From Halogeometricum rufum (GTDB lineage Archaea > Halobacteriota > Halobacteria > Halobacteriales > Haloferacaceae): a DNA stretch of 64,000 nucleotides. Below are positions 1 through 64,000 of the stretch, one piece after another; the first letter of the stretch is position 1, and every line of letters starts with the position of its first letter. The stretch is from NCBI RefSeq assembly GCF_900112175.1, contig NZ_FOYT01000002.1, forward strand, positions 620,001-684,000, given 5' to 3'. The notes beneath the pieces are model-generated. The model searched no databases. It was given only the letters and a program-made list of their open reading frames with translations, and was not told the DNA's origin. Position numbers and translations under genes: made by a program.

Positions 1-326
1 ACACCGTCGTCGAAGTGAAGGTGCAGAAGCTCGACGAGGACGCCGCGCTCCTCGCGGCCGACGACGTGGCCGAGAAGGACGGCGACGCCTACCACATCGA
101 CGCGCGCGACGTGGCCGAGGACGGCTACGACGCCGACGTGGTGAAGGTGCTCGGCGGCGGGCAGGTCCGTCAGGAACTGCACGTCGTCGCCGACGCGTTC
201 ACCGCCGGGGCCGTCGAACTTCTCGAAGAGGCGGACGGCAGCGCCGAACTCTCCGAGCGCGGAGAAGAGGCGCAGGCCGAAGCCGAAGAAGATAACACGG
301 ACGACGAGGAAGGCTCCGAAGAGTAA
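1..326 (+). CDS. rpl15: Ribosomal protein L15 (uL15), C-terminal part
   Basis: This is the 3' part of a gene that begins before the window; the open frame runs from base 3 to a TAA at 324-326. The visible part contains the KVLGGG segment followed by the conserved helix with VVADAFTAGAVELLEEADG, typical of the L15 C-terminus, and then a long acidic tail (AEAEEDNTDDEEGSEE) as expected for a haloarchaeal ribosomal protein. L15 is part of the large ribosomal subunit. SecY starts three bases after the stop, the usual end of the archaeal ribosomal protein operon, so the two are almost certainly co-transcribed. Confidence 0.93.
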   Translation, partial: TVVEVKVQKLDEDAALLAADDVAEKDGDAYHIDARDVAEDGYDADVVKVLGGGQVRQELHVVADAFTAGAVELLEEADGSAELSERGEEAQAEAEEDNTDDEEGSEE

Positions 327-329
327 CCT

Positions 330-1796
330 ATGGGATGGAAGGAGGCCGCTGAACCGGTGCTGACGCGGATGCCATCAGTCGCCCGTCCGGAGGGACACGT
401 CCCGTTCCGCCGGAAGCTGGGCTGGACCGCTGGCATCCTCGTGATGTATTTCTTCTTGACGAACGTGACGATGTTCGGGCTGCAGACGCAGACCGCGAGC
501 GGGGACTTCTACGGACAGTTCCGCAGCATCCTCGCCGGACAGCAGGGGTCGATACTCCAGCTGGGCATCGGGCCCATCGTCACGGCGAGCATCGTCCTGC
601 AACTGCTCGGCGGGGCCGACCTGCTCGGTCTCGACACCGACGACCCGCGTGACCAGATCCTCTACCAGGGGCTGCAGAAGCTTCTGGTGGTCGTGATGAT
701 CTGTCTCACCGGGCTCCCGATGGTGTTCGCCGGGGGGTACCTCCCCGCCGACCAGCAGGTCGCGCAGTCGCTCGGCGTCGGCGTCGGTGGCGTGAAGACC
801 ATCATCTTCGCGCAGATGTTCGTCGGCGGCGTCCTCATCCTGTTCATGGACGAGATCGTGAGCAAGTGGGGTGTCGGGTCCGGTGTGGGCCTGTTCATCA
901 TCGCCGGCGTCAGCCAGCAGCTCGTCGCCGGGCTGTTCAGCTGGCAGGGTCTCGGCGGCACGTCCGGGTTCTTCCCGACGTGGTTCGGCATCCTGACCGG
1001 GGCGACCGAGATCGGGTCGCCGCTCTCGCCGGGCGGCCTGTCCGACATCTTCCTCGGGCAGGGCCAACTGCTCGCGCTGTTCACGACGCTGCTCATCTTC
1101 GGCATCGTCGTCTACGCGGAGAGCGTCCGGGTCGAGATTCCGCTGTCGCACGCCCGCGTGAAGGGCGCCCGCGGCCGCTTCCCCGTGAAGCTCATCTACG
1201 CGAGCGTCCTGCCGATGATCCTCGTCCGCGCCCTGCAGGCCAACATCCAGTTCCTCGGACGCATCCTGAACAACTGGACCGGCCTCCCGGGGTGGCTGGG
1301 GTCGTACAGCAACGGGCAGGTCACCGGTGGCCTGTTCTACTACCTCGCACCCATCCAGTCGCGCGGCGACTGGATGTGGTTCCTCGGACTCACCTCGCAG
1401 GACCCCGCGCAGATTCTGCTGCGCGTCCTCATCGACCTCGTGTTCATGGTCGTCGGTGGCGCGATATTCGCCATCTTCTGGGTGGAGACGACGGGGATGG
1501 GCCCCGAGTCCACCGCCAAGCAGATTCAGAACTCCGGGATGCAGATCCCCGGCTTCCGACGGAACCCGCAGGTCATCGAGAAGGTGATGGAACGGTACAT
1601 CCCGCAGGTGACGGTCATCGGCGGCGCACTCGTCGGACTGCTCGCCGTCATGGCGAACATGCTCGGCACCATCGGCTCCGTCTCCGGAACCGGACTGCTG
1701 CTGACGGTCTCCATCACGTACAAGCTGTACGAGGAGATCGCAGAAGAGCAGTTGATGGAGATGCATCCGATGATGCGCCAGATGTTCGGCAACTGA
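330..1796 (+). CDS. secY: Preprotein translocase subunit SecY
   Basis: SecY (488 aa) is the channel-forming subunit of the Sec translocon in the cytoplasmic membrane; with SecE and Sec61-beta it exports and inserts proteins. The sequence has about ten hydrophobic segments, the SecY-type N-terminus (GWKEAAEPVLTRMPSV, then the first membrane helix after RRKLGWTAG), and the late segment GPESTAKQIQNSGMQIPGFR typical of archaeal SecY. Length is normal for the family. It follows rpl15 with a 3-base gap, so it is probably translated from the same mRNA. A run of six T starts 26 bases after the stop and may end transcription. Confidence 0.97.
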   Translation: MGWKEAAEPVLTRMPSVARPEGHVPFRRKLGWTAGILVMYFFLTNVTMFGLQTQTASGDFYGQFRSILAGQQGSILQLGIGPIVTASIVLQLLGGADLLGLDTDDPRDQILYQGLQKLLVVVMICLTGLPMVFAGGYLPADQQVAQSLGVGVGGVKTIIFAQMFVGGVLILFMDEIVSKWGVGSGVGLFIIAGVSQQLVAGLFSWQGLGGTSGFFPTWFGILTGATEIGSPLSPGGLSDIFLGQGQLLALFTTLLIFGIVVYAESVRVEIPLSHARVKGARGRFPVKLIYASVLPMILVRALQANIQFLGRILNNWTGLPGWLGSYSNGQVTGGLFYYLAPIQSRGDWMWFLGLTSQDPAQILLRVLIDLVFMVVGGAIFAIFWVETTGMGPESTAKQIQNSGMQIPGFRRNPQVIEKVMERYIPQVTVIGGALVGLLAVMANMLGTIGSVSGTGLLLTVSITYKLYEEIAEEQLMEMHPMMRQMFGN

Positions 1797-1821
1797 CGAA
1801 CGCGGTTCTCTACCGCCGGTA

Positions 1822-1827
1822 TTTTTT
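1822..1827 (+). terminator. T-run behind secY
   Basis: Six consecutive T residues shortly after the secY stop, in otherwise GC-rich DNA. Archaeal RNA polymerase can stop at T-tracts without a hairpin, so this is a plausible end for the ribosomal protein operon. Assignment rests on position and composition only. Confidence 0.45.
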
Positions 1828-2138
1828 CGAGTCTCTCACGGAGAGGGCGCCTGCCGTCCGATTCCTCGAACGACGACGGTGAGATGTGCGCTCGTTCGCT
1901 CGAAGCGCCGGCCGACGGCGAACTTCGAACGCGTCACCGTCGTCAAGGCGGTGCCATCTGGTTCGGCGGCTCTCGCGAACGCCTGACCGAGGCGACCGAA
2001 ACAGCTCGGTCGGCACTGTCGTCAGCGGAGCTATCCTCCTCGTCGCCGAACGCGTCGAGACGAGACCGAAAGCTGAGGCGGTCCTCGTCACCGACAGTCG
2101 CCGGCCACGCGGTAGACGACACTGCGACACACCAAGTC

Positions 2139-2190
2139 GCTCGAAACGCCCACCGTTCGTTCTCACCCGCCGGGAAGGGGCGTTTCGAGC
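2139..2190. repeat. 13-bp inverted repeat upstream of DUF998 gene
   Basis: GCTCGAAACGCCC at 2139-2151 is repeated in perfect inverted orientation at 2178-2190, with 26 bases between the arms. It ends 40 bases before the ATG of the next gene, so it may be a hairpin in the leader or a site for a dimeric regulator. Function is inferred from position only. Confidence 0.6.
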
Positions 2191-2230
2191 TATCTCCTCG
2201 GCGAGCCAATAGTCGTACGGTGAACGACAG

Positions 2231-2887
2231 ATGAGCCAACTCCAACCCACGGCAGAATCGGTGTTCTCGATTCGGGGGGTTACGTTCACGCCCCGAACAC
2301 TGGCGGGTGTCTGCTTCTTCGCACTCGCTGCACAGTTCATGACCGCCATCATGCTCGCGGCGGCGATGGTGCCCGGCTACGACTTCGGCGCGGCCGCCAT
2401 CAGCGACCTCGGCGTCTTCCCGGAGACGGCGCTCCTGTTCAACGTCTCGCTGGTCGTCGTCGGCGTGCTCAACCTCCTAGGTGGGTACTTCTTCTACCGC
2501 ACCCACGGGAAGCGCTGGCTGCTGGCCATCTTCGCGCTGGCGGGCGTCGGTGCGGTCGGCGCCGGCCTCTTCCCGCTCGACACCGGCGGCCTCCACGGGC
2601 TCGCGGCGCTGCTCGCGTTCGTGTTCTTCAACGTGCAGGCCATCGGGAGCGCGACTCGCCTCGACGGCGTCATGCGGGTGCTGGCCGTCCTCGCGGGGGC
2701 ACTCGGTCTCGTCTTCGTGGTGCTGATGGCCCTCGGCGACGGCGGGAACGCCGCCGCGTTCGGCCCCATCGGCCACGGCGGGACCGAGCGGATGATCGTC
2801 TACCCCGTGATGCTCTGGATGGTCGCCTTCGGCGGCTCTCTGCTCGAGAAGGGCGAGCGTTCCAGTGACGTCCGAGAGACGGCATGA
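2231..2887 (+). CDS. DUF998 family membrane protein
   Basis: A 218-aa integral membrane protein with about six hydrophobic helices. The pattern of an early PGYDFGAAAISDLG segment, central GAGLFPLDTGGLHGLAALLAF, and late GTERMIVYPVMLWMVAFGG fits the DUF998 family, whose function is not known. A second member with the same layout lies at 41479-42147. The ATG at 2231 follows the non-coding gap with the inverted repeat. The gene is followed 112 bases later by a serine hydrolase on the same strand; whether they share a transcript cannot be told. Confidence 0.85.
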   Translation: MSQLQPTAESVFSIRGVTFTPRTLAGVCFFALAAQFMTAIMLAAAMVPGYDFGAAAISDLGVFPETALLFNVSLVVVGVLNLLGGYFFYRTHGKRWLLAIFALAGVGAVGAGLFPLDTGGLHGLAALLAFVFFNVQAIGSATRLDGVMRVLAVLAGALGLVFVVLMALGDGGNAAAFGPIGHGGTERMIVYPVMLWMVAFGGSLLEKGERSSDVRETA

Positions 2888-2999
2888 GCGACGGCGTCTC
2901 GACTCGCGAGTCGTCGTCGCCGGTTACGGGGCTACTCCCCCGACCGCCGGGTTCGACCGTCCCACCCGAACTGAAACACGGGCACAGCGAGGCCCACTA

Positions 3000-4955
3000 G
3001 TGCACCACCGATACGTCCACAGCGTCGTCGTCGTCCTCGTGACCCTCGCACTCGTGAGCGCGCCGGTCGGTACGGCAGCGGCTCAGTCCGACGGTTCGTC
3101 CGGTGCTTCGACCGACCGGGTCGAACTGGCCGACCGGGCGGAGACGGAGGCGTGGCTCGACGAGACGATGGCGCGCCAGTTGGAGGAGCACCGTATCCCG
3201 GGTGCGGCCGTCGTCGTCCTCAGCGACGGCGAGGTGGTACTCGCGAAGGGCTACGGCTACGCGGACCTCGCATCGCGGCGACCCGTCGACGCCGACGAGA
3301 CGATTTTCAGCGTCGGCTCGACCGGGAAGCTCGTGACGTGGACGGCCGTGATGCAGGGCGTCGAGGACGGGCGGCTCGAACTCGACCGCGACGTCGACGA
3401 CTATCTGATCGACTCCGCGGTCACGGTTCCGGACACGTACGAGGACCCCGTCACGCTGCGTCACCTCGGGACTCACTCGGCGGGCTTCGAGGACACCTTC
3501 GCGGGGATGGTCGCGGACGACCCCAGCGAGATACGCTCGATGGAGGCGATTCTCGCCGAGCATCAACCGGCGCGCGTCAGGCCGCCGGGACAGTTCGTCG
3601 CGTACTCGAACTACGGGACGGCGCTGGCGGGACACGCGCTCGCCGAACAGTCCGACGCGAGTTTCGCCGAACTGGTCGACGACCGCATCTTCACGCCGCT
3701 CGCGATGGACGACACGACCTACGCCCAACCGCTTCCCGCCCGACTGGAGTCCCGACGTGCCGTCGGATACACCTACCAGAACGGGGCGTATCGGGCTCAC
3801 GACCCCGTGATATGGACACTTCCGCCCGAGGGCGGGTCGCTCCGCACGACCGCGACCGACATGGGGCAGTTCGCGCTCGCCCACCTGAACGAGGGAGCGT
3901 ACGGCTCCGAGCGCATCCTCGAACCGGAGACGGTCCGCGAGATGCACCGTCGACAGTTCACGAAGTCCGAGGCGGTCCCGGAACTCAACGGGATGGGCTA
4001 CGGGTTCATCGAGATGGACCGCAACGACGAGACCATCGTCGGACACTGGGGCGACACGCCCCGCTTCAAGAGCCTGCTCGCGCTGTACCCCGAGCGCGAC
4101 ACCGGCCTGTTCGTCGTCTACAACAGTCCCGGCGGGGCCCCCGCCCGGTTCGAACTCCTGCAGGCGTTCACGGACCGGTACTACCCGCGCTCGGACGAAC
4201 CCGTCGTCGAACCCCCGGACGGTGCCGGCGAACGGGCGCGCGAACTGGCCGGCGACTACCGCTCGCTGACGGTTTCCGAGTCGTCGTGGGAACGCATCCT
4301 CGGCGTGATGACGCGGACCTACACCGTCGGGGCGACCGACGGCGGGTACCTGACGACCAGTCGGGTCGGGGCGGGGACGCAGACGTGGGTCGAGCGACGA
4401 CCGGGCGTCTACGAGGAGGTCGGCGGGAGCGAACTGCTGGTCTTCCAGTTCGACGAGGACGGCCGCGCGACGCACCTGTTCCGACACGCCTTCGGGCCGG
4501 CCACGTACGAACGCGTCCCGTGGTACGAGCGCCTCACCGTCCTGCAGACGGTCGTCGGCGCGGGCGTCGTGGCCTTCCTATCCGTCCTCCTGCTCTGGCT
4601 CGGTGGCCCGGTGTGGCGACGGTGGCGAGGGGGTGCCGTGCCGAGCGACCGCGAACGGGCGGCCCGCTGGCTCCTGGGAACGGTGAGTCTGCTCTGGCTG
4701 GGAGTGTTGGTCGTCTTCCTGTTGGCCTGGGTCAACTTCAACGCGGAGATCGCCTCGCCGTCGCTGGCGCTTCGGGCCGGCACGGTCCTCAGGTGGGTCG
4801 CCCTCGCCGGGACGGTCGGTGCAGTCGCCGTGGCCGGGTTCGCGTGGCGCGACGGCCTCTGGACTCGCTGGGCTCGACTGCACTACTCGGTGGTGACGGC
4901 GCTCGCAGTCCTGTTCGCCTGGCAACTCTCTCTCGTCGGTATCCTCCCGCTGTAG
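3000..4955 (+). CDS. Beta-lactamase-family serine hydrolase, membrane-anchored
   Basis: About 651 aa. I chose the GTG at 3000 because it directly precedes a signal-like hydrophobic segment (SVVVVLVTLALVSAPVGTAAA); the frame is open from 2865, but those 45 extra residues overlap the previous gene and look non-coding. The class C beta-lactamase / D-aminopeptidase fold is marked by the SxxK motif (GSTGK, Ser107 and Lys110) and the tyrosine motif YSN (202-204), with a late HWGDTPRF segment in place of the usual KTG/HxG. The catalytic domain should lie outside the cell. Four membrane helices follow at the C-terminus, which is unusual compared with stand-alone members. The substrate is unknown. Confidence 0.88.
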   Translation: MHHRYVHSVVVVLVTLALVSAPVGTAAAQSDGSSGASTDRVELADRAETEAWLDETMARQLEEHRIPGAAVVVLSDGEVVLAKGYGYADLASRRPVDADETIFSVGSTGKLVTWTAVMQGVEDGRLELDRDVDDYLIDSAVTVPDTYEDPVTLRHLGTHSAGFEDTFAGMVADDPSEIRSMEAILAEHQPARVRPPGQFVAYSNYGTALAGHALAEQSDASFAELVDDRIFTPLAMDDTTYAQPLPARLESRRAVGYTYQNGAYRAHDPVIWTLPPEGGSLRTTATDMGQFALAHLNEGAYGSERILEPETVREMHRRQFTKSEAVPELNGMGYGFIEMDRNDETIVGHWGDTPRFKSLLALYPERDTGLFVVYNSPGGAPARFELLQAFTDRYYPRSDEPVVEPPDGAGERARELAGDYRSLTVSESSWERILGVMTRTYTVGATDGGYLTTSRVGAGTQTWVERRPGVYEEVGGSELLVFQFDEDGRATHLFRHAFGPATYERVPWYERLTVLQTVVGAGVVAFLSVLLLWLGGPVWRRWRGGAVPSDRERAARWLLGTVSLLWLGVLVVFLLAWVNFNAEIASPSLALRAGTVLRWVALAGTVGAVAVAGFAWRDGLWTRWARLHYSVVTALAVLFAWQLSLVGILPL

Positions 4956-5210
4956 AACTGGCTCGAAAGCCACGATTCCGAACCAACCCGTCGGTCGTCG
5001 AAGTATCGAACCGTGAGACGGCAGATTCGCGCGCGTCGCGCCGCGGTGGTACGTCGCCGCGCTGTTCGTCACAACGGGCGGTCAGTTCGGGTACGAGACC
5101 GAGTCCGACGCGGAACCGACACCGACTCCCGGTCGACGGTCGGAGGGGCGCTGACGACGAGAGGCGACTGCTCCGCAACTGCTTTCTCGGCGCCGCGAGT
5201 CGTCGAACCC

Positions 5211-6020
5211 ATGTCTCCGACTGCGAACGGCCCTTCTTTCGGCAAGCGGTTCGGCGTGGCTCTGCTGCTGGGTGTACCCGGAATCGCGGCGCTCGTGGGC
5301 TACGTCTACCTCACGACACCGCCGACGGCCGTCCCGCCCGGACTGTCGCTCCCGCTTCTCGCCGTCGCCTCGGCCGTCACTCCGCTGCTGCTTCTCGTCG
5401 TCGCGTGTCTGCTCGGCGCGTACGCGGCACCGCGGGTGGGACTGCGGTCGTACGTAATCGAGCGGTCTGGAACTGGCGACGGTGTCTGGCGGCACCTCCG
5501 TGGAGAGGTCAGACTCGCCGTCGGAATCGGCGTCCTCGGCGGGGTTCTGATCGTCGTCCTCGACGCGGCGATGATGCCGTTCGTCGGGCAGGACCTACCG
5601 CAGTCCGTGATCGGAGCAACGAGACCGACCGTCTCGGACGTCCTCGCGTACGCGCCCGTCCGGTTCCTCTACGGAGGGGTGACCGAGGAGCTCATGCTCC
5701 GGTTCGGACTCATGTCCGCGCTCGCGTTCGCCGGGTGGCGCGTCACCGGCCGTCGGGCGGACGGGCCACGACCGGCCGTCGTGTGGGTCGCAATCGTAGT
5801 CTCCGCCGTGCTGTTCGGCCTGGGTCACCTCCCCGCACTCGCTCAGTCGGTCGCTCTCACCCCGGCGCTGGTCGCGCGGACGGTCCTCCTGAACGGGGTG
5901 GCCGGGGTCCTCTTCGGGTGGCTCTACTGGCGACGAAGTCTCGAGGCGGCGATGGTGGCTCACGCCTCGTTCCACGTTCCCCTCGTCGTCCTCTCGTTCG
6001 CCCAGGTCGCGACGGTCTGA
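5211..6020 (+). CDS. CPBP family intramembrane metalloprotease
   Basis: A 269-aa multispanning protein of the CAAX protease / bacteriocin-processing (CPBP, Abi) family, which cleaves substrates within the membrane. All motifs are visible: EELMLRFG (EExxxR), a following LFGLGHLP (FxxxH), and HASFHVPL near the C-terminus. I used the ATG at 5211, which begins just ahead of the first membrane helix; upstream sequence in the same frame is arginine-rich and not protein-like. The gene stands alone between a serine hydrolase and a small opposite-strand frame. The natural substrate cannot be deduced. Confidence 0.88.
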   Translation: MSPTANGPSFGKRFGVALLLGVPGIAALVGYVYLTTPPTAVPPGLSLPLLAVASAVTPLLLLVVACLLGAYAAPRVGLRSYVIERSGTGDGVWRHLRGEVRLAVGIGVLGGVLIVVLDAAMMPFVGQDLPQSVIGATRPTVSDVLAYAPVRFLYGGVTEELMLRFGLMSALAFAGWRVTGRRADGPRPAVVWVAIVVSAVLFGLGHLPALAQSVALTPALVARTVLLNGVAGVLFGWLYWRRSLEAAMVAHASFHVPLVVLSFAQVATV

Positions 6021-6043
6021 GAGCGCCGTTCGCCTCCGGTCTC

Positions 6044-6190
6044 TCAGCGCTCCCGATCGAACGCGAGGAGGTTCCCGCGCCCGTCGACGGTCGAGACGGC
6101 CACGTCGCCGTCGAGACGGAAGTCGAACTCGACGCGTGACCCCTCCGCGGAGACGACTCGCGCCTCGCCGAACCCGTGTGCCAGAGCCAC
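6044..6190 (-). CDS. Small 48-aa hypothetical protein
   Basis: A short leftward frame with a GTG start at 6190, encoding a 48-residue acidic protein (starts VALAHGFGEARVV, ends GRGNLLAFDRER). Nearly every codon ends in G or C and the composition is like real haloarchaeal protein, unlike the sequence directly upstream. It fills most of the gap between the CPBP gene and the exonuclease gene. I do not recognise a family. It could be a genuine small protein, or the surviving 3' end of a larger lost gene. Confidence 0.4.
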   Translation of the reverse strand: MALAHGFGEARVVSAEGSRVEFDFRLDGDVAVSTVDGRGNLLAFDRER

Positions 6191-6263
6191 TACTGGGATT
6201 CGTTCGCACCGTTCCCCGCAGTTCCCACGTGACCTGAACCGCCGCCGAGAGAATCCCGAACGA

Positions 6264-6271
6264 CATTTATC
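6264..6271 (+). promoter_or_regulatory. TATA box for exonuclease-like gene
   Basis: CATTTATC centred about 28 bases ahead of the ATG at 6296, the spacing of a leaderless haloarchaeal transcript. It supports the chosen start codon. Confidence 0.55.
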
Positions 6272-6295
6272 GCGGCGTCGCCACTCGCCGACGAG

Positions 6296-7081
6296 ATGGG
6301 GACGCTGGCACTCGACATCGAGACGGCAAGTCCGTTCGCGGAACCGGACGGGGCGAACGACACCGAGTACTACGAGTGGCTGTCGGTCGCACTCGCGTAC
6401 GTCGACGACGGCCCCGCGGGGGTCCGAGCGGACGGCGACGAACGGGAGACGGCGGTGCTGTTCCGTCGGGGAGGCTGGGACGACGACCACACCGCGGACC
6501 TGTTCGAGCGACTGTTCGAGTGGTGTGAGGCCCGCGACGTCGACCGGACGCTGACGTACAACGGCGCGTGGTTCGACCTGACGCATCTGGGGAACTGGGC
6601 GGCGTCGCTGGCGGCGTCGGAGACGCTCTCGGGCGCGCCGGGACGCCTCGCGGACTGCCTCGGCCGGCACGTCGACGTGGCGCCGGCGGCCGCCGACCGA
6701 TACGCCGAGGAACTCTGGGAGGAACAGGTCGTCCTGCCGGACTGGAAGGCGTACCAACTGGCGGGCATCGACAACCCGCGCGTCTGGTACGACGACTACG
6801 ACTTCGACGAGGGCTACCGCGAGGGCCTCGGCATCAACGAGTCGTTCGTCAAGGGCGAACACGTCGGGCGCGTCCTCGGCGAGCGCTACGTGGCGGGCGT
6901 CGTCGCCGGTATCGAGGAGACGCGGACGCACCGGGAACTGGAGCGTCTGCTGTACGACTACAGCGTCAGCGACGTGACGGACCTGTTCGACCTCTACCGC
7001 GAACTCGGCGGCGACGAACTCGACGCCGACTACCACTACCCGATAGAGGCCGGCGGCGGGTCGACGCAGCCGTCGCGCTGA
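6296..7081 (+). CDS. DnaQ-like 3'-5' exonuclease / RNase H-fold protein
   Basis: A 261-aa protein of the ribonuclease H-like superfamily. The DEDDy exonuclease signature is visible: ALDIET near the N-terminus (Asp and Glu), LTYNGAWFDLTHLGN in the middle, and DYSVSDVTDL (YxxxD) near the C-terminus. Such proteins digest single-stranded ends of DNA or RNA with two metal ions; the substrate here is not known. Length suits a stand-alone domain. A TATA box sits 28 bases upstream. There is no partner gene, as the following 625 bases are non-coding. Confidence 0.78.
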   Translation: MGTLALDIETASPFAEPDGANDTEYYEWLSVALAYVDDGPAGVRADGDERETAVLFRRGGWDDDHTADLFERLFEWCEARDVDRTLTYNGAWFDLTHLGNWAASLAASETLSGAPGRLADCLGRHVDVAPAAADRYAEELWEEQVVLPDWKAYQLAGIDNPRVWYDDYDFDEGYREGLGINESFVKGEHVGRVLGERYVAGVVAGIEETRTHRELERLLYDYSVSDVTDLFDLYRELGGDELDADYHYPIEAGGGSTQPSR

Positions 7082-7219
7082 CGGGCCGGCGACGATGTCG
7101 TTCTCACGACTGCATCTCGCGAGCGCGAGTAGCTCACCCGTGAGCGAGACACTCGGCCGCCGAGAGCGGCCGTATCTGACGCGATCACACCTAATATCAA
7201 AATTGATTCTCGGTGCCGA

Positions 7220-7229
7220 GGATTTATAT
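7220..7229 (+). promoter_or_regulatory. TATA box facing the non-coding stretch
   Basis: GATTTATATT in a local AT-rich patch, the best TATA match in this gap. Transcription would start near 7250 and enter the hairpin-rich region; no start codon lies at leaderless distance. Confidence 0.5.
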
Positions 7230-7464
7230 TCGAGTTCGTCGTAGCCATCGCTGTCGGCGCGTGGGCGCGGTCCCCCGAAGCCCGCCTGGCGGGCCGACGT
7301 GTGCGGGTCGTTCCGTGACGCACGGACGCGCCGTTACACACCATCCACCAACGCCACACGAACCCACTCGCCATATCGGCCACGCTGGCGGGCCGTCGAA
7401 CGGACGGCGGCTACCACGCGTCGCGGCTCCCCCCGAGGGCCGCGGCGTCGCTCGACCGACCCAC

Positions 7465-7532
7465 CCCGGGACGTGCCTACCTCCCGGGACGGAGTCACTC
7501 GCGGTTCGCGTCGGACTGCCTACCCCGACGCG
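7465..7532. ncRNA. Twin hairpins with matching 10-base loops
   Basis: Two perfect stems (CCCGGGA/TCCCGGG at 7465-7488 and CGCGTCGG/CCGACGCG at 7507-7532), each closing a loop of exactly ten bases. The loops are CGTGCCTACC and ACTGCCTACC, identical in the last eight positions, while the stem sequences differ completely. Conserved loops on unrelated stems are what a folded RNA with a repeated binding site would show. The strand is uncertain; the upstream TATA box favours the plus strand. Confidence 0.4.
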
Positions 7533-7706
7533 ACCCGCGGCAAGTCGAGTCGTCCAGCCGGTCGGTACCTGTCGCGCCCGGCGCGACCCACCCCCGATGG
7601 GTCCGCCACGACCGGCGCGACGGCGTCTGGTTTCTCTCTTCGAAACTGTCCTGCAGCGTCGCATCTCGCGGCAAACGTTTAGCCCCTCGCCTCGGTAGAC
7701 GTGAGT

Positions 7707-8060
7707 ATGAACGACGCCATCACGGGCGTGGAGGGTGACCTCCGAAGCAACGGCATCAGCGTCGAGTCGCTCCACGTGGGTGAGGAGTCGGTGACGCTGG
7801 AGTATCTCACGGCGTTTCCCGACGTGCACGTGAACCACGCCGAAATCGGCCGCGTCCTCACGACGTTCATCGACCGGGCGGAGGCGGACGAGTGGGACCC
7901 CGTCCGCATCGACGCGACGGTCCGCCGGCACGAGGACGACGTGCAGGGGACGTGGCACGCCGAAGCCGAGTGGTTCGAACGATACCTCGGCTACGAGTTG
8001 AGCGACGAGGACTTCTCGGAGTTGGTGCTCTCGACGCTGGAGGAGGGGGCGTCGACGTGA
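7707..8060 (+). CDS. Uncharacterised haloarchaeal protein, 117 aa
   Basis: A small soluble acidic protein without membrane helices, starting MNDAITGVEGDLRSNGISV; the GTG two codons earlier is an alternative start. The mixed strand and helix pattern (ESVTLEYLTAFPDVHVNHAEIGRVLTTFIDRAEADEW) suggests a compact alpha/beta fold. I do not recognise the family with confidence. Its stop overlaps the GTG start of the following hydrolase (GTGA), so the two are translationally coupled and may act together. Confidence 0.75.
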   Translation: MNDAITGVEGDLRSNGISVESLHVGEESVTLEYLTAFPDVHVNHAEIGRVLTTFIDRAEADEWDPVRIDATVRRHEDDVQGTWHAEAEWFERYLGYELSDEDFSELVLSTLEEGAST

Positions 8061-9028
8061 CGCGACCGACCGCGCGGGGCGAGTGGGCGGAGGCGGCGGA
8101 GACCGAACGCGACGGCCGGGAGGCGGGCCGCCCCTCCCGCGAGTCGTTCTCGAAGGTGACGATGGGGTTCGACAGCGGCGGCGAGCGCTGTTCTGGCTGG
8201 CTCTACCGCCCCGACCGACCGGCCGAACCGCCCGTCGTCGTCATGGCCGGCGGCCTCGCCGGCGAGCGGTCGTTCGGACTGCCGAACTACGCCGAGCGAC
8301 TCGCCGAGGCGGGGTACGCCGTCTTCCTGTTCGACTACCGCCACCACGGCGACAGCGGTGGCGACCCGCGCAACCTCGTCGACCCCTCGCGCCAGCGCGC
8401 CGACTGGGAGGCGGCCATCGAGGGCGTCCGGTCGAGAGACGGGCTCGACGGGTCCCGTCTCGTCCTCTGGGGGGTGGACGTCGGCGGCGGCCACGTCCTC
8501 GACGTGGCCGCGGACGACCCGCGCGTGCGCGCCGTCGTCTCGCAGACGCCCGTCCTCTCGGGCCGGTCGTTTCTCGGGACGCGGGGCTACGGCTTCCTCG
8601 CGAAGTCGGTGCTGGCGGGCGTCCGAGACCGCCTCCAGTCGCTCGTCGTCGGCCCCCACACCGTCCCCGTCGCGGGCGACCCCGAGGAGTTCGCCCTCGT
8701 CTCGACGCCCGGCGCGCGCCGCGGCTATCTGGACACCGTGCCGGCGGACTCGGCGTGGGTCAACGAGACGCCCGCCCGGTCGCTCCTGAACCTGACGCGG
8801 TTCACGGCGGGGACCGACCTCGACAGCGTTACCTGTCCGGTCCTCCTCCTCGGCGGGACGCGCGACGACGTGGTCCCCGTCGATTCGGTCGCCGCGGCCG
8901 CCGACGAACTCGCGGACGCGACGTTCGTCAGCCTCCCCGTCGGTCACTTCGACGCCTACGAGGGGTCGGGACTCGAACACGTCGTCGGCCACGGCGTCGC
9001 CTTCCTCGACGCCGAAGTGGACGGCTGA
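8057..9028 (+). CDS. Alpha/beta hydrolase with Asp at the nucleophile position
   Basis: A 323-aa alpha/beta hydrolase resembling the large archaeal family of dienelactone hydrolase / peptidase-like proteins. The oxyanion region (VVVMAGGLAGE), the FDYRHHGDSGG strand-turn, the acid loop (GGTRDDVVPVDS, Asp270/271) and the histidine (VGHFDAY, His297) are in order. The nucleophile elbow, normally GxSxGG, reads WGVDVGGGH, so Asp141 replaces serine; the codon is GAC. Asp nucleophiles occur in haloalkane dehalogenases and epoxide hydrolases, or the protein may have lost activity. The GTG start overlaps the preceding stop. An ATG at 8161 is possible but would remove part of the first strand region. 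Confidence 0.85.
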   Translation: MTRPTARGEWAEAAETERDGREAGRPSRESFSKVTMGFDSGGERCSGWLYRPDRPAEPPVVVMAGGLAGERSFGLPNYAERLAEAGYAVFLFDYRHHGDSGGDPRNLVDPSRQRADWEAAIEGVRSRDGLDGSRLVLWGVDVGGGHVLDVAADDPRVRAVVSQTPVLSGRSFLGTRGYGFLAKSVLAGVRDRLQSLVVGPHTVPVAGDPEEFALVSTPGARRGYLDTVPADSAWVNETPARSLLNLTRFTAGTDLDSVTCPVLLLGGTRDDVVPVDSVAAAADELADATFVSLPVGHFDAYEGSGLEHVVGHGVAFLDAEVDG

Positions 9029-9126
9029 CCGCCGCCGTTCGGGGTGTCGGGTTCGTCGACGCCGCCTCCGGCCGACGACGCCGCCACCGACAAAACAGTC
9101 AGATTCGGATACATTCGCCGCTACGG

Positions 9127-9133
9127 TTATATT
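9127..9133 (+). promoter_or_regulatory. TATA box for exported protein gene
   Basis: TTATATT ending 26 bases before the ATG at 9159, the spacing expected for a leaderless transcript. Confidence 0.6.
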
Positions 9134-9158
9134 CCCCGGTAGCCTCTGTAGCGCACCC

Positions 9159-9653
9159 ATGACCAGTCAGTTCTCGCGCCCAGTTCGCGTCGCCGTCGTC
9201 GCCCTGTTGATACTTGCCGCCGTCGCCGTCCCCGTGGCGGCGCAGAGCGACGAGTCCTCGGCCGAGGCGTCCACGTACGACACGTTCGTCGAGATGTCCG
9301 AACTGTACAACGAGCGTGCGGCCTCGTTGGACCTCGGCGTCGCGGAACGCCTCCTCGCGGGGGCCCGCGTGAACGCCTACGTGACGGACGGCGACGAGGA
9401 GACGGCGTTCTCGTTCGCGCTGGACGACCAGATGCGCATCGTCGACATCCAGCCCGAACCCGACGACGACGCGACGGTCCGCATCGAGACCGACCGCGCG
9501 ACGGTACAGCGAATCATCGACTCGGAGAACCCCGCCGCCGCGTTCCGGTCGGCGGTCACGAACGACGACATCCGCATCGACGGCGAGCGAGGTCACTTCG
9601 TCTCGCAGGCGGTGTGGACCGTCGCGAACGGGCTGAAGGGACTGCTCTTCTGA
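9159..9653 (+). CDS. Exported hypothetical protein, possible SCP2-like fold
   Basis: A 164-aa protein with an N-terminal signal peptide (RVAVVALLILAAVAVPVAAQS) followed by an acidic soluble domain. The segment DDDATVRIETDRATVQRIIDSENPAAAFRSAV and the late DIRIDGERGHF resemble the layout of SCP2/sterol-carrier-like domains, but the match is only by eye. No membrane helix follows, so the mature protein should be secreted or held at the cell surface by contacts. It has its own TATA box and stands alone. Confidence 0.75.
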   Translation: MTSQFSRPVRVAVVALLILAAVAVPVAAQSDESSAEASTYDTFVEMSELYNERAASLDLGVAERLLAGARVNAYVTDGDEETAFSFALDDQMRIVDIQPEPDDDATVRIETDRATVQRIIDSENPAAAFRSAVTNDDIRIDGERGHFVSQAVWTVANGLKGLLF

Positions 9654-9724
9654 GACCCCGTCGCTGACCGGCAGTATCGGGCGCGTGCGTGACCTTCTTG
9701 GGCCGCCCCCGCACACCTTCGACA

Positions 9725-11056
9725 ATGACTGCGACGCGCACCGTCGAACTCGAAGGACACATCATCGACTCGGGGATGATGCAGCGAGCGTTCGGCATCG
9801 TGATGGACCTCGGCGGCGACTTCGACGTCGAGGAGTTCACCGTCGGGAAGTCGAAGACGAAGGAGTCGTACTGCCGGATGGCCGTCACGGCCGAGACGGA
9901 CGACGACTTACAGGAGATACTGCACGAACTCCACCAGATCGGCGCGAACCTCACGGACCCCGTGGACGCGCACGTCGAACCCGCCCCCGCCGACCGGGTC
10001 GTCCCCCACGGCTTCTACTCGACGACCAACCACCCGACGAAAGTCCGCTACGAGGGCGAGTGGGTCGAGGTCGACGACATCGAGATGGACTGCGCCATCG
10101 TGCTAGAGGAGACGGACGGCGGCGTCCGCGCGTACACGAAGGTGCTGAACGCCATCGAGGAGGGCGACCGCGTCGTGACCGACGAGGCGGGCATCCGCGT
10201 CGAACCGCCGGAACGCCCCCGCGACTCGTCGGGGCCGTTCGGCTTCATGCAGGGCGGCGTCTCCTCGGAGCGACCCTCCGAGTCGCTCATCAGGGAGGTG
10301 GCCGACGCGTTGGAGGCGACGAAGGAGCAGGGCGGGAAGGTGCTCGTCGTCGCCGGACCCGCACTCATCCACGCGGGCGCGGGCGACGACTTAGCGCGTC
10401 TGGTTCGGGAGGGCTACGTCGACATGATCTCGGCCGGCAACGGCTTCGCCACGCACGACATCGAACGCGGTCTGTACGGGACCTCGCTCGGGATGGACAT
10501 GGAGACGATGGAACACCCCCGGAAGGGCCACAAACACCACATCTACACCATCAGCGAGGTCATCCGCGCGGGCGGTATCGAGGAGGCGGTCGAAGAGGGA
10601 CTCATCGGGAGCGGAATCATGTACGAGTGCGTCCGGAACGACGTGCCGTACGTCCTCGCGGGGTCCATCCGGGACGACGGCCCCCTCCCCGACACCATCA
10701 CGGACGCGGTGGAGGCCCAGAAGGCCATCCGCGAACAGGCGCACGAGGCCGACATGGTGCTGATGCTGTCGACCCTCCTGCACTCCGTCGCCGTCGGCAA
10801 CTGCCTCCCCTCGACGACGAAGGTTGTCTGCGTGGACATCAACCCCGCGACGGTGACGCAGTTGCTCGACCGGGGGAGTTCGCAGGCCATCGGCATGGTG
10901 ACCGACATCGGGACGTTCGTGCCGACGCTGGCCGACGAGATACTGACGGGCGAGAGCGCCGTCACGGACGGCGGCGACGCCGAGGGCGACGGAGGGAACG
11001 ACCGAGGCGACTCGGAGTCCGACGACTCGCGCGGCGGTCACTGCCCCGGACGCTGA
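9725..11056 (+). CDS. TIGR00300 family protein (LOR/SDH region; ornithine cyclodeaminase-like)
   Basis: A 443-aa protein beginning RTVELEGHIIDSGMM, the hallmark of the TIGR00300 family, related to the conserved region of eukaryotic lysine-ketoglutarate reductase/saccharopine dehydrogenase and to cyanobacterial ArgZ/AgrE C-termini. Archaeal members have been reported as ornithine cyclodeaminases, converting ornithine to proline; I take the role from that knowledge. The N-terminal part carries the family domain, and the C-terminal half has a Rossmann-like region (GKVLVVAGPALIHAGAGDD). The last 35 residues are a low-complexity Gly/Asp/Ser tail. The ATG at 9725 was chosen because the family motif starts within six residues. 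Confidence 0.85.
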   Translation: MTATRTVELEGHIIDSGMMQRAFGIVMDLGGDFDVEEFTVGKSKTKESYCRMAVTAETDDDLQEILHELHQIGANLTDPVDAHVEPAPADRVVPHGFYSTTNHPTKVRYEGEWVEVDDIEMDCAIVLEETDGGVRAYTKVLNAIEEGDRVVTDEAGIRVEPPERPRDSSGPFGFMQGGVSSERPSESLIREVADALEATKEQGGKVLVVAGPALIHAGAGDDLARLVREGYVDMISAGNGFATHDIERGLYGTSLGMDMETMEHPRKGHKHHIYTISEVIRAGGIEEAVEEGLIGSGIMYECVRNDVPYVLAGSIRDDGPLPDTITDAVEAQKAIREQAHEADMVLMLSTLLHSVAVGNCLPSTTKVVCVDINPATVTQLLDRGSSQAIGMVTDIGTFVPTLADEILTGESAVTDGGDAEGDGGNDRGDSESDDSRGGHCPGR

Positions 11057-11100
11057 GTCGGTTCGGGCCCCGTATCGATTCGTCCGCCGACCGACGCTCG

Positions 11101-11256
11101 GTCGACCCGTTCGAGAGAGACGCTCAGTCGACCCGTTCGAGAGAGACGCTCAGTCGACCCGTTCGAGAGAGACGCTCAGTCGACCCGTTCGAGAGAGACG
11201 CTCAGTCGACCCGTTCGAGAGAGACGCTCAGTCGACCCGTTCGAGAGAGACGCTCA
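11101..11256. repeat. 26-bp tandem repeat, six perfect copies
   Basis: Six identical 26-base units (each starting GTCGACCCGTTCGAGAGAGA and ending CGCTCA) lie head to tail from 11101 to 11256. A seventh, diverged copy from 11257 is the last codons of the leftward stress-protein gene, and the bases before 11101 (GACGCTCG) look like the end of another copy. Each unit corresponds to the gene end including the TGA stop, so the array appears to be an amplification of the gene's 3' terminus. There are no unique spacers, so it is not a CRISPR array. Confidence 0.95.
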
Positions 11257-11658
11257 GTCGACCTGTTCGAGAGGGACGACGGCCATCGGCACGTTCGCGT
11301 TGAGGAGAATCGACTGCGCCGTACTGCCGAAGACGACTTTCGACGTGGGGTTGCGCTTGCGGATACCGATGACGAGTTCGTCGGCGTCGACCTCCTCGGC
11401 GTACGAGAGGACGTCCTCGTCGGGGTCGTTGCCGCGGACGAACTGGTGCGTCTCCACCTCGGCGACCCCGCCGAGACGCGAACTGACGACGTTGAGCGCC
11501 TCCTCGCCGTCGAGGACGTCCTCGCTGGATGTCTCGGAACCGCCGACGAGAGAGTTCACCGCGTACACCGTGTCGTCCGCCGCCAGGCGCGACTGCAGGT
11601 AGTCACAGAGCACGGCGCTCGTGTCCACGTGGTTCGTCGCCAGAACGTACGTTGTCAT
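11254..11658 (-). CDS. Universal stress protein-like protein (UspA fold)
   Basis: A 134-aa protein of the adenine nucleotide alpha hydrolase-like / universal stress family. The start MTTYVLATNHVDTSAVLCDYL and the acidic core are usual, and the C-terminal half has EVDADELVIGIRKRNPTSKVVFGSTAQSILLNANVPMAVV, which carries the G-rich GSTAQ nucleotide-binding segment. The ATG at 11658 lies 26 bases behind a TATA-like TTTTAT, so upstream in-frame residues were excluded. The stop codon at 11254-11256 lies at the edge of the tandem 26-bp array, which repeats the last codons of this gene downstream of it. Confidence 0.85.
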   Translation of the reverse strand: MTTYVLATNHVDTSAVLCDYLQSRLAADDTVYAVNSLVGGSETSSEDVLDGEEALNVVSSRLGGVAEVETHQFVRGNDPDEDVLSYAEEVDADELVIGIRKRNPTSKVVFGSTAQSILLNANVPMAVVPLEQVD

Positions 11659-11680
11659 ATCCCACGACGGTCGTACGACG

Positions 11681-11688
11681 ATAAAAAT
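11681..11688 (-). promoter_or_regulatory. TATA box for the stress-protein gene
   Basis: On the minus strand the sequence reads ATTTTTAT, centred about 26 bases ahead of the ATG at 11658, consistent with a leaderless message. Confidence 0.5.
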
Positions 11689-11772
11689 CCACCCCTTCGA
11701 GCGCTCCGCCCGTGCGGGGCCGCGATTCGGCACGGCACAAAACCTATACCGAACTCACGTGTCAGACGACCT

Positions 11773-12792
11773 ATGAACCGCGACGCCGCCCTCGCGGGGG
11801 CCGCCGTCGGGGTGACCGCCCTCGCCCTCCTCGCAGTCGTGGCGGTCCCCGGTGTCCTCGCCGACCCGACCGAGGACGGGCCGGTGCGCCCCGGACCGGT
11901 CGACATCGCCGAGACGAACATCGGCTACGACGAGTCGGCGGTCCGCGGCGAGACGGTGACGCTCGGCGTGGAGACGCGCGTCAGACACCGCGGCAATCCG
12001 ACGCCGAACGTGACGCTCCTCGTTCGCGCCGTCGACGCCGACTCCGGACTGGTCGAGACGACCCGAACGGTCGACGTCGGAACGCTCCGCGACGACGGCG
12101 AGACGGTCGTCGCGACGAACGTGACGGTCGAACGCGCCGGGGGCTACCGAATCGAGACGGTGCTGTTTCAGGACGAGCGGCGAGTGGACGGAACCGGCAA
12201 GACCGTCCGCGGACTGGAGGCGCTGACGCCGACGTACGCCCGTTCGACCGTCGCGTTCAGCGACCGGGCGGCGCTCCCCCCGCTCTCGGTCTCCGTCGCG
12301 GACGCCGCCGGGAACCGAACGACGCTGGACCTCGCGGCGTCGCTGACGAACGGCGGCGACGCCCCCTCGGAGGACCTCGCGGTGACGTTCGTCCTGCGGC
12401 AGGCCGACTCGAACGTCGTCGCCACGCGGGCGACGAGCGACGTGGACGCGATTCGGCCGGGACGAACCGCGACGACGACGGCGACGGCGACGGTGCCGAC
12501 GGAGTACAACTACTATCTCGACGCCGTGCTGACGCGCGACGGCGTCGTCGTGGACACCGCGCGCACCGCCGTCAACCTCGATCCCACGAAGCGCATCTCC
12601 GTCAACGAGACGGAGGAGGAGGTCGAGTTCCGCGTCGAGGACTTCGAGTCCGGCGACGGCGACGGAGTCGAGCGCGAGACGGAGTTCGAGACGGAAGCGG
12701 GGACGGCGACGTCACAGCCCGGATTCGGGCCCGTCGCCGCCGTCGTCGCCCTCGCGGCGGCGGCGCTTCTGGCACGGAGGCGACACCGATGA
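11773..12792 (+). CDS. PGF-CTERM surface protein (DUF7490-like)
   Basis: A 339-aa secreted protein. It has an N-terminal hydrophobic signal (AALAGAAVGVTALALLAVVAVPGVLA), two beta-rich domains with repeated NVTL/TVxV patterns, an acidic linker, and a C-terminal PGF-CTERM tripartite signal: PGFGP, a hydrophobic helix, and RRRHR. Archaeosortase A cleaves such tails and attaches the protein to a membrane lipid, so it should be anchored outside the cell. Potential N-glycosylation sites (NVT, NRT, NET) are frequent. It overlaps the next gene by four bases (ATGA), so the two are coupled. Confidence 0.88.
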   Translation: MNRDAALAGAAVGVTALALLAVVAVPGVLADPTEDGPVRPGPVDIAETNIGYDESAVRGETVTLGVETRVRHRGNPTPNVTLLVRAVDADSGLVETTRTVDVGTLRDDGETVVATNVTVERAGGYRIETVLFQDERRVDGTGKTVRGLEALTPTYARSTVAFSDRAALPPLSVSVADAAGNRTTLDLAASLTNGGDAPSEDLAVTFVLRQADSNVVATRATSDVDAIRPGRTATTTATATVPTEYNYYLDAVLTRDGVVVDTARTAVNLDPTKRISVNETEEEVEFRVEDFESGDGDGVERETEFETEAGTATSQPGFGPVAAVVALAAAALLARRRHR

Positions 12793-13217
12793 CCGACGAG
12801 ACAGAGCAGACGACGGAGGCGGCGAACCGGACGGCCGACGGGCCGAACCGCGCGACCGGCGGCCCCGCGGACGAACGAACGGCGGGCGACCGGTCGGGGA
12901 GCGACCGGCAGGACGGCGACGGACCCCCGGGGGCGGACCCCGGCGGGTCGGACGCGTCTGACGGGTCCGACGGGTCCGAGACCGTCGACCGACTGCGCAC
13001 CGTCCTCAACTACGCCGTCCTCGCGGGCCTGTTGCTCCTCGCGGTGCTCTCGGCGGTACAGTTGTACTGGGCCATCTCGCGCACCATCTCGACGTTCGTC
13101 GTCTACGAGTACCGCGCGCCGGTGCAGGCCGCGTTCAACCTCGTCGTCCTCCTCGTCGCCGCCCTCGGTATCTCGGTGCAACTGCGCCGCCTCACCGGGT
13201 CGGACGCGTCGGAGTGA
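12789..13217 (+). CDS. Two-helix membrane protein with acidic N-terminus
   Basis: A 142-aa protein. The first 70 residues are low-complexity (Thr, Gly, Asp, Ser), and two hydrophobic helices follow (YAVLAGLLLLAVLSAVQLYW and AAFNLVVLLVAALGISVQL). No enzyme motif is seen. The start codon overlaps the stop of the PGF-CTERM gene, so it is probably its partner in the membrane. I recognise the layout from other haloarchaea but know no function. Confidence 0.8.
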   Translation: MTDETEQTTEAANRTADGPNRATGGPADERTAGDRSGSDRQDGDGPPGADPGGSDASDGSDGSETVDRLRTVLNYAVLAGLLLLAVLSAVQLYWAISRTISTFVVYEYRAPVQAAFNLVVLLVAALGISVQLRRLTGSDASE

Positions 13218-13299
13218 CGGCCGTCCGGACGCCGGACGCGGGACGGTCGCTCCCGGACCGCGGTACAAACTTTTCCCCCCGTCCCGCGTGGGTCGAGTC

Positions 13300-14604
13300 A
13301 TGCCGAACTTCCTGTTCGTCTCCGCCGACGCCGCCCTCGTCACCGACCTCGCGTGGCAGGTCCATCGCGAGGGCCACGACGTGAAGTACTACATCGAGGC
13401 CGAGAGCGACCGCGAGATAGGCGACGGCTTCGTCCCGAAGACCGACGACTGGCGCGCCGAGGTAGACTGGGCTGACGTCGTCGTCTTCGACGACGTCTGG
13501 GTCGGGTCCGACGTGGGGACGGGTGAACTGGCGCAGGAACTCAGAGAGCGAGGGAAGGCCGTCGTCGGCGGCACGCCCAACACCGACCGACTGGAGGAGG
13601 ACCGCGGGTACGCGATGGACGTGTTGGAGAGCCACGGCGTCGACACCGTCGACCACCACGTCTTCCACGACTTCGGGGAGGCAATCGACCACATCCGACG
13701 GAACCCCGCGCCGTACGTCGTAAAACCGCTCGGCGAGGTCCAGAACGTCAAGCGACTCCTCTACGTCGGAGACGAGGACGATGGCAGCGACGTGGTGGAC
13801 GTGCTCCAGGCCTACGAGAAGGCGTGGGGGCACCGGATGAAGGGGTTCCAACTCCAGCGTCGGGTCGAGGGTGTGGAGATCGCCATCTGTGGGTTCTTCG
13901 ACGGTGAGCGGTTCATCGACCAGGTCAATTTCAACTTTGAGCATAAGAAATTGTTCCCAGGAAACATCGGCCCGTCGACGGGCGAGATGGGTACGTCGAT
14001 GTTCTGGGGCGGCCGAAACAAACTGTTCGAGGAGACGTTCGGCAGGCTCGAAGACTGGCTCGCCGAGGAGGGCTACGTCGGGAGTATCGACATCAACTGC
14101 ATCGTCAACGAGACCGGCATCTATCCGCTAGAGTTCACCCCGCGATTCGGCTATCCGACGATCGCACTACAGGAAGAGTCGTTCGAGTCCTCGACCGGGC
14201 AGTTCTTCTACGACCTGGCCCACGGAAACGACCCTGAGTTAGAGGTCCACAACGGCTATCAGATCGGTGTGCGCGTCGTCCTCCCGCCGTTCCCGTTCGA
14301 CGACGAGAAGACGTACGACGAGAACTCCCGAAACGCCGCCGTCGTCTTCCAGACTGAGAGCCGTGACGGAATCCACTTGGAAGACGTAAAAAAGATCGAT
14401 GGACAGTGGCGGGTCGCCGGAGAGAGCGGCATGCCGCTCGTCGTGACAGGCAAAGGAGACACGATGCAGACCGCTCGCCGACAAGCCTACCAGCGCGTGG
14501 ACGACATCGTCATCCCGAACCTCTACTACCGCGACGACATCGGCGAGCGGTGGATAGCCGGCGACGGCGACAGACTGCAGGCGTGGGGCTACCTCGGGCC
14601 GTAG
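13300..14604 (+). CDS. PurD-like ATP-grasp protein
   Basis: A 434-aa protein with the layout of phosphoribosylamine-glycine ligase (GARS): an N-terminal Rossmann-like domain (NFLFVSADAALVTDLAWQVH), the central ATP-grasp domain (APYVVKPLGE, GFQLQRRVEGVEIAI, DINCIVNETGIYPLEFTPRFG) and a C-terminal domain with RRQAYQRVDDI. Sequence such as GNIGPSTGEMGT matches the PurD core. Typical PurD begins with a clearer GxGxxG motif, so this may be a divergent paralogue acting on another amine and carboxylate. The ATG at 13300 is preferred over one four codons upstream because MPNFLF starts the first strand. Confidence 0.82.
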   Translation: MPNFLFVSADAALVTDLAWQVHREGHDVKYYIEAESDREIGDGFVPKTDDWRAEVDWADVVVFDDVWVGSDVGTGELAQELRERGKAVVGGTPNTDRLEEDRGYAMDVLESHGVDTVDHHVFHDFGEAIDHIRRNPAPYVVKPLGEVQNVKRLLYVGDEDDGSDVVDVLQAYEKAWGHRMKGFQLQRRVEGVEIAICGFFDGERFIDQVNFNFEHKKLFPGNIGPSTGEMGTSMFWGGRNKLFEETFGRLEDWLAEEGYVGSIDINCIVNETGIYPLEFTPRFGYPTIALQEESFESSTGQFFYDLAHGNDPELEVHNGYQIGVRVVLPPFPFDDEKTYDENSRNAAVVFQTESRDGIHLEDVKKIDGQWRVAGESGMPLVVTGKGDTMQTARRQAYQRVDDIVIPNLYYRDDIGERWIAGDGDRLQAWGYLGP

Positions 14605-14622
14605 CCGGGAGGGCGCGCGACG

Positions 14623-15480
14623 CTACGCAACGAACAGCCACGCGACGAACACGACGACGCCGCCGAGGAGGGTGCTGGCGACGGCGTGGAGTCGGAGTCG
14701 GTCGAGGATGGCGTGGGCGTCCCCGTCGACGGCGAGGTGGTCGTGAATCTCGCTGCCGATCTCACAGCGCGGCAGGAAGTCCATCGCCACGTGGAGGAAC
14801 ACGCCGGCGGCGAAGCCGAAGACGAGGCCGCGGAACGGCGCGGACTCGGGGAGGACGACGACGCTCGCGAGGATGGCGGCGATGCCGAGGGCGGCCGCCG
14901 GCAGCAGGAGGGCCGAGACGGCGCGTCCCTTCGAGGCGAGGCGTCGCGCGGCGGCGTAGCCCGCCGGTCCCTTGTGCGAGACGATGGCGAGGCCGAGCGT
15001 CGGGCCGAGATCCGGCATGTTGCCGTAGACGATGCCGATGATGAGGCCGGCCGAGAAGGCGTGCGCGGCGAGTTCGGCCACCGTGCGGTCCACGGGCAGG
15101 TCCATGTGGGCGAGGCGGTGACCGATCGTGTGCGAGGCGAAACCGATCAGCAACCCCGCCGCGATGCCGAACCCGCCGTACTGCGGGTGGTGGCCCATCG
15201 CCTGCGGCACGAGGAAGACGGCCGCACTCGTCACCATCGCACCGCTGGCGAGGCCGTACCCCCAGACGAGCGCGTTCGCTCCCTCGTCGTGGTGGCGCAC
15301 CCCGAGCGGTGCCGCCAGCGCCATCGCCGCGAACGCCACCCACGTGATGCCCAGAAGCTTCCACGCACCGACGCTGGCCGCGTACGCCGAGAGACCGACG
15401 AAGACGACGGTGGCGCCGACGCCGACGCGCGAGAGTCGTGTCACGCTATTAACTCCGGCGTTGTGGTTAATAGGGCTCAC
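14623..15480 (-). CDS. ZIP family metal transporter
   Basis: A 285-aa membrane protein with about eight helices. It resembles ZIP (ZupT/GufA-type) transporters, which move zinc and other divalent metals into the cytosol. Histidine- and acid-bearing helices are visible: GFASHTIGHRLAHMDLP, AELAAHAFSAGLIIGIVYGN and FLHVAMDFLPRCEIGSEIHDH. The gene converges on the PurD-like gene with an 18-base gap. Upstream, 64 bases separate it from the SDR gene on the same strand, with an AT-rich patch (ATTAACCACAA) just before the start that could hold a promoter or metalloregulator site. Confidence 0.78.
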   Translation of the reverse strand: MSPINHNAGVNSVTRLSRVGVGATVVFVGLSAYAASVGAWKLLGITWVAFAAMALAAPLGVRHHDEGANALVWGYGLASGAMVTSAAVFLVPQAMGHHPQYGGFGIAAGLLIGFASHTIGHRLAHMDLPVDRTVAELAAHAFSAGLIIGIVYGNMPDLGPTLGLAIVSHKGPAGYAAARRLASKGRAVSALLLPAAALGIAAILASVVVLPESAPFRGLVFGFAAGVFLHVAMDFLPRCEIGSEIHDHLAVDGDAHAILDRLRLHAVASTLLGGVVVFVAWLFVA

Positions 15481-15544
15481 GATACGACTCTCCCTCCTCG
15501 ATTCGATAACGGTGACGGTCCGCGACTCCCCCCTCGCACCCGAC

Positions 15545-16249
15545 CTACCGCGTCGCCTTCTTCCACGCGCGGAGGTCGAACCGGCCGCCGTCGAGTTCTT
15601 CCCGGGGGAGTTCCGTGGCGGCCCAGACGTACATCGGCGCCACGTCGTCGGGGCCTCTCCCCTGCCCGTCGGTCAACTCGGTCGCCACCAGTCCGGGGTC
15701 GACGACGCCGACGGCGGGCGCGGTGTCGGCCGCGAACTGTCGGGCGAGTCCCTCGACGGCCGCCTTCGAGACGGCGTAGGCCCCCATCCCGGGTTTGGTG
15801 TCGGCCGCGATCGACCCCGAGGGGACGAGGACGCGCGCGTCGTCGGCCGCGTGGGGGAGGGCCTCGCGGACGGCGGCGAACACGCCGCGGACGTTCGTCC
15901 GGAGGGTGTCGTCGAACCGGGTGTACGACTCCTCGCCCATCGGCGTCTCGCCGGGGGAACCGTGGTTCACGGCGGCGTTCGGCACGAGGACGGCGATACC
16001 GTCGTCGTGGCCGCCTCGCGCGGCCGTCTCCATCAGGCGTTCCACGTCGAACTCGTCGCGCACGTCGGCGCGGACGGCCTCCGCAGACCCGTCTACGACG
16101 TCCACCGCGGCGACCGCGTCGTCGAGGGCGTCGGCGTCGCGGGCGCACGCGACGACGTGCGCTCCCTCCCCCGCGAACGCGCGGACGAGGGCCGCACCGA
16201 TTCCGCGACTCGCGCCCGTGACGACGACCGTTCTTCCAGTCAGGTCCAT
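15545..16249 (-). CDS. Short-chain dehydrogenase/reductase (SDR)
   Basis: A 234-aa oxidoreductase of the classical SDR family, using NAD(P)H. Motifs are clear: TGASRGIG at residues 10-17 for the cofactor, NAA in VPNAAVNHG for the central strand, and the catalytic Ser (VPSGSIA), Tyr and Lys (YAVSK). The substrate is not predictable. It is divergent from the carotenoid operon, with 106 bases between the two starts; a link to carotenoid metabolism is not supported by anything but position. Confidence 0.9.
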   Translation of the reverse strand: MDLTGRTVVVTGASRGIGAALVRAFAGEGAHVVACARDADALDDAVAAVDVVDGSAEAVRADVRDEFDVERLMETAARGGHDDGIAVLVPNAAVNHGSPGETPMGEESYTRFDDTLRTNVRGVFAAVREALPHAADDARVLVPSGSIAADTKPGMGAYAVSKAAVEGLARQFAADTAPAVGVVDPGLVATELTDGQGRGPDDVAPMYVWAATELPREELDGGRFDLRAWKKATR

Positions 16250-16324
16250 ACGGTCCCTTGGGGCGAAGCGGAGGTAAAGCCACAGTTCCCGGAACCGGCC
16301 GCGGGCGCTCCCACAGTCAGTCGA

Positions 16325-16330
16325 TTTATA
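16325..16330 (+). promoter_or_regulatory. TATA box for the carotenoid operon
   Basis: TTTATA centred about 28 bases before the ATG at 16356. It drives crtD and, through overlapping starts and stops, lyeJ and cruF. Confidence 0.65.
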
Positions 16331-16355
16331 GTTTCGTCATCCCTAGAGAGGGTAT

Positions 16356-17858
16356 ATGAACGCAGTCTCGGACCTCTCCGTCCTCGACGGAGCGTCCGTG
16401 GTCGTGGTCGGCGGCGGATTCGGCGGCCTCTCGACGGCGTGTTACCTCGCCGACGCGGGCGCCGACGTGACGCTACTGGAGAAGAACGAGCAGTTGGGCG
16501 GCCGGGCCAGTCGCCTCGAACGGGACGGGTTCCGCTTCGACATGGGACCGTCGTGGTACCTGATGCCCGACGTGTTCGAGGACTTCTTCGGCCACTTCGA
16601 CCGGACGCCCTCCGACTACTACGAACTCACTCGCCTGGACCCCCACTACCGCATCTTCTTCAAGGACGGCGACCAGGTGGATATGGTTCCGGACCGCGAA
16701 CGGAACCGCGAGACGTTCGAGTCGTACGAACCCGGCGCGGGCGAGCAGTTCGAGCGGTATCTGGAGAAGTCGAAGAAGAACTACGAGGTGGGGATGGAAC
16801 ACTTCGTCTACACCGACCGGACGAAACTGTCCGACTTCGCCGACTGGAACGTCGTGAAGAACGCGCGGGGACTGTCGCTCGTCGGGTCGATGCAGGACCA
16901 CGTCGAGCGCTACTTCGACCACCCGAAACTCCAGCAGATAATGCAGTACACCCTCGTCTTCCTCGGGGGCGCGCCCAACAACACGCCCGCGCTCTACAAC
17001 CTGATGAGTCACGTGGACTTCAACATGGGCGTCTACTACCCGGAGGGGGGCCTCGGCGGCGTCGTGGACGCGATGGTCTCGCTGGGCGAGGAACTCGGCG
17101 TCGACTTCCGCGTCGATAGCCCGGTGGCCGAGATTCGGGGGCGCGAGGGTGCGTTCGTCACCCGCACCGAAGACGGCCGCGAGTTCTACTCCGACTACGT
17201 CGTCAGCGACGCCGACTACCGACACACGGAGATGGAACTGCTGCCCGAGGGGAAGCGGCAGTACGACGAGGACTACTGGGAGTCACGGACGTACGCCCCC
17301 TCGGCGTACCTGCTGTACCTTGGCGTCGAGGGCGACGTGCCCGAACTCGAACACCACACGCTCGTCCTCCCGACGGACTGGAACGACCACTTCGAGAAGA
17401 TTTTCGACGACCCGGCGTGGCCGGACGACCCGGCGTACTACCTCTGCGTCCCCTCGAAGACGGACGACACCGTCGCGCCCGAGGGCCACTCGAACCTGTT
17501 CGTCCTCGTCCCCGTCGCGGCCGGACTCGACGACACGCCCGAACAGCGCGAACGCTACCGTGACCTCGTCCTGGACGACATCGCCGAACACACCGGCGAG
17601 GACCTGCGCGACCGAATCGTCCTCGAGGAGTCGTTCTGCGTGGACGACTTCACGGAGCGGTACAACGCGACGCAGGGGACGGCGCTGGGCCTCGCGCACA
17701 CGCTCCGACAGACGGCGCTCCTCCGCCCGCCCCACCACTCGGAGAAGGTTCCGGGGCTCTACTTCACCGGTTCGTTCACCACGCCCGGCATCGGCGTTCC
17801 GATGTGTCTCATCAGCGGGCAACTGACGGCCGAGGAGATGGCCGAGCGGACGGCGTGA
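16356..17858 (+). CDS. crtD: Phytoene desaturase-family enzyme, probably carotenoid 3,4-desaturase
   Basis: A 500-aa FAD enzyme of the CrtI family. The dinucleotide-binding motif GGGFGG is at residues 19-24, followed by the LLEKNEQLGGRAS segment, and the C-terminal FAD motif (GLYFTGSFTTPGIGVPM) is intact. In Haloarcula japonica the CrtI-like gene next to lyeJ and cruF is the 3,4-desaturase CrtD, which introduces double bases during bacterioruberin synthesis; by order this is the same gene. A role as the phytoene desaturase CrtI cannot be excluded. The stop overlaps the lyeJ start by one base (TGATG). Confidence 0.88.
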   Translation: MNAVSDLSVLDGASVVVVGGGFGGLSTACYLADAGADVTLLEKNEQLGGRASRLERDGFRFDMGPSWYLMPDVFEDFFGHFDRTPSDYYELTRLDPHYRIFFKDGDQVDMVPDRERNRETFESYEPGAGEQFERYLEKSKKNYEVGMEHFVYTDRTKLSDFADWNVVKNARGLSLVGSMQDHVERYFDHPKLQQIMQYTLVFLGGAPNNTPALYNLMSHVDFNMGVYYPEGGLGGVVDAMVSLGEELGVDFRVDSPVAEIRGREGAFVTRTEDGREFYSDYVVSDADYRHTEMELLPEGKRQYDEDYWESRTYAPSAYLLYLGVEGDVPELEHHTLVLPTDWNDHFEKIFDDPAWPDDPAYYLCVPSKTDDTVAPEGHSNLFVLVPVAAGLDDTPEQRERYRDLVLDDIAEHTGEDLRDRIVLEESFCVDDFTERYNATQGTALGLAHTLRQTALLRPPHHSEKVPGLYFTGSFTTPGIGVPMCLISGQLTAEEMAERTA

Positions 17859-18712
17859 TGGGCGGCGCGATGAACGCACGCGGCCGGCTCACGTACCTGT
17901 TCACCCTCTCGCGCCCGCGCTTTTGGCTCTACCTCGCGGGCCCGATACTCGTCGGCGTCGCGTTCGCCGCCGACGCCACGAGCGACCTGTTCACGACCGC
18001 CGCCGTCGTCCTGTTCGGCTACTTCCTCGTCCCGGGGAACGTCCTCCTCTACGGCGTCAACGACGCCTTCGACGCCGACGTGGACGAACCGAACCCGAAG
18101 AAGGACGAACGGGAGGCGCGCTGGCGGGGCGACGCCGCCGTCACCGCCGCCGTCGTCGGGGCGGGGCTGCTCGGACTCGCCCTGTTCGCCGTCGTCCCCC
18201 GACTCGCGTGGCCCTACCTCGCCGGGTTCTTCGTCCTCGGCGTGGAGTACAGCGCGCCGCCGTTCCGGTTCAAGACGACGCCGTTCCTCGACTCCCTGTC
18301 GAACGGGCTCTACGTCCTCCCCGGCGCGGCGGCGTTCGCGGCCGTCGCGGGTCGTCACCCGCCGCTGGCGGCCCTCGTCGGGGCGTGGACGTGGGCGATG
18401 GGGATGCACACGTTCTCGGCCGTCCCGGACATCGAACCGGACCGCGAGGCGGGCATCCGAACGACGGCGACGTTCCTCGGCGAGCGTCGGACGTACGTCT
18501 ACTGCGTCGCCTGCTGGCTGGCGGCCGCAACCGCCTTCGCCCTCGTCGACTGGCGACTGGGCGCGGTGCTGCTGGCGTACCCGCTCACCGTCGTCGCCGT
18601 CGCCGCCTCGGGCATCAGCGTCGACCGCGCGTACTGGTGGTTCCCGGCGCTGAACACGCTGGTCGGGATGGCGCTCACGATGGGCGCGCTCTGGAGGCTC
18701 CTGTATGGCTGA
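17858..18712 (+). CDS. lyeJ: Lycopene elongase / 1,2-hydratase (UbiA family)
   Basis: A 284-aa membrane prenyltransferase of the UbiA superfamily. It adds C5 units from dimethylallyl diphosphate to lycopene and hydrates the ends, toward C50 bacterioruberin. The two aspartate motifs that hold Mg-diphosphate are present: NDAFDADVDE at 68-77 and DIEPDREAG at 191-199. Eight or nine membrane helices are visible. The ATG at 17858 overlaps the crtD stop, and a second ATG lies four codons later. The 3' end overlaps cruF by eight bases, so the three genes are translated as one unit. Confidence 0.92.
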   Translation: MGGAMNARGRLTYLFTLSRPRFWLYLAGPILVGVAFAADATSDLFTTAAVVLFGYFLVPGNVLLYGVNDAFDADVDEPNPKKDEREARWRGDAAVTAAVVGAGLLGLALFAVVPRLAWPYLAGFFVLGVEYSAPPFRFKTTPFLDSLSNGLYVLPGAAAFAAVAGRHPPLAALVGAWTWAMGMHTFSAVPDIEPDREAGIRTTATFLGERRTYVYCVACWLAAATAFALVDWRLGAVLLAYPLTVVAVAASGISVDRAYWWFPALNTLVGMALTMGALWRLLYG

Positions 18713-19604
18713 ATCCGGCCTCTCGCTGTCGAACCGGCTGCCGGGAACTCGCGAGGAGTGGGAGCACCGACTGGACCGACTGGTCCGGGAGAACCGCTTC
18801 ACCATCTCGGTGTTCTTCCCGCTGAACGGCGTCTTCCTCCTCCTCGCCAGCGCCGAAGGGGTCTTCGCCGGGACGCCGCTCGCACCGCTCGCGTTCAACG
18901 GGCTGTTCATCCTGCTCGGAACGCTCGTGATGCGTTCGCCCCTCCTCGTCGGCGTCCTCCCGCACACCACCCGCCGGGCGGCCACCGGCGTCGGCCTGTT
19001 GGCGCTGTACGCCTACGCCATCGAGTACGTGGGCGTCCACACCGGCGTCCCGTACGGCGAGTTCGCCTACGGCGTCGACCTCGGGCCGACCGTCGCCGGG
19101 GTTCCGCTGGGCCTGCCGGTGTTCTTCGTCCCCCTCGTGATGAACGCGTACCTGCTCTGTCTGCTCCTGCTGGGCGACAGGGCCGAGAACGCGGCCGTCC
19201 GCCTCGGGTCCGTCGTCGCCGCCGTGTTGGCGATGGACGTCGTGTTGGACCCCGGTGCCGTCGCGCTCGGCTTCTGGGAGTACTACCCGCCGGGCGCGTT
19301 CTACGGCGTCCCGCTCTCGAACTACGTCGGCTGGGTGCTCAGCGCCACCGTCGCCGTCGTCCTCCTCGACTGGGGCTACGACCGACGCGTCCTGCTCGGC
19401 CGCCTCGCCGAGTGCGAGTTCATGCTTGACGACCTCGTCTCGTTCGTCATCCTCTGGGGCGGCATCAACGCGTGGTTCGGTAACTGGCTCGCCGTCGCCG
19501 TCGCCGCCCTGTTCGGCGTCGGCCTCCTGAAGACCGAGCGATTCGACTCGCGCGTGCTTCGGTTCGGCCGACGCCGGGAGTCCGGCGAGAACAGTTCCGA
19601 CTGA
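18705..19604 (+). CDS. cruF: C50 carotenoid 2'',3''-hydratase
   Basis: A 299-aa multispanning protein of the CruF/DUF422 family, which hydrates bisanhydrobacterioruberin to bacterioruberin, the last step of the pathway. The family segment GVHTGVPYGEFAYG near residue 105, the following PLGLPVFFVPLVMNAYLL, and ALGFWEYYPPGAFYGVPLSNYVGW are all present. It starts inside the lyeJ reading frame and ends 22 bases before the convergent crtB. The product stays in the membrane, where the carotenoid itself is built. Confidence 0.93.
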   Translation: MAESGLSLSNRLPGTREEWEHRLDRLVRENRFTISVFFPLNGVFLLLASAEGVFAGTPLAPLAFNGLFILLGTLVMRSPLLVGVLPHTTRRAATGVGLLALYAYAIEYVGVHTGVPYGEFAYGVDLGPTVAGVPLGLPVFFVPLVMNAYLLCLLLLGDRAENAAVRLGSVVAAVLAMDVVLDPGAVALGFWEYYPPGAFYGVPLSNYVGWVLSATVAVVLLDWGYDRRVLLGRLAECEFMLDDLVSFVILWGGINAWFGNWLAVAVAALFGVGLLKTERFDSRVLRFGRRRESGENSSD

Positions 19605-19626
19605 CCCGTAGCCGTCTGCGTGCGGC

Positions 19627-20652
19627 CTACTCGCCGCGCGTGAAACTGCGGACCCAGTCGCTGAGCCGTCCGCCGAACAGGCTCGGCGTCAGCGAACGCG
19701 CCACGCCGGAGTGGCCGTGCTCGCGGTGGGTGTGGTCGTCGCTCTCGGCGGGGTACGGCACGGCGCTCACGGTCCGGAACACCGCCTCGGGGTCCCGTTT
19801 GAACGCCCAGTGGAGCCTCGTCTTCGCGAGGAGCGCGAGTTTCCGCGTCGTCGAGATGGACGGCGTGACCGAGAGCACGTCGTAGTTCCGGCGGCGAATC
19901 TCGCGGTGGTGGTCGGCGTACAGCACCGCCGAGAGGAGGACGGCGAACTGGCAGTCGTCGGGGAGGTACTGGATGCCGCGGACGCCCTCCCGGTAGAGGG
20001 ACTCCGTCCGGCGCATCTCCTCGCGCATCGCCGCCCGGAACCCGTCGTCACAGCGGAACGACAGCAGTTGTTCCTCCGTGACCCCGTGGTTCCGGAGCGT
20101 CTCCTGCGGGAGGTAGATTCGGTCCCTGTCGACGATGTCCTCGCGCACGTCGCGCAGGAAGTTCGACATCTGGAACGCCTCGCCGAGTTTCGTCGCGTGC
20201 GGCCGCGCCTTCTCGGCGTCGGGCGTCTGCATGATGTCGGTCATCATCCGTCCCACGGCGGCCGCAGAGCCGTCCATGTACGCCTCCAGTTCCTCGTACG
20301 TCTCGTACCGACTCTTGTCGATGTCCGACAGCATCGCGTCGACGAAGACGTTCACGTCTTCCGCGTCGATGTCGTACTCCTCGCGGAGTTCGGCGAACGC
20401 GGAGAGCACCGGGTCGTCCGTCTCGCGGTCACCCAACGCCTCCGCCCGCAGTTGCTCCAGTCGCTCCCGTTGCACCGCCGGTTCGGCGGTGTCCTCGGCG
20501 TCGACGACTTCGTCAGCGACGCGGAAGAATGCGTACAGGACGTACGTCGCGTGCCGAACTCGCTCCGGAAGCACCCTCGTCGCGAGGTGGAAGGTCTTAC
20601 CTGTCTTTCGCTGAATAGCCTTGCTTCGCTGGACCGGGTCCTGTCTTACCAT
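19627..20652 (-). CDS. crtB: Phytoene synthase
   Basis: A 341-aa squalene/phytoene synthase that condenses two geranylgeranyl diphosphates into phytoene, the first committed step for all carotenoids. Both Asp-rich motifs are clear: DEVVD at 47-51, and DVREDIVDRDR in the MSNFLRDVRED context. The N-terminus (QRKTGKTFHLATRVLP) is typical of the archaeal enzyme. It converges with cruF. A tail of about 40 residues rich in His/Ser/Arg follows the catalytic domain. In Haloferax the same enzyme lies beside a small zinc-finger gene, as here. Confidence 0.94.
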   Translation of the reverse strand: MVRQDPVQRSKAIQRKTGKTFHLATRVLPERVRHATYVLYAFFRVADEVVDAEDTAEPAVQRERLEQLRAEALGDRETDDPVLSAFAELREEYDIDAEDVNVFVDAMLSDIDKSRYETYEELEAYMDGSAAAVGRMMTDIMQTPDAEKARPHATKLGEAFQMSNFLRDVREDIVDRDRIYLPQETLRNHGVTEEQLLSFRCDDGFRAAMREEMRRTESLYREGVRGIQYLPDDCQFAVLLSAVLYADHHREIRRRNYDVLSVTPSISTTRKLALLAKTRLHWAFKRDPEAVFRTVSAVPYPAESDDHTHREHGHSGVARSLTPSLFGGRLSDWVRSFTRGE

Positions 20653-20848
20653 TGTGGGATATCGAGTGGCGGCACGCTTCGAACAGTGACGACGCGACCA
20701 CGCATCTACTGGACATCTCTAGCACTCGCATAGACATAATCGTTCGTGCGAAGGTTTAACCCGGGGGAGTCCTACACCGTGTGGCTCGGGGTCGAAAAAA
20801 CGGCAGACTGCGACCCCGTCGCGTTCGTCCCCGCCCGGGTGTCGTCGG

Positions 20849-20995
20849 TCACCAGAAGGTGTCGCTGCAGTCGTAGACGACGCCGTGTTCGGGACAGACG
20901 TACTTGCAGTGGCGGCGGGCCATCGACGCGCCGCAGAGCGGACACGGCCGGCCGCGAACCGCCTCGACGTCTCCTTCCGTCTCCGAGTCGCTCAC
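20849..20995 (-). CDS. Small zinc-finger protein (HVO_2523 family)
   Basis: A 48-aa protein with a GTG start at 20995. It is an acidic N-terminus (SDSETEGDVEAV) followed by a compact finger with CPLCG, HCKYVC and CPEHG, ending VVYDCSDTFW; about five Cys and two His could bind zinc. It matches what I remember of the small haloarchaeal zinc-finger protein encoded next to crtB (HVO_2523 in Haloferax volcanii). Its function is unknown; small zinc-finger proteins of this kind are often regulators or RNA-binding. It lies 196 bases upstream of crtB on the same strand and might be co-expressed. Confidence 0.8.
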   Translation of the reverse strand: MSDSETEGDVEAVRGRPCPLCGASMARRHCKYVCPEHGVVYDCSDTFW

Positions 20996-21168
20996 GGGAG
21001 AGTCGACGGGCGGGACGGGCAAGTAGGTTGCCACTGCCCGCCGACGCGACCGCGATTCGGCACGAACTTCGAACAAGACTCTTGAGGGGTCGCCGACGAC
21101 AGTCGGTGAGAACCGCCCGGACGCCGCGCGAGTCGGTGGCGCCGGCCCTCGCTCGACGGCGGGGGCGG

Positions 21169-21178
21169 TACTATACGT
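21169..21178 (+). promoter_or_regulatory. TATA box for the HTH gene pair
   Basis: TACTATACGT about 35 bases before the ATG at 21210, giving a leader of roughly ten bases. An imperfect palindrome (TTCGCTCGCCGAACGA) follows and could be the regulator's own site. Confidence 0.45.
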
Positions 21179-21209
21179 TCGCTCGCCGAACGAGAGACGA
21201 GACTGGCCG

Positions 21210-21485
21210 ATGGAGAAGGCGCTCTGGTATCTGTTCGCGGGGACGCGGGGTGGAGAGAACCGCGTCCGTATCGTGCGAGCACTCTCCGACCGACCGATGA
21301 ACGCGAATCAACTCGCCACGGAACTGGAGTTGGGGTATCGGACGATACGCCACCACCTCGAACTGCTCGAAGAACACGGCGTCGTCGAGGGCGGCGACAA
21401 CGACTACGGGAAGCTGTACTTCCTCACGGACCGGTTCCAGACGCACAGGGAGACGTTCGACCGAATCACGGAGCAACTGGACTGA
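21210..21485 (+). CDS. ArsR-like winged-helix regulator
   Basis: A 91-aa DNA-binding protein with a single winged-helix domain. The recognition helix is in MNANQLATELELGYRTIRHHLELLEEHGVV, and the wing follows in DNDYGKLYFLTDR. There are no cysteines, so it is not a metal sensor. It is followed at once (TGATG overlap) by a small membrane protein. This pairing of an HTH protein and a three-helix membrane protein is common in haloarchaea; signal and targets are unknown. Confidence 0.87.
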   Translation: MEKALWYLFAGTRGGENRVRIVRALSDRPMNANQLATELELGYRTIRHHLELLEEHGVVEGGDNDYGKLYFLTDRFQTHRETFDRITEQLD

Positions 21486-21781
21486 TGGCAATGGAGACGA
21501 CGATTCTGGCGGCGAGTGCGCTCGCGGGAGTGAACATCATCCTCCTCGTGGCGCTCACGGCAGTGTGGGTGAACAACTACCGGACGTTCAAGACGCCGCT
21601 CGTCGGCGGGTTCGTCGCCTTCGGCGCGGCGATGCTGGCGGAGAACGCCCTCGCGCTCTACTTCTTCTTCAGCATGCAGAGCTTCTACTCCGGCGACCCG
21701 CACGTCCAGCAGGCGGTGTTGGCCCTCCGCGCCCTCCAACTGGTCGCGCTCGGCTTCCTCACGTACGTGACCGTGCAGTGA
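21485..21781 (+). CDS. Small membrane protein (DUF7521-like)
   Basis: A 98-aa protein with three hydrophobic helices: an N-terminal one (ILAASALAGVNIILLVALTAVW), a second around FVAFGAAMLAENALALYFFF, and a third at the C-terminus (ALQLVALGFLTYVTVQ). Its start overlaps the stop of the HTH gene. It may sense a membrane state for the regulator or be regulated by it; this is inference from the pairing. The next gene is on the opposite strand, and the gap behind it begins the accessory island. Confidence 0.82.
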   Translation: MAMETTILAASALAGVNIILLVALTAVWVNNYRTFKTPLVGGFVAFGAAMLAENALALYFFFSMQSFYSGDPHVQQAVLALRALQLVALGFLTYVTVQ

Positions 21782-21860
21782 GCGGCGGTGAACGGCCGTC
21801 GGGACGACCCACCTACCGGCCACGTCGGCGGGCTCTCTCGAAATCCGGAGCCGCCGATAG

Positions 21861-21898
21861 TTTGTCGAGGCCACGCCGATTTGTCGAGGCCACGCCGA
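21861..21898. repeat. 19-bp tandem duplication
   Basis: TTTGTCGAGGCCACGCCGA occurs twice in direct succession (21861-21879 and 21880-21898), without mismatch. The second copy runs into the first of the dispersed hairpin repeats. It looks like a recent slippage or recombination scar at the edge of the accessory island. Confidence 0.9.
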
Positions 21899-21919
21899 AT
21901 ACAGCGCGCGTATGCGGTC
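21888..21919. repeat. Island repeat, copy 1
   Basis: GGCCACGCCGAATACAGCGC and following bases to GCGGTC. It shares the core GCYGAATASAGNGCGC with copies near 27484, 28241 and 29630, and the flank GAAATCC...GCCGATAGTT with the copy near 29630. The arms GGCC and GGTC can pair weakly around the core. Confidence 0.65.
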
Positions 21920-22035
21920 GCTGGGAGAACCGTATAGTTACAGCACCCAGTACGACGATTCCTCCGACTTGGTTCAGCGATATTCCAATCGCCGCACAGT
22001 CGGGAGTCTGGTCTCGACGGAGACTGGTCGTTCGG

Positions 22036-22476
22036 CTACCGCTGCTGTGCAATCCGTGGTTCGACTTCGTCGAACAGCTCTTCGACCCGTCGTTCGATGG
22101 TATCACGAATCTCACGCACCTGATCGAGACTCTGTCCGTCGGGATCCGCTAACGCCCAGTCGCGGACGTCGACGTCGTCGGCATCGAGTTCGAGCGTCGA
22201 ACAGCCCATGGTCGCTACGATGTCGCACGATTCGAGTTCAGCCGTCGAGACTTCTCTCGGGGTTCGGTCCGAGAGGTCGACGTCGAGTTCGCCCATCACC
22301 GTGACGACTTCTTCGTGGACCGTCTCGGCAGGACGTGTGCCACCCGTGAGTATCTCGACCTCGTCACCGAGGTCACGTTCTTCCCGCTCACGTTCGGCGA
22401 ACGCCGTCGACATCTGGCTGCGGCCAGCGTTCTGTACACATACGAACCCGAGTTTCGTCGTCGACTCGTTCGGCAT
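22036..22476 (-). CDS. arsC: Arsenate reductase, low-molecular-weight phosphatase type
   Basis: A 146-aa protein of the LMW protein tyrosine phosphatase fold used by thioredoxin-type arsenate reductases. The P-loop CX5RS is at residues 13-20 (CVQNAGRS), and the acid loop has DPDGQSLDQVREIRD. It would reduce arsenate to arsenite in the cytosol. A second copy lies at 26300-26812. It is downstream of arsR on the same strand but has a 182-base gap with a TATA-like GATATAGT near 22540, so it may have its own promoter. Confidence 0.85.
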   Translation of the reverse strand: MPNESTTKLGFVCVQNAGRSQMSTAFAEREREERDLGDEVEILTGGTRPAETVHEEVVTVMGELDVDLSDRTPREVSTAELESCDIVATMGCSTLELDADDVDVRDWALADPDGQSLDQVREIRDTIERRVEELFDEVEPRIAQQR

Positions 22477-22658
22477 GGTCGACCCTCCCGGAGTACCGAC
22501 TTCAGGCTTCGTATGTTCTCTCTCTCGTTCACTATATCACACAATAGGAGACAAGAGACACGCGCTCAGAAGAAGCCGTCTCCCAGACGACTCGCTGTGA
22601 CGTCGGTCGTTTCAGCGACGACGTGTGACCACGAGATTCCTGTTCGTCGGTTGCTGTG

Positions 22659-23051
22659 TCACAATCCCCGCGATCCGTCGAGGGCGACGACAACGGCGTT
22701 GGCTCGTGGAGTCGCACGGTACTTTCGCCACTTGCCGTCCTTTCGGCGGGTGAGTAGCCCGGCGTCCGTTAGCTGAGACAGCGCGTGGCTGATCGCGCTG
22801 TCGCTGACGTCGAGCAGCGGAGAGAACTCACAGACGCAAAGCTCCTCGTCGGCGACGTGGAGAATGCGGACGATTTTGTACCGAGTCTCGTTGGCGAGTG
22901 CCGAGAGTACTCCGACGTCGTCTTCGAGAGCCGGGCCGCCGGCGACCGCGTCTAACTCCTCGAGTTCAGCCAACCGTTCGGTAACTTCGTCGTCGCCACA
23001 ACCACCCCGTTCACTAGCGAGATAGCGCTGCAGTCGCTCGGTGGATGACAT
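22659..23051 (-). CDS. arsR: ArsR family metalloregulator
   Basis: A 130-aa winged-helix repressor. The metal-site motif ELCVCEF (Cys72 and Cys74) lies in the helix before the recognition helix (VSDSAISHALSQLTDAGLL), as in arsenic-sensing ArsR. Binding of arsenite or antimonite to the cysteines releases the DNA. An N-terminal extension with GGCGDDEV adds one cysteine that could be a third ligand. It is divergent from arsD across a 314-base region with palindromes, so it should control both directions. Confidence 0.92.
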   Translation of the reverse strand: MSSTERLQRYLASERGGCGDDEVTERLAELEELDAVAGGPALEDDVGVLSALANETRYKIVRILHVADEELCVCEFSPLLDVSDSAISHALSQLTDAGLLTRRKDGKWRKYRATPRANAVVVALDGSRGL

Positions 23052-23074
23052 ACCTCTCAGTCGAACGGAGACGT

Positions 23075-23083
23075 GATTAAGTA
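23075..23083 (-). promoter_or_regulatory. TATA box for arsR
   Basis: On the minus strand, TACTTAATC lies about 27 bases before the arsR ATG, giving a leaderless transcript. Confidence 0.55.
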
Positions 23084-23197
23084 TTGTGGAGTGGGTGTGA
23101 GAAACACCAGCGTAGTACGATTGCAGATTCTCTAAGATGACTTCCGAAGTCTACATCGGTTTTTGCCACCGCTCACGGGCTCATTTGGAGTTAAAAC

Positions 23198-23223
23198 GAC
23201 CGGTAGTCGGATTTAATCCGGTC
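23198..23223. promoter_or_regulatory. Candidate ArsR operator
   Basis: CGGATTTAATCCG (23208-23220) is a perfect 6+1+6 palindrome, and an outer pair GACCGG (23198) / CCGGTC (23218) overlaps it. Its position between two divergent promoters fits a repressor site for ArsR. No known consensus was compared. Confidence 0.4.
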
Positions 23224-23365
23224 GAAATCCTTCGAGCTCGAAAGCGCAGTTCTTATACATTAGTTGAGAAAATACTCATATGAGCGTGGGAGCGATATCA
23301 CGATTTGGTGCCCCACGCTGTCCGTCCCGTGTCCAGACAATTGAACGATCGATTCACCATCACGA

Positions 23366-23701
23366 ATGACTGAACTTACCCTGTACGAAGAAGCGATGTG
23401 TTGTTCCACCGGCGTCTGTGGACCCGACCCCGACGACGAACTAGTCGAAGTCAGTGCCGCCCTCGACCAGTTGGAGACGGCGTTCGAGGACGTCGACGTC
23501 TCGCGGGCGAACATGCAACACGACATCGACCAGTTCCTCCAGACCCAGCGTATCTCTGCCCTCGTCGAGGAACACGGGCCGTCGATTCTCCCCATCACGG
23601 TCGTCGACGACGAAATCGTCGGGAAGTCCGAGTATCTCGACTACGACGAACTCGAGTCGATCCTCGAAGATCACACGGGACCTGAGGAGGCGTCACGATG
23701 A
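23366..23701 (+). CDS. arsD: Arsenite metallochaperone ArsD
   Basis: A 111-aa ArsD. It carries arsenite to the ArsA ATPase and is a weak repressor in some bacteria. The conserved vicinal cysteines plus a third are in the first 18 residues (EEAMCCSTGVCG, Cys12, Cys13, Cys18), followed by the thioredoxin-like fold with VSRANMQHDIDQFLQT and GPSILPITVVDDEIVG. The C-terminal Cys pairs of plasmid ArsD are absent, which is common. It overlaps arsA by four bases. Confidence 0.94.
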   Translation: MTELTLYEEAMCCSTGVCGPDPDDELVEVSAALDQLETAFEDVDVSRANMQHDIDQFLQTQRISALVEEHGPSILPITVVDDEIVGKSEYLDYDELESILEDHTGPEEASR

Positions 23702-25632
23702 CGTCGAAACCGACCGACGCTCGCACCGTCGTCGAACCGACGAACGACGGGACCGAGTTCGTCTTCTTCAGCGGGAAAGGAGGTGTCGGCAAGAGTACCG
23801 TGAGTTGCGCGACCGCGACCTGGCTGGCAGACAACGGCTACGACACACTGCTGGTGACGACCGATCCTGCACCGAACCTCTCCGACATCTTCGATCAGAA
23901 CATCGGTCACGAGGTCACGGCGATCGACGAGGTCGAGAATCTCGCAGCCATCGAGATCGACCCGGACGCCGCCGCCGAGGAGTACCGTCAAGAGACGATC
24001 GAACCCATGCGGCAGTTACTCGACGACGAGCAACTCGAAACGGTCGAAGAGCAACTCAACAGTCCGTGCGTCGAGGAGATCGCCGCTTTCGACAACTTCG
24101 TCGACTTCATGGACAGCCCAGAGTACGACGTGGTCGTCTTCGACACCGCGCCGACCGGTCACACCATCCGCCTGATGGAACTCCCCTCGGACTGGAACGC
24201 GGAACTCGAGAAGGGCGGCTCGACGTGTATCGGTCCGGCGGCGTCGATGGAAGACAAGAAGGCCGACTACGAGCGTGCCATCGACACGCTACAAGACGCG
24301 GACCGGACCTCGTTCGCCTTCGTCGGAAAACCCGAGGCCTCCTCGATCGACGAGATAGAGCGGAGCGCTGCCGACCTCGCCGACCTCGGGATCGAATCTC
24401 AGATGCTCGTCGTCAACGGCTATCTCCCGGAATCGGTCTGTGAGGACCCCTTCTTCCGCGGTAAGCGAACCGACGAGCAGTCGGTCATCGACCGCGTCGC
24501 GTCGACGTTCGACGAACAGGCGCTCGCCACCTATCCGCTCCAGCCGGGTGAGATCACCGGGCTCGACCTGCTCTCGAACGTCGGCGGCGTCCTCTACGAC
24601 GGCGAAGACGCCACAGTCGACGTCGAAACCGTCCCCGACGCGACGACGGACGAACGGTCGGTAGACTTCGATTCGCTCACAGACCCCGATGCCGTCGCAG
24701 AACAGTTGCGACCGGTCGACGGGACGCGCTACCTCTTCTTCACCGGAAAGGGCGGTGTCGGAAAGAGCACCGTCGCCTCCACGACGGCGACCGCACTCGC
24801 CGAAGGAGGCTACGAGACGCTCGTCGTGACAACCGATCCAGCGGCGCATCTCGAGGACATCTTCGAGGAGTCCGTCGGTCACGACCCCACGTCGGTCGGT
24901 CAGGAGAACCTCGACGCGGCCCGCATCGATCAGGAGGAGGCACTCGAGGAGTATCGGACGCACGTTCTCGACCACGTCACCGAGATGTACGAGGAGAAAG
25001 ACGACAGTGCGATCGACGTCGACGCCGCCATCCAGAACGTCGAGGAAGAACTGGAGTCACCGTGTGCCGAGGAGATGGCGGCACTCGAGAAGTTCGTCAG
25101 TTACTTCGACGAAGACGGGTACGACGTGGTCGTCTTCGACACCGCGCCGACCGGCCACACGCTCCGACTGCTCGAACTCCCGTCGGACTGGAAGGGCTTC
25201 ATGGACCTCGGGTCACTGACGAAGGGAGCAGCACCCGAGAAGGGAGACAAGTACGACGACGTGATCGAGACGATGCAGAACCCCGACAAGAGTACGTTCG
25301 CGTTCGTCATGTACCCCGAGTACACGCCGATGATGGAAGCGTACCGGGCGGCGGAAGACCTGCGAGACCAGGTCGGTATCGAGACCTCGCTGGTCGTGGC
25401 TAACTACTTACTTCCCCAAGAGTACGGCGACAACGCGTTCTTCGAGAACCGTCGTGCCCAGCAGGAACGGTACCTCGACGAGATCAGCGACCGGTTCGAC
25501 GCACCGACGATGCTCGCACCACTTCGACGAGACGAACCGGTCGGACTGGACGAACTCCGTTCGTTCGGGGCGGAGATTGCCGGTCTGTCTAGCGTTCGTG
25601 AGGAGACACAGGAGGAGGTGACGCCGTCGTGA
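23698..25632 (+). CDS. arsA: Arsenical pump-driving ATPase ArsA
   Basis: A 644-aa duplicated ATPase. Each half has a deviant Walker A (GKGGVGKST near 26-34 and 350-358), a switch/TTDPA motif and a DTAPTGHT(I/L)RL signal motif, so both sites look active. Cys124, Cys177 and Cys456 sit where the three arsenite-binding cysteines of E. coli ArsA lie (SPCVEE, STCIGP, SPCAEE). In bacteria ArsA energises ArsB; no arsB or acr3 is in this window. It receives arsenite from ArsD, and its stop overlaps the next gene by four bases (GTGA). Confidence 0.95.
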   Translation: MTSKPTDARTVVEPTNDGTEFVFFSGKGGVGKSTVSCATATWLADNGYDTLLVTTDPAPNLSDIFDQNIGHEVTAIDEVENLAAIEIDPDAAAEEYRQETIEPMRQLLDDEQLETVEEQLNSPCVEEIAAFDNFVDFMDSPEYDVVVFDTAPTGHTIRLMELPSDWNAELEKGGSTCIGPAASMEDKKADYERAIDTLQDADRTSFAFVGKPEASSIDEIERSAADLADLGIESQMLVVNGYLPESVCEDPFFRGKRTDEQSVIDRVASTFDEQALATYPLQPGEITGLDLLSNVGGVLYDGEDATVDVETVPDATTDERSVDFDSLTDPDAVAEQLRPVDGTRYLFFTGKGGVGKSTVASTTATALAEGGYETLVVTTDPAAHLEDIFEESVGHDPTSVGQENLDAARIDQEEALEEYRTHVLDHVTEMYEEKDDSAIDVDAAIQNVEEELESPCAEEMAALEKFVSYFDEDGYDVVVFDTAPTGHTLRLLELPSDWKGFMDLGSLTKGAAPEKGDKYDDVIETMQNPDKSTFAFVMYPEYTPMMEAYRAAEDLRDQVGIETSLVVANYLLPQEYGDNAFFENRRAQQERYLDEISDRFDAPTMLAPLRRDEPVGLDELRSFGAEIAGLSSVREETQEEVTPS

Positions 25633-25997
25633 GCGAGAGTCGAGCCGAAGCGCCTGCTGTCGAGACGGAGCTTCGAGAGTTCCTCGAGACGCTCCGCGAC
25701 TCCGAGACCTGCCAGCGGTTCGTGGAGGCGCAGAAGGAACTCGAAGCGGATTCCGAGGCGGTCGAGTTGCTCGAGACGTATCGACAGAAACAGGACACGT
25801 TGCAGGACGACGAATTCGATCCCTCGGTCATGGGTGAGTTGCGAGACCTCCAGACCGAACTCTCGAACAACGAGACGATCCAGCAGCACCGAGACGCGCA
25901 GGCGGAACTCGTCGACCTCCTCCAACGGACCAACGACGCGATAAGCGAACGAATCGGTCAGGAGTTCGCACGGTCGCTCGGAGGTGGGTGCTGTTGA
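25629..25997 (+). CDS. hcsL: Halo-CC-star protein, large type (YlbF-like)
   Basis: A 122-aa helical protein of the YlbF/YmcA type: ELREFLETLRDSETCQRFVEAQKELEADSEAVELLETY is a long helix pair, and QTELSNNETIQQHRDAQAELVDLL repeats the pattern. The last residues are GGGCC, a vicinal Cys pair right before the stop. I recall the name HcsL (halo-CC-star) for such proteins, from memory. The GTG start overlaps the arsA stop, so it is in the arsDA operon. Terminal Cys-Cys could hold As(III). It may be an accessory chaperone for ArsA. Confidence 0.78.
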   Translation: MSESRAEAPAVETELREFLETLRDSETCQRFVEAQKELEADSEAVELLETYRQKQDTLQDDEFDPSVMGELRDLQTELSNNETIQQHRDAQAELVDLLQRTNDAISERIGQEFARSLGGGCC

Positions 25998-26179
25998 GTA
26001 CATCCGACGAGGACGTGTTGACTGCCGCCGCCGACCTCGGGAAGAAACTTCAGACGCTTCAGTCGGAGTCGACGTCTTCCGAGTTCGAGTCGATTCTCGT
26101 GGCGTGCAACGAAGCGATCACCGAGACGACCCGCCTCGAGTACGGCGAGGTCTGCGACGCAGGTAGCGACTGCTGCTGA
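25988..26179 (+). CDS. hcsS: Halo-CC-star protein, small type
   Basis: A 63-aa protein with a helical body (VLTAAADLGKKLQTLQ, FESILVACNEAITETTRL) and the end CDAGSDCC, so three Cys lie in the last eight residues plus one in the middle. The GTG at 25988 or the TTG at 25994 could be the start; the TTG would make a TTGA overlap with the preceding stop, in keeping with the rest of this operon. I recall the name HcsS for it, from memory. Together with the larger CC-ended protein it appears as an arsDA companion. Confidence 0.72.
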   Translation: MLLSTSDEDVLTAAADLGKKLQTLQSESTSSEFESILVACNEAITETTRLEYGEVCDAGSDCC

Positions 26180-26266
26180 GTTCAGTCGTCGAGCGTCGGT
26201 CTCCGCTTCGCCCGAACCGCGACCCGGCGAACGACCTATGTACGGGTAGGGAGCAGTACTGTGCCC

Positions 26267-26274
26267 ACATATGA
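26267..26274 (+). promoter_or_regulatory. TATA-like box for the second arsC
   Basis: ACATATGA centred about 29 bases ahead of the ATG at 26300, behind the last gene of the arsDA operon. It suggests that the second arsC has its own start. Confidence 0.4.
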
Positions 26275-26299
26275 AACGCATTAGGACTCCGACGAAGAG

Positions 26300-26812
26300 A
26301 TGTCCGGTATGGCAACGAAAGAGACTCTACGCGTCGATTTCCTGTGTGTGGAAAACGCGGGCCGGAGCCAGATGGCAGCCGCATTCGCCGAACGAGAGGG
26401 GTCCGAACGTGGACTCGAAGACGTCGTCGAGGTACACTCGGCGGGAACGCGACCCGCCGACGAGGTTCACGAATCGGTCGTCGAGGCGATGGACGAAGTC
26501 GGAATCGACATCTCCGATCGGGAACCGAAGTGGGTCGTCGTCGAGGACCTCGAACACAGTCACTTCGTGATCACGATGGGCTGTACGATCAACGAGTTTC
26601 ACCCCTCTACGTACGGCGTCGAGCACAGGGAGTGGGGTCTCCGCGACCCAGAGGGGGAAGACTTCGAGACCGTCCGAGAGATCAGGGATGAACTGGACCG
26701 TCGAGTGACGGAACTCTTCGACGAGATCGAAGACGTCGCGCGGGACCTCGAAACGAAACGGTCCCTCTCGGAACGGGTAACCGAGACGATCAAGAACGCG
26801 CTGTCGTTCTGA
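26300..26812 (+). CDS. arsC: Arsenate reductase, LMW phosphatase type, second copy
   Basis: A 170-aa relative of the leftward arsC, sharing the P-loop (CVENAGRS, Cys16 to Arg22), SAGTRPADEVHESVVEAM and the acid loop DPEGEDFETVREIRDEL. The C-terminus has about 25 extra residues (DLETKRSLSERVTETIKNALSF), perhaps a helix for partner binding. Start could also be the ATG at 26309. It is 120 bases behind the small CC protein. Two diverged copies at both ends of the cassette suggest different electron donors or separate acquisition. Confidence 0.85.
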   Translation: MSGMATKETLRVDFLCVENAGRSQMAAAFAEREGSERGLEDVVEVHSAGTRPADEVHESVVEAMDEVGIDISDREPKWVVVEDLEHSHFVITMGCTINEFHPSTYGVEHREWGLRDPEGEDFETVREIRDELDRRVTELFDEIEDVARDLETKRSLSERVTETIKNALSF

Positions 26813-27031
26813 CGGCGTCTCGACCGATTTTCCCGGTCGGGCCACTCGGTCGTCGGTAACTGGGACCCGTCCGGAGCATCTCGGCGAATTCGCTCGGCAT
26901 CTTTACGTCCTCGATGCTCTGAGCCTCTCGTTCGACGCCGTATTCGACCCGAAAGAACTGACCGAGTGGACGGGAACGGGCACGTACGAAGGCGAATTCG
27001 TATGTATCCTTCGCGGGAAACTACACGCCCG

Positions 27032-27331
27032 ATGCCCTCCATCGTCGACCAAACTGTGTTTAGCGAGCCCTCCGGCCGTCCCCTTGGAGTGGTCTACCTC
27101 TGTGGAGCACTCCTGTTGTCGGGGGCGTATGGATACTACGCCGTCGTGGGAGCTGTGACGCCGACCAGTTCCGTACTGTTTTTGAGCGCCGGACTGGCCC
27201 TGTCCGGAATTGCCGAGTCCCTGCCGAAAATTCGTCGACGGGCAGCCGGTGTCCTACGACTCACGGCGATCTCCGTACTGGTGAGCCTTCTCGTTATCAT
27301 CGCCTTCGCGCCCGAATTCCTCACTAGGTGA
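27032..27331 (+). CDS. Small three-helix membrane protein
   Basis: A 99-aa protein beginning MPSIVDQTVFSEPSGRPLG, with three hydrophobic helices (VVYLCGALLLSGAYGYYAVVG, VLFLSAGLALSGIAESLP, LTAISVLVSLLVIIAFAP). A broken paralogue with the same start pattern and same GLALSG(I/L)AESLP segment lies at 29804. I do not recognise a named family. The ATG at 27032 was chosen because both copies align from there. It is a stand-alone gene inside the accessory island. Confidence 0.72.
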   Translation: MPSIVDQTVFSEPSGRPLGVVYLCGALLLSGAYGYYAVVGAVTPTSSVLFLSAGLALSGIAESLPKIRRRAAGVLRLTAISVLVSLLVIIAFAPEFLTR

Positions 27332-27593
27332 TAGAGCCGGTCGGGGTAGGTTCACTGCTGTTGTAACGAGTTCGTTCTCACGGGGGACTCACTACGAGTG
27401 AGAGGAGAGACACGAGATTGAGTTGCTGCACACACCCGCTAAGTCTTGCACACCTTTTCTGACAGCGATTGTAGATGTCACCGTGGCCGTGCCGAATAGA
27501 GCGCGCAAATCGGCCACCTAGTTTCGACCGAGAAGCAGGACCGTGAAGGCGGACTATCGATCGACTGAAACGCGAGTACAGTCTTGTTCTCGT
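27332..27593. other. Intergenic with island repeat copy 2
   Basis: 262 bases with no gene. It holds the second island repeat, the short CTAAG...CTCTGACAGCRAT similarity shared with 28892-28927, and an imperfect GTGAG/CTCAC pair near 27388. Confidence 0.6.
27484..27516. repeat. Island repeat, copy 2
   Basis: TGGCCG (27484-27489) and CGGCCA (27511-27516) are perfect inverted arms around the shared core GTGCCGAATAGAGCGCGCAA. This is the clearest hairpin of the group. Confidence 0.7.
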
Positions 27594-28202
27594 ATGCAGT
27601 GGCTGGATGCACTCGTTCGCCCTCTCGAACGGTACGCGGATGCGCTCTCCGCTAAAAATCACGGCATCGTCGCCGTTGTCTCGTTTTGCATCTTCGTCGG
27701 CGTGATCGCTCTGGGGTTCGTTCCGGTGACTCGCCGAATCGAGACGTCCGGCTATTCCACTACAGATTTGCAGGCCGCGACGACCCGGGCGGAGGTGGAC
27801 ACGATACTACAAGCCTTCGACCCGGTCGTGGAATCGGTGATGCTTCTCTCCGTCCTCGATTACGTCTTCATCGTCGCAGGGTTCTTCTTGTTTTTCTCGC
27901 TCCATTCGGTCTGCATGAAGGCGCTGGCAGGCCGCGGTAGGCTCGTCCTGATACCGAAGATAGGGATGGGCCTGACAGTCGTCTCTCGACTTCTCGATTC
28001 GCTGGAGAACCTCTGGGTCATCCTCATCTACACGAATCCCGACGAGTACGCGACCATCCTGATCGGTCTCACGAACAGCTCTGAAGCGTTGAAGTGGATG
28101 GTCGTCAGCGTCGAATATCCGATGCTCGGCATCGCCATCGCGCTTGCACTGCTGACACGGTTTACCTCGCTGTTCGACGGTCGCTCAGAGAGCCCACAGT
28201 AG
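27594..28202 (+). CDS. Membrane protein of unknown function
   Basis: A 202-aa protein with four or five helices: GIVAVVSFCIFVGVIALGFVP, a second around VMLLSVLDYVFIVAGFFLFFSL, one near IGMGLTVVSRLLDSLENLWVILIY, and one at EYPMLGIAIALALLTRF. A loop of about 50 residues between helices one and two (TRRIETSGYSTTDLQAATTRAEV) should be outside. Nothing resembles a catalytic site. The ATG at 27594 starts just before MQWLDALVRPL. It sits between two copies of the island repeat. Confidence 0.7.
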   Translation: MQWLDALVRPLERYADALSAKNHGIVAVVSFCIFVGVIALGFVPVTRRIETSGYSTTDLQAATTRAEVDTILQAFDPVVESVMLLSVLDYVFIVAGFFLFFSLHSVCMKALAGRGRLVLIPKIGMGLTVVSRLLDSLENLWVILIYTNPDEYATILIGLTNSSEALKWMVVSVEYPMLGIAIALALLTRFTSLFDGRSESPQ

Positions 28203-28240
28203 GCAGGGCTGAAATCTTTGACCGGTGAGAGACTGCAGTA

Positions 28241-28272
28241 GCTGTGCTGAATACAGAGCGCGAGCCTCGCAC
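28241..28272. repeat. Island repeat, copy 3
   Basis: GCTGTGCTGAATACAGAGCG followed by CGAGCCTCGCACG. It shares the core GTGCTGAATASAG with the other copies; inside it GCGAGCCTCGC is itself a perfect palindrome. Confidence 0.65.
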
Positions 28273-28363
28273 GACGATCTGCTCGAATAGCGTGCACAGA
28301 GAACCGGTCGATACAGTCAGCGTGAGCAGTTGCCCGAAATCCACGACGAATCGGAAGTTAACA

Positions 28364-28371
28364 CATATATC
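28364..28371 (+). promoter_or_regulatory. TATA box for the TFS-like gene
   Basis: CATATATC centred about 28 bases before the ATG at 28397, as for a leaderless transcript. It supports the short start. Confidence 0.6.
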
Positions 28372-28396
28372 CGACGACAGTGTCTTTCTGGTTTAT

Positions 28397-28714
28397 ATGC
28401 AATTCTGTGACGAGTGTGGTTCGATGATGCATACGGAGGGGGATACGTGGACGTGTCGCTCCTGTGAGAACGAGGAGTCGCGGGACTCGCAAGCGGAAGC
28501 GGAGATGGCGATCCAGGACGGACAGCAGGACGACGGGGCACCCGCCGTGGCCGACGCGACCCAAAACTCCACCGAGACGATGCAGGAGCCCTGTCCAGCC
28601 GACGACTGCGACAGCGACCGAGCCTACTACGAGATGATGCCGAAGCCGGGCGGTTCCTACGAGGTTCGGCTGTTCACCTGCGTCGAGTGCGGCCACAAGT
28701 GGCGCGGGTCCTGA
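28397..28714 (+). CDS. TFS/RPB9-like RNA polymerase protein lacking the catalytic acidic pair
   Basis: A 105-aa protein with two zinc ribbons: Cys4, Cys7, Cys20, Cys23 at the N-terminus (FCDECGSMMH, CRSC), and Cys66, Cys71, Cys95, Cys98 at the C-terminus (CPADDC, CVECGHKW). Overall it resembles transcription factor S, which makes paused RNA polymerase cut its transcript. The C-terminal hairpin, which in active TFS carries a conserved Asp-Glu pair, reads EMMPKPGGSYEV, so that pair is missing. In Sulfolobus the paralogue TFS4 inhibits polymerase; this one might act that way or as an RPB9-like subunit. It lies in the accessory island. Confidence 0.82.
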   Translation: MQFCDECGSMMHTEGDTWTCRSCENEESRDSQAEAEMAIQDGQQDDGAPAVADATQNSTETMQEPCPADDCDSDRAYYEMMPKPGGSYEVRLFTCVECGHKWRGS

Positions 28715-28792
28715 CTCCCCGGTAACCCAAACCACTCGATTCGCAGGCTCACTGAGCGACTGGTTCAACGTCTCCAGCACGAAAGAAAAGAA

Positions 28793-28822
28793 GCCGGCGT
28801 GCTGCATACACCCTCTGCGGTC
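28793..28822. repeat. Island repeat, copy 4 (CCTCTG subtype)
   Basis: GCCGGCGTGCTGCATACACC followed by CTCTGCGGTC. With the copy at 30170 it shares a longer upstream stretch (CTGGTT...CAGC.YGAAAGA.A.GAAGC) from about 28760, so these two form a subtype. Confidence 0.65.
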
Positions 28823-28927
28823 AGCAGTTGCGTATGGTTTGTTCCACACCCTCAGTCGTGAACCCGTTTTAGGTCAACTTGCGTACTTCATACCCACTAA
28901 GCGTTCTGCGGCAACTCTCTGACAGCA

Positions 28928-29602
28928 ATGCCCTCCGGATTAGGTCCCCTCGCCAGAGAGCTATCGTTTTCGTACTACGAGGATGCATTTCCTGCACACG
29001 ACATTTTCCATGCGAAACGAGTTCGTGACGTATCTCTCCGGTTAGCGGACCAGCATCCCGATAGTATCGACCGAGACGTACTGGCTGCAGCAGCGTGGTT
29101 CCACGATATCGGCCGACCACTCGAACGGATCGGAGAGATCGAAGATCACGACGAATGGGCGGCCACCGAAGCCATACCCCTTCTCCAGGCTGAAGACGTG
29201 GCACCTGACCGGGTCACCGCTGTCGAGCACTGCCTTCGTGCACATAGCATCCGGGCGAACTCTCCCGAACCAGAGACAACTGAGGCGAAACTGCTTTTCG
29301 ACGCTGACAAGCTCGACGCCGCTGGCGCGGTCGGGATCGTACGACTCGCCTGTATCGTCGGCGAGCGTTCAGGGCGCACCGGTGAGCAGTACGCAGTTAT
29401 CGACGACGCGTCCACACTCGAAGGAGACTATCCTGAATTACCGGATATCGACCTCTTACGCGAGTGGGCGCGAGAACGTCTTGACTCGCTATACACCGAC
29501 CCAGGCCGACGCCTCGGGGAGTCTCGCTGGGACTTTGTCGAGAACTTCTTCGAGCAGTTCACCCGTGAAATCGACCCGGATAGAGAATCGTGGCTCCGTT
29601 GA
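28928..29602 (+). CDS. HD domain hydrolase
   Basis: A 224-aa metal-dependent phosphohydrolase of the HD superfamily. Ligands are in order: His24/His28 (AHDIFHAKRV), the HD pair His59-Asp60 (WFHDIGRP), histidines around 101-106 (EHCLRAHS), and Asp125/Asp127 (LLFDADKLDAAG). Such proteins act on nucleotides or cyclic dinucleotides; it is close to the YedJ/uncharacterised HD group. The C-terminal 60 residues are charged helices ending DRESWLR. Single gene between two island repeats. Confidence 0.87.
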   Translation: MPSGLGPLARELSFSYYEDAFPAHDIFHAKRVRDVSLRLADQHPDSIDRDVLAAAAWFHDIGRPLERIGEIEDHDEWAATEAIPLLQAEDVAPDRVTAVEHCLRAHSIRANSPEPETTEAKLLFDADKLDAAGAVGIVRLACIVGERSGRTGEQYAVIDDASTLEGDYPELPDIDLLREWARERLDSLYTDPGRRLGESRWDFVENFFEQFTREIDPDRESWLR

Positions 29603-29629
29603 AATCCTCCGGCGCCGATAGTTCGCTGG

Positions 29630-29660
29630 GGCCGTGCTGAATAGAAGGCGCAAGTCGGTC
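29630..29660. repeat. Island repeat, copy 5
   Basis: GGCCGTGCTGAATAGAAGGC followed by GCAAGTCGGTC. Arms GGCCG and CGGTC can pair with one G-T wobble. It lies 28 bases after the HD gene, and its upstream flank (GAAATCC, GCCGATAGTT) matches that of copy 1. Confidence 0.7.
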
Positions 29661-29770
29661 AGCGACCTTCGGATACGAATCAGAACTGTGAATCGGTCAA
29701 TGTTGGGTCTGTCTGTGCGTGGCTCGGCACCATGGAAAGACCATGGCTGGCTGCTCGTCGTTTTAGCACA

Positions 29771-29778
29771 TTTATTTA
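29771..29778 (+). promoter_or_regulatory. TATA box for the decayed membrane gene
   Basis: TTTATTTA centred about 29 bases before the ATG at 29804. The promoter appears intact although the gene behind it is broken. Confidence 0.5.
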
Positions 29779-29803
29779 CATTATCCGGAGAATAGACCGT
29801 CCC

Positions 29804-30101
29804 ATGCCCTCCAAAATCAGAGACATTGTGTTCAGTGAGCCATCTGGAAGGACCCACGCGTTCGTAATGTTTGCTAGCTCGCTCGTCATGTTGGGTATTT
29901 ACATCTACTACGATATTCTACGCGGTGTTTCCGACATTAGCTCGCATGGCGGTTGGATTCGCTCTGTCTGGACTTGCTGAGTCCCTACCAACGGAGCGCC
30001 GACAGATAGCGGGTAGATTGCGTGTCGCCGCGATTCTCTTGTTGACTGGGTTGTTTAGTTTCACTATCTTTGCCCCAGAAATTATTTTTGGACCACGGTA
30101 G
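29804..30101 (+). pseudogene. Frameshifted paralogue of the small membrane protein
   Basis: The first 40 codons (MPSKIRDIVFSEPSGRTHAF, then a helix to YYDILRGVSDISS) align with the intact gene at 27032. The frame then breaks: after about 29942 the similarity continues in another frame (MAVGFALSGLAESLPTERRQ, then the last helix and IFAPEIIF). Relative to the intact copy a few residues are missing at the junction, so a small deletion that is not a multiple of three seems the cause. Untouched, the first frame ends at a TGA near 29980. It might still give a 58-aa peptide. Confidence 0.75.
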
Positions 30102-30169
30102 AGTCTCCGTGTTCACTTAGTACACCTACTGACCAGCTGGTTTGCTTTCTTCAGCGTGAAAGAGATGAA

Positions 30170-30199
30170 GCTGCTGTACTGAACATGTCCTCTGTATCC
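30170..30199. repeat. Island repeat, copy 6 (CCTCTG subtype)
   Basis: GCTGCTGTACTGAACATGTC followed by CTCTGTATCC. It aligns with the copy at 28793 over about 60 bases including the upstream GAAAGAGATGAAG segment. It is the last copy before the exported spondin-like gene. Confidence 0.6.
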
Positions 30200-30348
30200 A
30201 GCACGTCGTACGCGTCCGTTGCCGAGAGTTTCGACGAAGCCCATCTCCGGACAGTCACCGATTCCGAACGGAATTGTGTAGAGAGTCGACACGAACTTCG
30301 AAAAACGGCTTTTATCCCGGTTCTCGTCCGTTCCGACGGAGGAATTCG

Positions 30349-31113
30349 ATGTCACGAAAGCAGCTCTCGACCACCCGGCGGGCGTTTCTCGGCGCGGCGG
30401 GCGTCGCCGCCGTCGGGAGTCTCGCCCTCGGCGGGTCAGCAGTCGCACAGCAGGACGGGTCGAACGGCGCGCGGAACTACCGCGTCACCGTCGCGAACCG
30501 CACCGACTACCAGCCGTTCACGCCGCCCGCCGTCGTCGCCCACCGACCGGACGTCGAGGTGTTCGCGGTGGGCGAGGCGGCGAGCGAGGCGGTCAAACAG
30601 GTGGCCGAGAACGGCAACCTCGGACCGCTCTCGGAGTTCGCCGAGTCGTCCAACGCGGTCCGCGGCGTGGCCGTCGGCGAGGGGCCCCTCGTCCCCCGCA
30701 CCGACCCCGGCGACACGGGACATCCGTACTTCGCCGAACTCCACGTCTCCGCCGACGCCAGCGCCCGCTACCTGAGCTTCGTCAGCATGCTCGTCGCCAC
30801 CAACGACGGCTTCGCCGGCCTCGACACGGTGCCGCTTCCGGAGGCGGTGAACGGGTCGCTGACGTACTTCGCGGCCGGATACGACGCCGGCACCGAGCAG
30901 AACACCGAGCAGTTCGCGGACCTGGTGCCGCCCGCGCAGTCGCTCACCGGCGAGCACCGCGAGGGAGTCGACGGAACGGGGTCGAGCGACCCGTCCCTCG
31001 CCGAAGACGGCGTCGTCACCCCACACCCCGGAATCACGGGCGTCGGCGACGTGCCCGAGGCGTTCGACTGGGACGGCCCCGTGGCGTTGGTGCAGGTCGA
31101 ACGGATAGCGTAG
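30349..31113 (+). CDS. Tat-exported spondin-domain protein
   Basis: A 254-aa protein with a twin-arginine signal (TTRRAFLGAAGVAAVGSLALGG). The mature part begins NYRVTVANRTDYQPFTPPAVVAH, typical of the spondin-N like domain of haloarchaea, with acidic loops and FVSMLVATNDGFAGLD as its centre, then a calcium-type beta fold. It should be secreted folded; its partner is unknown. The start follows a GGAGGA ribosome-binding sequence at 30338-30343, which is uncommon among the leaderless genes here, plus a TTTTATC box at 30310. Confidence 0.85.
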   Translation: MSRKQLSTTRRAFLGAAGVAAVGSLALGGSAVAQQDGSNGARNYRVTVANRTDYQPFTPPAVVAHRPDVEVFAVGEAASEAVKQVAENGNLGPLSEFAESSNAVRGVAVGEGPLVPRTDPGDTGHPYFAELHVSADASARYLSFVSMLVATNDGFAGLDTVPLPEAVNGSLTYFAAGYDAGTEQNTEQFADLVPPAQSLTGEHREGVDGTGSSDPSLAEDGVVTPHPGITGVGDVPEAFDWDGPVALVQVERIA

Positions 31114-31164
31114 AGAGACCGAAGAGAGAGAGATCGAGAGGGACGAACCCCTCGTGTTACCGGC

Positions 31165-34100
31165 TCAGCACTCCGACCAGCCGCAGGACTCGCACGTCTT
31201 GCAGCCCTCGGAGTAGTAGAGCGTCATGTTCCCGCACTCGGGACACTCGGGGCTCTCGCCCGCGGCCAACAGGTCGTCCATCGCGTCGTTCGCGGGCGTG
31301 TCCTGTTCGCGGTTCGGGTCGTCCGCGACGGCCGCCCCGCCGTCCGGTTCGGGCGCGTCGGCGCTCTCCGCGCCGGCACCGGCCTCCTCGGACAGTTCGG
31401 TGAGGTTCTGCTGCTGCGGGTAGCCTTTGTCTATCTCGCCGTCGAGGTAGCGACGCATCGCGGTGCCGATGGCGTCCGGGATGCTGTTTATCTGCTCGCC
31501 CTTGTCCCACGCGACTTTCGGGCTGCGGATGCCCTGCAGTTCGCTGGCTATCTCCTGCGGGTCGACGCCCGACCGGAGCGCCGTCGAGATTGTCTTCGCG
31601 AGCGCCTCGGTGAACGAGGCGGTGAAGCCGCCGGAGTTGCCGATGTTGGCGAACAGTTCGAACGGTTCGCCCGTCTCGGGGTCCTCGTTGATGTTGACGT
31701 ACAGCTTCCCGTAGCCGGTGTCGACGCGCTGGGTGACGCCGTGGAGGACGTCCGGACGCGGGCGCTTCTTGCCGTGGTCGACCTCGCCGTCGGCCGCCGC
31801 GAGGAGTCGCTCGACTTCGCCGTCGAGTGCGCTGCGGACCGCCTCGTTGTCGAGGAAGCCCTCGATGCCGCCGAACACGTCCTCTATCTGCTCGACGAGC
31901 GTCTCCGCGGCCTCGCCCTCGTCGGAGAAGTCGGTGTTCTTCGCGCGCGTCGTCAGCACCTGCTTCGAGCGGGTACCGTCGCGGTAGACGGTGACGCCCT
32001 TCCCGCCGTTGTCGTAGATGTAGCGGTACACCTCGTCCATGTCCTCCTTCGAGGCGCTGTTGGGGAAGTTGCAGGTCTTCGAGATGGCCGAGTCGACGCC
32101 CTCCTGACAGGCGCACTGGACCGCCGCGTGGTCCTTGCCCGACAGGTCGCCCGTGACGACGAACAGTTCGCCGATGGCGTCAGGCACCGTCTCCAGTCCC
32201 TCGACGCCGTCGAACTCGTTGTTCGCCATCTGCTGTTGGGCCTCGCGCTTGACCTCCTCGACGTCGACGTCGTTCTCCTCCAGAACGCGGAGGAAGTAGT
32301 CGTCGAACTCGACGAGCATCTCGTCGCCCTGCACGTCGTCGGAGACGTTCTTGTAGTAGGCGACGTTGTAGATGGGTTCGCAGCCACCCGTCGTGTTGCC
32401 GATCATGGACGTGGTGCCCGTCGGCGCGATGGTCGTCGTGTTGTGGTTGCGGACGGGGAAGCCGTCGGCCCACTCGTCGGCGTCCAGTCCGGTGTGGTGC
32501 TCGAACCACTCGCGGTACTCGGTCGGGTCCGCGAACTTCGAGTCGCCCCAGTCCTCGAAGACGCCGCGGTCCTCGGCGAGTTCGTGGCTGGCCCACTTCG
32601 ACTGGTGGTTGATGTGAGTCATCAGCTGTCGGGCGACTTCGTTACCGGGGTCGGAGCCGTAACGGATGCCCAGTTGGATGTAGAGCTGCGCCAGTCCCAT
32701 GACGCCGAGGCCTATCTTCCGCATCGCGCGGACCTTCTCCGCTATCTTCTCGACGGGGAAGTCCGACATCGTGACGACGTTCTCGAGGAAGCGCGTCCCC
32801 TCGTCGATGCGGTGGTCGAACTCGTCCCAGTCGATGGCCGCTTCGAGGAACGCGTCGACGGCCGCGGCGAAGTCGTCGTAGTCGTCGCCGTGCTCGTCGT
32901 ACCAGACGCGCCAGTCCGGTGCGTCGAGGTCGGCGAGCGTCGAGAGGTTGATGTGCCCGAGGTTGCAGGCCTCGTACTCCTCCAACGGCTGTTCGCCGCA
33001 GGGGTTCGTCGCGAGGATGCGGTGGTCGGGGTGTTTCTCCACGTCGAAGGAGTGCTGTTTGTTGACGCGTTCGAGGTAGATGACGCCCGGTTCGCCGTTC
33101 TCGTAGGCGCCGTCGACCATCTGGCTCCACAGTTCCTCGGCGGGGACGGAGAGCACCTCGCCCACTTCGACGTACTCGCCGAGGCCGAACATCTCGTAGA
33201 TCTCCTCGGTCTCGGGCGTGGCGACGTGGGGTTCCTCCGTGCGCGGGTTGGTGAAGACGAACTCCTCGTCGTTCTCCAGCGCCTCCATGAAGTCGTCGGT
33301 GACGCCGACGGAGATGTTGAAGTTCGACAGGTGCCCCTCGACGGCGTTCCGGAGGTGCTTGGGCACGCGCCCGTCGTCGTCGATGAGTTCGCGCGCCTCC
33401 TCCAGCGCCTCGGCGAAGGAGTTGTGTGTGAAGTCGTCGGGATCGTTCAGGCGGAGCGAGTGGGCCAGCGAGACGTCCTTGTTCTTCGCGTGGATGAACT
33501 GGATGACGTCGGGGTGGCTGACGCGCATGACGCCCATCTGCGCACCGCGGCGCGCGCCGCCCTGCGCGATGGTCTCGCACATCTGGTCGTACGTCCGCAT
33601 GAACGTGATGGGACCGGAGGCGATGCCACCGGTCGACCCGACGGCGTCGCCGTACGGTCGGAGCTTCCAGAAGGCGTACCCCATCCCGCCGCCGGACTGG
33701 AACACCTCGGCCGCCTCCTTGGCCGTCTGGTGGATGTCCGTGATGTCGTCGTCGGGCGAGTCGACGAAGCAGGCCGAGAGCTGTTGGAGTTCGTCGCCCG
33801 CGTTCATCAGCGTCGGCGAGTTCGGCATGAACGACAGCGACTCCATCATCTCCTGGAACGTCTCGCGCTTCTCCTCGACGACGGCCCGGATGTCGTCGGG
33901 GAGTTCGGGGACGACGGTGTCGTAGGCGAACTTGTTGACGTTGTAGACAGACAGCGTCGTCTCGGCGTCGTCCTCGGCGGACACGCCTTTGCCGAACACC
34001 TCGGCGGCGAGTTCGTCGCGCCGCGGGTGGTCGGGCTTCAACTGCTCGGGCGTGACCGTGACGTCCACGTCGCGGCTCTCGGCCTCGTAGACGGCCTCGG

Positions 34101-34299
34101 CCAGCGAGATGTTCTTGGCGACGCGGGCGAACAGGTCCTCCTGCGCCTCCGTCGGGTTGCCGTCGGCGTCCTTGCGGAGGTAGCGCGCCGGCAGGATGTT
34201 CTGGTAGGCGTTCGCTGTGAGTCGGTCTTCGAGCGTCTCACCCTCGGTGCGTTTGATGGGCAGGACGAGGTCGTCCGCCGAGAGGTCCGCGCGACTCAT
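31165..34299 (-). CDS. nrdJ: Adenosylcobalamin-dependent ribonucleotide reductase (class II)
   Basis: A 1044-aa class II reductase, making deoxyribonucleotides with vitamin B12 in place of a tyrosyl radical. The active-site motif NPCGEQPL, the first redox Cys (LSACFVDS) and the GGGMGYAFWKLRP segment in the substrate loop are visible. The C-terminus has a zinc-ribbon-like CPECG...CKTCESCGW ending in WSEC, typical of archaeal NrdJ and its redox tail. No intein is inserted, and length is normal for haloarchaea. It is monocistronic, with a 509-base gap upstream. Confidence 0.95.
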   Translation of the reverse strand: MSRADLSADDLVLPIKRTEGETLEDRLTANAYQNILPARYLRKDADGNPTEAQEDLFARVAKNISLAEAVYEAESRDVDVTVTPEQLKPDHPRRDELAAEVFGKGVSAEDDAETTLSVYNVNKFAYDTVVPELPDDIRAVVEEKRETFQEMMESLSFMPNSPTLMNAGDELQQLSACFVDSPDDDITDIHQTAKEAAEVFQSGGGMGYAFWKLRPYGDAVGSTGGIASGPITFMRTYDQMCETIAQGGARRGAQMGVMRVSHPDVIQFIHAKNKDVSLAHSLRLNDPDDFTHNSFAEALEEARELIDDDGRVPKHLRNAVEGHLSNFNISVGVTDDFMEALENDEEFVFTNPRTEEPHVATPETEEIYEMFGLGEYVEVGEVLSVPAEELWSQMVDGAYENGEPGVIYLERVNKQHSFDVEKHPDHRILATNPCGEQPLEEYEACNLGHINLSTLADLDAPDWRVWYDEHGDDYDDFAAAVDAFLEAAIDWDEFDHRIDEGTRFLENVVTMSDFPVEKIAEKVRAMRKIGLGVMGLAQLYIQLGIRYGSDPGNEVARQLMTHINHQSKWASHELAEDRGVFEDWGDSKFADPTEYREWFEHHTGLDADEWADGFPVRNHNTTTIAPTGTTSMIGNTTGGCEPIYNVAYYKNVSDDVQGDEMLVEFDDYFLRVLEENDVDVEEVKREAQQQMANNEFDGVEGLETVPDAIGELFVVTGDLSGKDHAAVQCACQEGVDSAISKTCNFPNSASKEDMDEVYRYIYDNGGKGVTVYRDGTRSKQVLTTRAKNTDFSDEGEAAETLVEQIEDVFGGIEGFLDNEAVRSALDGEVERLLAAADGEVDHGKKRPRPDVLHGVTQRVDTGYGKLYVNINEDPETGEPFELFANIGNSGGFTASFTEALAKTISTALRSGVDPQEIASELQGIRSPKVAWDKGEQINSIPDAIGTAMRRYLDGEIDKGYPQQQNLTELSEEAGAGAESADAPEPDGGAAVADDPNREQDTPANDAMDDLLAAGESPECPECGNMTLYYSEGCKTCESCGWSEC

Positions 34300-34808
34300 C
34301 TACTGTTCCTCCCGCCCAGTGTCCCCACGCTGGGCGATTTCGAATCGTGTGACTGACTCAGTTCCGGTCATTGTAACGATGGCTTGTAATTGTGGGTGCG
34401 TCCGTTAAGGCTTCGGTATCGGTGAACAGCGTCCGAACTGTCATATTCCGTTCATACTGTCGGCACCGCACCCGTCAGTTCCGACAGGGCTGGTATCGGA
34501 TACGGCTCGTCTGCCAATAACGGTAGCCAAAGCGGAGTGAAAGTGTTGTGCTCGGGTCGGGAATCGACAGATGGAGTGAAGTTATCCACGGGAACCGAAG
34601 GGGGGTTCGACAGCTCACGAACCGCCGGGAGTATATAAGCAACGACGACCCGTTGGGGTACTTGAATTTGATATACCCCGTGTTCACCGGCGTAGTATCA
34701 GAACTATTACTACTCTCGTTCAGACCGTTGAACGCGCCGTGAGAACGGCCGGTGTGGAATTCAGTCGCCGGGACGACGACGGGAACGCGACGGCCCCGTC
34801 GGACCGAC
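34300..34808. other. Intergenic, promoter-like sites but no gene
   Basis: 509 bases. Beside nrdJ lies a CCCAG/CTGGG hairpin (34316-34335) and a pair of TTGTAA direct repeats 16 bases apart (34374, 34390) that could be regulatory for the reductase. A clear TATA box GTATATAAG at 34631 faces right, yet behind it there is no more than a TTG-started 26-residue hydrophobic frame up to 34742. A short RNA or micro-protein is possible but not supported further. Confidence 0.5.
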
Positions 34809-35561
34809 TCAGAACCCGCCGAAGCGGAGGTAGACCATGACGAGAATCAGTATCAGCTGGAAGAACCCCTGCACGCCGCCGAGCTTGGCGTTCTGCTGTC
34901 CGATTGCGCTGATGACGCCCGGGTCCGGGTCGGGCGAGCGCATCTCGACGTACATCCGAATCTCGCCGGGCATGAGGAAGCCGAACCCCTGCACCGAGAG
35001 GAGGGTGACGATGGCGAGGGCGACGACGACGGCGGGCGTCGTCATCTGCAACTGTCCGAGCGTGAGCCCGACCCACGTCAGCGAGCCGACGGTGGCGACG
35101 GCGAACGGCGCCTGCCAGCGCAGGTCGGACCACGCGTTCAGCCGCCAGCCGAGCAGCAGGAAGACGGGTATCAGGTTGGCGGCCGTGAAGAGGGCGAGCC
35201 ACGGCTCCGAGTGGGGGAACAGGCCGAGTCGCTGCGCGAGCACGAGGCCCGAGGCGATGGTGACGAACGCCAGCGACGGGAGGAGAAAGGCCGTCTTGGG
35301 CGTCAGTCGCTGGAACACCGCGGCGCTCTGTTCCTCGTCGAGGCCGCCGACGACCGGGCCGAGGACGGCACCGAGGAAGACGTCGATGCCCGTCCAGAGC
35401 AGGCCCGTCATCACGTGAACGTAGGTGTGGTGCTGTATCGAGGCGACCGTGAGCGCGTATCCCAGCGCCGAGACGGCCACCAGTACGACCCCGCCGGCGA
35501 ACGCCGGGTTCGCCAACTCCGCCATCCCGCCGACCGTCCCGCGGACAGTACGTGTAGACAT
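34809..35561 (-). CDS. Multispanning membrane protein (DUF2269/CopD-like)
   Basis: A 250-aa protein with about seven helices. His-bearing segments in QHHTYVHVMTGLLWTGIDVFLGAVLG resemble CopD/DUF2269 proteins, which may bind heme or copper, but the match is by eye. A helix-bound segment GFLMPGEIRMYVEMRSPDPDPGVI faces one side, and the C-terminus is LILIVMVYLRFGGF-like. It stands alone; upstream is the small membrane gene on the other strand with a 217-base gap. Confidence 0.72.
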   Translation of the reverse strand: MSTRTVRGTVGGMAELANPAFAGGVVLVAVSALGYALTVASIQHHTYVHVMTGLLWTGIDVFLGAVLGPVVGGLDEEQSAAVFQRLTPKTAFLLPSLAFVTIASGLVLAQRLGLFPHSEPWLALFTAANLIPVFLLLGWRLNAWSDLRWQAPFAVATVGSLTWVGLTLGQLQMTTPAVVVALAIVTLLSVQGFGFLMPGEIRMYVEMRSPDPDPGVISAIGQQNAKLGGVQGFFQLILILVMVYLRFGGF

Positions 35562-35778
35562 TCTAACTGAAACCAGACGGGACCACTGTGTTAAATCTAT
35601 CCCGAGGCGGTCAGCCTCCCCCGTCGCGACTCTCGACGGTACCCCGAGCGTCCGACCCTGTCACCCGGCCGCCCACCTGTTCTATCGCCCGACTGACCTC
35701 TCTCCTGACCGTCCTATCGCCGGACAGTCCGGCACCGACGCCCACAGACTTATTCTCTCCGCGGTTGATATATCCGCC

Positions 35779-36006
35779 ATGTACCCTTCACTTGCGGGTG
35801 CGCTCGCGACGCTCCCCTCCCTCCCGATGCAGTTCGGCGGACTGCTCTCGACACCGCTCGGTCAGGCGTTCGCCGTCGTCGTGGCCCTCGCCGTCGTCGT
35901 CATCGTCGGACGCATCGTCCTGAACATCGCGTGGCGACTCGTCACCATCGCGGCGGTCATCATCGGCATCCTGCTGTTGCTCTCGTTCTTCGGCATCGGC
36001 CTCTGA
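35779..36006 (+). CDS. Small two-helix membrane protein
   Basis: A 75-aa hydrophobic protein: MYPSLAGALATLPSLPMQFG, then helix one (AFAVVVALAVVVIVGRIVLN) and helix two (LVTIAAVIIGILLLLSFFGIGL). No motif. The start ATG is 28 bases behind a TATA-like CTTATTCT at 35749. Such small proteins are frequent in haloarchaea and are usually conserved; I cannot give a function. Confidence 0.75.
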   Translation: MYPSLAGALATLPSLPMQFGGLLSTPLGQAFAVVVALAVVVIVGRIVLNIAWRLVTIAAVIIGILLLLSFFGIGL

Positions 36007-36115
36007 GGCCGTCGCCGGGGTCCGTTGGACGCGCTCGCAGAAAGAGTATCCTCGAGTCCGCGTTCGACGTGTGGTTTCGAGTCGGGACGAGACGGGCGAC
36101 GACAGCGAGGCGCGA

Positions 36116-36658
36116 CTACGCCGTCGCGGCGGTGTCGTCGGTATCGGCCTGCCACCACAGAATCGCCGTGAACGCGAGGCCGCCGAGGAACAGCCCCCAG
36201 TTCACGACCGGGTCGTTGTAGTAGAAGACGTCGATGCCGAACGACTGCCGGTACAGCGGCCAGAGCGGTTCGATGCTGTCCGCGATGTCCGGCGCGGAGA
36301 GCATGTCGGCGAAGACGTGGGCGACGCCGCCGACCCACACCGCGCCGATGGCGTACAGGTAGTCGTTGCCGATGGCGTTCGCGGGCAGGTAGCGCGAGCG
36401 GAGCCACGGGACGACCCACTTGCCCAGCACGGCGCCGATGGCGATGGCGGCGACGCTCACGAACAGCACGGTGTGGACGACGCCGTGGTGTTTGATGCCG
36501 GCGAACGCCTTCGAAAGCCAGAGGTCGATGTCCGGCAGGAGCGAGAACGGTGCGCCGAGGGCGACGAACCCGAGCGCCGCTTCGTCTTCGTACGCCAGCC
36601 AACCGGCGACGGTCAGCCAGAGCAGTCCCATTCCGACGTGTCCGATGATGTCGACCAT
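36116..36658 (-). CDS. YdjM/DUF457-type membrane-bound metal-dependent hydrolase
   Basis: A 180-aa membrane protein. Metal-site residues typical of the family are clear: IGHVGMG at the start, PDIDLW, KHHGVVHTVLF and GGVAHVFADMLSAPD. Members (E. coli YdjM) are predicted phosphoesterase-like hydrolases. There are four or five helices. The ATG at 36658 begins MVDIIGHVG and fits the family start; earlier in-frame residues are not hydrophobic or conserved. It is not linked with the trp genes, which follow 194 bases away on the same strand. Confidence 0.83.
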   Translation of the reverse strand: MVDIIGHVGMGLLWLTVAGWLAYEDEAALGFVALGAPFSLLPDIDLWLSKAFAGIKHHGVVHTVLFVSVAAIAIGAVLGKWVVPWLRSRYLPANAIGNDYLYAIGAVWVGGVAHVFADMLSAPDIADSIEPLWPLYRQSFGIDVFYYNDPVVNWGLFLGGLAFTAILWWQADTDDTAATA

Positions 36659-36851
36659 GGACGAACACAGACGAGTGAGGGGGTTGTATCTGGTGGCCAG
36701 AACGCCCGTCGCGGTCGTTTCCGGCGGTTTCGGGGCCATCACATACAAGAGGCGCAAACGGCGGGACGCGCTCGGGACGCAGACACAGGTCCTCGCGCAG
36801 GAGTGGGGGCGTTGCCGTCCGAGAGGTCCTGCCGCCGGAGCGGACTCGGTG

Positions 36852-37475
36852 TCAGGCGACGGCGCGTTCGCGGTCGACGACCACGTCGAGGAAGTTCCGA
36901 ATCACGTCGTGGCCGACGCCCGTGAGGACGCTCTCGGGGTGGAACTGCACCGCCTCGATGGGTCGCTCGCGGTGGCGGACGCCCATCACGAGTTCCTCGC
37001 CGAAGTGGTCCGTCGTCGCCGACACCTCGAAGCAGTCGGGCACCTCGGTGGCGACCAGCGAGTGGTAGCGGCCGGCCTGAAAGCCCTGGTCCAGTCCGTC
37101 GAAGACGCCGCGGCCGTCGTGGTCGACGGGGAACGCCTTGCCGTGAATCGGCTCCGGGGCGTGGCCGACGCTGCCGCCGTAAGCGTACACCGCCGCTTCG
37201 AGGCCGAGACAGACGCCGAGCGTCGGCACCGATTCCGAGAGCGTCGTCAACACCTCGGTCGTCACGCCCACGTCGCGGTCGTTCTTCGGGTGCCCCGGTC
37301 CGGGACTGATGACGAGGGCGTCGGGGTCGAGGCCGCGAATCTCGTCGAGCGACGCGGTGTTCTTCCGGACGACCACCTCGACGCTCTCGCCGCCGACCCG
37401 TTGCTCGGAGAGGTACTCCACGAGGTTGTAGGTGAACGAATCGAAGTTGTCGACGACGACGACGCGGAGACTCAT
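36852..37475 (-). CDS. trpG: Anthranilate synthase component II
   Basis: A 207-aa class I glutamine amidotransferase that supplies ammonia to TrpE. The catalytic triad is visible: GVCLGLE (Cys nucleophile), and HPES with the His and Glu near residue 185. VDNFDSFTYNLVEYL at the start is typical. It is the last gene of the operon trpD-trpF-trpE-trpG, overlapping trpE by four bases. Confidence 0.95.
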   Translation of the reverse strand: MSLRVVVVDNFDSFTYNLVEYLSEQRVGGESVEVVVRKNTASLDEIRGLDPDALVISPGPGHPKNDRDVGVTTEVLTTLSESVPTLGVCLGLEAAVYAYGGSVGHAPEPIHGKAFPVDHDGRGVFDGLDQGFQAGRYHSLVATEVPDCFEVSATTDHFGEELVMGVRHRERPIEAVQFHPESVLTGVGHDVIRNFLDVVVDRERAVA

Positions 37476-39178
37476 CGGCGCACCTCCTCGGTCTCCCGGG
37501 CCTCGGCGGAGTGGGGCGCGCCGTCGGCGTCGTCCGCCGCGTCGGCGCCGCTTGTCGTATCGGCGTCGCCCGTCCCGTCGGCGTCGTCCGCTTCGCCCGC
37601 CGCCTCGCGTTCGATTCGTTCGACGGCCGCGAGGACGCCGCTCATCTTCTGTTCGGTCTCGTCGTACTCGGCGGCCGGGTCGCTGTCGGCGACGAGACCA
37701 GCGCCCGCGCGCACGGAGACGACGTCCTCGTCCCCGCGGCGTTCGACCGTCGCCGTCCGGATGACGATGGCGAAGTCGGCGTCGCCGGACCACGAGTAGT
37801 AGCCCACGCCGCCGCCGTAGACGCCGCGCGGCGTCAGTTCGAGGTCGTCGATTATCTCCATCGCGCGCACCTTCGGCGCGCCCGTCAGCGTCCCGGCGGG
37901 GAACGTCGCGCGCGTCGCGTCGAACGCGTCGCAGTCGGTCGCGAGCGTCCCGGTCACCGTGGACTCGATGTGCTGGACGTGGCTGTACTTCAGCACGTTC
38001 ATGAACTCCTCGACGCGGACGCTGCCGGCCTCGCTCACCCGGCGCACGTCGTTGCGCGCGAGGTCCACGAGCATCGTGTGTTCTGCGCGTTCCTTCCCGT
38101 CGGCCAGCATCTCGCCCGCGAGGCGGCGGTCCTCGACGGGACTCGTCCCGCGTTCGCAGGTGCCCGCGATGGGGTTCGAGACGACCCGGTCGCCGTGGAC
38201 GGAGACGAGCGTCTCGGGACTGGCGCCGACGACGTGTTCGTCGTCGTGGCGCAGCAGGTACATGTACGGCGAGGGGTTGACGGCTCGAAGCGCCTCGTAC
38301 AGACCCACGGGGTCCACCTCGCCGCGGAGTTCGCGCACGCGGGAGACGACGCCCTGGTAGATGTCGCCGTCGAGGACGTGGTCTTTCGTCGTGCGGACCG
38401 CGGCTTCGTACTCCTCGCGCGGGCCGGCGGACTCGCCCGTCCGGACGAACCCGCCCGGTTCGGGCGTCTCGGCCTCCCGGAGCGTCGCCGAAACCGCCTC
38501 GGCCTCGGCGCGGAGTTCGTCGTACACCGCCCCCGGGTCGTCGTCGGGGGCGACGACGGGCGTGCAGACGAGCGTCGCCGTCTCCTCGGCGTGGTCGAAC
38601 GAGAGCGTCCGCGTGGTGAGGACGAACTGCGCGTCGGGTGTGTCCGTCTCGGGGCGTTCCACGCCGACCTCGTTCAGCCAGAGGTCGTAGACGGCCTCGT
38701 AGGCGAGGAAGCCGACGAGGCCGCCGCGGAGTCGCTGCCTGTCGTCGTCGGGGAATCCGACGCGCGGGAGGTCCGGAAGCGCGCCGCGGAGGCGGTCCAG
38801 CACGTCGCCGTCGCCGGGGTCGACGTAGTCGGCGGCCCGGCCGCCCAGCGTCTCGACCGACGCCCCGTCGGGACCGACGGTGACGACGGCGTCGGGGTCG
38901 TAGCCGACGAACGAGTAACGGGCGTGTCTGTCCGTCGTCGCGTGGTCCGGCGCGAACGCGCCGGCGGGGTCGCTCGACGCCGTCTTCTCCGCGCTCTCGA
39001 GGAGGAAGCCGTAGTCGCTTCGGTCCGCGAGCGCCGCGTACGCCGTCAGCGGCGTCGCCGTCGGCAGGTCCGCGGTGAGGTGGGCGACGACGGGACCGCT
39101 CTCGTCTTCGACCATCGAGACGAACGCCTCGCGGGAGAGCGAAAGCGGGGTGCCGGCGACGCCGTCGGCGCGTCTCAC
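37472..39178 (-). CDS. trpE: Anthranilate synthase component I
   Basis: A 568-aa chorismate-utilising enzyme giving anthranilate from chorismate. The C-terminal catalytic part carries VVSNPIAGTCERG, EHTMLVDLARNDVRRV, FPAGTLTGAPKVRAMEIID and GGVGYYSWSGDADFAIVIRT. The N-terminal feedback region (TPLTAYAALAD, LLESAE) is conserved, so tryptophan inhibition is expected. About 50 residues of Ala/Asp-rich tail follow the catalytic domain. The GTG start overlaps the trpF stop. Confidence 0.96.
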   Translation of the reverse strand: MRRADGVAGTPLSLSREAFVSMVEDESGPVVAHLTADLPTATPLTAYAALADRSDYGFLLESAEKTASSDPAGAFAPDHATTDRHARYSFVGYDPDAVVTVGPDGASVETLGGRAADYVDPGDGDVLDRLRGALPDLPRVGFPDDDRQRLRGGLVGFLAYEAVYDLWLNEVGVERPETDTPDAQFVLTTRTLSFDHAEETATLVCTPVVAPDDDPGAVYDELRAEAEAVSATLREAETPEPGGFVRTGESAGPREEYEAAVRTTKDHVLDGDIYQGVVSRVRELRGEVDPVGLYEALRAVNPSPYMYLLRHDDEHVVGASPETLVSVHGDRVVSNPIAGTCERGTSPVEDRRLAGEMLADGKERAEHTMLVDLARNDVRRVSEAGSVRVEEFMNVLKYSHVQHIESTVTGTLATDCDAFDATRATFPAGTLTGAPKVRAMEIIDDLELTPRGVYGGGVGYYSWSGDADFAIVIRTATVERRGDEDVVSVRAGAGLVADSDPAAEYDETEQKMSGVLAAVERIEREAAGEADDADGTGDADTTSGADAADDADGAPHSAEARETEEVRR

Positions 39179-39828
39179 GGCGTCGCCCCCCGCGCCCCGG
39201 CGGCCGTCGCGTTCTCGACGAAGGCGCGCACGGCGTCGCGGTCCTTCACGCCGCCGCTGGACTCGACGCCGCTCGCCACGTCGACGGCGTAGGGTTCCAC
39301 CGTCCGGACCGCCTCGGCGACGTTGCCGGGGGTCAGTCCGCCGGCGAGGACGACGGGCGCGTCGAGCGTCGAGGCGACGTCGGCCGTCCGCGTCCAGTCG
39401 TGCGTCTCGCCGGTGCCGCCCGCTCCCTCGTCGCTCACGGAGTCGACGACGACGGCGTCGACGGCGGCGGCGACGTCGCTGGCGCGTCGCGGGTCCGCCG
39501 CGTCCACGACGGCGGCGATTCGCGCGTCCACGCCGGCGCGGACGGCCCGGAGGTCCTCGGCGTCGAAGTCGCCGTGAATCTGGAGCACGTCGGGGTTCAC
39601 GCGCGCCCCCGCCTCGATGGCGTCACCGACCGTCTCGGGCATCGTGACGTGCGTCGTCGTGAGGAACGGTGGGGCGGCGGCGGCGAGTTCGGCCGCCCGG
39701 GCGAGCGACAGTTCTCGCGGCGTGTCGACGGGGACGCCGGCGATGAAGCCGACGGCGTCCGCGCCCGCCTCGTCCACGGCGCGGAGGTCCGTCTCGCTCG
39801 TGACGCCGCATATCTTCACCCGTACCAT
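39175..39828 (-). CDS. trpF: Phosphoribosylanthranilate isomerase
   Basis: A 217-aa TIM-barrel enzyme of tryptophan synthesis. The start VKICGVTSETDLRAVDEAGADAVGF is diagnostic, with the Cys general base in ICG; LQIHGD, and the phosphate loop around VVLAGGLTPGNVAEAV and VDVASGVESSGGVKD are also there. It lies one base after trpD's stop region and overlaps trpE, so translation is coupled. Confidence 0.95.
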   Translation of the reverse strand: MVRVKICGVTSETDLRAVDEAGADAVGFIAGVPVDTPRELSLARAAELAAAAPPFLTTTHVTMPETVGDAIEAGARVNPDVLQIHGDFDAEDLRAVRAGVDARIAAVVDAADPRRASDVAAAVDAVVVDSVSDEGAGGTGETHDWTRTADVASTLDAPVVLAGGLTPGNVAEAVRTVEPYAVDVASGVESSGGVKDRDAVRAFVENATAAGARGATP

Positions 39829-39829
39829 C

Positions 39830-40867
39830 TCAGACCTCCGCCGACTCTGCGTCCGGCGTCTCCGCGTCGGTGCCGCAGAGGTCGGCGAACGTCTCGGCGG
39901 CCCGGCCGGAGTCGATGGCGTTCGCGGCCACCTCGGCCCCCTCCTCGACGGAGTCGGCGAGGCCGGCCACGTAGACGGCCGCGCCCGCGTTCGCGAGGAT
40001 GATGTCCCGCTTGGGGCCGGTCACGTCGCCCGTGACGATGCCGCGGAGGTCGGCGGCGTTCTCCTGCGGCGTACCGCCGGCGACGTCGGCGACCGGCGCG
40101 GCGTCGAGGCCGAGGTCAGCCGGCGCGATGGCGTATTCCTCGATGCTGTCGCCGTCGACTTCGGCGACGACCGTCTCGTCGTGGAGCGCTATCTCGTCCA
40201 TGCCGGAGCCGTGGACGACGAGGGCGCGTTCGACGGGCATCTTGGTGAGTGCGCGCGCGAGGACGGGGACGAGGTCCGGGTCGTAGACGCCGACGACCTG
40301 CGCCTCCGCGCCCGCCGGGTTCGTGAGCGGTCCGAGGACGTTGAAGATGGTCCGCATGCCGAGTTCCTGCCGCGGGCCGATGACGGCCTTCATCGCGGGG
40401 TGGAACACCGGCGCGAGCATGAAGCCGATGCCGTCGCGTTCGATGGCCGCCTCCACGGCCGGCGGTTCGGCCTCCACGTCCGCGCCGGCGACTTCCAGCA
40501 CGTCCGCGCTCCCCGACGAGGAGGAGACGGAGTAGTTGCCGTGCTTGGCGACGGCCGCGCCCGCCCCGGCGGCGACGATGGCGCTGGTCGTCGAGACGTT
40601 GATGGTGTCGTAGTCGTCGCCGCCCGTGCCGCACGTGTCGACGAGCGGGTTCCGGTCGGGTTCGATGGTGCGGGCGGCGTCGCGCATCCCCTGTGCGAAG
40701 CCGGCGATTTCGGTCTCCGTCTCGCCCTTCGACCGGAGGGCCGTCAGGAGCGCGCCGATCTGCGCCTCCGTCGCGCCGTCGAAGACGAGGCGCGCCGCCT
40801 CGCGCGCTTGCTCTTGCGTCAGATCTGTGCCCTCGGTCGTGCGTTCGATGTAGGTTTGGAGCGTCAT
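39830..40867 (-). CDS. trpD: Anthranilate phosphoribosyltransferase
   Basis: A 345-aa transferase attaching PRPP to anthranilate. Motifs: DTCGTGGDDYDTINVST, AKHGNYSVSSSSGSADVLE and FNVLGPLTNPAGAEAQV. The ATG at 40867 is preferred: it lies about 26 bases behind a TATA box, and the family starts at this position. A longer form starting at 40906 would add 13 unmatched residues. It is first in the trpDFEG operon, the same order as in Haloferax. Confidence 0.95.
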   Translation of the reverse strand: MTLQTYIERTTEGTDLTQEQAREAARLVFDGATEAQIGALLTALRSKGETETEIAGFAQGMRDAARTIEPDRNPLVDTCGTGGDDYDTINVSTTSAIVAAGAGAAVAKHGNYSVSSSSGSADVLEVAGADVEAEPPAVEAAIERDGIGFMLAPVFHPAMKAVIGPRQELGMRTIFNVLGPLTNPAGAEAQVVGVYDPDLVPVLARALTKMPVERALVVHGSGMDEIALHDETVVAEVDGDSIEEYAIAPADLGLDAAPVADVAGGTPQENAADLRGIVTGDVTGPKRDIILANAGAAVYVAGLADSVEEGAEVAANAIDSGRAAETFADLCGTDAETPDAESAEV

Positions 40868-40892
40868 CGTAGAGACACCGATGTACGTCTTC

Positions 40893-40900
40893 GGTATACA
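40893..40900 (-). promoter_or_regulatory. TATA box of the trpDFEG operon
   Basis: On the minus strand TGTATACC is centred about 29 bases before the trpD ATG at 40867. It sets the short start and implies a leaderless message. Confidence 0.6.
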
Positions 40901-41102
40901 ATGCACAAATCAGTTCACCAGCTTAAGCCTGTCGGGGTGACGCGAGCGCCGCCGCCGGACGCTCGGAGTCGGTCGGCGGTCGGTGCCTGCGTAACCGTTC
41001 CGTCGGCCGAATCGAACGACGCCGACTCGATTCGCAACCCTTAATTGTATCCCCGGAAAACGAGGTAATGCGCTCAGACGGGCGCCACGGACGCAGTAAC
41101 CA

Positions 41103-41177
41103 GGGTTGGTGGTCTAGTCTGGTTATGACACCTCCTTGACATGGAGGAGGCCGGCAGTTCAAATCTGCCCCAACCCA
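41103..41177 (+). tRNA. tRNA-Val (anticodon GAC)
   Basis: A 75-base cloverleaf. The acceptor stem pairs GGGTTGG with CCAACCC, followed by the discriminator A. The anticodon stem CCTCC/GGAGG closes the loop TTGACAT, so the anticodon is GAC, reading valine codons GUC and GUU. The T arm is GGCAG-TTCAAAT-CTGCC. CCA is not encoded. No intron is seen. Confidence 0.95.
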
Positions 41178-41478
41178 CTTCTCTTCGACGCTACCGACGA
41201 GCGAAGCGAGGAGCGTACGTCGAAGTGTGTGGTAGCCATCGATTTGAACCAGCGAGCATCGCGAAGCGATGCGAGTGAGGTTCACAATCTGACCTAACTC
41301 ACTTCCTCACCGCTTCTCACTCGCGTCACGAGTCGCCACGACGTCTGCGGTTCTCGCCGAAATCCGCCGTTCGATTCGGACGTTCGTGCGGTCACGCCGT
41401 TGGTGGACGGAGTCCGCAGGACCGTCGCTACCCTCGTTCGACAGCTGTTTTACATAAGCGGGCGTGGTTCACTCGTGT
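41178..41478. other. Intergenic behind tRNA-Val with degenerate tRNA-end copy
   Basis: 301 bases without a gene. The bases at about 41279-41304 (GAGGTTCACAATCTGACCTA and following ACTCACTT) resemble the tRNA 3' end and its flank (CAGTTCAAATCTGCCCCAAC, CCACTT). GCGAGC...GCGAAGCG-type short palindromes lie between. It may be a decayed att site, as tRNA genes are common integration targets. Confidence 0.45.
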
Positions 41479-42147
41479 ATGAGTGACTCACGTCAGCGTG
41501 GAATTTTGGGTCGGCTCGGGTATCCGGATTCGTCGATAGCGGGCTTCAGCATGGTTCTGTCCGGATTCATCGCCCTCATGGGAATCATCACGGCAGAAGT
41601 CCTCTATCCGAACTATTCGACGAGACAGGACATCAGTGACCTCGGGTCGACGCGGCCACCGAATCCGGTCATCCACGAACCCTCCGCGACGATATTCAAC
41701 GGCACGATGCTGGTGACGGGGGCACTCGTGCTCGTTGCGGCCCTCTTCGTCTATCGCGCCACGAATCGCCGTGGCTTCCCGGTCGTACTCGCTATCTTTG
41801 GTTTCGGCGCATTCGGCGTCGGCGTGTTCCCCGGCAACGTGACCCCCTGGCACGGGCTCTTCGCGCTTCTCACCTTCTTCAGCGGCGGTCTCGCAGTCGT
41901 CCTCTCGTCACGGGTCGTCTCCAGGCCGTTCTCCGTTCTCTGTGGTCTCTTCGGGGGTATCTCGCTCCTCTTTCTCGTGAGTGTGTTTTTCTACGGACTC
42001 GTCATCGGCGGCCCTCATCCGCTGGAGTCCCTCGGGGGTGGGGGAATCGAGCGCTGGGTGGTCTATCCGCTCGTGCTGTGGACACTCGCCTTCGGTGGCT
42101 ATCTGTTGGGGACCGCTGACGACGACCTGAGTCGCTCCCCGCGCTGA
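41479..42147 (+). CDS. DUF998 family membrane protein, second copy
   Basis: A 222-aa protein with about six helices, aligned in layout with the gene at 2231: YPNYSTRQDISDLGSTRPP early, GAFGVGVFPGNVTPWHGLFALLTF central, and GIERWVVYPLVLWTLAFGGYLLG at the end. The conserved HG and E..VVYP residues suggest a common role, which is unknown. The ATG at 41479 is five codons inside a GTG. It is a single gene. Confidence 0.85.
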   Translation: MSDSRQRGILGRLGYPDSSIAGFSMVLSGFIALMGIITAEVLYPNYSTRQDISDLGSTRPPNPVIHEPSATIFNGTMLVTGALVLVAALFVYRATNRRGFPVVLAIFGFGAFGVGVFPGNVTPWHGLFALLTFFSGGLAVVLSSRVVSRPFSVLCGLFGGISLLFLVSVFFYGLVIGGPHPLESLGGGGIERWVVYPLVLWTLAFGGYLLGTADDDLSRSPR

Positions 42148-42291
42148 TCGGGACGCGCTTCGTATTCACCGCGGGGGCTGAAGCCCGTCGCCGAGTGAGG
42201 GGTTCCACAGGACCGGTCGTCCCCAAAACGTGACAACGCGAACCAAGATTCTATCTCCCCCGGCGCTGTACCTCGACTGGCGTGATGCCGA

Positions 42292-43320
42292 ATGGCAGCG
42301 ATACAGACCGATGAGCTGACCAAGTATTACGGCGAGACCCGGGGTATCGAGGACGTCTCCTTCGCCGTCGAGGAGGGGGAGGTGTTCGGCTTCCTCGGCC
42401 CCAACGGGTCCGGTAAGACGACGCTCATCAGGACGCTGCTGGGCTTCCAGTCGCCGACGGGCGGCGGAGCGACGATGCTCGGCCGGGACGTGACGGACGA
42501 ACGCGAGATGATCGAGGCGCGCCGCGAAATCGGCTACCTCCCCGCGGAACCGGTGTTCGACGAGAACGCGACCGGACGGCGACTGTTGGAGTACTACGGC
42601 GCGTTGCGCGGCGACGAACGCAGCGACGAACTCCTCGACATGTTCGACCCGCCGTTACAGCGGAAGATCGGCGGCTACTCCCGCGGGAACAAGCAGATGC
42701 TGGGTATCGTGCTGGCGTTCATGCACGACCCGAACCTGATACTCATGGACGAACCGACGAGCGGGCTCGACCCGCTCAAACAGGAGCGGTTCGTCGAGTT
42801 CGTCGGCCGCGAACACGACCGCGGGAAGACGGTGTTCCTCTCCTCGCACATCCTCGGCGAGGTGCAGAAGATGTGCGAACGGGTCGGCATCATCCGCGCC
42901 GGCCGCCTCGTGGAGTTGGAGAACGTCGAGACACTCCTCGGCCGGTCGGGGAAGTTCGTCAGGGTTCGCGTCGCCGACGAGATACGCGTCGACGACTTCG
43001 CGTTCCCGGGCGTCCACGACCTGACGGTGGGGTCCGGCGGGACGACGGACGCGGGCGACAGACGGGGCGGGGAGACGGTGACGTTCACGTTCACCGGCGA
43101 GTACAACGTCCTCCTCGACCACCTGACCGGCTACGACGTCCTCGACGTCGAGATAGAGGAGGCACCGCTGGAAGAGGTTTTCATGCGGTTCTACGGGGAG
43201 GCGCCGCCCGACGAGGCGAGGGGCGAACCGACCGGCGATTCGGGCGACGGACCGACCGGCGATTCGGGCGACGGACCGACCGACGAACCGGTTGACGAAC
43301 AGGTCGAGGGGGGCGGGTAG
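42292..43320 (+). CDS. ABC transporter ATP-binding protein
   Basis: A 342-aa ABC ATPase of the CcmA/NatA type used by drug and lipid exporters. Walker A (GPNGSGKTT), Walker B (LILMDEPTSGLDP) and the H-loop (LSSHILGE) are normal, while the signature reads YSRGNKQ instead of LSGGQ, common in this group. The last 40 residues hold a short repeat, EPTGDSGDGPTGDSGDGPTD, that is not part of the fold. It is two bases from the permease, so they form one transporter. Confidence 0.92.
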   Translation: MAAIQTDELTKYYGETRGIEDVSFAVEEGEVFGFLGPNGSGKTTLIRTLLGFQSPTGGGATMLGRDVTDEREMIEARREIGYLPAEPVFDENATGRRLLEYYGALRGDERSDELLDMFDPPLQRKIGGYSRGNKQMLGIVLAFMHDPNLILMDEPTSGLDPLKQERFVEFVGREHDRGKTVFLSSHILGEVQKMCERVGIIRAGRLVELENVETLLGRSGKFVRVRVADEIRVDDFAFPGVHDLTVGSGGTTDAGDRRGGETVTFTFTGEYNVLLDHLTGYDVLDVEIEEAPLEEVFMRFYGEAPPDEARGEPTGDSGDGPTGDSGDGPTDEPVDEQVEGGG

Positions 43321-43322
43321 CC

Positions 43323-44108
43323 GTGCTCGAAATCGCCCGGTACGAGACGGAGCGACGCATCCCGGGGACGGCGGCCATCGCCGTCGGACTGTCGATATAC
43401 GCCGGCCTGTTCCTCGCCATCGGCCCCTCCATCATCGACGAGGTGGACCTCGAAGCGTACGCGGAGGCGCTCCCGCCGGCGTTCCAGTCGGCGTTCGGCG
43501 TCGACGCCATCGGCACGCTCGAAGGCCTGTTCGCCACCGAGTTGTACCAGTTCGGCTGGATTCTGCTCCTCGGGCTCTACTTCGCCTACAGCGCGGGGGA
43601 CCTCATCGCGGGCGACGTGGAACGCGAGCGACTCGACCTGCTCCTCTCCAGCCCCGTCTCCCGCGTCTCGGTCCTCCTGGGAAAGTTCGCCTCGCTGTTG
43701 ACACCCATCGTCGTCGTCAACGTCGTCGTCGGCGTCGTCGTCTACTTCGGGGCGGCGTTCGTCGGCGACCCCCTGTCGCTGGCCGACGTGGCGATGGTCC
43801 ACCTCCTCTCGATTCCGTACCTCCTCGCCTGTGCGGGTCTGGGGCTGCTCATCTCCGTCAGCGTCAGCAGGGGCAGTCTGGCCCAACGCGGCGCGATGGG
43901 CGTCGTCTTCGGCCTGTTCATGCTCGAATCGTTCGTCGTCGGGACGGACTACGAGTGGCTGGGGACGCTCAGCCCGACCCGGTACTACGACCCGACCGCG
44001 ATTCTGGTCGACGGCACGTACGACCTGCTGGGCGCGGCCATCCTCCTCGAAGTGGCCGCCCTGCTGGTCATCGTCAGCGCACTGCAGTTCCAACGGAGAG
44101 ACATATGA
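43323..44108 (+). CDS. ABC transporter permease (ABC-2 type)
   Basis: A 261-aa membrane protein with six helices, ABC-2 exporter type. The start GTG is at 43323. Cytosolic and membrane segments (GDLIAGDVERERLDLLLSSPVSRVSVLLGKF) show the family signature after helix two, and helices follow around LTPIVVVNVVVGVVVYFGAAF and VHLLSIPYLLACAGLGLLI. It works with the ATPase; substrate is unknown. Its stop overlaps a 42-codon frame and the chain continues to the exported protein. Confidence 0.9.
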   Translation: MLEIARYETERRIPGTAAIAVGLSIYAGLFLAIGPSIIDEVDLEAYAEALPPAFQSAFGVDAIGTLEGLFATELYQFGWILLLGLYFAYSAGDLIAGDVERERLDLLLSSPVSRVSVLLGKFASLLTPIVVVNVVVGVVVYFGAAFVGDPLSLADVAMVHLLSIPYLLACAGLGLLISVSVSRGSLAQRGAMGVVFGLFMLESFVVGTDYEWLGTLSPTRYYDPTAILVDGTYDLLGAAILLEVAALLVIVSALQFQRRDI

Positions 44109-44233
44109 GAGCGACGAGAACCGACGGACGGAGCGGAGTAGCGCGCGGGCGGGTGCGGGCCGACGACCCCGTGAGATGGAGCGACGGCGCGGCGCGGACG
44201 CCGTCGCGGGCCGTCGGGGAGGCGCGCCGATGA
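44105..44233 (+). CDS. 42-aa basic ORF linking permease and exported protein
   Basis: This frame starts with an ATG that overlaps the permease stop (ATGA) and stops with a TGA that overlaps the next ATG (ATGA). The product is basic (many Arg) and has no recognisable motif. Perfect coupling on both sides suggests that ribosomes pass through it, either as a real small protein or as a translational bridge over what would otherwise be a 121-base gap. Confidence 0.4.
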   Translation: MRATRTDGRSGVARGRVRADDPVRWSDGAARTPSRAVGEARR

Positions 44234-45813
44234 GGGCGCGGACGGTTCTCGCCGGCGTCCTCGTCGTCTGCCTCCTCGTCCCGACGGGCGTCGCGGCCAT
44301 CGAGGGCGAGCCACACCTGTCGGCGACGATGCCCGAGAACCGCGTCTCGCCCGGCGAGTCGGTCGAACTCCGACTGCAGATTACGAACGTCGCGTCGCTG
44401 GAGGAGAGCAGCGGTGCCCCGGGGGTCGAACAGCGACTGACGACCGCTCGCGGGGTGCGAGCCAGACTCGACTCGGGCAACGCCCCCGTCACCGTCGAGA
44501 CGACGCGCGCGTCGCTCGGGTCCATCCCCGACGGCGGCGTCGCGGAGATGCAGGTGCGGGTGACCGTCGACGAGGACGCCGAACCCGGGACGTACCGTCT
44601 CCCGGTTCGACTCCGCTACGACTACACCCGGGAGATAGACGACTACACGGGCGAGCACGATGACGTCGAGGCGTTCCGGACGGCGCGCGTGCGACTCGTC
44701 GTCGAACCCGAGGCGCGGTTCCGACTCGTCGAGTCGGCGACCGACACCCCGGTCGGCGAGAGGGGGAACGTCACGCTCACCCTGCGCAACGTCGGGAGTG
44801 CGACGGCGCGGGACGCGAGGGTCTCGGTCCAGTCCCGGTCGGCGGAGTTCCGCGTCGGCACGAACGGCAGCGTCTCCCGGTTCGTCGGCGCGTGGCGACC
44901 GGGCGAGGAGGCCACCGTCGACGTGCCGTCGACGGCGCTTTCGACCGCCGGCCGCCGGAACTACACCGTCGTCGGACGGGTCAGCTACTCCGACGACGAC
45001 GACCGGCCCCGGCGGTCCGAACCGCTCGTCACCGGCGTCGTCCCGGCGCCCGAACAGCGCTTCGTCGTCCGCGAATCGTCCGCGACGCTGTTCGTCGGCG
45101 AACGGGGGACGGTCCGGGGCACCGTCGTCAACAGGGGGCCGGAGACGGCTCGGGACGCCGTCGTGTACATCGAGACGGGCAGCGACGGCGTCGTCGCACT
45201 CCAGTCGTCGTACCCCGTCGGGACGCTCGAAGCGGGCGAGTCGGCGGCCGTCGCGTTCCCCGTGCGGGTGACCGACCGGGGAGAACCCGGCCCACACCAG
45301 TTCGACCTGAGCGTCCGGTACCGGGGGCGCGAGGACGCGACGCGGCAGAGCGACGCGCTGTTCGTGCGCTCGACCGTCGAACCGGAGCGCGACCGGTTCG
45401 CGCTGGAACCGCAGAACGCGACGTTCGGACCGGACACCACGAACCGCCTCGTCGTCCGCGTCACCAACGCGGGCGACGCGCCGCGCACGGACGTGGCCGT
45501 CTCCCTCGAACCGCGGCCGCCGTTCACGAGCGTCGCGCCGACGGCCTACGTGGGCGAGTTGGACCCCGGCGAGTCCGAACGCGTCGCGTTCGAGTTGAGC
45601 GTGGACGAAGACGCCGTGGAGAGCACGCACCCGGTGACGGTGAACGTCACCTCCGAGTCGGCCGACGGCGACGTGGACAGCGAGTCGCACCGCGTCCCGG
45701 TCGCCGTCTCGCTCGAGGAGCAGTCGGTCGACACGGGCGCCCTCGCCGCGGTCGGCGTGCTCGCACTCCTCATCGTCGCCAGTCTCGGCTACTGGTGGTA
45801 CCGGCGACGGTAG
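44230..45813 (+). CDS. Exported COG1361-type protein with C-terminal membrane anchor
   Basis: A 527-aa protein with a signal peptide (RTVLAGVLVVCLLVPTGVAA), about four beta-sandwich domains with repeated GERGxVxxTVxNxGxxTARDAxV segments, and a C-terminal helix (LAAVGVLALLIVASLGYWWYRRR). It should stand outside the cell on a single anchor. Related proteins often accompany ABC-2 exporters and may be surface or secretion factors. N-glycosylation sites are frequent (NVT, NYT, NAT). Confidence 0.87.
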   Translation: MRARTVLAGVLVVCLLVPTGVAAIEGEPHLSATMPENRVSPGESVELRLQITNVASLEESSGAPGVEQRLTTARGVRARLDSGNAPVTVETTRASLGSIPDGGVAEMQVRVTVDEDAEPGTYRLPVRLRYDYTREIDDYTGEHDDVEAFRTARVRLVVEPEARFRLVESATDTPVGERGNVTLTLRNVGSATARDARVSVQSRSAEFRVGTNGSVSRFVGAWRPGEEATVDVPSTALSTAGRRNYTVVGRVSYSDDDDRPRRSEPLVTGVVPAPEQRFVVRESSATLFVGERGTVRGTVVNRGPETARDAVVYIETGSDGVVALQSSYPVGTLEAGESAAVAFPVRVTDRGEPGPHQFDLSVRYRGREDATRQSDALFVRSTVEPERDRFALEPQNATFGPDTTNRLVVRVTNAGDAPRTDVAVSLEPRPPFTSVAPTAYVGELDPGESERVAFELSVDEDAVESTHPVTVNVTSESADGDVDSESHRVPVAVSLEEQSVDTGALAAVGVLALLIVASLGYWWYRRR

Positions 45814-45949
45814 CGACGGGTGCGGGCGAGGGCAGCGACGGAGACTGGCGGCGGGTGCGACTTCTCGCGCGACCGGTCCGGCGGCCACAACAGCGAAACG
45901 GGGTCCGCCCGGTCACCCGAACGAGCGTCCTCCGACGCTCGGTTTCGAC

Positions 45950-46354
45950 ATGAACGAACACCAGTTCGTCAGCCACGTTCGCGAACGTGCCGGACTCGAA
46001 TCGACCGACGAAGCCCGCGCCGCCGTCCAGGCGACGCTCCGCGTCTTCGGTTCTCGGCTCACGGAACCGGAGGTCGATGACCTCGCCGCGCAGGTGCCCG
46101 AGTCGTTCGGTTCGGACCTGACGGGGGAGGGCGGGACGGAACCCGAGTCGTTCGACGCCGAGACGTTCGTCGACCGGGTCCGCGACCGAGAGGCGACCGA
46201 CGGACGTATCGACGAGTCGGACGCGGCGTCGCACGCGAAAGCCGTCGCCAGCACCCTCGCCGACAGCGTCGGCGACGGCGAACTCGGGGGCATCCGCGCG
46301 CAACTCCCCGGAAGCTACGAGCGACTGTTCAACCCCGACACCGCGGGGTCGTAG
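45950..46354 (+). CDS. DUF2267 domain protein
   Basis: A 134-aa helical acidic protein of the DUF2267 family. FVSHVRERAGLESTDEARAAVQATLRVFGSRLTEPEVDDLAAQVPESFG is its core, and a second partial repeat follows (FVDRVRDREA, ASHAKAVASTLADSVGDGEL). Function is unknown. A CGAGCGT/ACGCTCG hairpin lies just before the ATG (45921-45940). Confidence 0.85.
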   Translation: MNEHQFVSHVRERAGLESTDEARAAVQATLRVFGSRLTEPEVDDLAAQVPESFGSDLTGEGGTEPESFDAETFVDRVRDREATDGRIDESDAASHAKAVASTLADSVGDGELGGIRAQLPGSYERLFNPDTAGS

Positions 46355-46447
46355 CGAGGCAGAAGGATGGCCGCATCTCAGTGGCGGGCGTCGGTACCAC
46401 GGTCACCGCCGGTCCGCAGGACGCCGATGACCGACCGGTGAGTTCGG

Positions 46448-46702
46448 CTACCGACCGTCGCCGCCGGCGAGCAGACGCCGGAGGCGCGGACCGAACTGGT
46501 CGGTGGCGAGCAGGTAGGAGAACCCGAACGCAACCGCACCCATCACGGCCGCCCACGCGCCGAGTTCGACCTGACCGCTCTCGAACATCGAGAGCGCGAA
46601 TCGCTCGACGTAGACGCCGAAGCCCGAGAGGGCGACGGTGCCGACGCCGAAGACGAGGAGTTCGACGAGTTCGGGGACGAGCGCGAGTAGTCCGCTTGTC
46701 AT
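46448..46702 (-). CDS. Small two-helix membrane protein
   Basis: An 84-aa protein with helix one (LVPELVELLVFGVGTVALSGFGVYV) and helix two (GAWAAVMGAVAFGFSYLLATD), a short basic end (RLRRLLAGGDGR). The ATG at 46702 was chosen over in-frame residues further upstream, which are not protein-like. No motif; divergent from the surface protein at 46945. Confidence 0.72.
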   Translation of the reverse strand: MTSGLLALVPELVELLVFGVGTVALSGFGVYVERFALSMFESGQVELGAWAAVMGAVAFGFSYLLATDQFGPRLRRLLAGGDGR

Positions 46703-46944
46703 ACCGGTGAACCGCCGCGGTCCTTTGAGTCCCTTTCGGTCCGAGCAGTATCCGCTCGCGACGGGCGGTGCCAGCGCGTCCCGAACGGGCGCTATCGCAC
46801 CGGCGGACCGGACTCGCTCGGATACGTTACCGTTCAACGTGCGCTTTGAGCTATCGGTCGTACTAACTTCTCGACCGTTCACGTTGCACGTACGATGCCC
46901 TCCAGCATCACAGACAGACGGCACGGAATCGACGGAGGACCGCG

Positions 46945-47997
46945 ATGAGCCTCCGCGTCGCACTCCTCGTCTGTGTCCTCGGCGCGGCCCTCGCGCCGGC
47001 CGGCGCGGCGGCCGTCGAGGACACCGCGACGTTCGTCCACGAGGGCGACGCGCTGACGGTGCACCCGCGGGCCGGACAGGCCGTGACGGGCGAGACGACG
47101 CTCCCGGCGGGGTCCGTCCTGAGCGTCAGGATGCGCTCGACGGGCGACACGCAACCGCAGTTCCTCCGGACCGCCGAGACGACGGTCACGGAGTACGGGA
47201 CGTTCGAGGTTCGCTTCGACATGAGCGACGGGCCGACGAACGGGACGTTCGCCCTCTCGGCGTATCACGACGGCGAGCGACTCGGGCAGGCGGAGGGGCG
47301 AATCGTCCCCTGCGACGGCGACTGCACCGACGCGACGGCGACGGAGCGCGACTCCTTCGAGGGCGAGACGACGCTGTCGCCGGACCGCGTCGGCGTCGTC
47401 GCCGTCAGCGAGGTGACCCGGACGCGGACGGCGCGCATCCCCGTCACCTTCGGCGACGCCGAGAACGTCACCGTCGTCGTCGGCGAGGAGTCGGTCAACT
47501 ACCAGTACGCCGCGACCCTCCGCGACCGAGACGGTGACGGCCGCGCAATCCTCCTGTTCCACACCGAACACGCCGGCACGGACCGGACGACGGCGAGCGT
47601 CCTCGACGCCGACCAGCGCACGGCGGTCGACCCGATACGGGAGTCGGAACTACCCGCCCTCGTCGACCCCGGAAACTACCCGATAGCGGTCTATCCGGGG
47701 ACGAACACCACCGGCGACCCCGCCGACGTCGGGTCGCTGGTCGTCCACGAAGCGCCGACGGTCGAACCGTCGCCGACCGAGACGGTGACGGACGCGCCGA
47801 CGGCGACGGCCGGAACAGCGACGGCCGCGACGGCGACGGACGTGCCGGAGACGGAGCGACCGCGGACCGGGACCGTCACGACCGGTTCGGACGACGGACT
47901 GTTCGGCGGCGACGCCGCGGGACTGGTCGCCGTCGGATTCGGCGTCACGCTGGGCGTCGTCGGCGTCGGCGTCCTCCTCGGCCTGTTCCGGTCCTGA
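46945..47997 (+). CDS. BGTF-type surface protein with C-terminal anchor
   Basis: A 350-aa exported protein. A signal peptide (VALLVCVLGAALAPAGAAA) is followed by two beta-rich domains (TFVHEGDALTVHPRAGQAVTGETTLPAGS, then ESELPALVDPGNYPIAVYPG), resembling the BGTF/S-layer-like domains of haloarchaea. Then come a Thr/Pro-rich spacer of about 60 residues, likely O-glycosylated, and a C-terminal helix ending LLGLFRS. It should sit on the cell surface. Cys in CDGDC may form a disulfide. Confidence 0.84.
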   Translation: MSLRVALLVCVLGAALAPAGAAAVEDTATFVHEGDALTVHPRAGQAVTGETTLPAGSVLSVRMRSTGDTQPQFLRTAETTVTEYGTFEVRFDMSDGPTNGTFALSAYHDGERLGQAEGRIVPCDGDCTDATATERDSFEGETTLSPDRVGVVAVSEVTRTRTARIPVTFGDAENVTVVVGEESVNYQYAATLRDRDGDGRAILLFHTEHAGTDRTTASVLDADQRTAVDPIRESELPALVDPGNYPIAVYPGTNTTGDPADVGSLVVHEAPTVEPSPTETVTDAPTATAGTATAATATDVPETERPRTGTVTTGSDDGLFGGDAAGLVAVGFGVTLGVVGVGVLLGLFRS

Positions 47998-48065
47998 GGG
48001 CCCGTCGCTCGTCGAACTCGAACGGCCGTCGCTCGCCGAACCTCGTCGAACGCCCCCGCCGAACG

Positions 48066-48665
48066 TCACTCCCGTACGTACGCGACCAGACCGAAGACGG
48101 CGAGACAACCGAGGAAGAAGAGGACGCCCGGTTCGGCCGCGGTGAACACGAGAGTCGCCAGCGTCGAGTCCGCGGCCGACCGACTCGCCGGTTCGACCAC
48201 GCCGATGCCCGTCGCCGCGGGCGCGACCAGTCGTTTCGCCCCCCACTGGACCAGCACCGAGGCGAGGCCGAGGACGCCCAGACCGGCGACCACGTCGGTC
48301 AGCGACCGACGGACGTGCGGGCCGATGTCGCGGTTGCCGACGAAGACGATGGGGTCCGAGGCGGGCCCGTAGACGGTCATCTCGTTGCCCTTCTCCGAGT
48401 ACCGCGTGTCGACGGCCTCGACGAGTTCGGCCTCGGTCAGCGTCGAGAGGTGGTAGTGGACGTTCTGGACGGAGGTGTCCAGACGGTCGGCCACGTCGGA
48501 GGCCGTCCCGGGGTCGTCGAACAGCGTGCGGAACACCGCCCGCCGCGTCTCCGAGGAGAGGGCGTCGATGACGGCGTCCGCCTCCGCTTCGTCCACGTCG
48601 AGGACGCGGGGTCGTTCGTCGGTGCGTGCAGTTCGGTCCTGTATGCGGTCGATGAGTCCGGACAT
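48066..48665 (-). CDS. Membrane-bound ArsR-like winged-helix regulator
   Basis: A 199-aa protein. The N-terminal third is a winged helix (AVIDALSSETRRAVFRTLFDDPGTASDVADRL, then SVQNVHYHLSTLTEAELVEAV). Two hydrophobic helices lie near VVAGLGVLGLASVLVQWGA and VLFFLGCLAVFGLVAYV. Such regulators are held at the membrane in haloarchaea; their signal is unknown. There are no metal-site Cys. It lies downstream of the subtilase on the same strand (88-base gap). Confidence 0.85.
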   Translation of the reverse strand: MSGLIDRIQDRTARTDERPRVLDVDEAEADAVIDALSSETRRAVFRTLFDDPGTASDVADRLDTSVQNVHYHLSTLTEAELVEAVDTRYSEKGNEMTVYGPASDPIVFVGNRDIGPHVRRSLTDVVAGLGVLGLASVLVQWGAKRLVAPAATGIGVVEPASRSAADSTLATLVFTAAEPGVLFFLGCLAVFGLVAYVRE

Positions 48666-48753
48666 TCGTGTGAAGTGCGCGTCGTCGCGTGCACAGTCGT
48701 GCGTCGTCGCGTGGTCGTCGTCTCTCGGGCGACCACTAAGCCCTGTTCGTAGT

Positions 48754-50091
48754 TCAAACGCCGCTTTGAGCGATTCGACCCGCCGCCTCGTCCCCGCGTT
48801 CGTTCCCGTCCGCCGTCTCGTTCTGCGCGGCCCGGACCGCCGCCGCCGGTCGGAGGCGGCCGTGACCCGCCGCGGGGTCGGGACCGGGTTTGCCGACGTC
48901 CGTCGCCGTCCGTTCGAGCAGCACCTCCACCTCCCGCGGCGACCGGTCGGGGGCCGTCGCGAGGACGAGTGCGGCCGCGCCGCCCGCGTACGGCGCGGAC
49001 GCCGACGACCCGACGAATCGCTCGTCGGTGACGGGCGAGACGCCCCTGTCGGGCGCGACCACGTCCACGCCGAGGCGGCCGTCGCGGGTCGGGCCGCGCG
49101 AACTGAACCGCTCCAGTCGGTCCGTCCGCGGGTCGAACGCGCCCACCGCGAGGACGCCGGGGGCCGTCGCGGGCGCGGTGAGACTGCCCGACGGCACGGG
49201 CCGCCTGAAGTCGTGCGTCGGCGACGACAGTTCGAGGGGGACGTCCGTGGCGTTCTGCGGGCCGCGGACGACGACGTGGTACGCGCCCGGCCGCGCGCTG
49301 ACGACGAAGCGTTCGTTCGGGACGCCGTCGCCCGCGTACGGTTGCGACCGGGCGACCAGCGTCGTCTGCCCGCCGCCCGTCCGGTAGAGTTCGACGGTGT
49401 AGTCCTGCGACCGGTACCGTTCGGGCCACGAGAGCCAGACGGTGACGCGGCGGCCGTCGCCGGTGAGGTAGAGGCGACTGTCGCCGCCGAACCGGAGCGT
49501 CCCGTTCTCGACGCGACTGTACCGGCCGGCCCAGTGTCCGCGCGCGAGGTTGCCGGTGGGCGCGACGAAGACGACGCCCTCGCGGGTGGCGTTCGTCGCG
49601 ACGCGGGCCACGGGACTGCTGCCGTCGCCGGCCGTCCCGAGGAAGGAGACGGGCGCGACGACGACGTCCACGTCCGAGGCGACCATCCAGCGGACGGCCT
49701 CGCGGAACCCGCGCGGCGAGTCGAAGGTGGCGAGGACGAGGGAGGCGTCGGGGGCGACGCGGGCCACCGTCGCCGCGGCGGCGGTGCCGTGGTCGTCCCG
49801 GCCGCGGTTTCCGACCGTCGGTTCGGCCCCGAACGCGCGCGTCGCGGCGACCCGGTCCGCGAGTGCCGCGTGGTCGGCGTCGAAGCCGGTGGCGTCGACG
49901 ACGCCGACGGTGACGTTCTCGCCGGTGGTGCCCGACGCGTGGAGGCGGTCGAGCGGTTCAGACGCCGTCGAATCCGACGGAATCGCCCGCGACGGCGCTG
50001 GAGCCCACACCGCCACGGCGGCGATGCTCGCCGCGACGACGACGACGCAGACGGCGACGACGAGGAGCGTCCAGCGGTCCTCGGTGGTCAT
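48754..50091 (-). CDS. Membrane-anchored subtilisin-family (S8) serine protease
   Basis: A 445-aa protease with an N-terminal helix (LLVVAVCVVVVAASIAAVAVW). The catalytic triad is visible: Asp in VGVVDATGFD, His in DDHGTAAAATVA, and Ser in GSSASAPYAGGAAAL; a middle insertion of about 100 residues (beta, RYSRVENGTLRFGG to LSSPTHDF) separates oxyanion and Ser parts and resembles a C2/P-domain. Note that the Ser motif is SSASAPY instead of GTSMAxP. It would act outside the cell on the membrane face. Confidence 0.88.
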   Translation of the reverse strand: MTTEDRWTLLVVAVCVVVVAASIAAVAVWAPAPSRAIPSDSTASEPLDRLHASGTTGENVTVGVVDATGFDADHAALADRVAATRAFGAEPTVGNRGRDDHGTAAAATVARVAPDASLVLATFDSPRGFREAVRWMVASDVDVVVAPVSFLGTAGDGSSPVARVATNATREGVVFVAPTGNLARGHWAGRYSRVENGTLRFGGDSRLYLTGDGRRVTVWLSWPERYRSQDYTVELYRTGGGQTTLVARSQPYAGDGVPNERFVVSARPGAYHVVVRGPQNATDVPLELSSPTHDFRRPVPSGSLTAPATAPGVLAVGAFDPRTDRLERFSSRGPTRDGRLGVDVVAPDRGVSPVTDERFVGSSASAPYAGGAAALVLATAPDRSPREVEVLLERTATDVGKPGPDPAAGHGRLRPAAAVRAAQNETADGNERGDEAAGRIAQSGV

Positions 50092-50241
50092 GGCTGTCCG
50101 GGTGCGGAGGGCGGGGCGGTTCGGATACCCGACATCGTCTCGACAGGTTCACGTCCGCGCCCAAAACAGTGTCGTACTCGTGTCAGTCGGCGAGACACGA
50201 ACGGCGCGAAGTTTCAAGACCGAGGCCGGAGTACGTTAACG

Positions 50242-51402
50242 ATGGAGGTTACTCGGCCTATGGATATTGCTAATATTGCCACTCCCGATTTCGTCGAGGT
50301 TGATGCAGACAAACGACTGGGTAAAGTCCGGTCGATTTTCGAGCGCGAGAACTCCCACGGTATCATCGTCACCGACGACGGCGAGTACGCCGGGGTCATC
50401 GGCGAGAAGCAACTCGTCCGCTCCCGCATGGAGGACGACACGAAGTCGTCGGCGGTGATGAAGTCTGCCCCCAAGATAGACCGTCACGAGGACGTGCGCG
50501 AGGCGGCCCGGATGCTGGTCGAGGGCGACACCCGCATCGCCCCCGTCTTCGAGGGCGAGAAACTGTACGGCATCGTCACGGGCAACGACATCCTCGAAGC
50601 GGTGCTGGAGAACCTCGACGCCATCTCCGTCGAGGACATCCTGACCGAGGACGTCGTCACCATCGGCGAGAAGTCCCACGTCGGGCAGGCCATCAACCGC
50701 CTGCGCGAGAACGGCATCTCCCGACTTCCCGTCACCGACGACGACGGCAAACTCACCGGCGTGCTGACCACGCACGACATCATCGAGTTCTCGGTCCGGA
50801 ACGCCGACCGTCAGGGTCGCGGTGACCGCCGCGGCGACATCGACCGGATGCTCGACCTGCCGGTGTACGACCTGATGTCCTCGCCCGTCATCACGGCGAC
50901 GCCCGGCGAGACGGTCCAGGAGGCCGTCTCCCGGATGTTCGAGAACGACATCGAGGGGCTCGTCGTCACGCCGACCGACAGCGACGCCGAGGTGCTCGGC
51001 GTCCTCACGAAGACGGACGTGCTGCGCGCCCTGACGTTCACCGAGGAGGAGCAGATGGACGTGCAGATTACCAACATCGGCCTGCTGGAGACGCTGACCC
51101 GCGAGAACGTCGTCGAATCCATCACGCAGGTGGTCGACAAGTACCAGCAGATGCAGGTCCTCCACGCGCACGTCCGGTTCCACGAGCACAAGGAGAAACT
51201 CCGCGGGACGCCTCTCATCCAGTGTCAGGTGCGCCTCCGCACCAGTCACGGACAGGTGGCCGGGAGTGGCGAGGGCTACGGGGCGGAACACGCCTTCCAC
51301 GTCGCACTCGACAAACTCGAACGCAACGTGCTCGAACTGAAGGGCGTCAACGCCGACGAGAAGTACCAGGGTCAGGTCATGCGAAAGCTCGGCGACCTGT
51401 AG
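50242..51402 (+). CDS. CBS-domain protein fused to HPF-like ribosome factor
   Basis: A 386-aa protein. Four CBS domains in two pairs fill about residues 1-270 (for example IATPDFVEVDADKRLGKVRSIF, SVEDILTEDVVTIGEKSHVGQAI, VYDLMSSPVITATPGETVQEAV). They bind adenosine nucleotides and report energy state. The C-terminal 100 residues (VLHAHVRFHEHKEKLRGTPLIQCQVRLRTSHGQV, AFHVALDKLERNVLELKGVNADEK) resemble HPF/RaiA ribosome hibernation factors. The fusion would link nucleotide level to ribosome inactivation. It is monocistronic with the start ATG at 50242. Confidence 0.85.
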   Translation: MEVTRPMDIANIATPDFVEVDADKRLGKVRSIFERENSHGIIVTDDGEYAGVIGEKQLVRSRMEDDTKSSAVMKSAPKIDRHEDVREAARMLVEGDTRIAPVFEGEKLYGIVTGNDILEAVLENLDAISVEDILTEDVVTIGEKSHVGQAINRLRENGISRLPVTDDDGKLTGVLTTHDIIEFSVRNADRQGRGDRRGDIDRMLDLPVYDLMSSPVITATPGETVQEAVSRMFENDIEGLVVTPTDSDAEVLGVLTKTDVLRALTFTEEEQMDVQITNIGLLETLTRENVVESITQVVDKYQQMQVLHAHVRFHEHKEKLRGTPLIQCQVRLRTSHGQVAGSGEGYGAEHAFHVALDKLERNVLELKGVNADEKYQGQVMRKLGDL

Positions 51403-51466
51403 TCGGCCCCGGGCGACGCGCTCCGTCTTCTTCCGCGTCTATCAGCGACTGCGCCGCCGACCGACG

Positions 51467-52249
51467 CTACTCCCGCGGGTCATCGGGGAGGAACCACGTC
51501 GCGAACCCGCTCGATTCCGGGTCGTGTTCGGCCCGGAAGCGCGACCACTCCACGAGGAGCATCCCGACGACGACCACCGTCGTGGCGGCCAGTTCCGTCT
51601 CGAACGCCGGGACGACGACGGTGTTCGAGTCGGCGACGCCGACGGCGAGCAACGCGAGTACTATCCCGCAGGCACCGACCAGCGCGAGGTAGCAGATGAC
51701 GAAGAACAGGAGTCGCCCCGGCACCTCCAGTACCATGTGCGCCGACATCTCCTCGTACCGTCGCTCGCCGAAGAACTCCCGTCGGAGTTGGTCGACGTGA
51801 GAGGCGACCATGGCGAGTGCGGTCAGCACGAGCGCCGGCGAGAGCGCGTCTGCAATCAGTTTCGGCTCCGCGTACAGGGGGAACGCGAGGAAGCCGAAGC
51901 CCCACACGAACGACAGCCGGACCAGTCGAGCGTTCCGCGGGTAGACGGGCGGGAGCGGTCCGGGCAGTTCCACCGGGTTCGGCGCTCGGTCCCACTTCTC
52001 GTGGCGCTCGGTGTCGTTGCTCACGCCCGGGAGAAACAGGGTTCGACCGTCCAGCACGACCGGACGGCGGGCGAACAGGGCGGCGACGCCGTAGACGAGC
52101 AGCGTCGTGCCCAGTTCCAGCCAGTACGTCGCCAGCACCTCGACGATACGCCAGTCGAGCGCGACGATACCGACGACCGGAAGGAGGTTCGAGAGGAGGG
52201 TCGGCGCGAACGCGAGGGTGCCGAGAGTTTCGTTTCGGCGCGCGGACAT
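51467..52249 (-). CDS. DUF6498 family membrane protein
   Basis: A 260-aa protein with six or seven helices. The start TLGTLAFAPTLLSNLLPVVGIVALDWRIVEVLATYWLELGTTLLVYG matches the DUF6498 family, whose members end with a pair of helices and a conserved VEWSRFRAEHD tail, present here. Function unknown. It is convergent with the CBS-HPF gene and lies 53 bases behind radB on the same strand. Confidence 0.82.
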   Translation of the reverse strand: MSARRNETLGTLAFAPTLLSNLLPVVGIVALDWRIVEVLATYWLELGTTLLVYGVAALFARRPVVLDGRTLFLPGVSNDTERHEKWDRAPNPVELPGPLPPVYPRNARLVRLSFVWGFGFLAFPLYAEPKLIADALSPALVLTALAMVASHVDQLRREFFGERRYEEMSAHMVLEVPGRLLFFVICYLALVGACGIVLALLAVGVADSNTVVVPAFETELAATTVVVVGMLLVEWSRFRAEHDPESSGFATWFLPDDPRE

Positions 52250-52302
52250 CTATCCGAAGACGCCGAACGGTCGGCAAAAGTACTGGGATACGCGCCGGGG
52301 CG

Positions 52303-53001
52303 CTACAGTTGCGTCGAGGAGATGCCGCCGTCGGTTATCTCGAACGTCACCGACTCGCCGGCGGGTTTCGCGCGGTGTTTCTCCAGCGTCGCCCGGCGGT
52401 TGCCGCCGCGGAAGCGGTCGATGCGGAGGACCGCGCCGGTCCAGTGTTCGAGCGTGTGACCGCCGAGGGCGCGGATACCGTCGCTGTCGGGGTCGGTGAA
52501 CACCTGATTCGTGATGACCACCGCGAGGTCGTGTTTGCGCGCCAGCGAGAGCAGGTGCGTGACCTGTCGAGCGACCCGCCGGAGCGACTCGCCGCCGTCG
52601 TTCTGGTCTATCGTCCGTTCGAGGCGGTAGAAGCCCGTCGCGCTGTCGAGGACGACGAGGTCCGCGCGTTCGGCGAACTCGCTCGCGTCGCGGACGGCCT
52701 CCTCCTGCTCTTCGAAATCGTGCGCCTCCGAGACGATGAGCCGGGAGGTCACGTCCTCGATGGACTGGTCCGGCCCCGCGACGTGCTCTGCGAGTTGGCG
52801 GAACCGGTCGACCGAGAGCCCCTCGGTGTCGATGTAGACGACGGTGCCGCCCGCGGCGGCGACCCGGACCGCGGCCGACAGCGCGACGTTCGTCTTCCCC
52901 GCCGCCGGCGGTCCGTAGACCTGCGTGACGGTGCCGCGCTCGAACCCGCCCCCCAAGAGGTCGTCGAGCGAACGGCATCCGGTAGTGACTGGGTCGGACA
53001 C
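52303..53001 (-). CDS. radB: DNA repair and recombination protein RadB
   Basis: A 232-aa RadA paralogue with Walker A (GPPAAGKT, 30-37), Walker B (ADLVVLDSATGFYRLE) and the loop with GGHTLEHW. RadB lacks the N-terminal HhH domain of RadA and helps load it during homologous recombination. The GTG at 53001 fits the short N-terminus of the family. It is divergent from the RuvC-like gene, with 124 bases between the starts chosen here. Confidence 0.94.
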   Translation of the reverse strand: MSDPVTTGCRSLDDLLGGGFERGTVTQVYGPPAAGKTNVALSAAVRVAAAGGTVVYIDTEGLSVDRFRQLAEHVAGPDQSIEDVTSRLIVSEAHDFEEQEEAVRDASEFAERADLVVLDSATGFYRLERTIDQNDGGESLRRVARQVTHLLSLARKHDLAVVITNQVFTDPDSDGIRALGGHTLEHWTGAVLRIDRFRGGNRRATLEKHRAKPAGESVTFEITDGGISSTQL

Positions 53002-53124
53002 GAGAGGAGGTGAGTCGTGTCCGCCGAAAAACCCCCCGGTCCGGGTCGCCGTCGCCGTCCCGACGCGGTCGGTCCCTCGCCCTCGCGCGACACGCTTTAC
53101 TCGCCGCCTCGCGAACGTCCACGG

Positions 53125-53904
53125 GTGATAGTCGTCGCCACCGCGGACTTCGAACTCTACCACGACGTCGTGGCCGACCTGCGCGACAGGGGCGTCGCCT
53201 TCACCACCGTCGAACCGGGCGAGGAGATTCCCGACCGGGCGAAGGTGGTCGTCGTCGCCCCGACGGACGAACTGGACGTCCCCGCGGGCGTCGAAACCGT
53301 CGTCGCGTCGGCCGGCGAGTCCAGACGCGCCGTCGAGGAGGCGGTGAGCGTCCTCCGCGGGGGCGGCGGGCGGACCGTCGTCGGCGTCGACCCCGGCACC
53401 CGACCGGGCGTGGCCGTCCTCTCGGGCGACACCGTCGTCGCCGCGTTCCACGTTCCGCTCTCGGAGGCGGTGGAGACCGTCCGCCGAGAGGTCGAAGACA
53501 GCCCCGACGCCGTCGTCCGCGTCGGCGACGGCGCGCGCCTCCAGGGGTCGACCATCGTGAACGAACTGGAGGACGTCACGGTCGAACTCGTGGACGAGAC
53601 GGGGACGACGCCGTACCTCGGCACCGGCGCGCGCGGCATGGGCGACGTCCTCGCCGCGGTCAACATCGCACGGATGAGCGGCGAGGTGGTCGACTCCCGC
53701 GACATCGAACCGACGCAGGGCGAACTCCAGCGCATCAAAGACGAGTCTCGGCGCGTGAGCGACGACAACCGGACCATCGACGAGCGACTCGCCAGACGCG
53801 TCGCCGCCGGTGACCTCACCGTCGACGAGGCGCTGACCGAACACCGCGGCGGGAGCGACGCGGAGAACGGCGACGCGGAGAACGGCGGCGCGGACGAGAC
53901 GTGA
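53125..53904 (+). CDS. RuvC/RNase H-fold protein of unknown function
   Basis: About 259 aa. The N-terminal domain (VIVVATADFELYHDVVADLRDRG) is a small alpha/beta unit; it is followed by an RNase H-like domain with VVGVDPGTRPGVAVLSGDTVV, which resembles the first strand of RuvC-like nucleases, and NELEDVTVELVDETGTTPYLGTGARGMGDVLAAVNIARM. The acidic residues needed for two-metal catalysis are there in part. The GTG at 53125 removes 36 residues of Pro/Arg-rich sequence; a GTG at 53017 is the alternative. Being divergent from radB, it may work in recombination. Confidence 0.7.
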   Translation: MIVVATADFELYHDVVADLRDRGVAFTTVEPGEEIPDRAKVVVVAPTDELDVPAGVETVVASAGESRRAVEEAVSVLRGGGGRTVVGVDPGTRPGVAVLSGDTVVAAFHVPLSEAVETVRREVEDSPDAVVRVGDGARLQGSTIVNELEDVTVELVDETGTTPYLGTGARGMGDVLAAVNIARMSGEVVDSRDIEPTQGELQRIKDESRRVSDDNRTIDERLARRVAAGDLTVDEALTEHRGGSDAENGDAENGGADET

Positions 53905-53964
53905 GGGAGCGAAAAACGAGAGCGGGTCCGACCGAGCGAGGCGCGCGTTCGCGGACCGGCGGTC

Positions 53965-54462
53965 TCAGGCGCTGGACTCTATCTCGCCGTAGTCGAACTC
54001 CTCGCCGATCTGCGAGAGTTCGTCGAGCGCCTCCTGCTCCTCGCGGAGGTTCTCTTCGAGGAGGTCCGCGACCGCTTCCAGACCGAGCTGGTCGGCGAGC
54101 GGGATGAGGTTGCCGTAGGCGGCTATCTCGTAGTGCTCTGACTTCTGGCCCGCGGCGATGTTGAACCGTTCGAGGACCTTCCCGTCGGGGTTCTGGCCGG
54201 TGAAATCCTCGTGTTCCTCGATCATCGCGTCCACGACGCGGTCCTGCTTCGTCTCGGCGGACTTGTCCATCCGCTCGAACGCCTCTTCGAGTCGTTCGAC
54301 GTGCGTCTGCGTCTCCTGACGGTGCTCGGAGAACGCCTCTTTGACGCTCTCGTCGGAGGACCCGGATTCGAGTTCCTCGAGCGCGTCCAGCAGCTGTTTT
54401 TCGGTGTAGTAGAGCTTCTGGAGTCCGTCCACGAACAGGTCTTCGAGTGAGTCAGCGGACAT
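53965..54462 (-). CDS. Ferritin-like DUF892 (YciE/YciF) protein
   Basis: A 165-aa helical protein of the DUF892 family: SLEDLFVDGLQKLYYTEKQLLDALEEL, then HRQETQTHVERLEEAFERM, GQKSEHYEIAAYGNLI and LLEENLREEQEALDELS. The ligands fit a di-iron ferritin-like site (Glu and ExxH patterns), and members are linked with stress response. The ATG at 54462 was used; 11 residues further upstream are possible. It is 89 bases behind larC on the same strand. Confidence 0.9.
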   Translation of the reverse strand: MSADSLEDLFVDGLQKLYYTEKQLLDALEELESGSSDESVKEAFSEHRQETQTHVERLEEAFERMDKSAETKQDRVVDAMIEEHEDFTGQNPDGKVLERFNIAAGQKSEHYEIAAYGNLIPLADQLGLEAVADLLEENLREEQEALDELSQIGEEFDYGEIESSA

Positions 54463-54551
54463 TGCATTCGCCGAGAGACGAGGGGAATCAATCACAGAAC
54501 TGGTTGCATATTAATGTGCTTTACGTGGCGGCGGAGCACCGAACGGACGGG

Positions 54552-55889
54552 TCACTCGTCGGCGACGGCGTTCTCCGCGCGGCGCATCACCTCGCGGACG
54601 GGCAGGCCCGTGGCGTCGGCGACGGCGGCGGCGTCCTCGAACTCGGCGCTGTAGTCGTACACCTCGCCGTCGGTGTCGGCCGCGACTTTCACCGGCACCT
54701 CGAAGCGTTCGCCCTCGATTTCCAGTTCGGCCGTCTCGAACCGTCTGGATGCCACCCAGCGGTGTCCCGCACCGTGTTCGCGGACGCCCAGCGACCCCGT
54801 CTCCACGGCGAGTCGGTGCGCGACGCGTTCGGCGTCCTCGGGCTTGACGATGACCTTCACGAGGTGGCCGGGGCGGGACTTCTTCATCGTCGCCGGCAGG
54901 ACGGTCACGTCGCGCGCGCCGGCGTCGGTCAGCGTCGACTGGAGGCTTCCGAGGAGTTCCGGCGAGGCGTCGTCCACGTTCGTCTCCAGCACCGTTATCT
55001 CGTCGCGCGCGAGGCGGCCCGCGCCGTCGCCGACGAGGGTGCGGAGGACGTTCGGATGGTCGGGGAAGTCGTAGCCGCCGGCGCCGTAGCCGACGGCGTC
55101 GAGTTCCAGGGTCGGGAGCGTCTCGACGCCCTCAGCGAGGTGCGCGAGGACGGCCGCGCCCGTCGGCGTCAGCAGTTCCGCCTCGACGGGGCCTCCTCTC
55201 AACGACCAGTCGGCGTGCGTGGCGATTTCGACCACCGCTGGCGTCGGGACGGGGTAGGTGCCGTGGGCCATCGTCTGGTCGCCGCCGCCCGTCGCGAGGG
55301 GCGTGGTGACGACGCGTTCGACGTCGAGGTCGTCGAGGAGGAGGCACGCGCCGACCACGTCGGCGATGGCGTCGTCCGCGCCGACCTCGTGGAAGTGCGT
55401 CTCCGCGAGGTCGGTGCCGTGGACCGCCGCCTCCGCCTCGCCGAGTCTCTCGAAGACGGCCTTCGCGTCCCGTTCGACGCCGTCGGGCAGGTCCATCGCC
55501 TCGACTATCTCGACGACTTCGGCGTAGGCGCGGTGGGGGCCGTGGCCCTCTGCGGGCGTGGCGTCGTCGTGATCGTGTGAGTGGTCGTGGTCGTGCGAGT
55601 GGTCGGCGTCGTGCGAGTGGTCGGAGTCGTGCGAATGGGCGTGGTCGTCGTGCGAGTGGATGTCCTGCGAGCCGCCGTCGTCGTCACCGTCTTCGTCGGC
55701 GTCGTCCAGCAGGACCCGAACGCGAGTCGCGGAGATACCGTTCTTCACCACCGTCGAAACGTCGTAGCGGACGTCGAGAGCCTCCTCGACGGGTCGGAGC
55801 GAACGCGGGTCGGCACCGGCGGCCACGAGAGACGCGAGTATCATGTCGCCGCTGGCACCCATCCGGCCGTCGAACGCGAGTGTGCGCAT
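54552..55889 (-). CDS. larC: Nickel insertion protein LarC
   Basis: A 445-aa protein. LarC inserts nickel into the pyridinium bis-thiocarboxylate cofactor (nickel-pincer nucleotide) of lactate racemase and relatives, using CTP. The start TLAFDGRMGASGDMILASLVAAGADP, the HFHEVGADDAIADVVG segment and LETNVDDASPELLG are diagnostic. Residues 77-107 are a His/Asp-rich insertion (repeats of HSHD and HDHD) that can bind metal. It is a full-length fused LarC, not split. Confidence 0.93.
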   Translation of the reverse strand: MRTLAFDGRMGASGDMILASLVAAGADPRSLRPVEEALDVRYDVSTVVKNGISATRVRVLLDDADEDGDDDGGSQDIHSHDDHAHSHDSDHSHDADHSHDHDHSHDHDDATPAEGHGPHRAYAEVVEIVEAMDLPDGVERDAKAVFERLGEAEAAVHGTDLAETHFHEVGADDAIADVVGACLLLDDLDVERVVTTPLATGGGDQTMAHGTYPVPTPAVVEIATHADWSLRGGPVEAELLTPTGAAVLAHLAEGVETLPTLELDAVGYGAGGYDFPDHPNVLRTLVGDGAGRLARDEITVLETNVDDASPELLGSLQSTLTDAGARDVTVLPATMKKSRPGHLVKVIVKPEDAERVAHRLAVETGSLGVREHGAGHRWVASRRFETAELEIEGERFEVPVKVAADTDGEVYDYSAEFEDAAAVADATGLPVREVMRRAENAVADE

Positions 55890-56080
55890 GTCTGCGTGGA
55901 GGCGGTAGCGAGTAAAAGTTCCACGGCATCGATGGACGCAGTCGGTAGGGATTTGTATGCTCGAACCCTACCATGATATAGAGTGTCACACAAAGCGAGG
56001 CGGGCGCAGGCGATCCCCTCTGGGGAAGCACTTATCCCGCACGGAAACCGAGGAACCAGACATATCCCCGCGAGCAAATC

Positions 56081-58306
56081 ATGAACGAAGTGCAACTCGA
56101 AGTGGCGAAAGCGTACCCGAACGACTCGGGTCGCGGCATCGCCCGTCTTGACCCGGACACGTTGCTCCATCTCAAACTCTCACCGGGCGACATCATCGAG
56201 ATAGAAGGCGGTGAGACGACGGCGGCCAAGGTGTGGCGTGCAGACCGCCAAGACTGGAACACGGACACGGTTCGCATCGACGGCTTCACCCGTCAGAACG
56301 CCGACGTGGGTATCGGCGAACGGGTGACCATCCGGAAGGCGGAGGCGACGAAGGCCGAGAAACTCGTCCTCGCGCCCCCGGAGGAGGCGAGCGTCCAGTT
56401 CGGTTCGGACGCCGCCGGCATGGTCAAACGCCAGATTCTCAAGCGTCCCGTCGTCGAACGCGACATCGTCCCCGTGATGTCCTCGACGAACCACCCGTTC
56501 ATGCGGTCGCCCGGACAGGCGATTCCGCTCATCGCCGTCGAGACGGAACCCGAAGGCGTCTGTCTCGTCACCGAGGACACCGAGGTGGAACTCCGCGAGG
56601 AGCCCATCTCCGGGTTCGAGAAGACCGGCGGCGGAATTACGTACGAGGACATCGGCGGCCTGCAGGGCGAGATTCAGCGGGTCCGGGAGATGGTCGAACT
56701 CCCGATGAAGCACCCGCAGATATTCAAGAAACTCGGCATCGAACCGCCGCAGGGGGTGCTGTTGCACGGCCCGCCGGGGACGGGGAAGACCCTCCTGGCG
56801 AAGGCCGTCGCCAACGAGACGTCGGCGAGTTTCTTCTCCATCGCCGGGCCGGAGATCATCTCGAAGTACTACGGCGAGTCCGAACAGCAACTGCGCGAGA
56901 TATTCGAGGACGCCAAAGAGGAGTCGCCCTCGATAATCTTCATCGACGAACTCGACTCCATCGCGCCCAAGCGCGAGGACGTGACCGGCGAAGTCGAACG
57001 CCGCGTCGTCGCCCAACTGCTGACGATGATGGACGGGTTGGAGACGCGCGGGCAGGTCATCGTCATCGCGGCGACCAACCGCGTCGACTCGGTCGACCCC
57101 GCACTCCGCCGTCCCGGTCGGTTCGACCGCGAAATCGAGATCGGCGTCCCCGACGAGAGCGGCCGCAAGGAGATCCTCCAGATTCACACGCGCGGGATGC
57201 CCCTCTCGGACGACGTGTCGCTCGACCACCTCGCGGACGAGACGCACGGCTTCGTCGGCGCCGACATCGAGTCGCTGACGAAGGAGGCCGCGATGAAGGC
57301 CCTCCGGCGGTACCTCCCGGAGATAGACCTCGACGAGGAGGACATCCCGCCGAGTCTCATCGACCGGATGATCGTCAAGCGCGACGACTTCGAGGGCGCA
57401 CTCACCGAGGTGGAACCCTCGGCGATGCGGGAGGTCCTCGTCGAACTGCCGAAGATATCGTGGGACGACGTCGGCGGACTCGAAGACCCGAAACAGCAGG
57501 TCAAAGAGAGCGTCGAGTGGCCGCTCACCTCCCGCGGGAAGTTCGAACGCATGGGCATCGAACCGCCGAAGGGCGTCCTCCTGTACGGACCGCCCGGCAC
57601 GGGGAAGACGCTCATGGCGAAGGCCGTCGCCAACGAGACGAACGCCAACTTCATCTCCGTCAGGGGCCCGCAACTGCTGTCGAAGTGGGTCGGGGAGAGC
57701 GAGAAGGCCATCCGCCAGACGTTCCGCAAGGCGCGGCAGGTCAGTCCGACCATCATCTTCTTCGACGAGTTGGACAGCCTCGCGCCCAGTCGGGGCAACG
57801 ACATGGGCAACAACGTCTCCGAACGCGTCGTCAACCAACTGCTGACCGAGTTGGACGGCCTCGAGGAGAACGGCGACGTGATGGTCATCGGCGCGACCAA
57901 CCGCCCCGACATGATCGACCCCGCGCTCATCCGCTCGGGTCGGTTCGACCGCCTCGTCCTCATCGGCCAACCGAGCGAGGAGGGCCGCGAGCAGATTCTG
58001 AAGATTCACACGAAGTCGAGTCCGCTCGCGCCCGACGTGAGCCTGCGCGAAATCGCGGAGATAACCGATGGCTACGTCGGGTCCGACCTCGAATCCATCG
58101 GCCGCGAGGCAGCCATCGAGGCGCTTCGCGAGGACGACGACGCCGAAGAGATAGAGATGCGGCACTTCCGCAAGGCGATGGAGTCCGTCCGCCCGACCAT
58201 CACGGAAGACCTGATGGACTACTACGAGCAGATGCAGGACCAGTTCAAGGGCGGCGCGCGCGAGCAACTCGGCGACAGTCGCGGCGGCCGTATCGGCTTC
58301 CAATAG
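56081..58306 (+). CDS. Cdc48/VAT AAA+ ATPase
   Basis: A 741-aa protein with the N domain (double-psi barrel, residues 1-190) and two AAA modules. Walker A motifs GPPGTGKT begin near residues 230 and 503; Walker [11 protein letters not shown] and [10 protein letters not shown] and arginine-finger segments ([17 protein letters not shown]) follow. It unfolds proteins and feeds the proteasome; the C-terminus GFQ fits the HbYX-like end of archaeal Cdc48. The start is behind ACATATCC at 56059. A T-run follows the stop. Confidence 0.96.
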
Positions 58307-58307
58307 C

Positions 58308-58374
58308 ACGTTTTTGCAGATTCGGGTTTCCTCGGGCCGCTTCGCGGCCCTGCGGGAACCCTCATCGCAAAAAC
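58308..58374. repeat. Left arm of long inverted repeat
   Basis: Starts CACGTTTTTGCAGATTCGGG two bases behind the VAT stop, and contains CTCGGGCCGCTTCGCGGCCC and a GCGGGAACCCTC block. It matches the reverse complement of 59470-59534 with only a few differences. It ends in TCGCAAAAACC. The early T-run could end VAT transcription. Confidence 0.9.
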
Positions 58375-58806
58375 CTGCACTAAAAAGATTCCGCGACTCG
58401 CTTCGCTCGTCGCGGCACGACACGGTGGCTCTCCGCCGTCGATTCGCTTTCGTCGTCTGCGTCTCGGTGCCTACTCGGAGGGGTGGACGAGAGGCTACGA
58501 AGCGGGGTTGTTTTGACACCTATTTCGCTCGTCGCGATACCAGCGCTCGTAGACGTATTCGGGGTATCCGTCGTTTAGCAAAGAGTTCGTGAACTAGTAG
58601 CACTCAACAGTAGCTCACGTCTCCGTCGCGGTGTGAGCAAAGACTCACACCTACAGATTACCTCACCCTTCGCTGCGCTCAGGGTTCAGATGAAACAGAC
58701 GAAGAGTGGTCGCCGCGCCTACTCGGCGCGGCTTGATGCCCAAAAACTTGGTTCCACTCGAAATGTTGGTTCCTCGGCTTAGGCTTGTGAGCTAAATTCA
58801 GTGCTA

Positions 58807-58814
58807 TTTAAATA
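58807..58814 (+). promoter_or_regulatory. TATA box ahead of the tiny-ORF unit
   Basis: TTTAAATA in an AT-rich tract. Transcription would start near 58838 and give a leader of about 160 bases before the tiny ORF, including its hairpins. Confidence 0.45.
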
Positions 58815-58934
58815 CCCCACCGATTCGTTAATGATAATAATATGTTTCGAATTCCCGCCTCTCAAGCCCTCTACTCCCAGTACGCTTCGGCGGAGACAAA
58901 ACGGTTAAGCCACTGACTCCCACACCGAGTGTGT

Positions 58935-58985
58935 GAGGTGGCAACAGTCGCCCTCCCAGTTGCAAGGGCTTACTTGAGCCACCTC
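58935..58985 (+). promoter_or_regulatory. Nested hairpin in the leader of the tiny ORF
   Basis: GAGGTGGC (58935-58942) pairs perfectly with GCCACCTC (58978-58985). Inside, GCCCT (58950-58954) pairs with AGGGC (58965-58969). The outer stem ends just before the GAGG that precedes the ATG, so it could hide or present the ribosome-binding site. Confidence 0.5.
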
Positions 58986-59126
58986 AGAGGCCGCCATGAA
59001 CGCTACCCACCTCACGACGCTGAACAACCTCCTCGAGCTCACCATTCAGATTATCACGCTGTTGGTGCTGCTGCTCAGTGAGTCCGAGGAATAGGCGACC
59101 AAAACCACGGTCGCCCTCCCAGTTGC
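58947..59126. repeat. 17-bp direct repeats flanking the tiny ORF
   Basis: GTCGCCCTCCCAGTTGC occurs at 58947-58963 and again, unchanged, at 59110-59126, 163 bases apart. The second copy is partly paired with GGCGACC right after the tiny ORF's stop (59094-59100 with 59109-59115). Confidence 0.85.
58996..59094 (+). CDS. Tiny 32-aa hydrophobic peptide
   Basis: ATG at 58996, TAG at 59092-59094. The peptide begins MNATHLTTLNNL and has one hydrophobic stretch (LLELTIQIITLLVLLL) ending SESEE. GAGG at 58987-58990 is a ribosome-binding site five bases upstream. Most codons end in G or C although the surroundings are AT-rich, which supports true coding. A single-helix membrane peptide of this size resembles bacterial type I toxins or small membrane regulators, but I know no homologue. 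A hairpin with an A-rich loop directly follows the stop. Confidence 0.5.
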   Translation: MNATHLTTLNNLLELTIQIITLLVLLLSESEE

Positions 59127-59240
59127 GGATTACCCTTCTTTCACCTAGTTGAAATCGCTTGTGGTGATTAAACTGGCTTTGATGTCTCTCACCCTGTGCG
59201 AGAACGCCCGTCCACGCCCAACTGGACACCTCACATTCGA

Positions 59241-59248
59241 TTTAAAAG
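59241..59248 (+). promoter_or_regulatory. Orphan TATA box
   Basis: TTTAAAAG after GA, a good TATA match facing right. No credible frame follows until the inverted repeat and the end of phoU, so it may drive a short RNA antisense to phoU's 3' end or be a remnant. Confidence 0.35.
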
Positions 59249-59469
59249 CACACCGGGCTGTGCGCCCGACTACGTTCGCAAGCTTCCCGGAGTGACGAGT
59301 TCATCACTATCGAGTCGAAAGCCTATCCGGCGAACGTTCCAGAATCGGGCTCTGCTTCATCGGCCAAGAAAGGACCCGCAATCAGTCGTACCGCGAGGCG
59401 AGTTTTTGGTCCACCGATGGGTGCATAGCGCCCATCGAGCCTCGCTTCGCGTCGCTCAGCGAGACAGCT

Positions 59470-59534
59470 TTTTCCGACGAGGGTTCCCGCAGGGCCGCGA
59501 AGCGGCCCGAAGAACCCCGAATCTGCGAAACGTG
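59470..59534. repeat. Right arm of long inverted repeat
   Basis: Reverse complement of 58308-58374 with a few mismatches; includes GAGGGTTCCCGCAGGGCCGC and GAATCTGCGAAACGTG. It begins ten bases after the phoU stop in phoU's direction, so both arms sit directly behind genes that point at each other. Confidence 0.9.
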
Positions 59535-59543
59535 GGTGGCCGA

Positions 59544-60221
59544 TTAATAGAGCAGTTCGTCGTCGTCTTCGACCATGTAGAGGGCGCGCGCGGCGATGTT
59601 GACCGCGTGGTCGCCGATGCGTTCGAGGTCGCGGACGGTGAGCAGCATGCGGGAGATGTCGCCCATGAACGACTCGGCGTCGCGTTCCTCCTCGCTGAAC
59701 GGGTCCTTCTCGATGAGGTCGCGGACGACCGTCTCGCTGGCCGCCTCGCACATCGCGTCCACCTCGTCGTCGTGGGCGGCGACCTGCCGGCACATGTCGG
59801 GGTCCTCCTCCGCGTAGGCGTCCATCGCGGTGTCGAGCATCTCCATCGTCTCGTCGCCGATCTGCTGGATGTCGACCTCGGGGAACACGTCGTGTTCGGC
59901 CTCGGTGGCGTACCCGGCGAGGTTCGTCGCGAGGTCGCCGATGCGTTCGAGGTCGGTGATGATCTTGAACGACGCCGCGATGAAGCGGAGGTCCGAGGCG
60001 ACCGGTTGCTGGAGTGCGATGAGGTCGATGCAGTCCTGTTCGAGGTCGAGGTACATGCGGTTGACCTCGCCGTCGCCTTCGACGACCTCCTCCGCGAGTT
60101 GATCGTCTTTCTGTTCGAGTGCGTCCAGACCCATCCGAAGTCGCTCGGCGACGACCTCGCTCATGTAGAGGACGTCGTCCCGGAGCGATTCGAGCGCGTC
60201 TTGATACTGTTGTCGGGGCAT
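59544..60221 (-). CDS. phoU: Phosphate signalling regulator PhoU
   Basis: A 225-aa protein of two PhoU three-helix bundles. Conserved metal-site segments FKIITDLERIGDLATNLA and VRDLERIGDHAVNIAARALY are present, one per half. PhoU restrains phosphate uptake by the Pst transporter when phosphate is enough. The ATG at 60221 follows a TATA-like TTTATT (about 27 bases away on the minus strand). It is separated from the pst genes by an opposite-strand lipoprotein gene. Confidence 0.93.
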   Translation of the reverse strand: MPRQQYQDALESLRDDVLYMSEVVAERLRMGLDALEQKDDQLAEEVVEGDGEVNRMYLDLEQDCIDLIALQQPVASDLRFIAASFKIITDLERIGDLATNLAGYATEAEHDVFPEVDIQQIGDETMEMLDTAMDAYAEEDPDMCRQVAAHDDEVDAMCEAASETVVRDLIEKDPFSEEERDAESFMGDISRMLLTVRDLERIGDHAVNIAARALYMVEDDDELLY

Positions 60222-60244
60222 AATTTCCCGCACACGGTCGAACC

Positions 60245-60250
60245 GAATAA
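60245..60250 (-). promoter_or_regulatory. TATA box for phoU
   Basis: On the minus strand TTTATT is about 26 bases ahead of the phoU ATG. It indicates that phoU has its own promoter, separate from pstSAB. Confidence 0.5.
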
Positions 60251-60393
60251 ACGTGTCGTGCGAACTGGTACGCAATCGAACGTTCGTCTGTGGAGTGCTA
60301 TTGACGGAATCCCGAAGTTTCGGAGATGTCGGGGAACTCTATACGCCGAGCGAACCCGAGTAGCTTTGCGCCTGTCGCCGCCACAGTACACCG

Positions 60394-61476
60394 ATGCACC
60401 GCCGGGCGCTCCTCGCACTCGTTCCGACCGTACTGGCCGGCTGCGGCGGGCTCGAACTCGGGTCCGACGCCGGTGACGACCCGACCGCCGAATCGACGGT
60501 TTCCCGGGCGACGGCGACCGACGCGGCCGGCCGACCGACGGGCGGTTCCTCGTCGCCGTCGGCCGACGCGTCTCCGCGCGCGGTGCGCGTCGCCAACGAC
60601 ACGCCGACGCCCGCCTACGTCTCCGTCGTCGTCACCGACGGCGAGACGACGCGCTTCATCGAGAGCGGCGAGGTGCCGGCGGGCGAGACCCGGGCGTTCG
60701 GCGACTTCGCCGTCGAACCGGGGACCTACGACGTCGTCGTCGAGACGGCGGCGGGTCGGCGGACGACGCGGACGTGGCGCGTCGGCGACGGCGAGGCGGG
60801 GACCGAACTCGCCGCGCGCGTCGAACCGGACGGCGTGCGCCTCGTCGAACGCGCGTACTGCGAACTCGACTGTCCGCCCGTCTCGCGGGGCGGGACGACG
60901 ACGTGGGAGGACCGACCGCCGGCACGCGGACGCGTCGAGTTGCGCAACGAGGGCGAGGCGGCGCGAACGGTTCGGATGCGACTGGTCGCCGACGGCGACC
61001 GACTCGCGGAGTACGAGTACGCCGTCCCCGGGGAGACGACGCTGGTCGTCCCGGCGTACGGGCGGGGGTCGAACTACCGCGTCGAGGTCCGTCGGGGCGG
61101 CGACTGGCGGGCGTTCGACTGGCGAGTCGGCGACGGCGAACGCCTCTACGTGGACGTGACCGCCGCGAACGCGCGCTTTCGATGCGGGTGGCGCAACCGC
61201 GACCTGCGCGTCGTCAACGCCGACGACGTGCCGCACCGACTCGACGTGGCCGTGACGACGGACGGGGAGACGCTGTTCGAAGAGACGTACGAACTCGACG
61301 CGGGCGCTGAGACGCTCGACCCGAGCGTCGTCGAGAACGCCGGGCAGTACGAGTTCCGCATCCGGTCGGACCGCGGCGAGGAGGCGACCTACGTCTGGAA
61401 CGTCTGCCCGCCGCGCGGACCGGTGTGGGTCGTCGTCGACGAGGAGGGCGTGCAGGTGTCGGTCAGTCCCGCCTGA
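60394..61476 (+). CDS. Haloarchaeal lipoprotein of unknown function
   Basis: A 360-aa protein with a short signal and lipobox (LVPTVLAGCGG, Cys at about 17), a Thr/Ser/Asp-rich spacer, and several beta-sandwich repeats sharing VRVANDTPTPAYVSVVVTDGE, RGRVELRNEGEAARTVRM and LRVVNADDVPHRLDVAVTTDGE patterns. It should be lipid-anchored outside the cell. It sits between phoU and pstS but on the opposite strand, so a phosphate role is not implied. Internal repeats suggest four domains. Confidence 0.82.
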   Translation: MHRRALLALVPTVLAGCGGLELGSDAGDDPTAESTVSRATATDAAGRPTGGSSSPSADASPRAVRVANDTPTPAYVSVVVTDGETTRFIESGEVPAGETRAFGDFAVEPGTYDVVVETAAGRRTTRTWRVGDGEAGTELAARVEPDGVRLVERAYCELDCPPVSRGGTTTWEDRPPARGRVELRNEGEAARTVRMRLVADGDRLAEYEYAVPGETTLVVPAYGRGSNYRVEVRRGGDWRAFDWRVGDGERLYVDVTAANARFRCGWRNRDLRVVNADDVPHRLDVAVTTDGETLFEETYELDAGAETLDPSVVENAGQYEFRIRSDRGEEATYVWNVCPPRGPVWVVVDEEGVQVSVSPA

Positions 61477-61496
61477 ACCGGCGGTTCGGACGCCGG

Positions 61497-62615
61497 TCAG
61501 GACTGCTCGGACGGGTCGGGGAGTTTCCCGAGTTCCTCCTCCTGTCTGGCCTGCGTGAGTTTGAAATAGTTGTTCGGCTCGACGAACGTCGCTTGCCCGT
61601 AGTCGTGAACGAGCATCCGGAGGAACGCCGCCTCCTTCTCGGACGTGCCGTCGTACGTGTAGCAGTGGAGGTCGCGGCTGAGCGGGTAGCCTTTGGCGCT
61701 GAGGTTCTCGCCGTAGGAGTACGTCGTCCCGTCGATTTCCAGCGCGATGGGCGGGACCTCCCCGCCGGACTGGACGAACGCGAGTGCGAGGTAGGCGATG
61801 GCGTTGTCGGAGTTGGCGACGAGCGTCTGGACCTGCTGGTTCTGCCCCTTCCGGATGTCGACGCCGGGTATCGGTTCGTCGGCGCTCCCGTAGAGGTTCG
61901 CGCGGAAGGCGGTGTCGGTGCCGGAGCCCTCGGCGCGGCCGACGACCTGAATCTCCCTGTCCGGTCCCGTGTACGACGGTATCTCGCTCCAGTTCTCTAT
62001 CTCGCCTTTGTATATCGCTCTGAGTTGGTCGCCGGTGAGTTTCGTCACGCCGGCGTCGTACACCGCGCGGGAGACGACCAAGGGTTGGCCGTCGACGCCG
62101 ACGACGTGGTTGACGAACGTGTCGAGCGTGGACTGGTCGGCGTCGGGGAGTTCGTCCGCGACGGGCGCGGAGGAGTTGCCGATGTCCACCTGCCCGTTCA
62201 TCACTTTCGTGACGCCGGTGCCGGAGTGTGAGAGTCCGACGTTGACGAGGAACGGCGGCTGACCCTCCTCGCCGCTGAAGCCGTAGCGGCCGGCCCAGTA
62301 GTCGGCCATGTTGGCGTCCGTGTCGATGTCGTACTGCCCGGGGCCCCAGTACTCCTCGTCGTCCGCCGGGGGGTTGGAGTTCCAGACCGACGCGCCATCG
62401 GACGTGATGGGGTACACCGTCGAGGACCCGTCCACCGTCAGCGGTGCCGTCTCGGTGGACCCGCCGGACCCGCCGCCGGCGTCGGTCTGTCCATCGGGTG
62501 TGCCGGACCCGCCACCCGCACACCCGGCCAGTCCCGCGACGCCTGCGCTGCCGAGGAGTGCGGCGAACGCGCGCCGGTCGATACGTGCCCCGTCGTCGGC
62601 GTTGGCGTCTGACAT
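61497..62615 (-). CDS. pstS: Phosphate-binding protein PstS
   Basis: A 372-aa lipoprotein with a Tat-like signal (DRRAFAALLGSAGVAGLAGC) and a Gly/Ser spacer. The mature part has LTVDGSSTVYPITSDGA, VGLSHSGTGVTKVMNGQVDIGNSS and IQVVGRAEGSGTDTAFRAN, the phosphate-binding loops of PstS. It feeds phosphate to PstCA. It lies behind pstB but with a 94-base gap and a TATA-like box, so it is likely expressed separately too. The usual place of pstS is at the front of the operon. Confidence 0.93.
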   Translation of the reverse strand: MSDANADDGARIDRRAFAALLGSAGVAGLAGCAGGGSGTPDGQTDAGGGSGGSTETAPLTVDGSSTVYPITSDGASVWNSNPPADDEEYWGPGQYDIDTDANMADYWAGRYGFSGEEGQPPFLVNVGLSHSGTGVTKVMNGQVDIGNSSAPVADELPDADQSTLDTFVNHVVGVDGQPLVVSRAVYDAGVTKLTGDQLRAIYKGEIENWSEIPSYTGPDREIQVVGRAEGSGTDTAFRANLYGSADEPIPGVDIRKGQNQQVQTLVANSDNAIAYLALAFVQSGGEVPPIALEIDGTTYSYGENLSAKGYPLSRDLHCYTYDGTSEKEAAFLRMLVHDYGQATFVEPNNYFKLTQARQEEELGKLPDPSEQS

Positions 62616-62640
62616 GGGAGAACGGTTGTGACCGAACGTG

Positions 62641-62648
62641 GATAACAG
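62641..62648 (-). promoter_or_regulatory. TATA-like box for pstS
   Basis: On the minus strand GTTATC lies about 28 bases before the pstS ATG at 62615, suggesting a separate leaderless transcript for this gene. Confidence 0.4.
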
Positions 62649-62709
62649 ACACGGCTACATCGAGCCGAGAAGAGACGACGAGAACTGCCCGCGAGGCGCG
62701 CCGCCGCGA

Positions 62710-63633
62710 CTATCCGAACTTACCCGTGATGTAGTCTTCGACGCGTTGACTCTCGGGGTTCTCGAATATCTTGTCGGTGTCGTCGTACTCCACGAGGTAG
62801 CCGCCGGTGAGGAAGACGGCCGTCTGGTCGGAGATGCGGGCCGCCTGCTGCATGTTGTGCGTGACGATGACGACGGTGTAGTCGTCCGAGAGGTCGTTGA
62901 TGAGGTCCTCGATACGGGAGGTGGCGATGGGGTCGAGTGCGGACGCCGGTTCGTCCATCAGGAGCACTTCGGGGTCCGTCGCCAGCGCGCGAGCGATGCA
63001 GAGACGCTGCTGCTGACCGCCGGAGAGCCCGAGCGCGTTGTCGTCGAGCCGGTCGTTCACCTCGTCCCACAGGGCCGCCTGCCGCAGGCAGCGTTCGACC
63101 AGTTCCTCCTCTTCCGCTCTGTCGTCGCGGCCGAGGAGTCGCGAGAGGAGGCTCACGTCGATGTCGCCGTGCTTCCGCGGACCGTAGGAGATGTTCTCCC
63201 GAATCGACTTCGGGAACGGGTTGGGCGACTGGAACACCTGCCCGACGCGCTTTCGCAGTTCGACGAGGTTCGTCCCGTCGTCGTAGATGTTCTTGCCGTC
63301 GAACTCCACCTCGCCGGAGACGCTGGCGGCCTTGATTCGGTCGTTCATCCGGTTGAGACACCGGAGGAAGGTGGACTTCCCGCATCCGGACGGCCCGATG
63401 AGCGCGGTGACGCTGTTCTTCGGAATCTCCATCGAGATGTCGTGCAGGGCGTGTTCGTCGCCGTAGTGGACGTTCACGTCCTGCGTCTTGATGGCCGTCT
63501 CGCCGTCGAAGTCGTACTGGACCCACTCGTCGCGGAGTTTCTCCTGCGTCTCCCCCTCGACGGTCGTCCCGGCGCTCTGTTGGTTCGTCGTCTCTACGGA
63601 CTGGGCTTTGGATGTGGCTTGTGAGTCACTCAT
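62710..63633 (-). CDS. pstB: Phosphate ABC transporter ATP-binding protein PstB
   Basis: A 307-aa ABC ATPase. Walker A (GPSGCGKST), signature (LSGGQQQR), Walker B ([13 protein letters not shown]) and the H-loop (VTHNMQQ) are intact; [12 protein letters not shown] is characteristic of PstB. About 50 residues of Ser/Thr/Gln-rich sequence precede the domain. Its start overlaps the pstA stop by four bases. Confidence 0.95.
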
Positions 63634-64000
63634 GATCGGAGTTTGTTACGGAAGTACGCTCGCGAGGCGATGCCGACCGCGTAGAAAGACAGAACCACCA
63701 GGAGCAGAACGAGCGTCGTCCCCCAGCCGAACGCCTCGCTCTGGCCGACGCCGGCCGTGATGATGGCGTACAGTTGGTAGGGGAGCGCGCTCGCGGAGTT
63801 CAACAGCGCCTCCTGGTTGACGAAGCTCCCGGTCACGAACGGGAAGTTGCTGGTGAAGGCGAAAGTGATGTCGAGAACGTCGGGCGCCTGCCGCTTCGAG
63901 GGGAACGGCGACCCGCTCATGACGAGGAGGATGGGCGCCGTCTCGCCGGCGATGCGGCCGACGCCGAGGATGACGCCGGTGATGACCCCGGGCATCGCCG
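63630..64000 (-). CDS. pstA: Phosphate ABC transporter permease PstA, C-terminal part
   Basis: The gene runs off the right edge; only about the last 123 residues are seen. The [19 protein letters not shown] segment is the EAA-type loop that contacts PstB, and two helices follow (around [16 protein letters not shown] and [23 protein letters not shown]). Partial in the window but intact as far as visible. It overlaps pstB by four bases. Confidence 0.92.

Follow-up and report, generated by a model that had tools for sequence, protein, structure and literature searches.

A putative membrane-peptide gene beside a stranded Rep-Arvir-type origin in the haloarchaeon Halogeometricum rufum

Type I toxin-antitoxin loci have been described only in bacteria, in Proteobacteria, Firmicutes and Tenericutes and then, as candidates, in Cyanobacteria (PMC12390103). 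The closest described counterpart of the locus studied here is par of pAD1, an RNA I/RNA II antisense system whose toxin, Fst, is a single-helix peptide of 33 aa with a charged tail. The order of par and the signature of the Fst superfamily are both published: through the par repeats the antisense RNA makes its second contact with the toxin mRNA, and the signature consists of a conserved Trp before the tail and a P/D/S/TxxxG motif in the helix (PMC7472228). The DNA around our locus calls for a different comparison. DUF7845 denotes the Rep-Arvir rolling-circle endonuclease; the origin of the betapleolipovirus SNJ2 lies downstream of RepSNJ2 and comprises a variable inverted repeat and then a conserved hairpin, both of which mutation shows to matter (PMC13107129). 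The Haloferax lemon-shaped virus LSV-48N (PP151251; PMC12714723) has a rep-origin-integrase order, with an integrase of 206–207 aa.

We analysed a window of 64,000 nt from H. rufum (assembly GCF_900112175.1, contig NZ_FOYT01000002.1, positions 620,001–684,000, forward strand). Near its right end, a gap of 1237 bp separates cdc48 (stop at 58306) from phoU (on the other strand, stop at 59544). The best explanation of the small unit in this gap, to which we assign a probability of roughly 35%, is an orphan gene for a 32-aa membrane peptide that was cargo of a mobile element and is RNA-regulated and toxin-like in a broad sense.

The reading frame, its hairpins and the repeats

The unit and its candidate signals comprise the following features, in which the TATA-like strings are picked out by sequence only.

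58807–58814, plus strand: TATA-like TTTAAATA, candidate promoter of the peptide gene
58934–58986, plus strand: nested leader hairpin with a 9-bp outer stem, TGAGGTGGC/GCCACCTCA, ending directly before the ribosome site
58947–58963, plus strand: direct repeat copy 1, GTCGCCCTCCCAGTTGC, within the leader hairpin
58987–58990, plus strand: GAGG, Shine-Dalgarno-like, five bases ahead of the ATG
58996–59094, plus strand: ORF of 32 aa, MNATHLTTLNNLLELTIQIITLLVLLLSESEE, with one hydrophobic helix, an acidic C-terminus (SESEE) and a codon signal
59094–59115, plus strand: perfect 7-bp hairpin GGCGACC-AAAACCAC-GGTCGCC, from the last stop-codon base into repeat copy 2
59110–59126, plus strand: direct repeat copy 2, GTCGCCCTCCCAGTTGC, whose minus strand is complementary, as DNA, to copy 1 in the leader
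59167–59172, minus strand: TATA-like TTTAAT, candidate promoter of a short antisense RNA
about 59246, minus strand: a second leftward TATA-like string, TTTAAAT

An earlier note on this DNA had described a 32-aa frame with a GAGG at the right distance, G/C-ending codons and one hydrophobic helix, preceded by a nested hairpin and followed by a second one, and all of these are borne out. The GC content of the ORF by codon position is 0.52/0.24/0.85, and among the gap ORFs of at least 25 aa it alone has a positive codon log-odds. Its codon score, trained on 25 genes of the window, is 8.7 bits. Of 2000 dinucleotide shuffles of the gap, 0.85% score as high, and among 32-codon pieces of real genes the value stands at the 12th percentile; for one 32-codon frame, the evidence for a gene is moderate. 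AlphaFold2, run on the single sequence, predicts one helix spanning residues 3–31 (pLDDT 96); the product would be a single-helix membrane peptide. The AT-rich surround claimed for the frame exists at ∼58.75–58.90 kb (40–45% GC) but does not extend to the unit itself (54–60%).

In the leader hairpin, the outer stem (58934–58942 with 58978–58986) encloses an inner GCCCT/AGGGC pairing, for −27.5 kcal/mol and a z of −2.4; the downstream hairpin has arms at 59094–59100 and 59109–59115 (−14 kcal/mol, z −5.3). In random sequence of the same composition, 9-bp stems with a loop of at most 40 cover 0.16% of positions, and 7-bp stems with a loop of at most 12 cover 1.1%. The two copies of the 17-bp repeat are exact and belong to a longer match of 19/20 bp. 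They had been taken to flank the unit on both sides; both copies are present, but each is part of a hairpin and not a simple flank. Copy 2 starts in the 3′ arm of the downstream hairpin, and each hairpin straddles a repeat edge. The window contains six pairs of 17-bp direct repeats spaced within 400 bp, so such pairs are not rare per se; what is unusual about this pair is its placement in both hairpins, not its existence.

The search for haloarchaeal relatives of peptide and repeat that the earlier note proposed found none. Unit and peptide alike had no recognisable homologue in five genomes of the genus, in genomes of the family (99 as DNA, 170 as protein), in 392 genomes of the order, or in plasmids and phages. 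Neither selection nor drift is therefore measurable for the peptide. Pfam, NCBIfam and PADLOC matched no family, and Rfam returned weak chance matches only (IMES-2 at 22 bits against a cut-off of 54.7). The exact 17-mer, sought in 85,000 genomes and in viral contigs, gave single matches dispersed over unrelated taxa, and the sole haloarchaeal match is one copy with no second repeat nearby. The stricter version of a degenerate peptide pattern had two matches in viral contigs. When ∼2 Mb and 0.8 Mb of DNA were scanned for a tiny hydrophobic ORF between repeats of at least 17 bp, no second clear case emerged. A 22-bp match in the same genome to the region upstream of the unit lies inside an AAA ATPase gene and was set aside as chance.

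Likeness to par and a possible antisense RNA

Leader hairpin with repeat 1, ORF, hairpin, repeat 2 and leftward TATA-like box follow one another in the order of par. Both loci have a 5′ stem-loop at the ribosome site, a hairpin between the ORF and the second repeat, direct repeats common to both ends (near the start and beyond the stop) and a convergent promoter, here a candidate. Each peptide is a single helix with a charged tail. The hairpin at 59094–59115 sits where par has its bidirectional terminator, and TATA-like strings lie on both sides of it; archaeal terminators differ. Unlike Fst, the peptide has no Trp and no Gly among its 32 residues, and it is without a replacement for the Trp at the helix end, the charged N-terminus and a PxxxG-type motif. 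Whereas par carries DRa and DRb, the window has a single repeat pair, and its host is an archaeon. Because its signature is absent, we rejected membership in the Fst superfamily. The earlier suggestion of a type I toxin-like unit fits the layout.

At pAD1 par the antisense system is established, whereas at the window locus we only infer an antisense RNA, terminator function, membrane insertion and toxicity. A leadered mRNA would encode the peptide and carry repeat copy 1 in its leader hairpin. A short convergent minus-strand RNA would bear the complement of copy 2. As the copies are identical, it could also pair with copy 1 in the leader and so shut off translation. The peptide may act on membranes, like the toxins of type I loci with the par layout, and might serve either in maintenance of the former element or in exclusion of others. 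Among the mostly leaderless mRNAs of haloarchaea, a structured leader bearing a ribosome site would be atypical and would suit a regulated gene. In the par/Fst family the 5′ stem-loop sequesters the ribosome site; in the predicted transcript here the strong leader hairpin ends just before the GAGG, which is only partly paired (mean unpaired probability 0.36). A modelled minus-strand RNA of 56 nt pairs with the modelled leader at a net −17.5 kcal/mol, a value that largely follows from the repeat itself. By analogy with par, an RNA-regulated, toxin-like function is plausible, and the idea of a self-contained regulated peptide gene, which fits the codon signal and the hairpins, is partly supported.

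If the reading is true, a par-like locus in a haloarchaeon would extend type I toxin-antitoxin systems to another domain, and it would be directly testable in Haloferax volcanii. It is tempting to go further and see here a type I toxin-antitoxin locus that would be the first in archaea, its par-like layout reached without descent from Fst, left on the chromosome as the cargo of a rolling-circle virus-like element; we regard this larger claim as improbable.

A stranded origin and a variable cargo slot

Two further features, neither of them in the earlier note, lie on either side of the unit.

58616–58735, plus strand: solitary, complete-looking rolling-circle origin of the Rep-Arvir (DUF7845/PF25227) kind, assigned from alignment, covariation and the published SNJ2 origin
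58631–58650: hairpin 1 of the origin
about 58665–58685: variable inverted repeat of the origin
58712–58732: invariant hairpin of the origin, GCCGCGCC-TACTC-GGCGCGGC
59192–59225, plus strand: right-hand hairpin motif CCCTGTGCGAGAACGCCCGTCCACGCCCAACTGG, which in relatives bounds the cargo slot towards the integrase

The left piece of the gap (58616–58751) recurs at 94% identity at another place in this genome; a sister species has a version at 83%, and two loci of other genera have versions at 78–79%. In these loci the relatives lie downstream of a DUF7845 gene. We aligned ten origins, that of the window and nine others. A DUF7845 gene accompanies eight of the nine; the exception, a similar origin from pHME505 of Haloferax mediterranei, has none within 6 kb. 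Three hairpins run through the alignment, where 99% of stem cells are paired and compensatory changes affect six pairs; none of 500 shuffles reached as high a covariation. The last hairpin is almost invariant across the ten, which matches expectation for a nick site. The bipartite organization is that of the SNJ2 module. In contrast to that module, the window gap has no rep gene and the origin is stranded; no match to rep or integrase was found in positions 56000–62000 of the window. Without a DUF7845 rep beside the origin, the site is therefore a relic, not an element. A related element with both Rep and integrase is present elsewhere in the same genome (L184).

The right-hand hairpin is 91% identical to its counterpart in L185, 87% in L184 and 86% in L187, and the window copy has lost one stem pair. 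In L184 and L187 it adjoins a tyrosine integrase of 206–207 aa; in L185 the integrase is ∼1 kb away. The origin and right-hand pieces of the gap keep the order and orientation of the relatives. Comparison of these sequences indicates a common module of rep, origin, variable slot, right hairpin and convergent integrase, of which the window retains the origin, the slot content and the right hairpin. The origin of LSV-48N is 79% identical to that of the window over 106 bases; unlike the window, the virus has an empty slot without a tiny-ORF unit, and its rep and integrase are present. Since origin and right hairpin are kept and rep and integrase are lost, the unit would be the cargo of a decayed element, apparently of the Rep-Arvir rolling-circle kind and akin to LSV-48N and its integrated relatives. 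The placing of the unit within a Rep-Arvir relic is well supported and highly probable. The mobility suspected earlier thus holds at this larger scale, and not for a unit bounded by its repeats.

The site defines a variable cargo slot, from origin to integrase, in LSV-48N-like elements, where the right edge is marked by the hairpin motif CTGTGCGAGAACGCCC...ACGCACA. Slots lie at L184:4616–9015, L185:8572–12312, L187:8524–9625 and L294:8151–8186, and three of these four loci have a tRNA-Pro gene near rep. The L185 slot holds a FokI-like nuclease gene and an HNH-repeat gene, and that of L187 a 236-aa protein and a small hydrophobic ORF (a 69-aa hydrophobic ORF lies at 8584–8793). By inspection, the L184 slot encodes a large surface-layer-like protein, and L186 has a trypsin-like protease gene past the origin. 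The tiny-ORF unit was absent from every other slot examined. Even with an inert peptide, the locus documents a solitary chromosomal Rep-Arvir origin with a Rep-bearing relative (L184) in the same genome, which makes nicking in trans a testable question.

A further slot (L162:1967–4709) contains two adjoining genes of 458 and 454 aa. Neither was matched in PADLOC, and the second weakly resembles the cleavage domain of FokI (E 0.00018). The pair could be an undescribed restriction system.

Competing explanations and the gap as a whole

The toxin-like reading draws on the codon usage, the helix with its acidic tail, the repeats in both hairpins, the par order and the favourable pairing predicted for the minus-strand RNA and the leader; the cargo reading draws on the position of the unit, which fills the slot between origin and integrase-side hairpin that elsewhere holds unrelated cargo. 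Against toxin-like function stand the lack of any homologue in the genomes, phages and plasmids searched, the lack of such a unit in the other slots examined, candidate promoters that are no more than TATA-like strings, the missing Fst signature and a codon signal that is only moderate. The first rival is an unregulated gene by which the lost element encoded a small, non-toxic membrane peptide, such as a virion or exclusion peptide, and which has no antisense RNA. The hairpins and repeats would then be ordinary leader, terminator or mRNA-stability elements. The codon signal and helix agree with such a gene, as do other small hydrophobic ORFs in the slot and in sister-species gaps, such as the 69-aa ORF of L187. 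However, it leaves the exact 17-bp sequence in both hairpins unexplained and no viral homologue was found, and we consider it somewhat unlikely.

It is rather unlikely that the unit is decaying non-coding debris, with the ORF a chance frame and the repeats and hairpins remnants of, for example, a lagging-strand origin. Decay has evidently reached the surroundings, where rep and integrase are lost and the right-hand hairpin lacks a stem pair; the unit is conserved nowhere in the genomes searched, and the gap differs in all five species. Yet decay would erode stems and repeat alike, and here the stems are intact and the repeat is exact, the ribosome site stands at a normal distance and so few shuffles (0.85%) reach the codon signal. 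A miniature insertion of ∼145 bp bounded by a 17–20-bp target-site duplication, akin to the mobile mini-cassette of the earlier note, would account for two direct repeats identical at 19/20 positions but is very improbable, since it would yield two repeat-straddling hairpins only by an unlikely pair of chances (0.16% and 1.1% of random positions), and neither a second copy in the genome nor terminal inverted repeats were seen.

The cdc48–phoU gap is present in four sister species (L157–L160), each time filled with unrelated DNA. With different DNA in each of five species, it is a turnover hot spot, and by inspection several of these gaps contain small hydrophobic ORFs. Inverted repeats of 66 nt (58312–58377 and 59465–59530, 91% complementary) lie just past the cdc48 and phoU stops and have relatives throughout the genus. 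We rejected them as part of the peptide unit because they sit at gene ends and recur across the genus; they are possibly a terminator-like repeat family.
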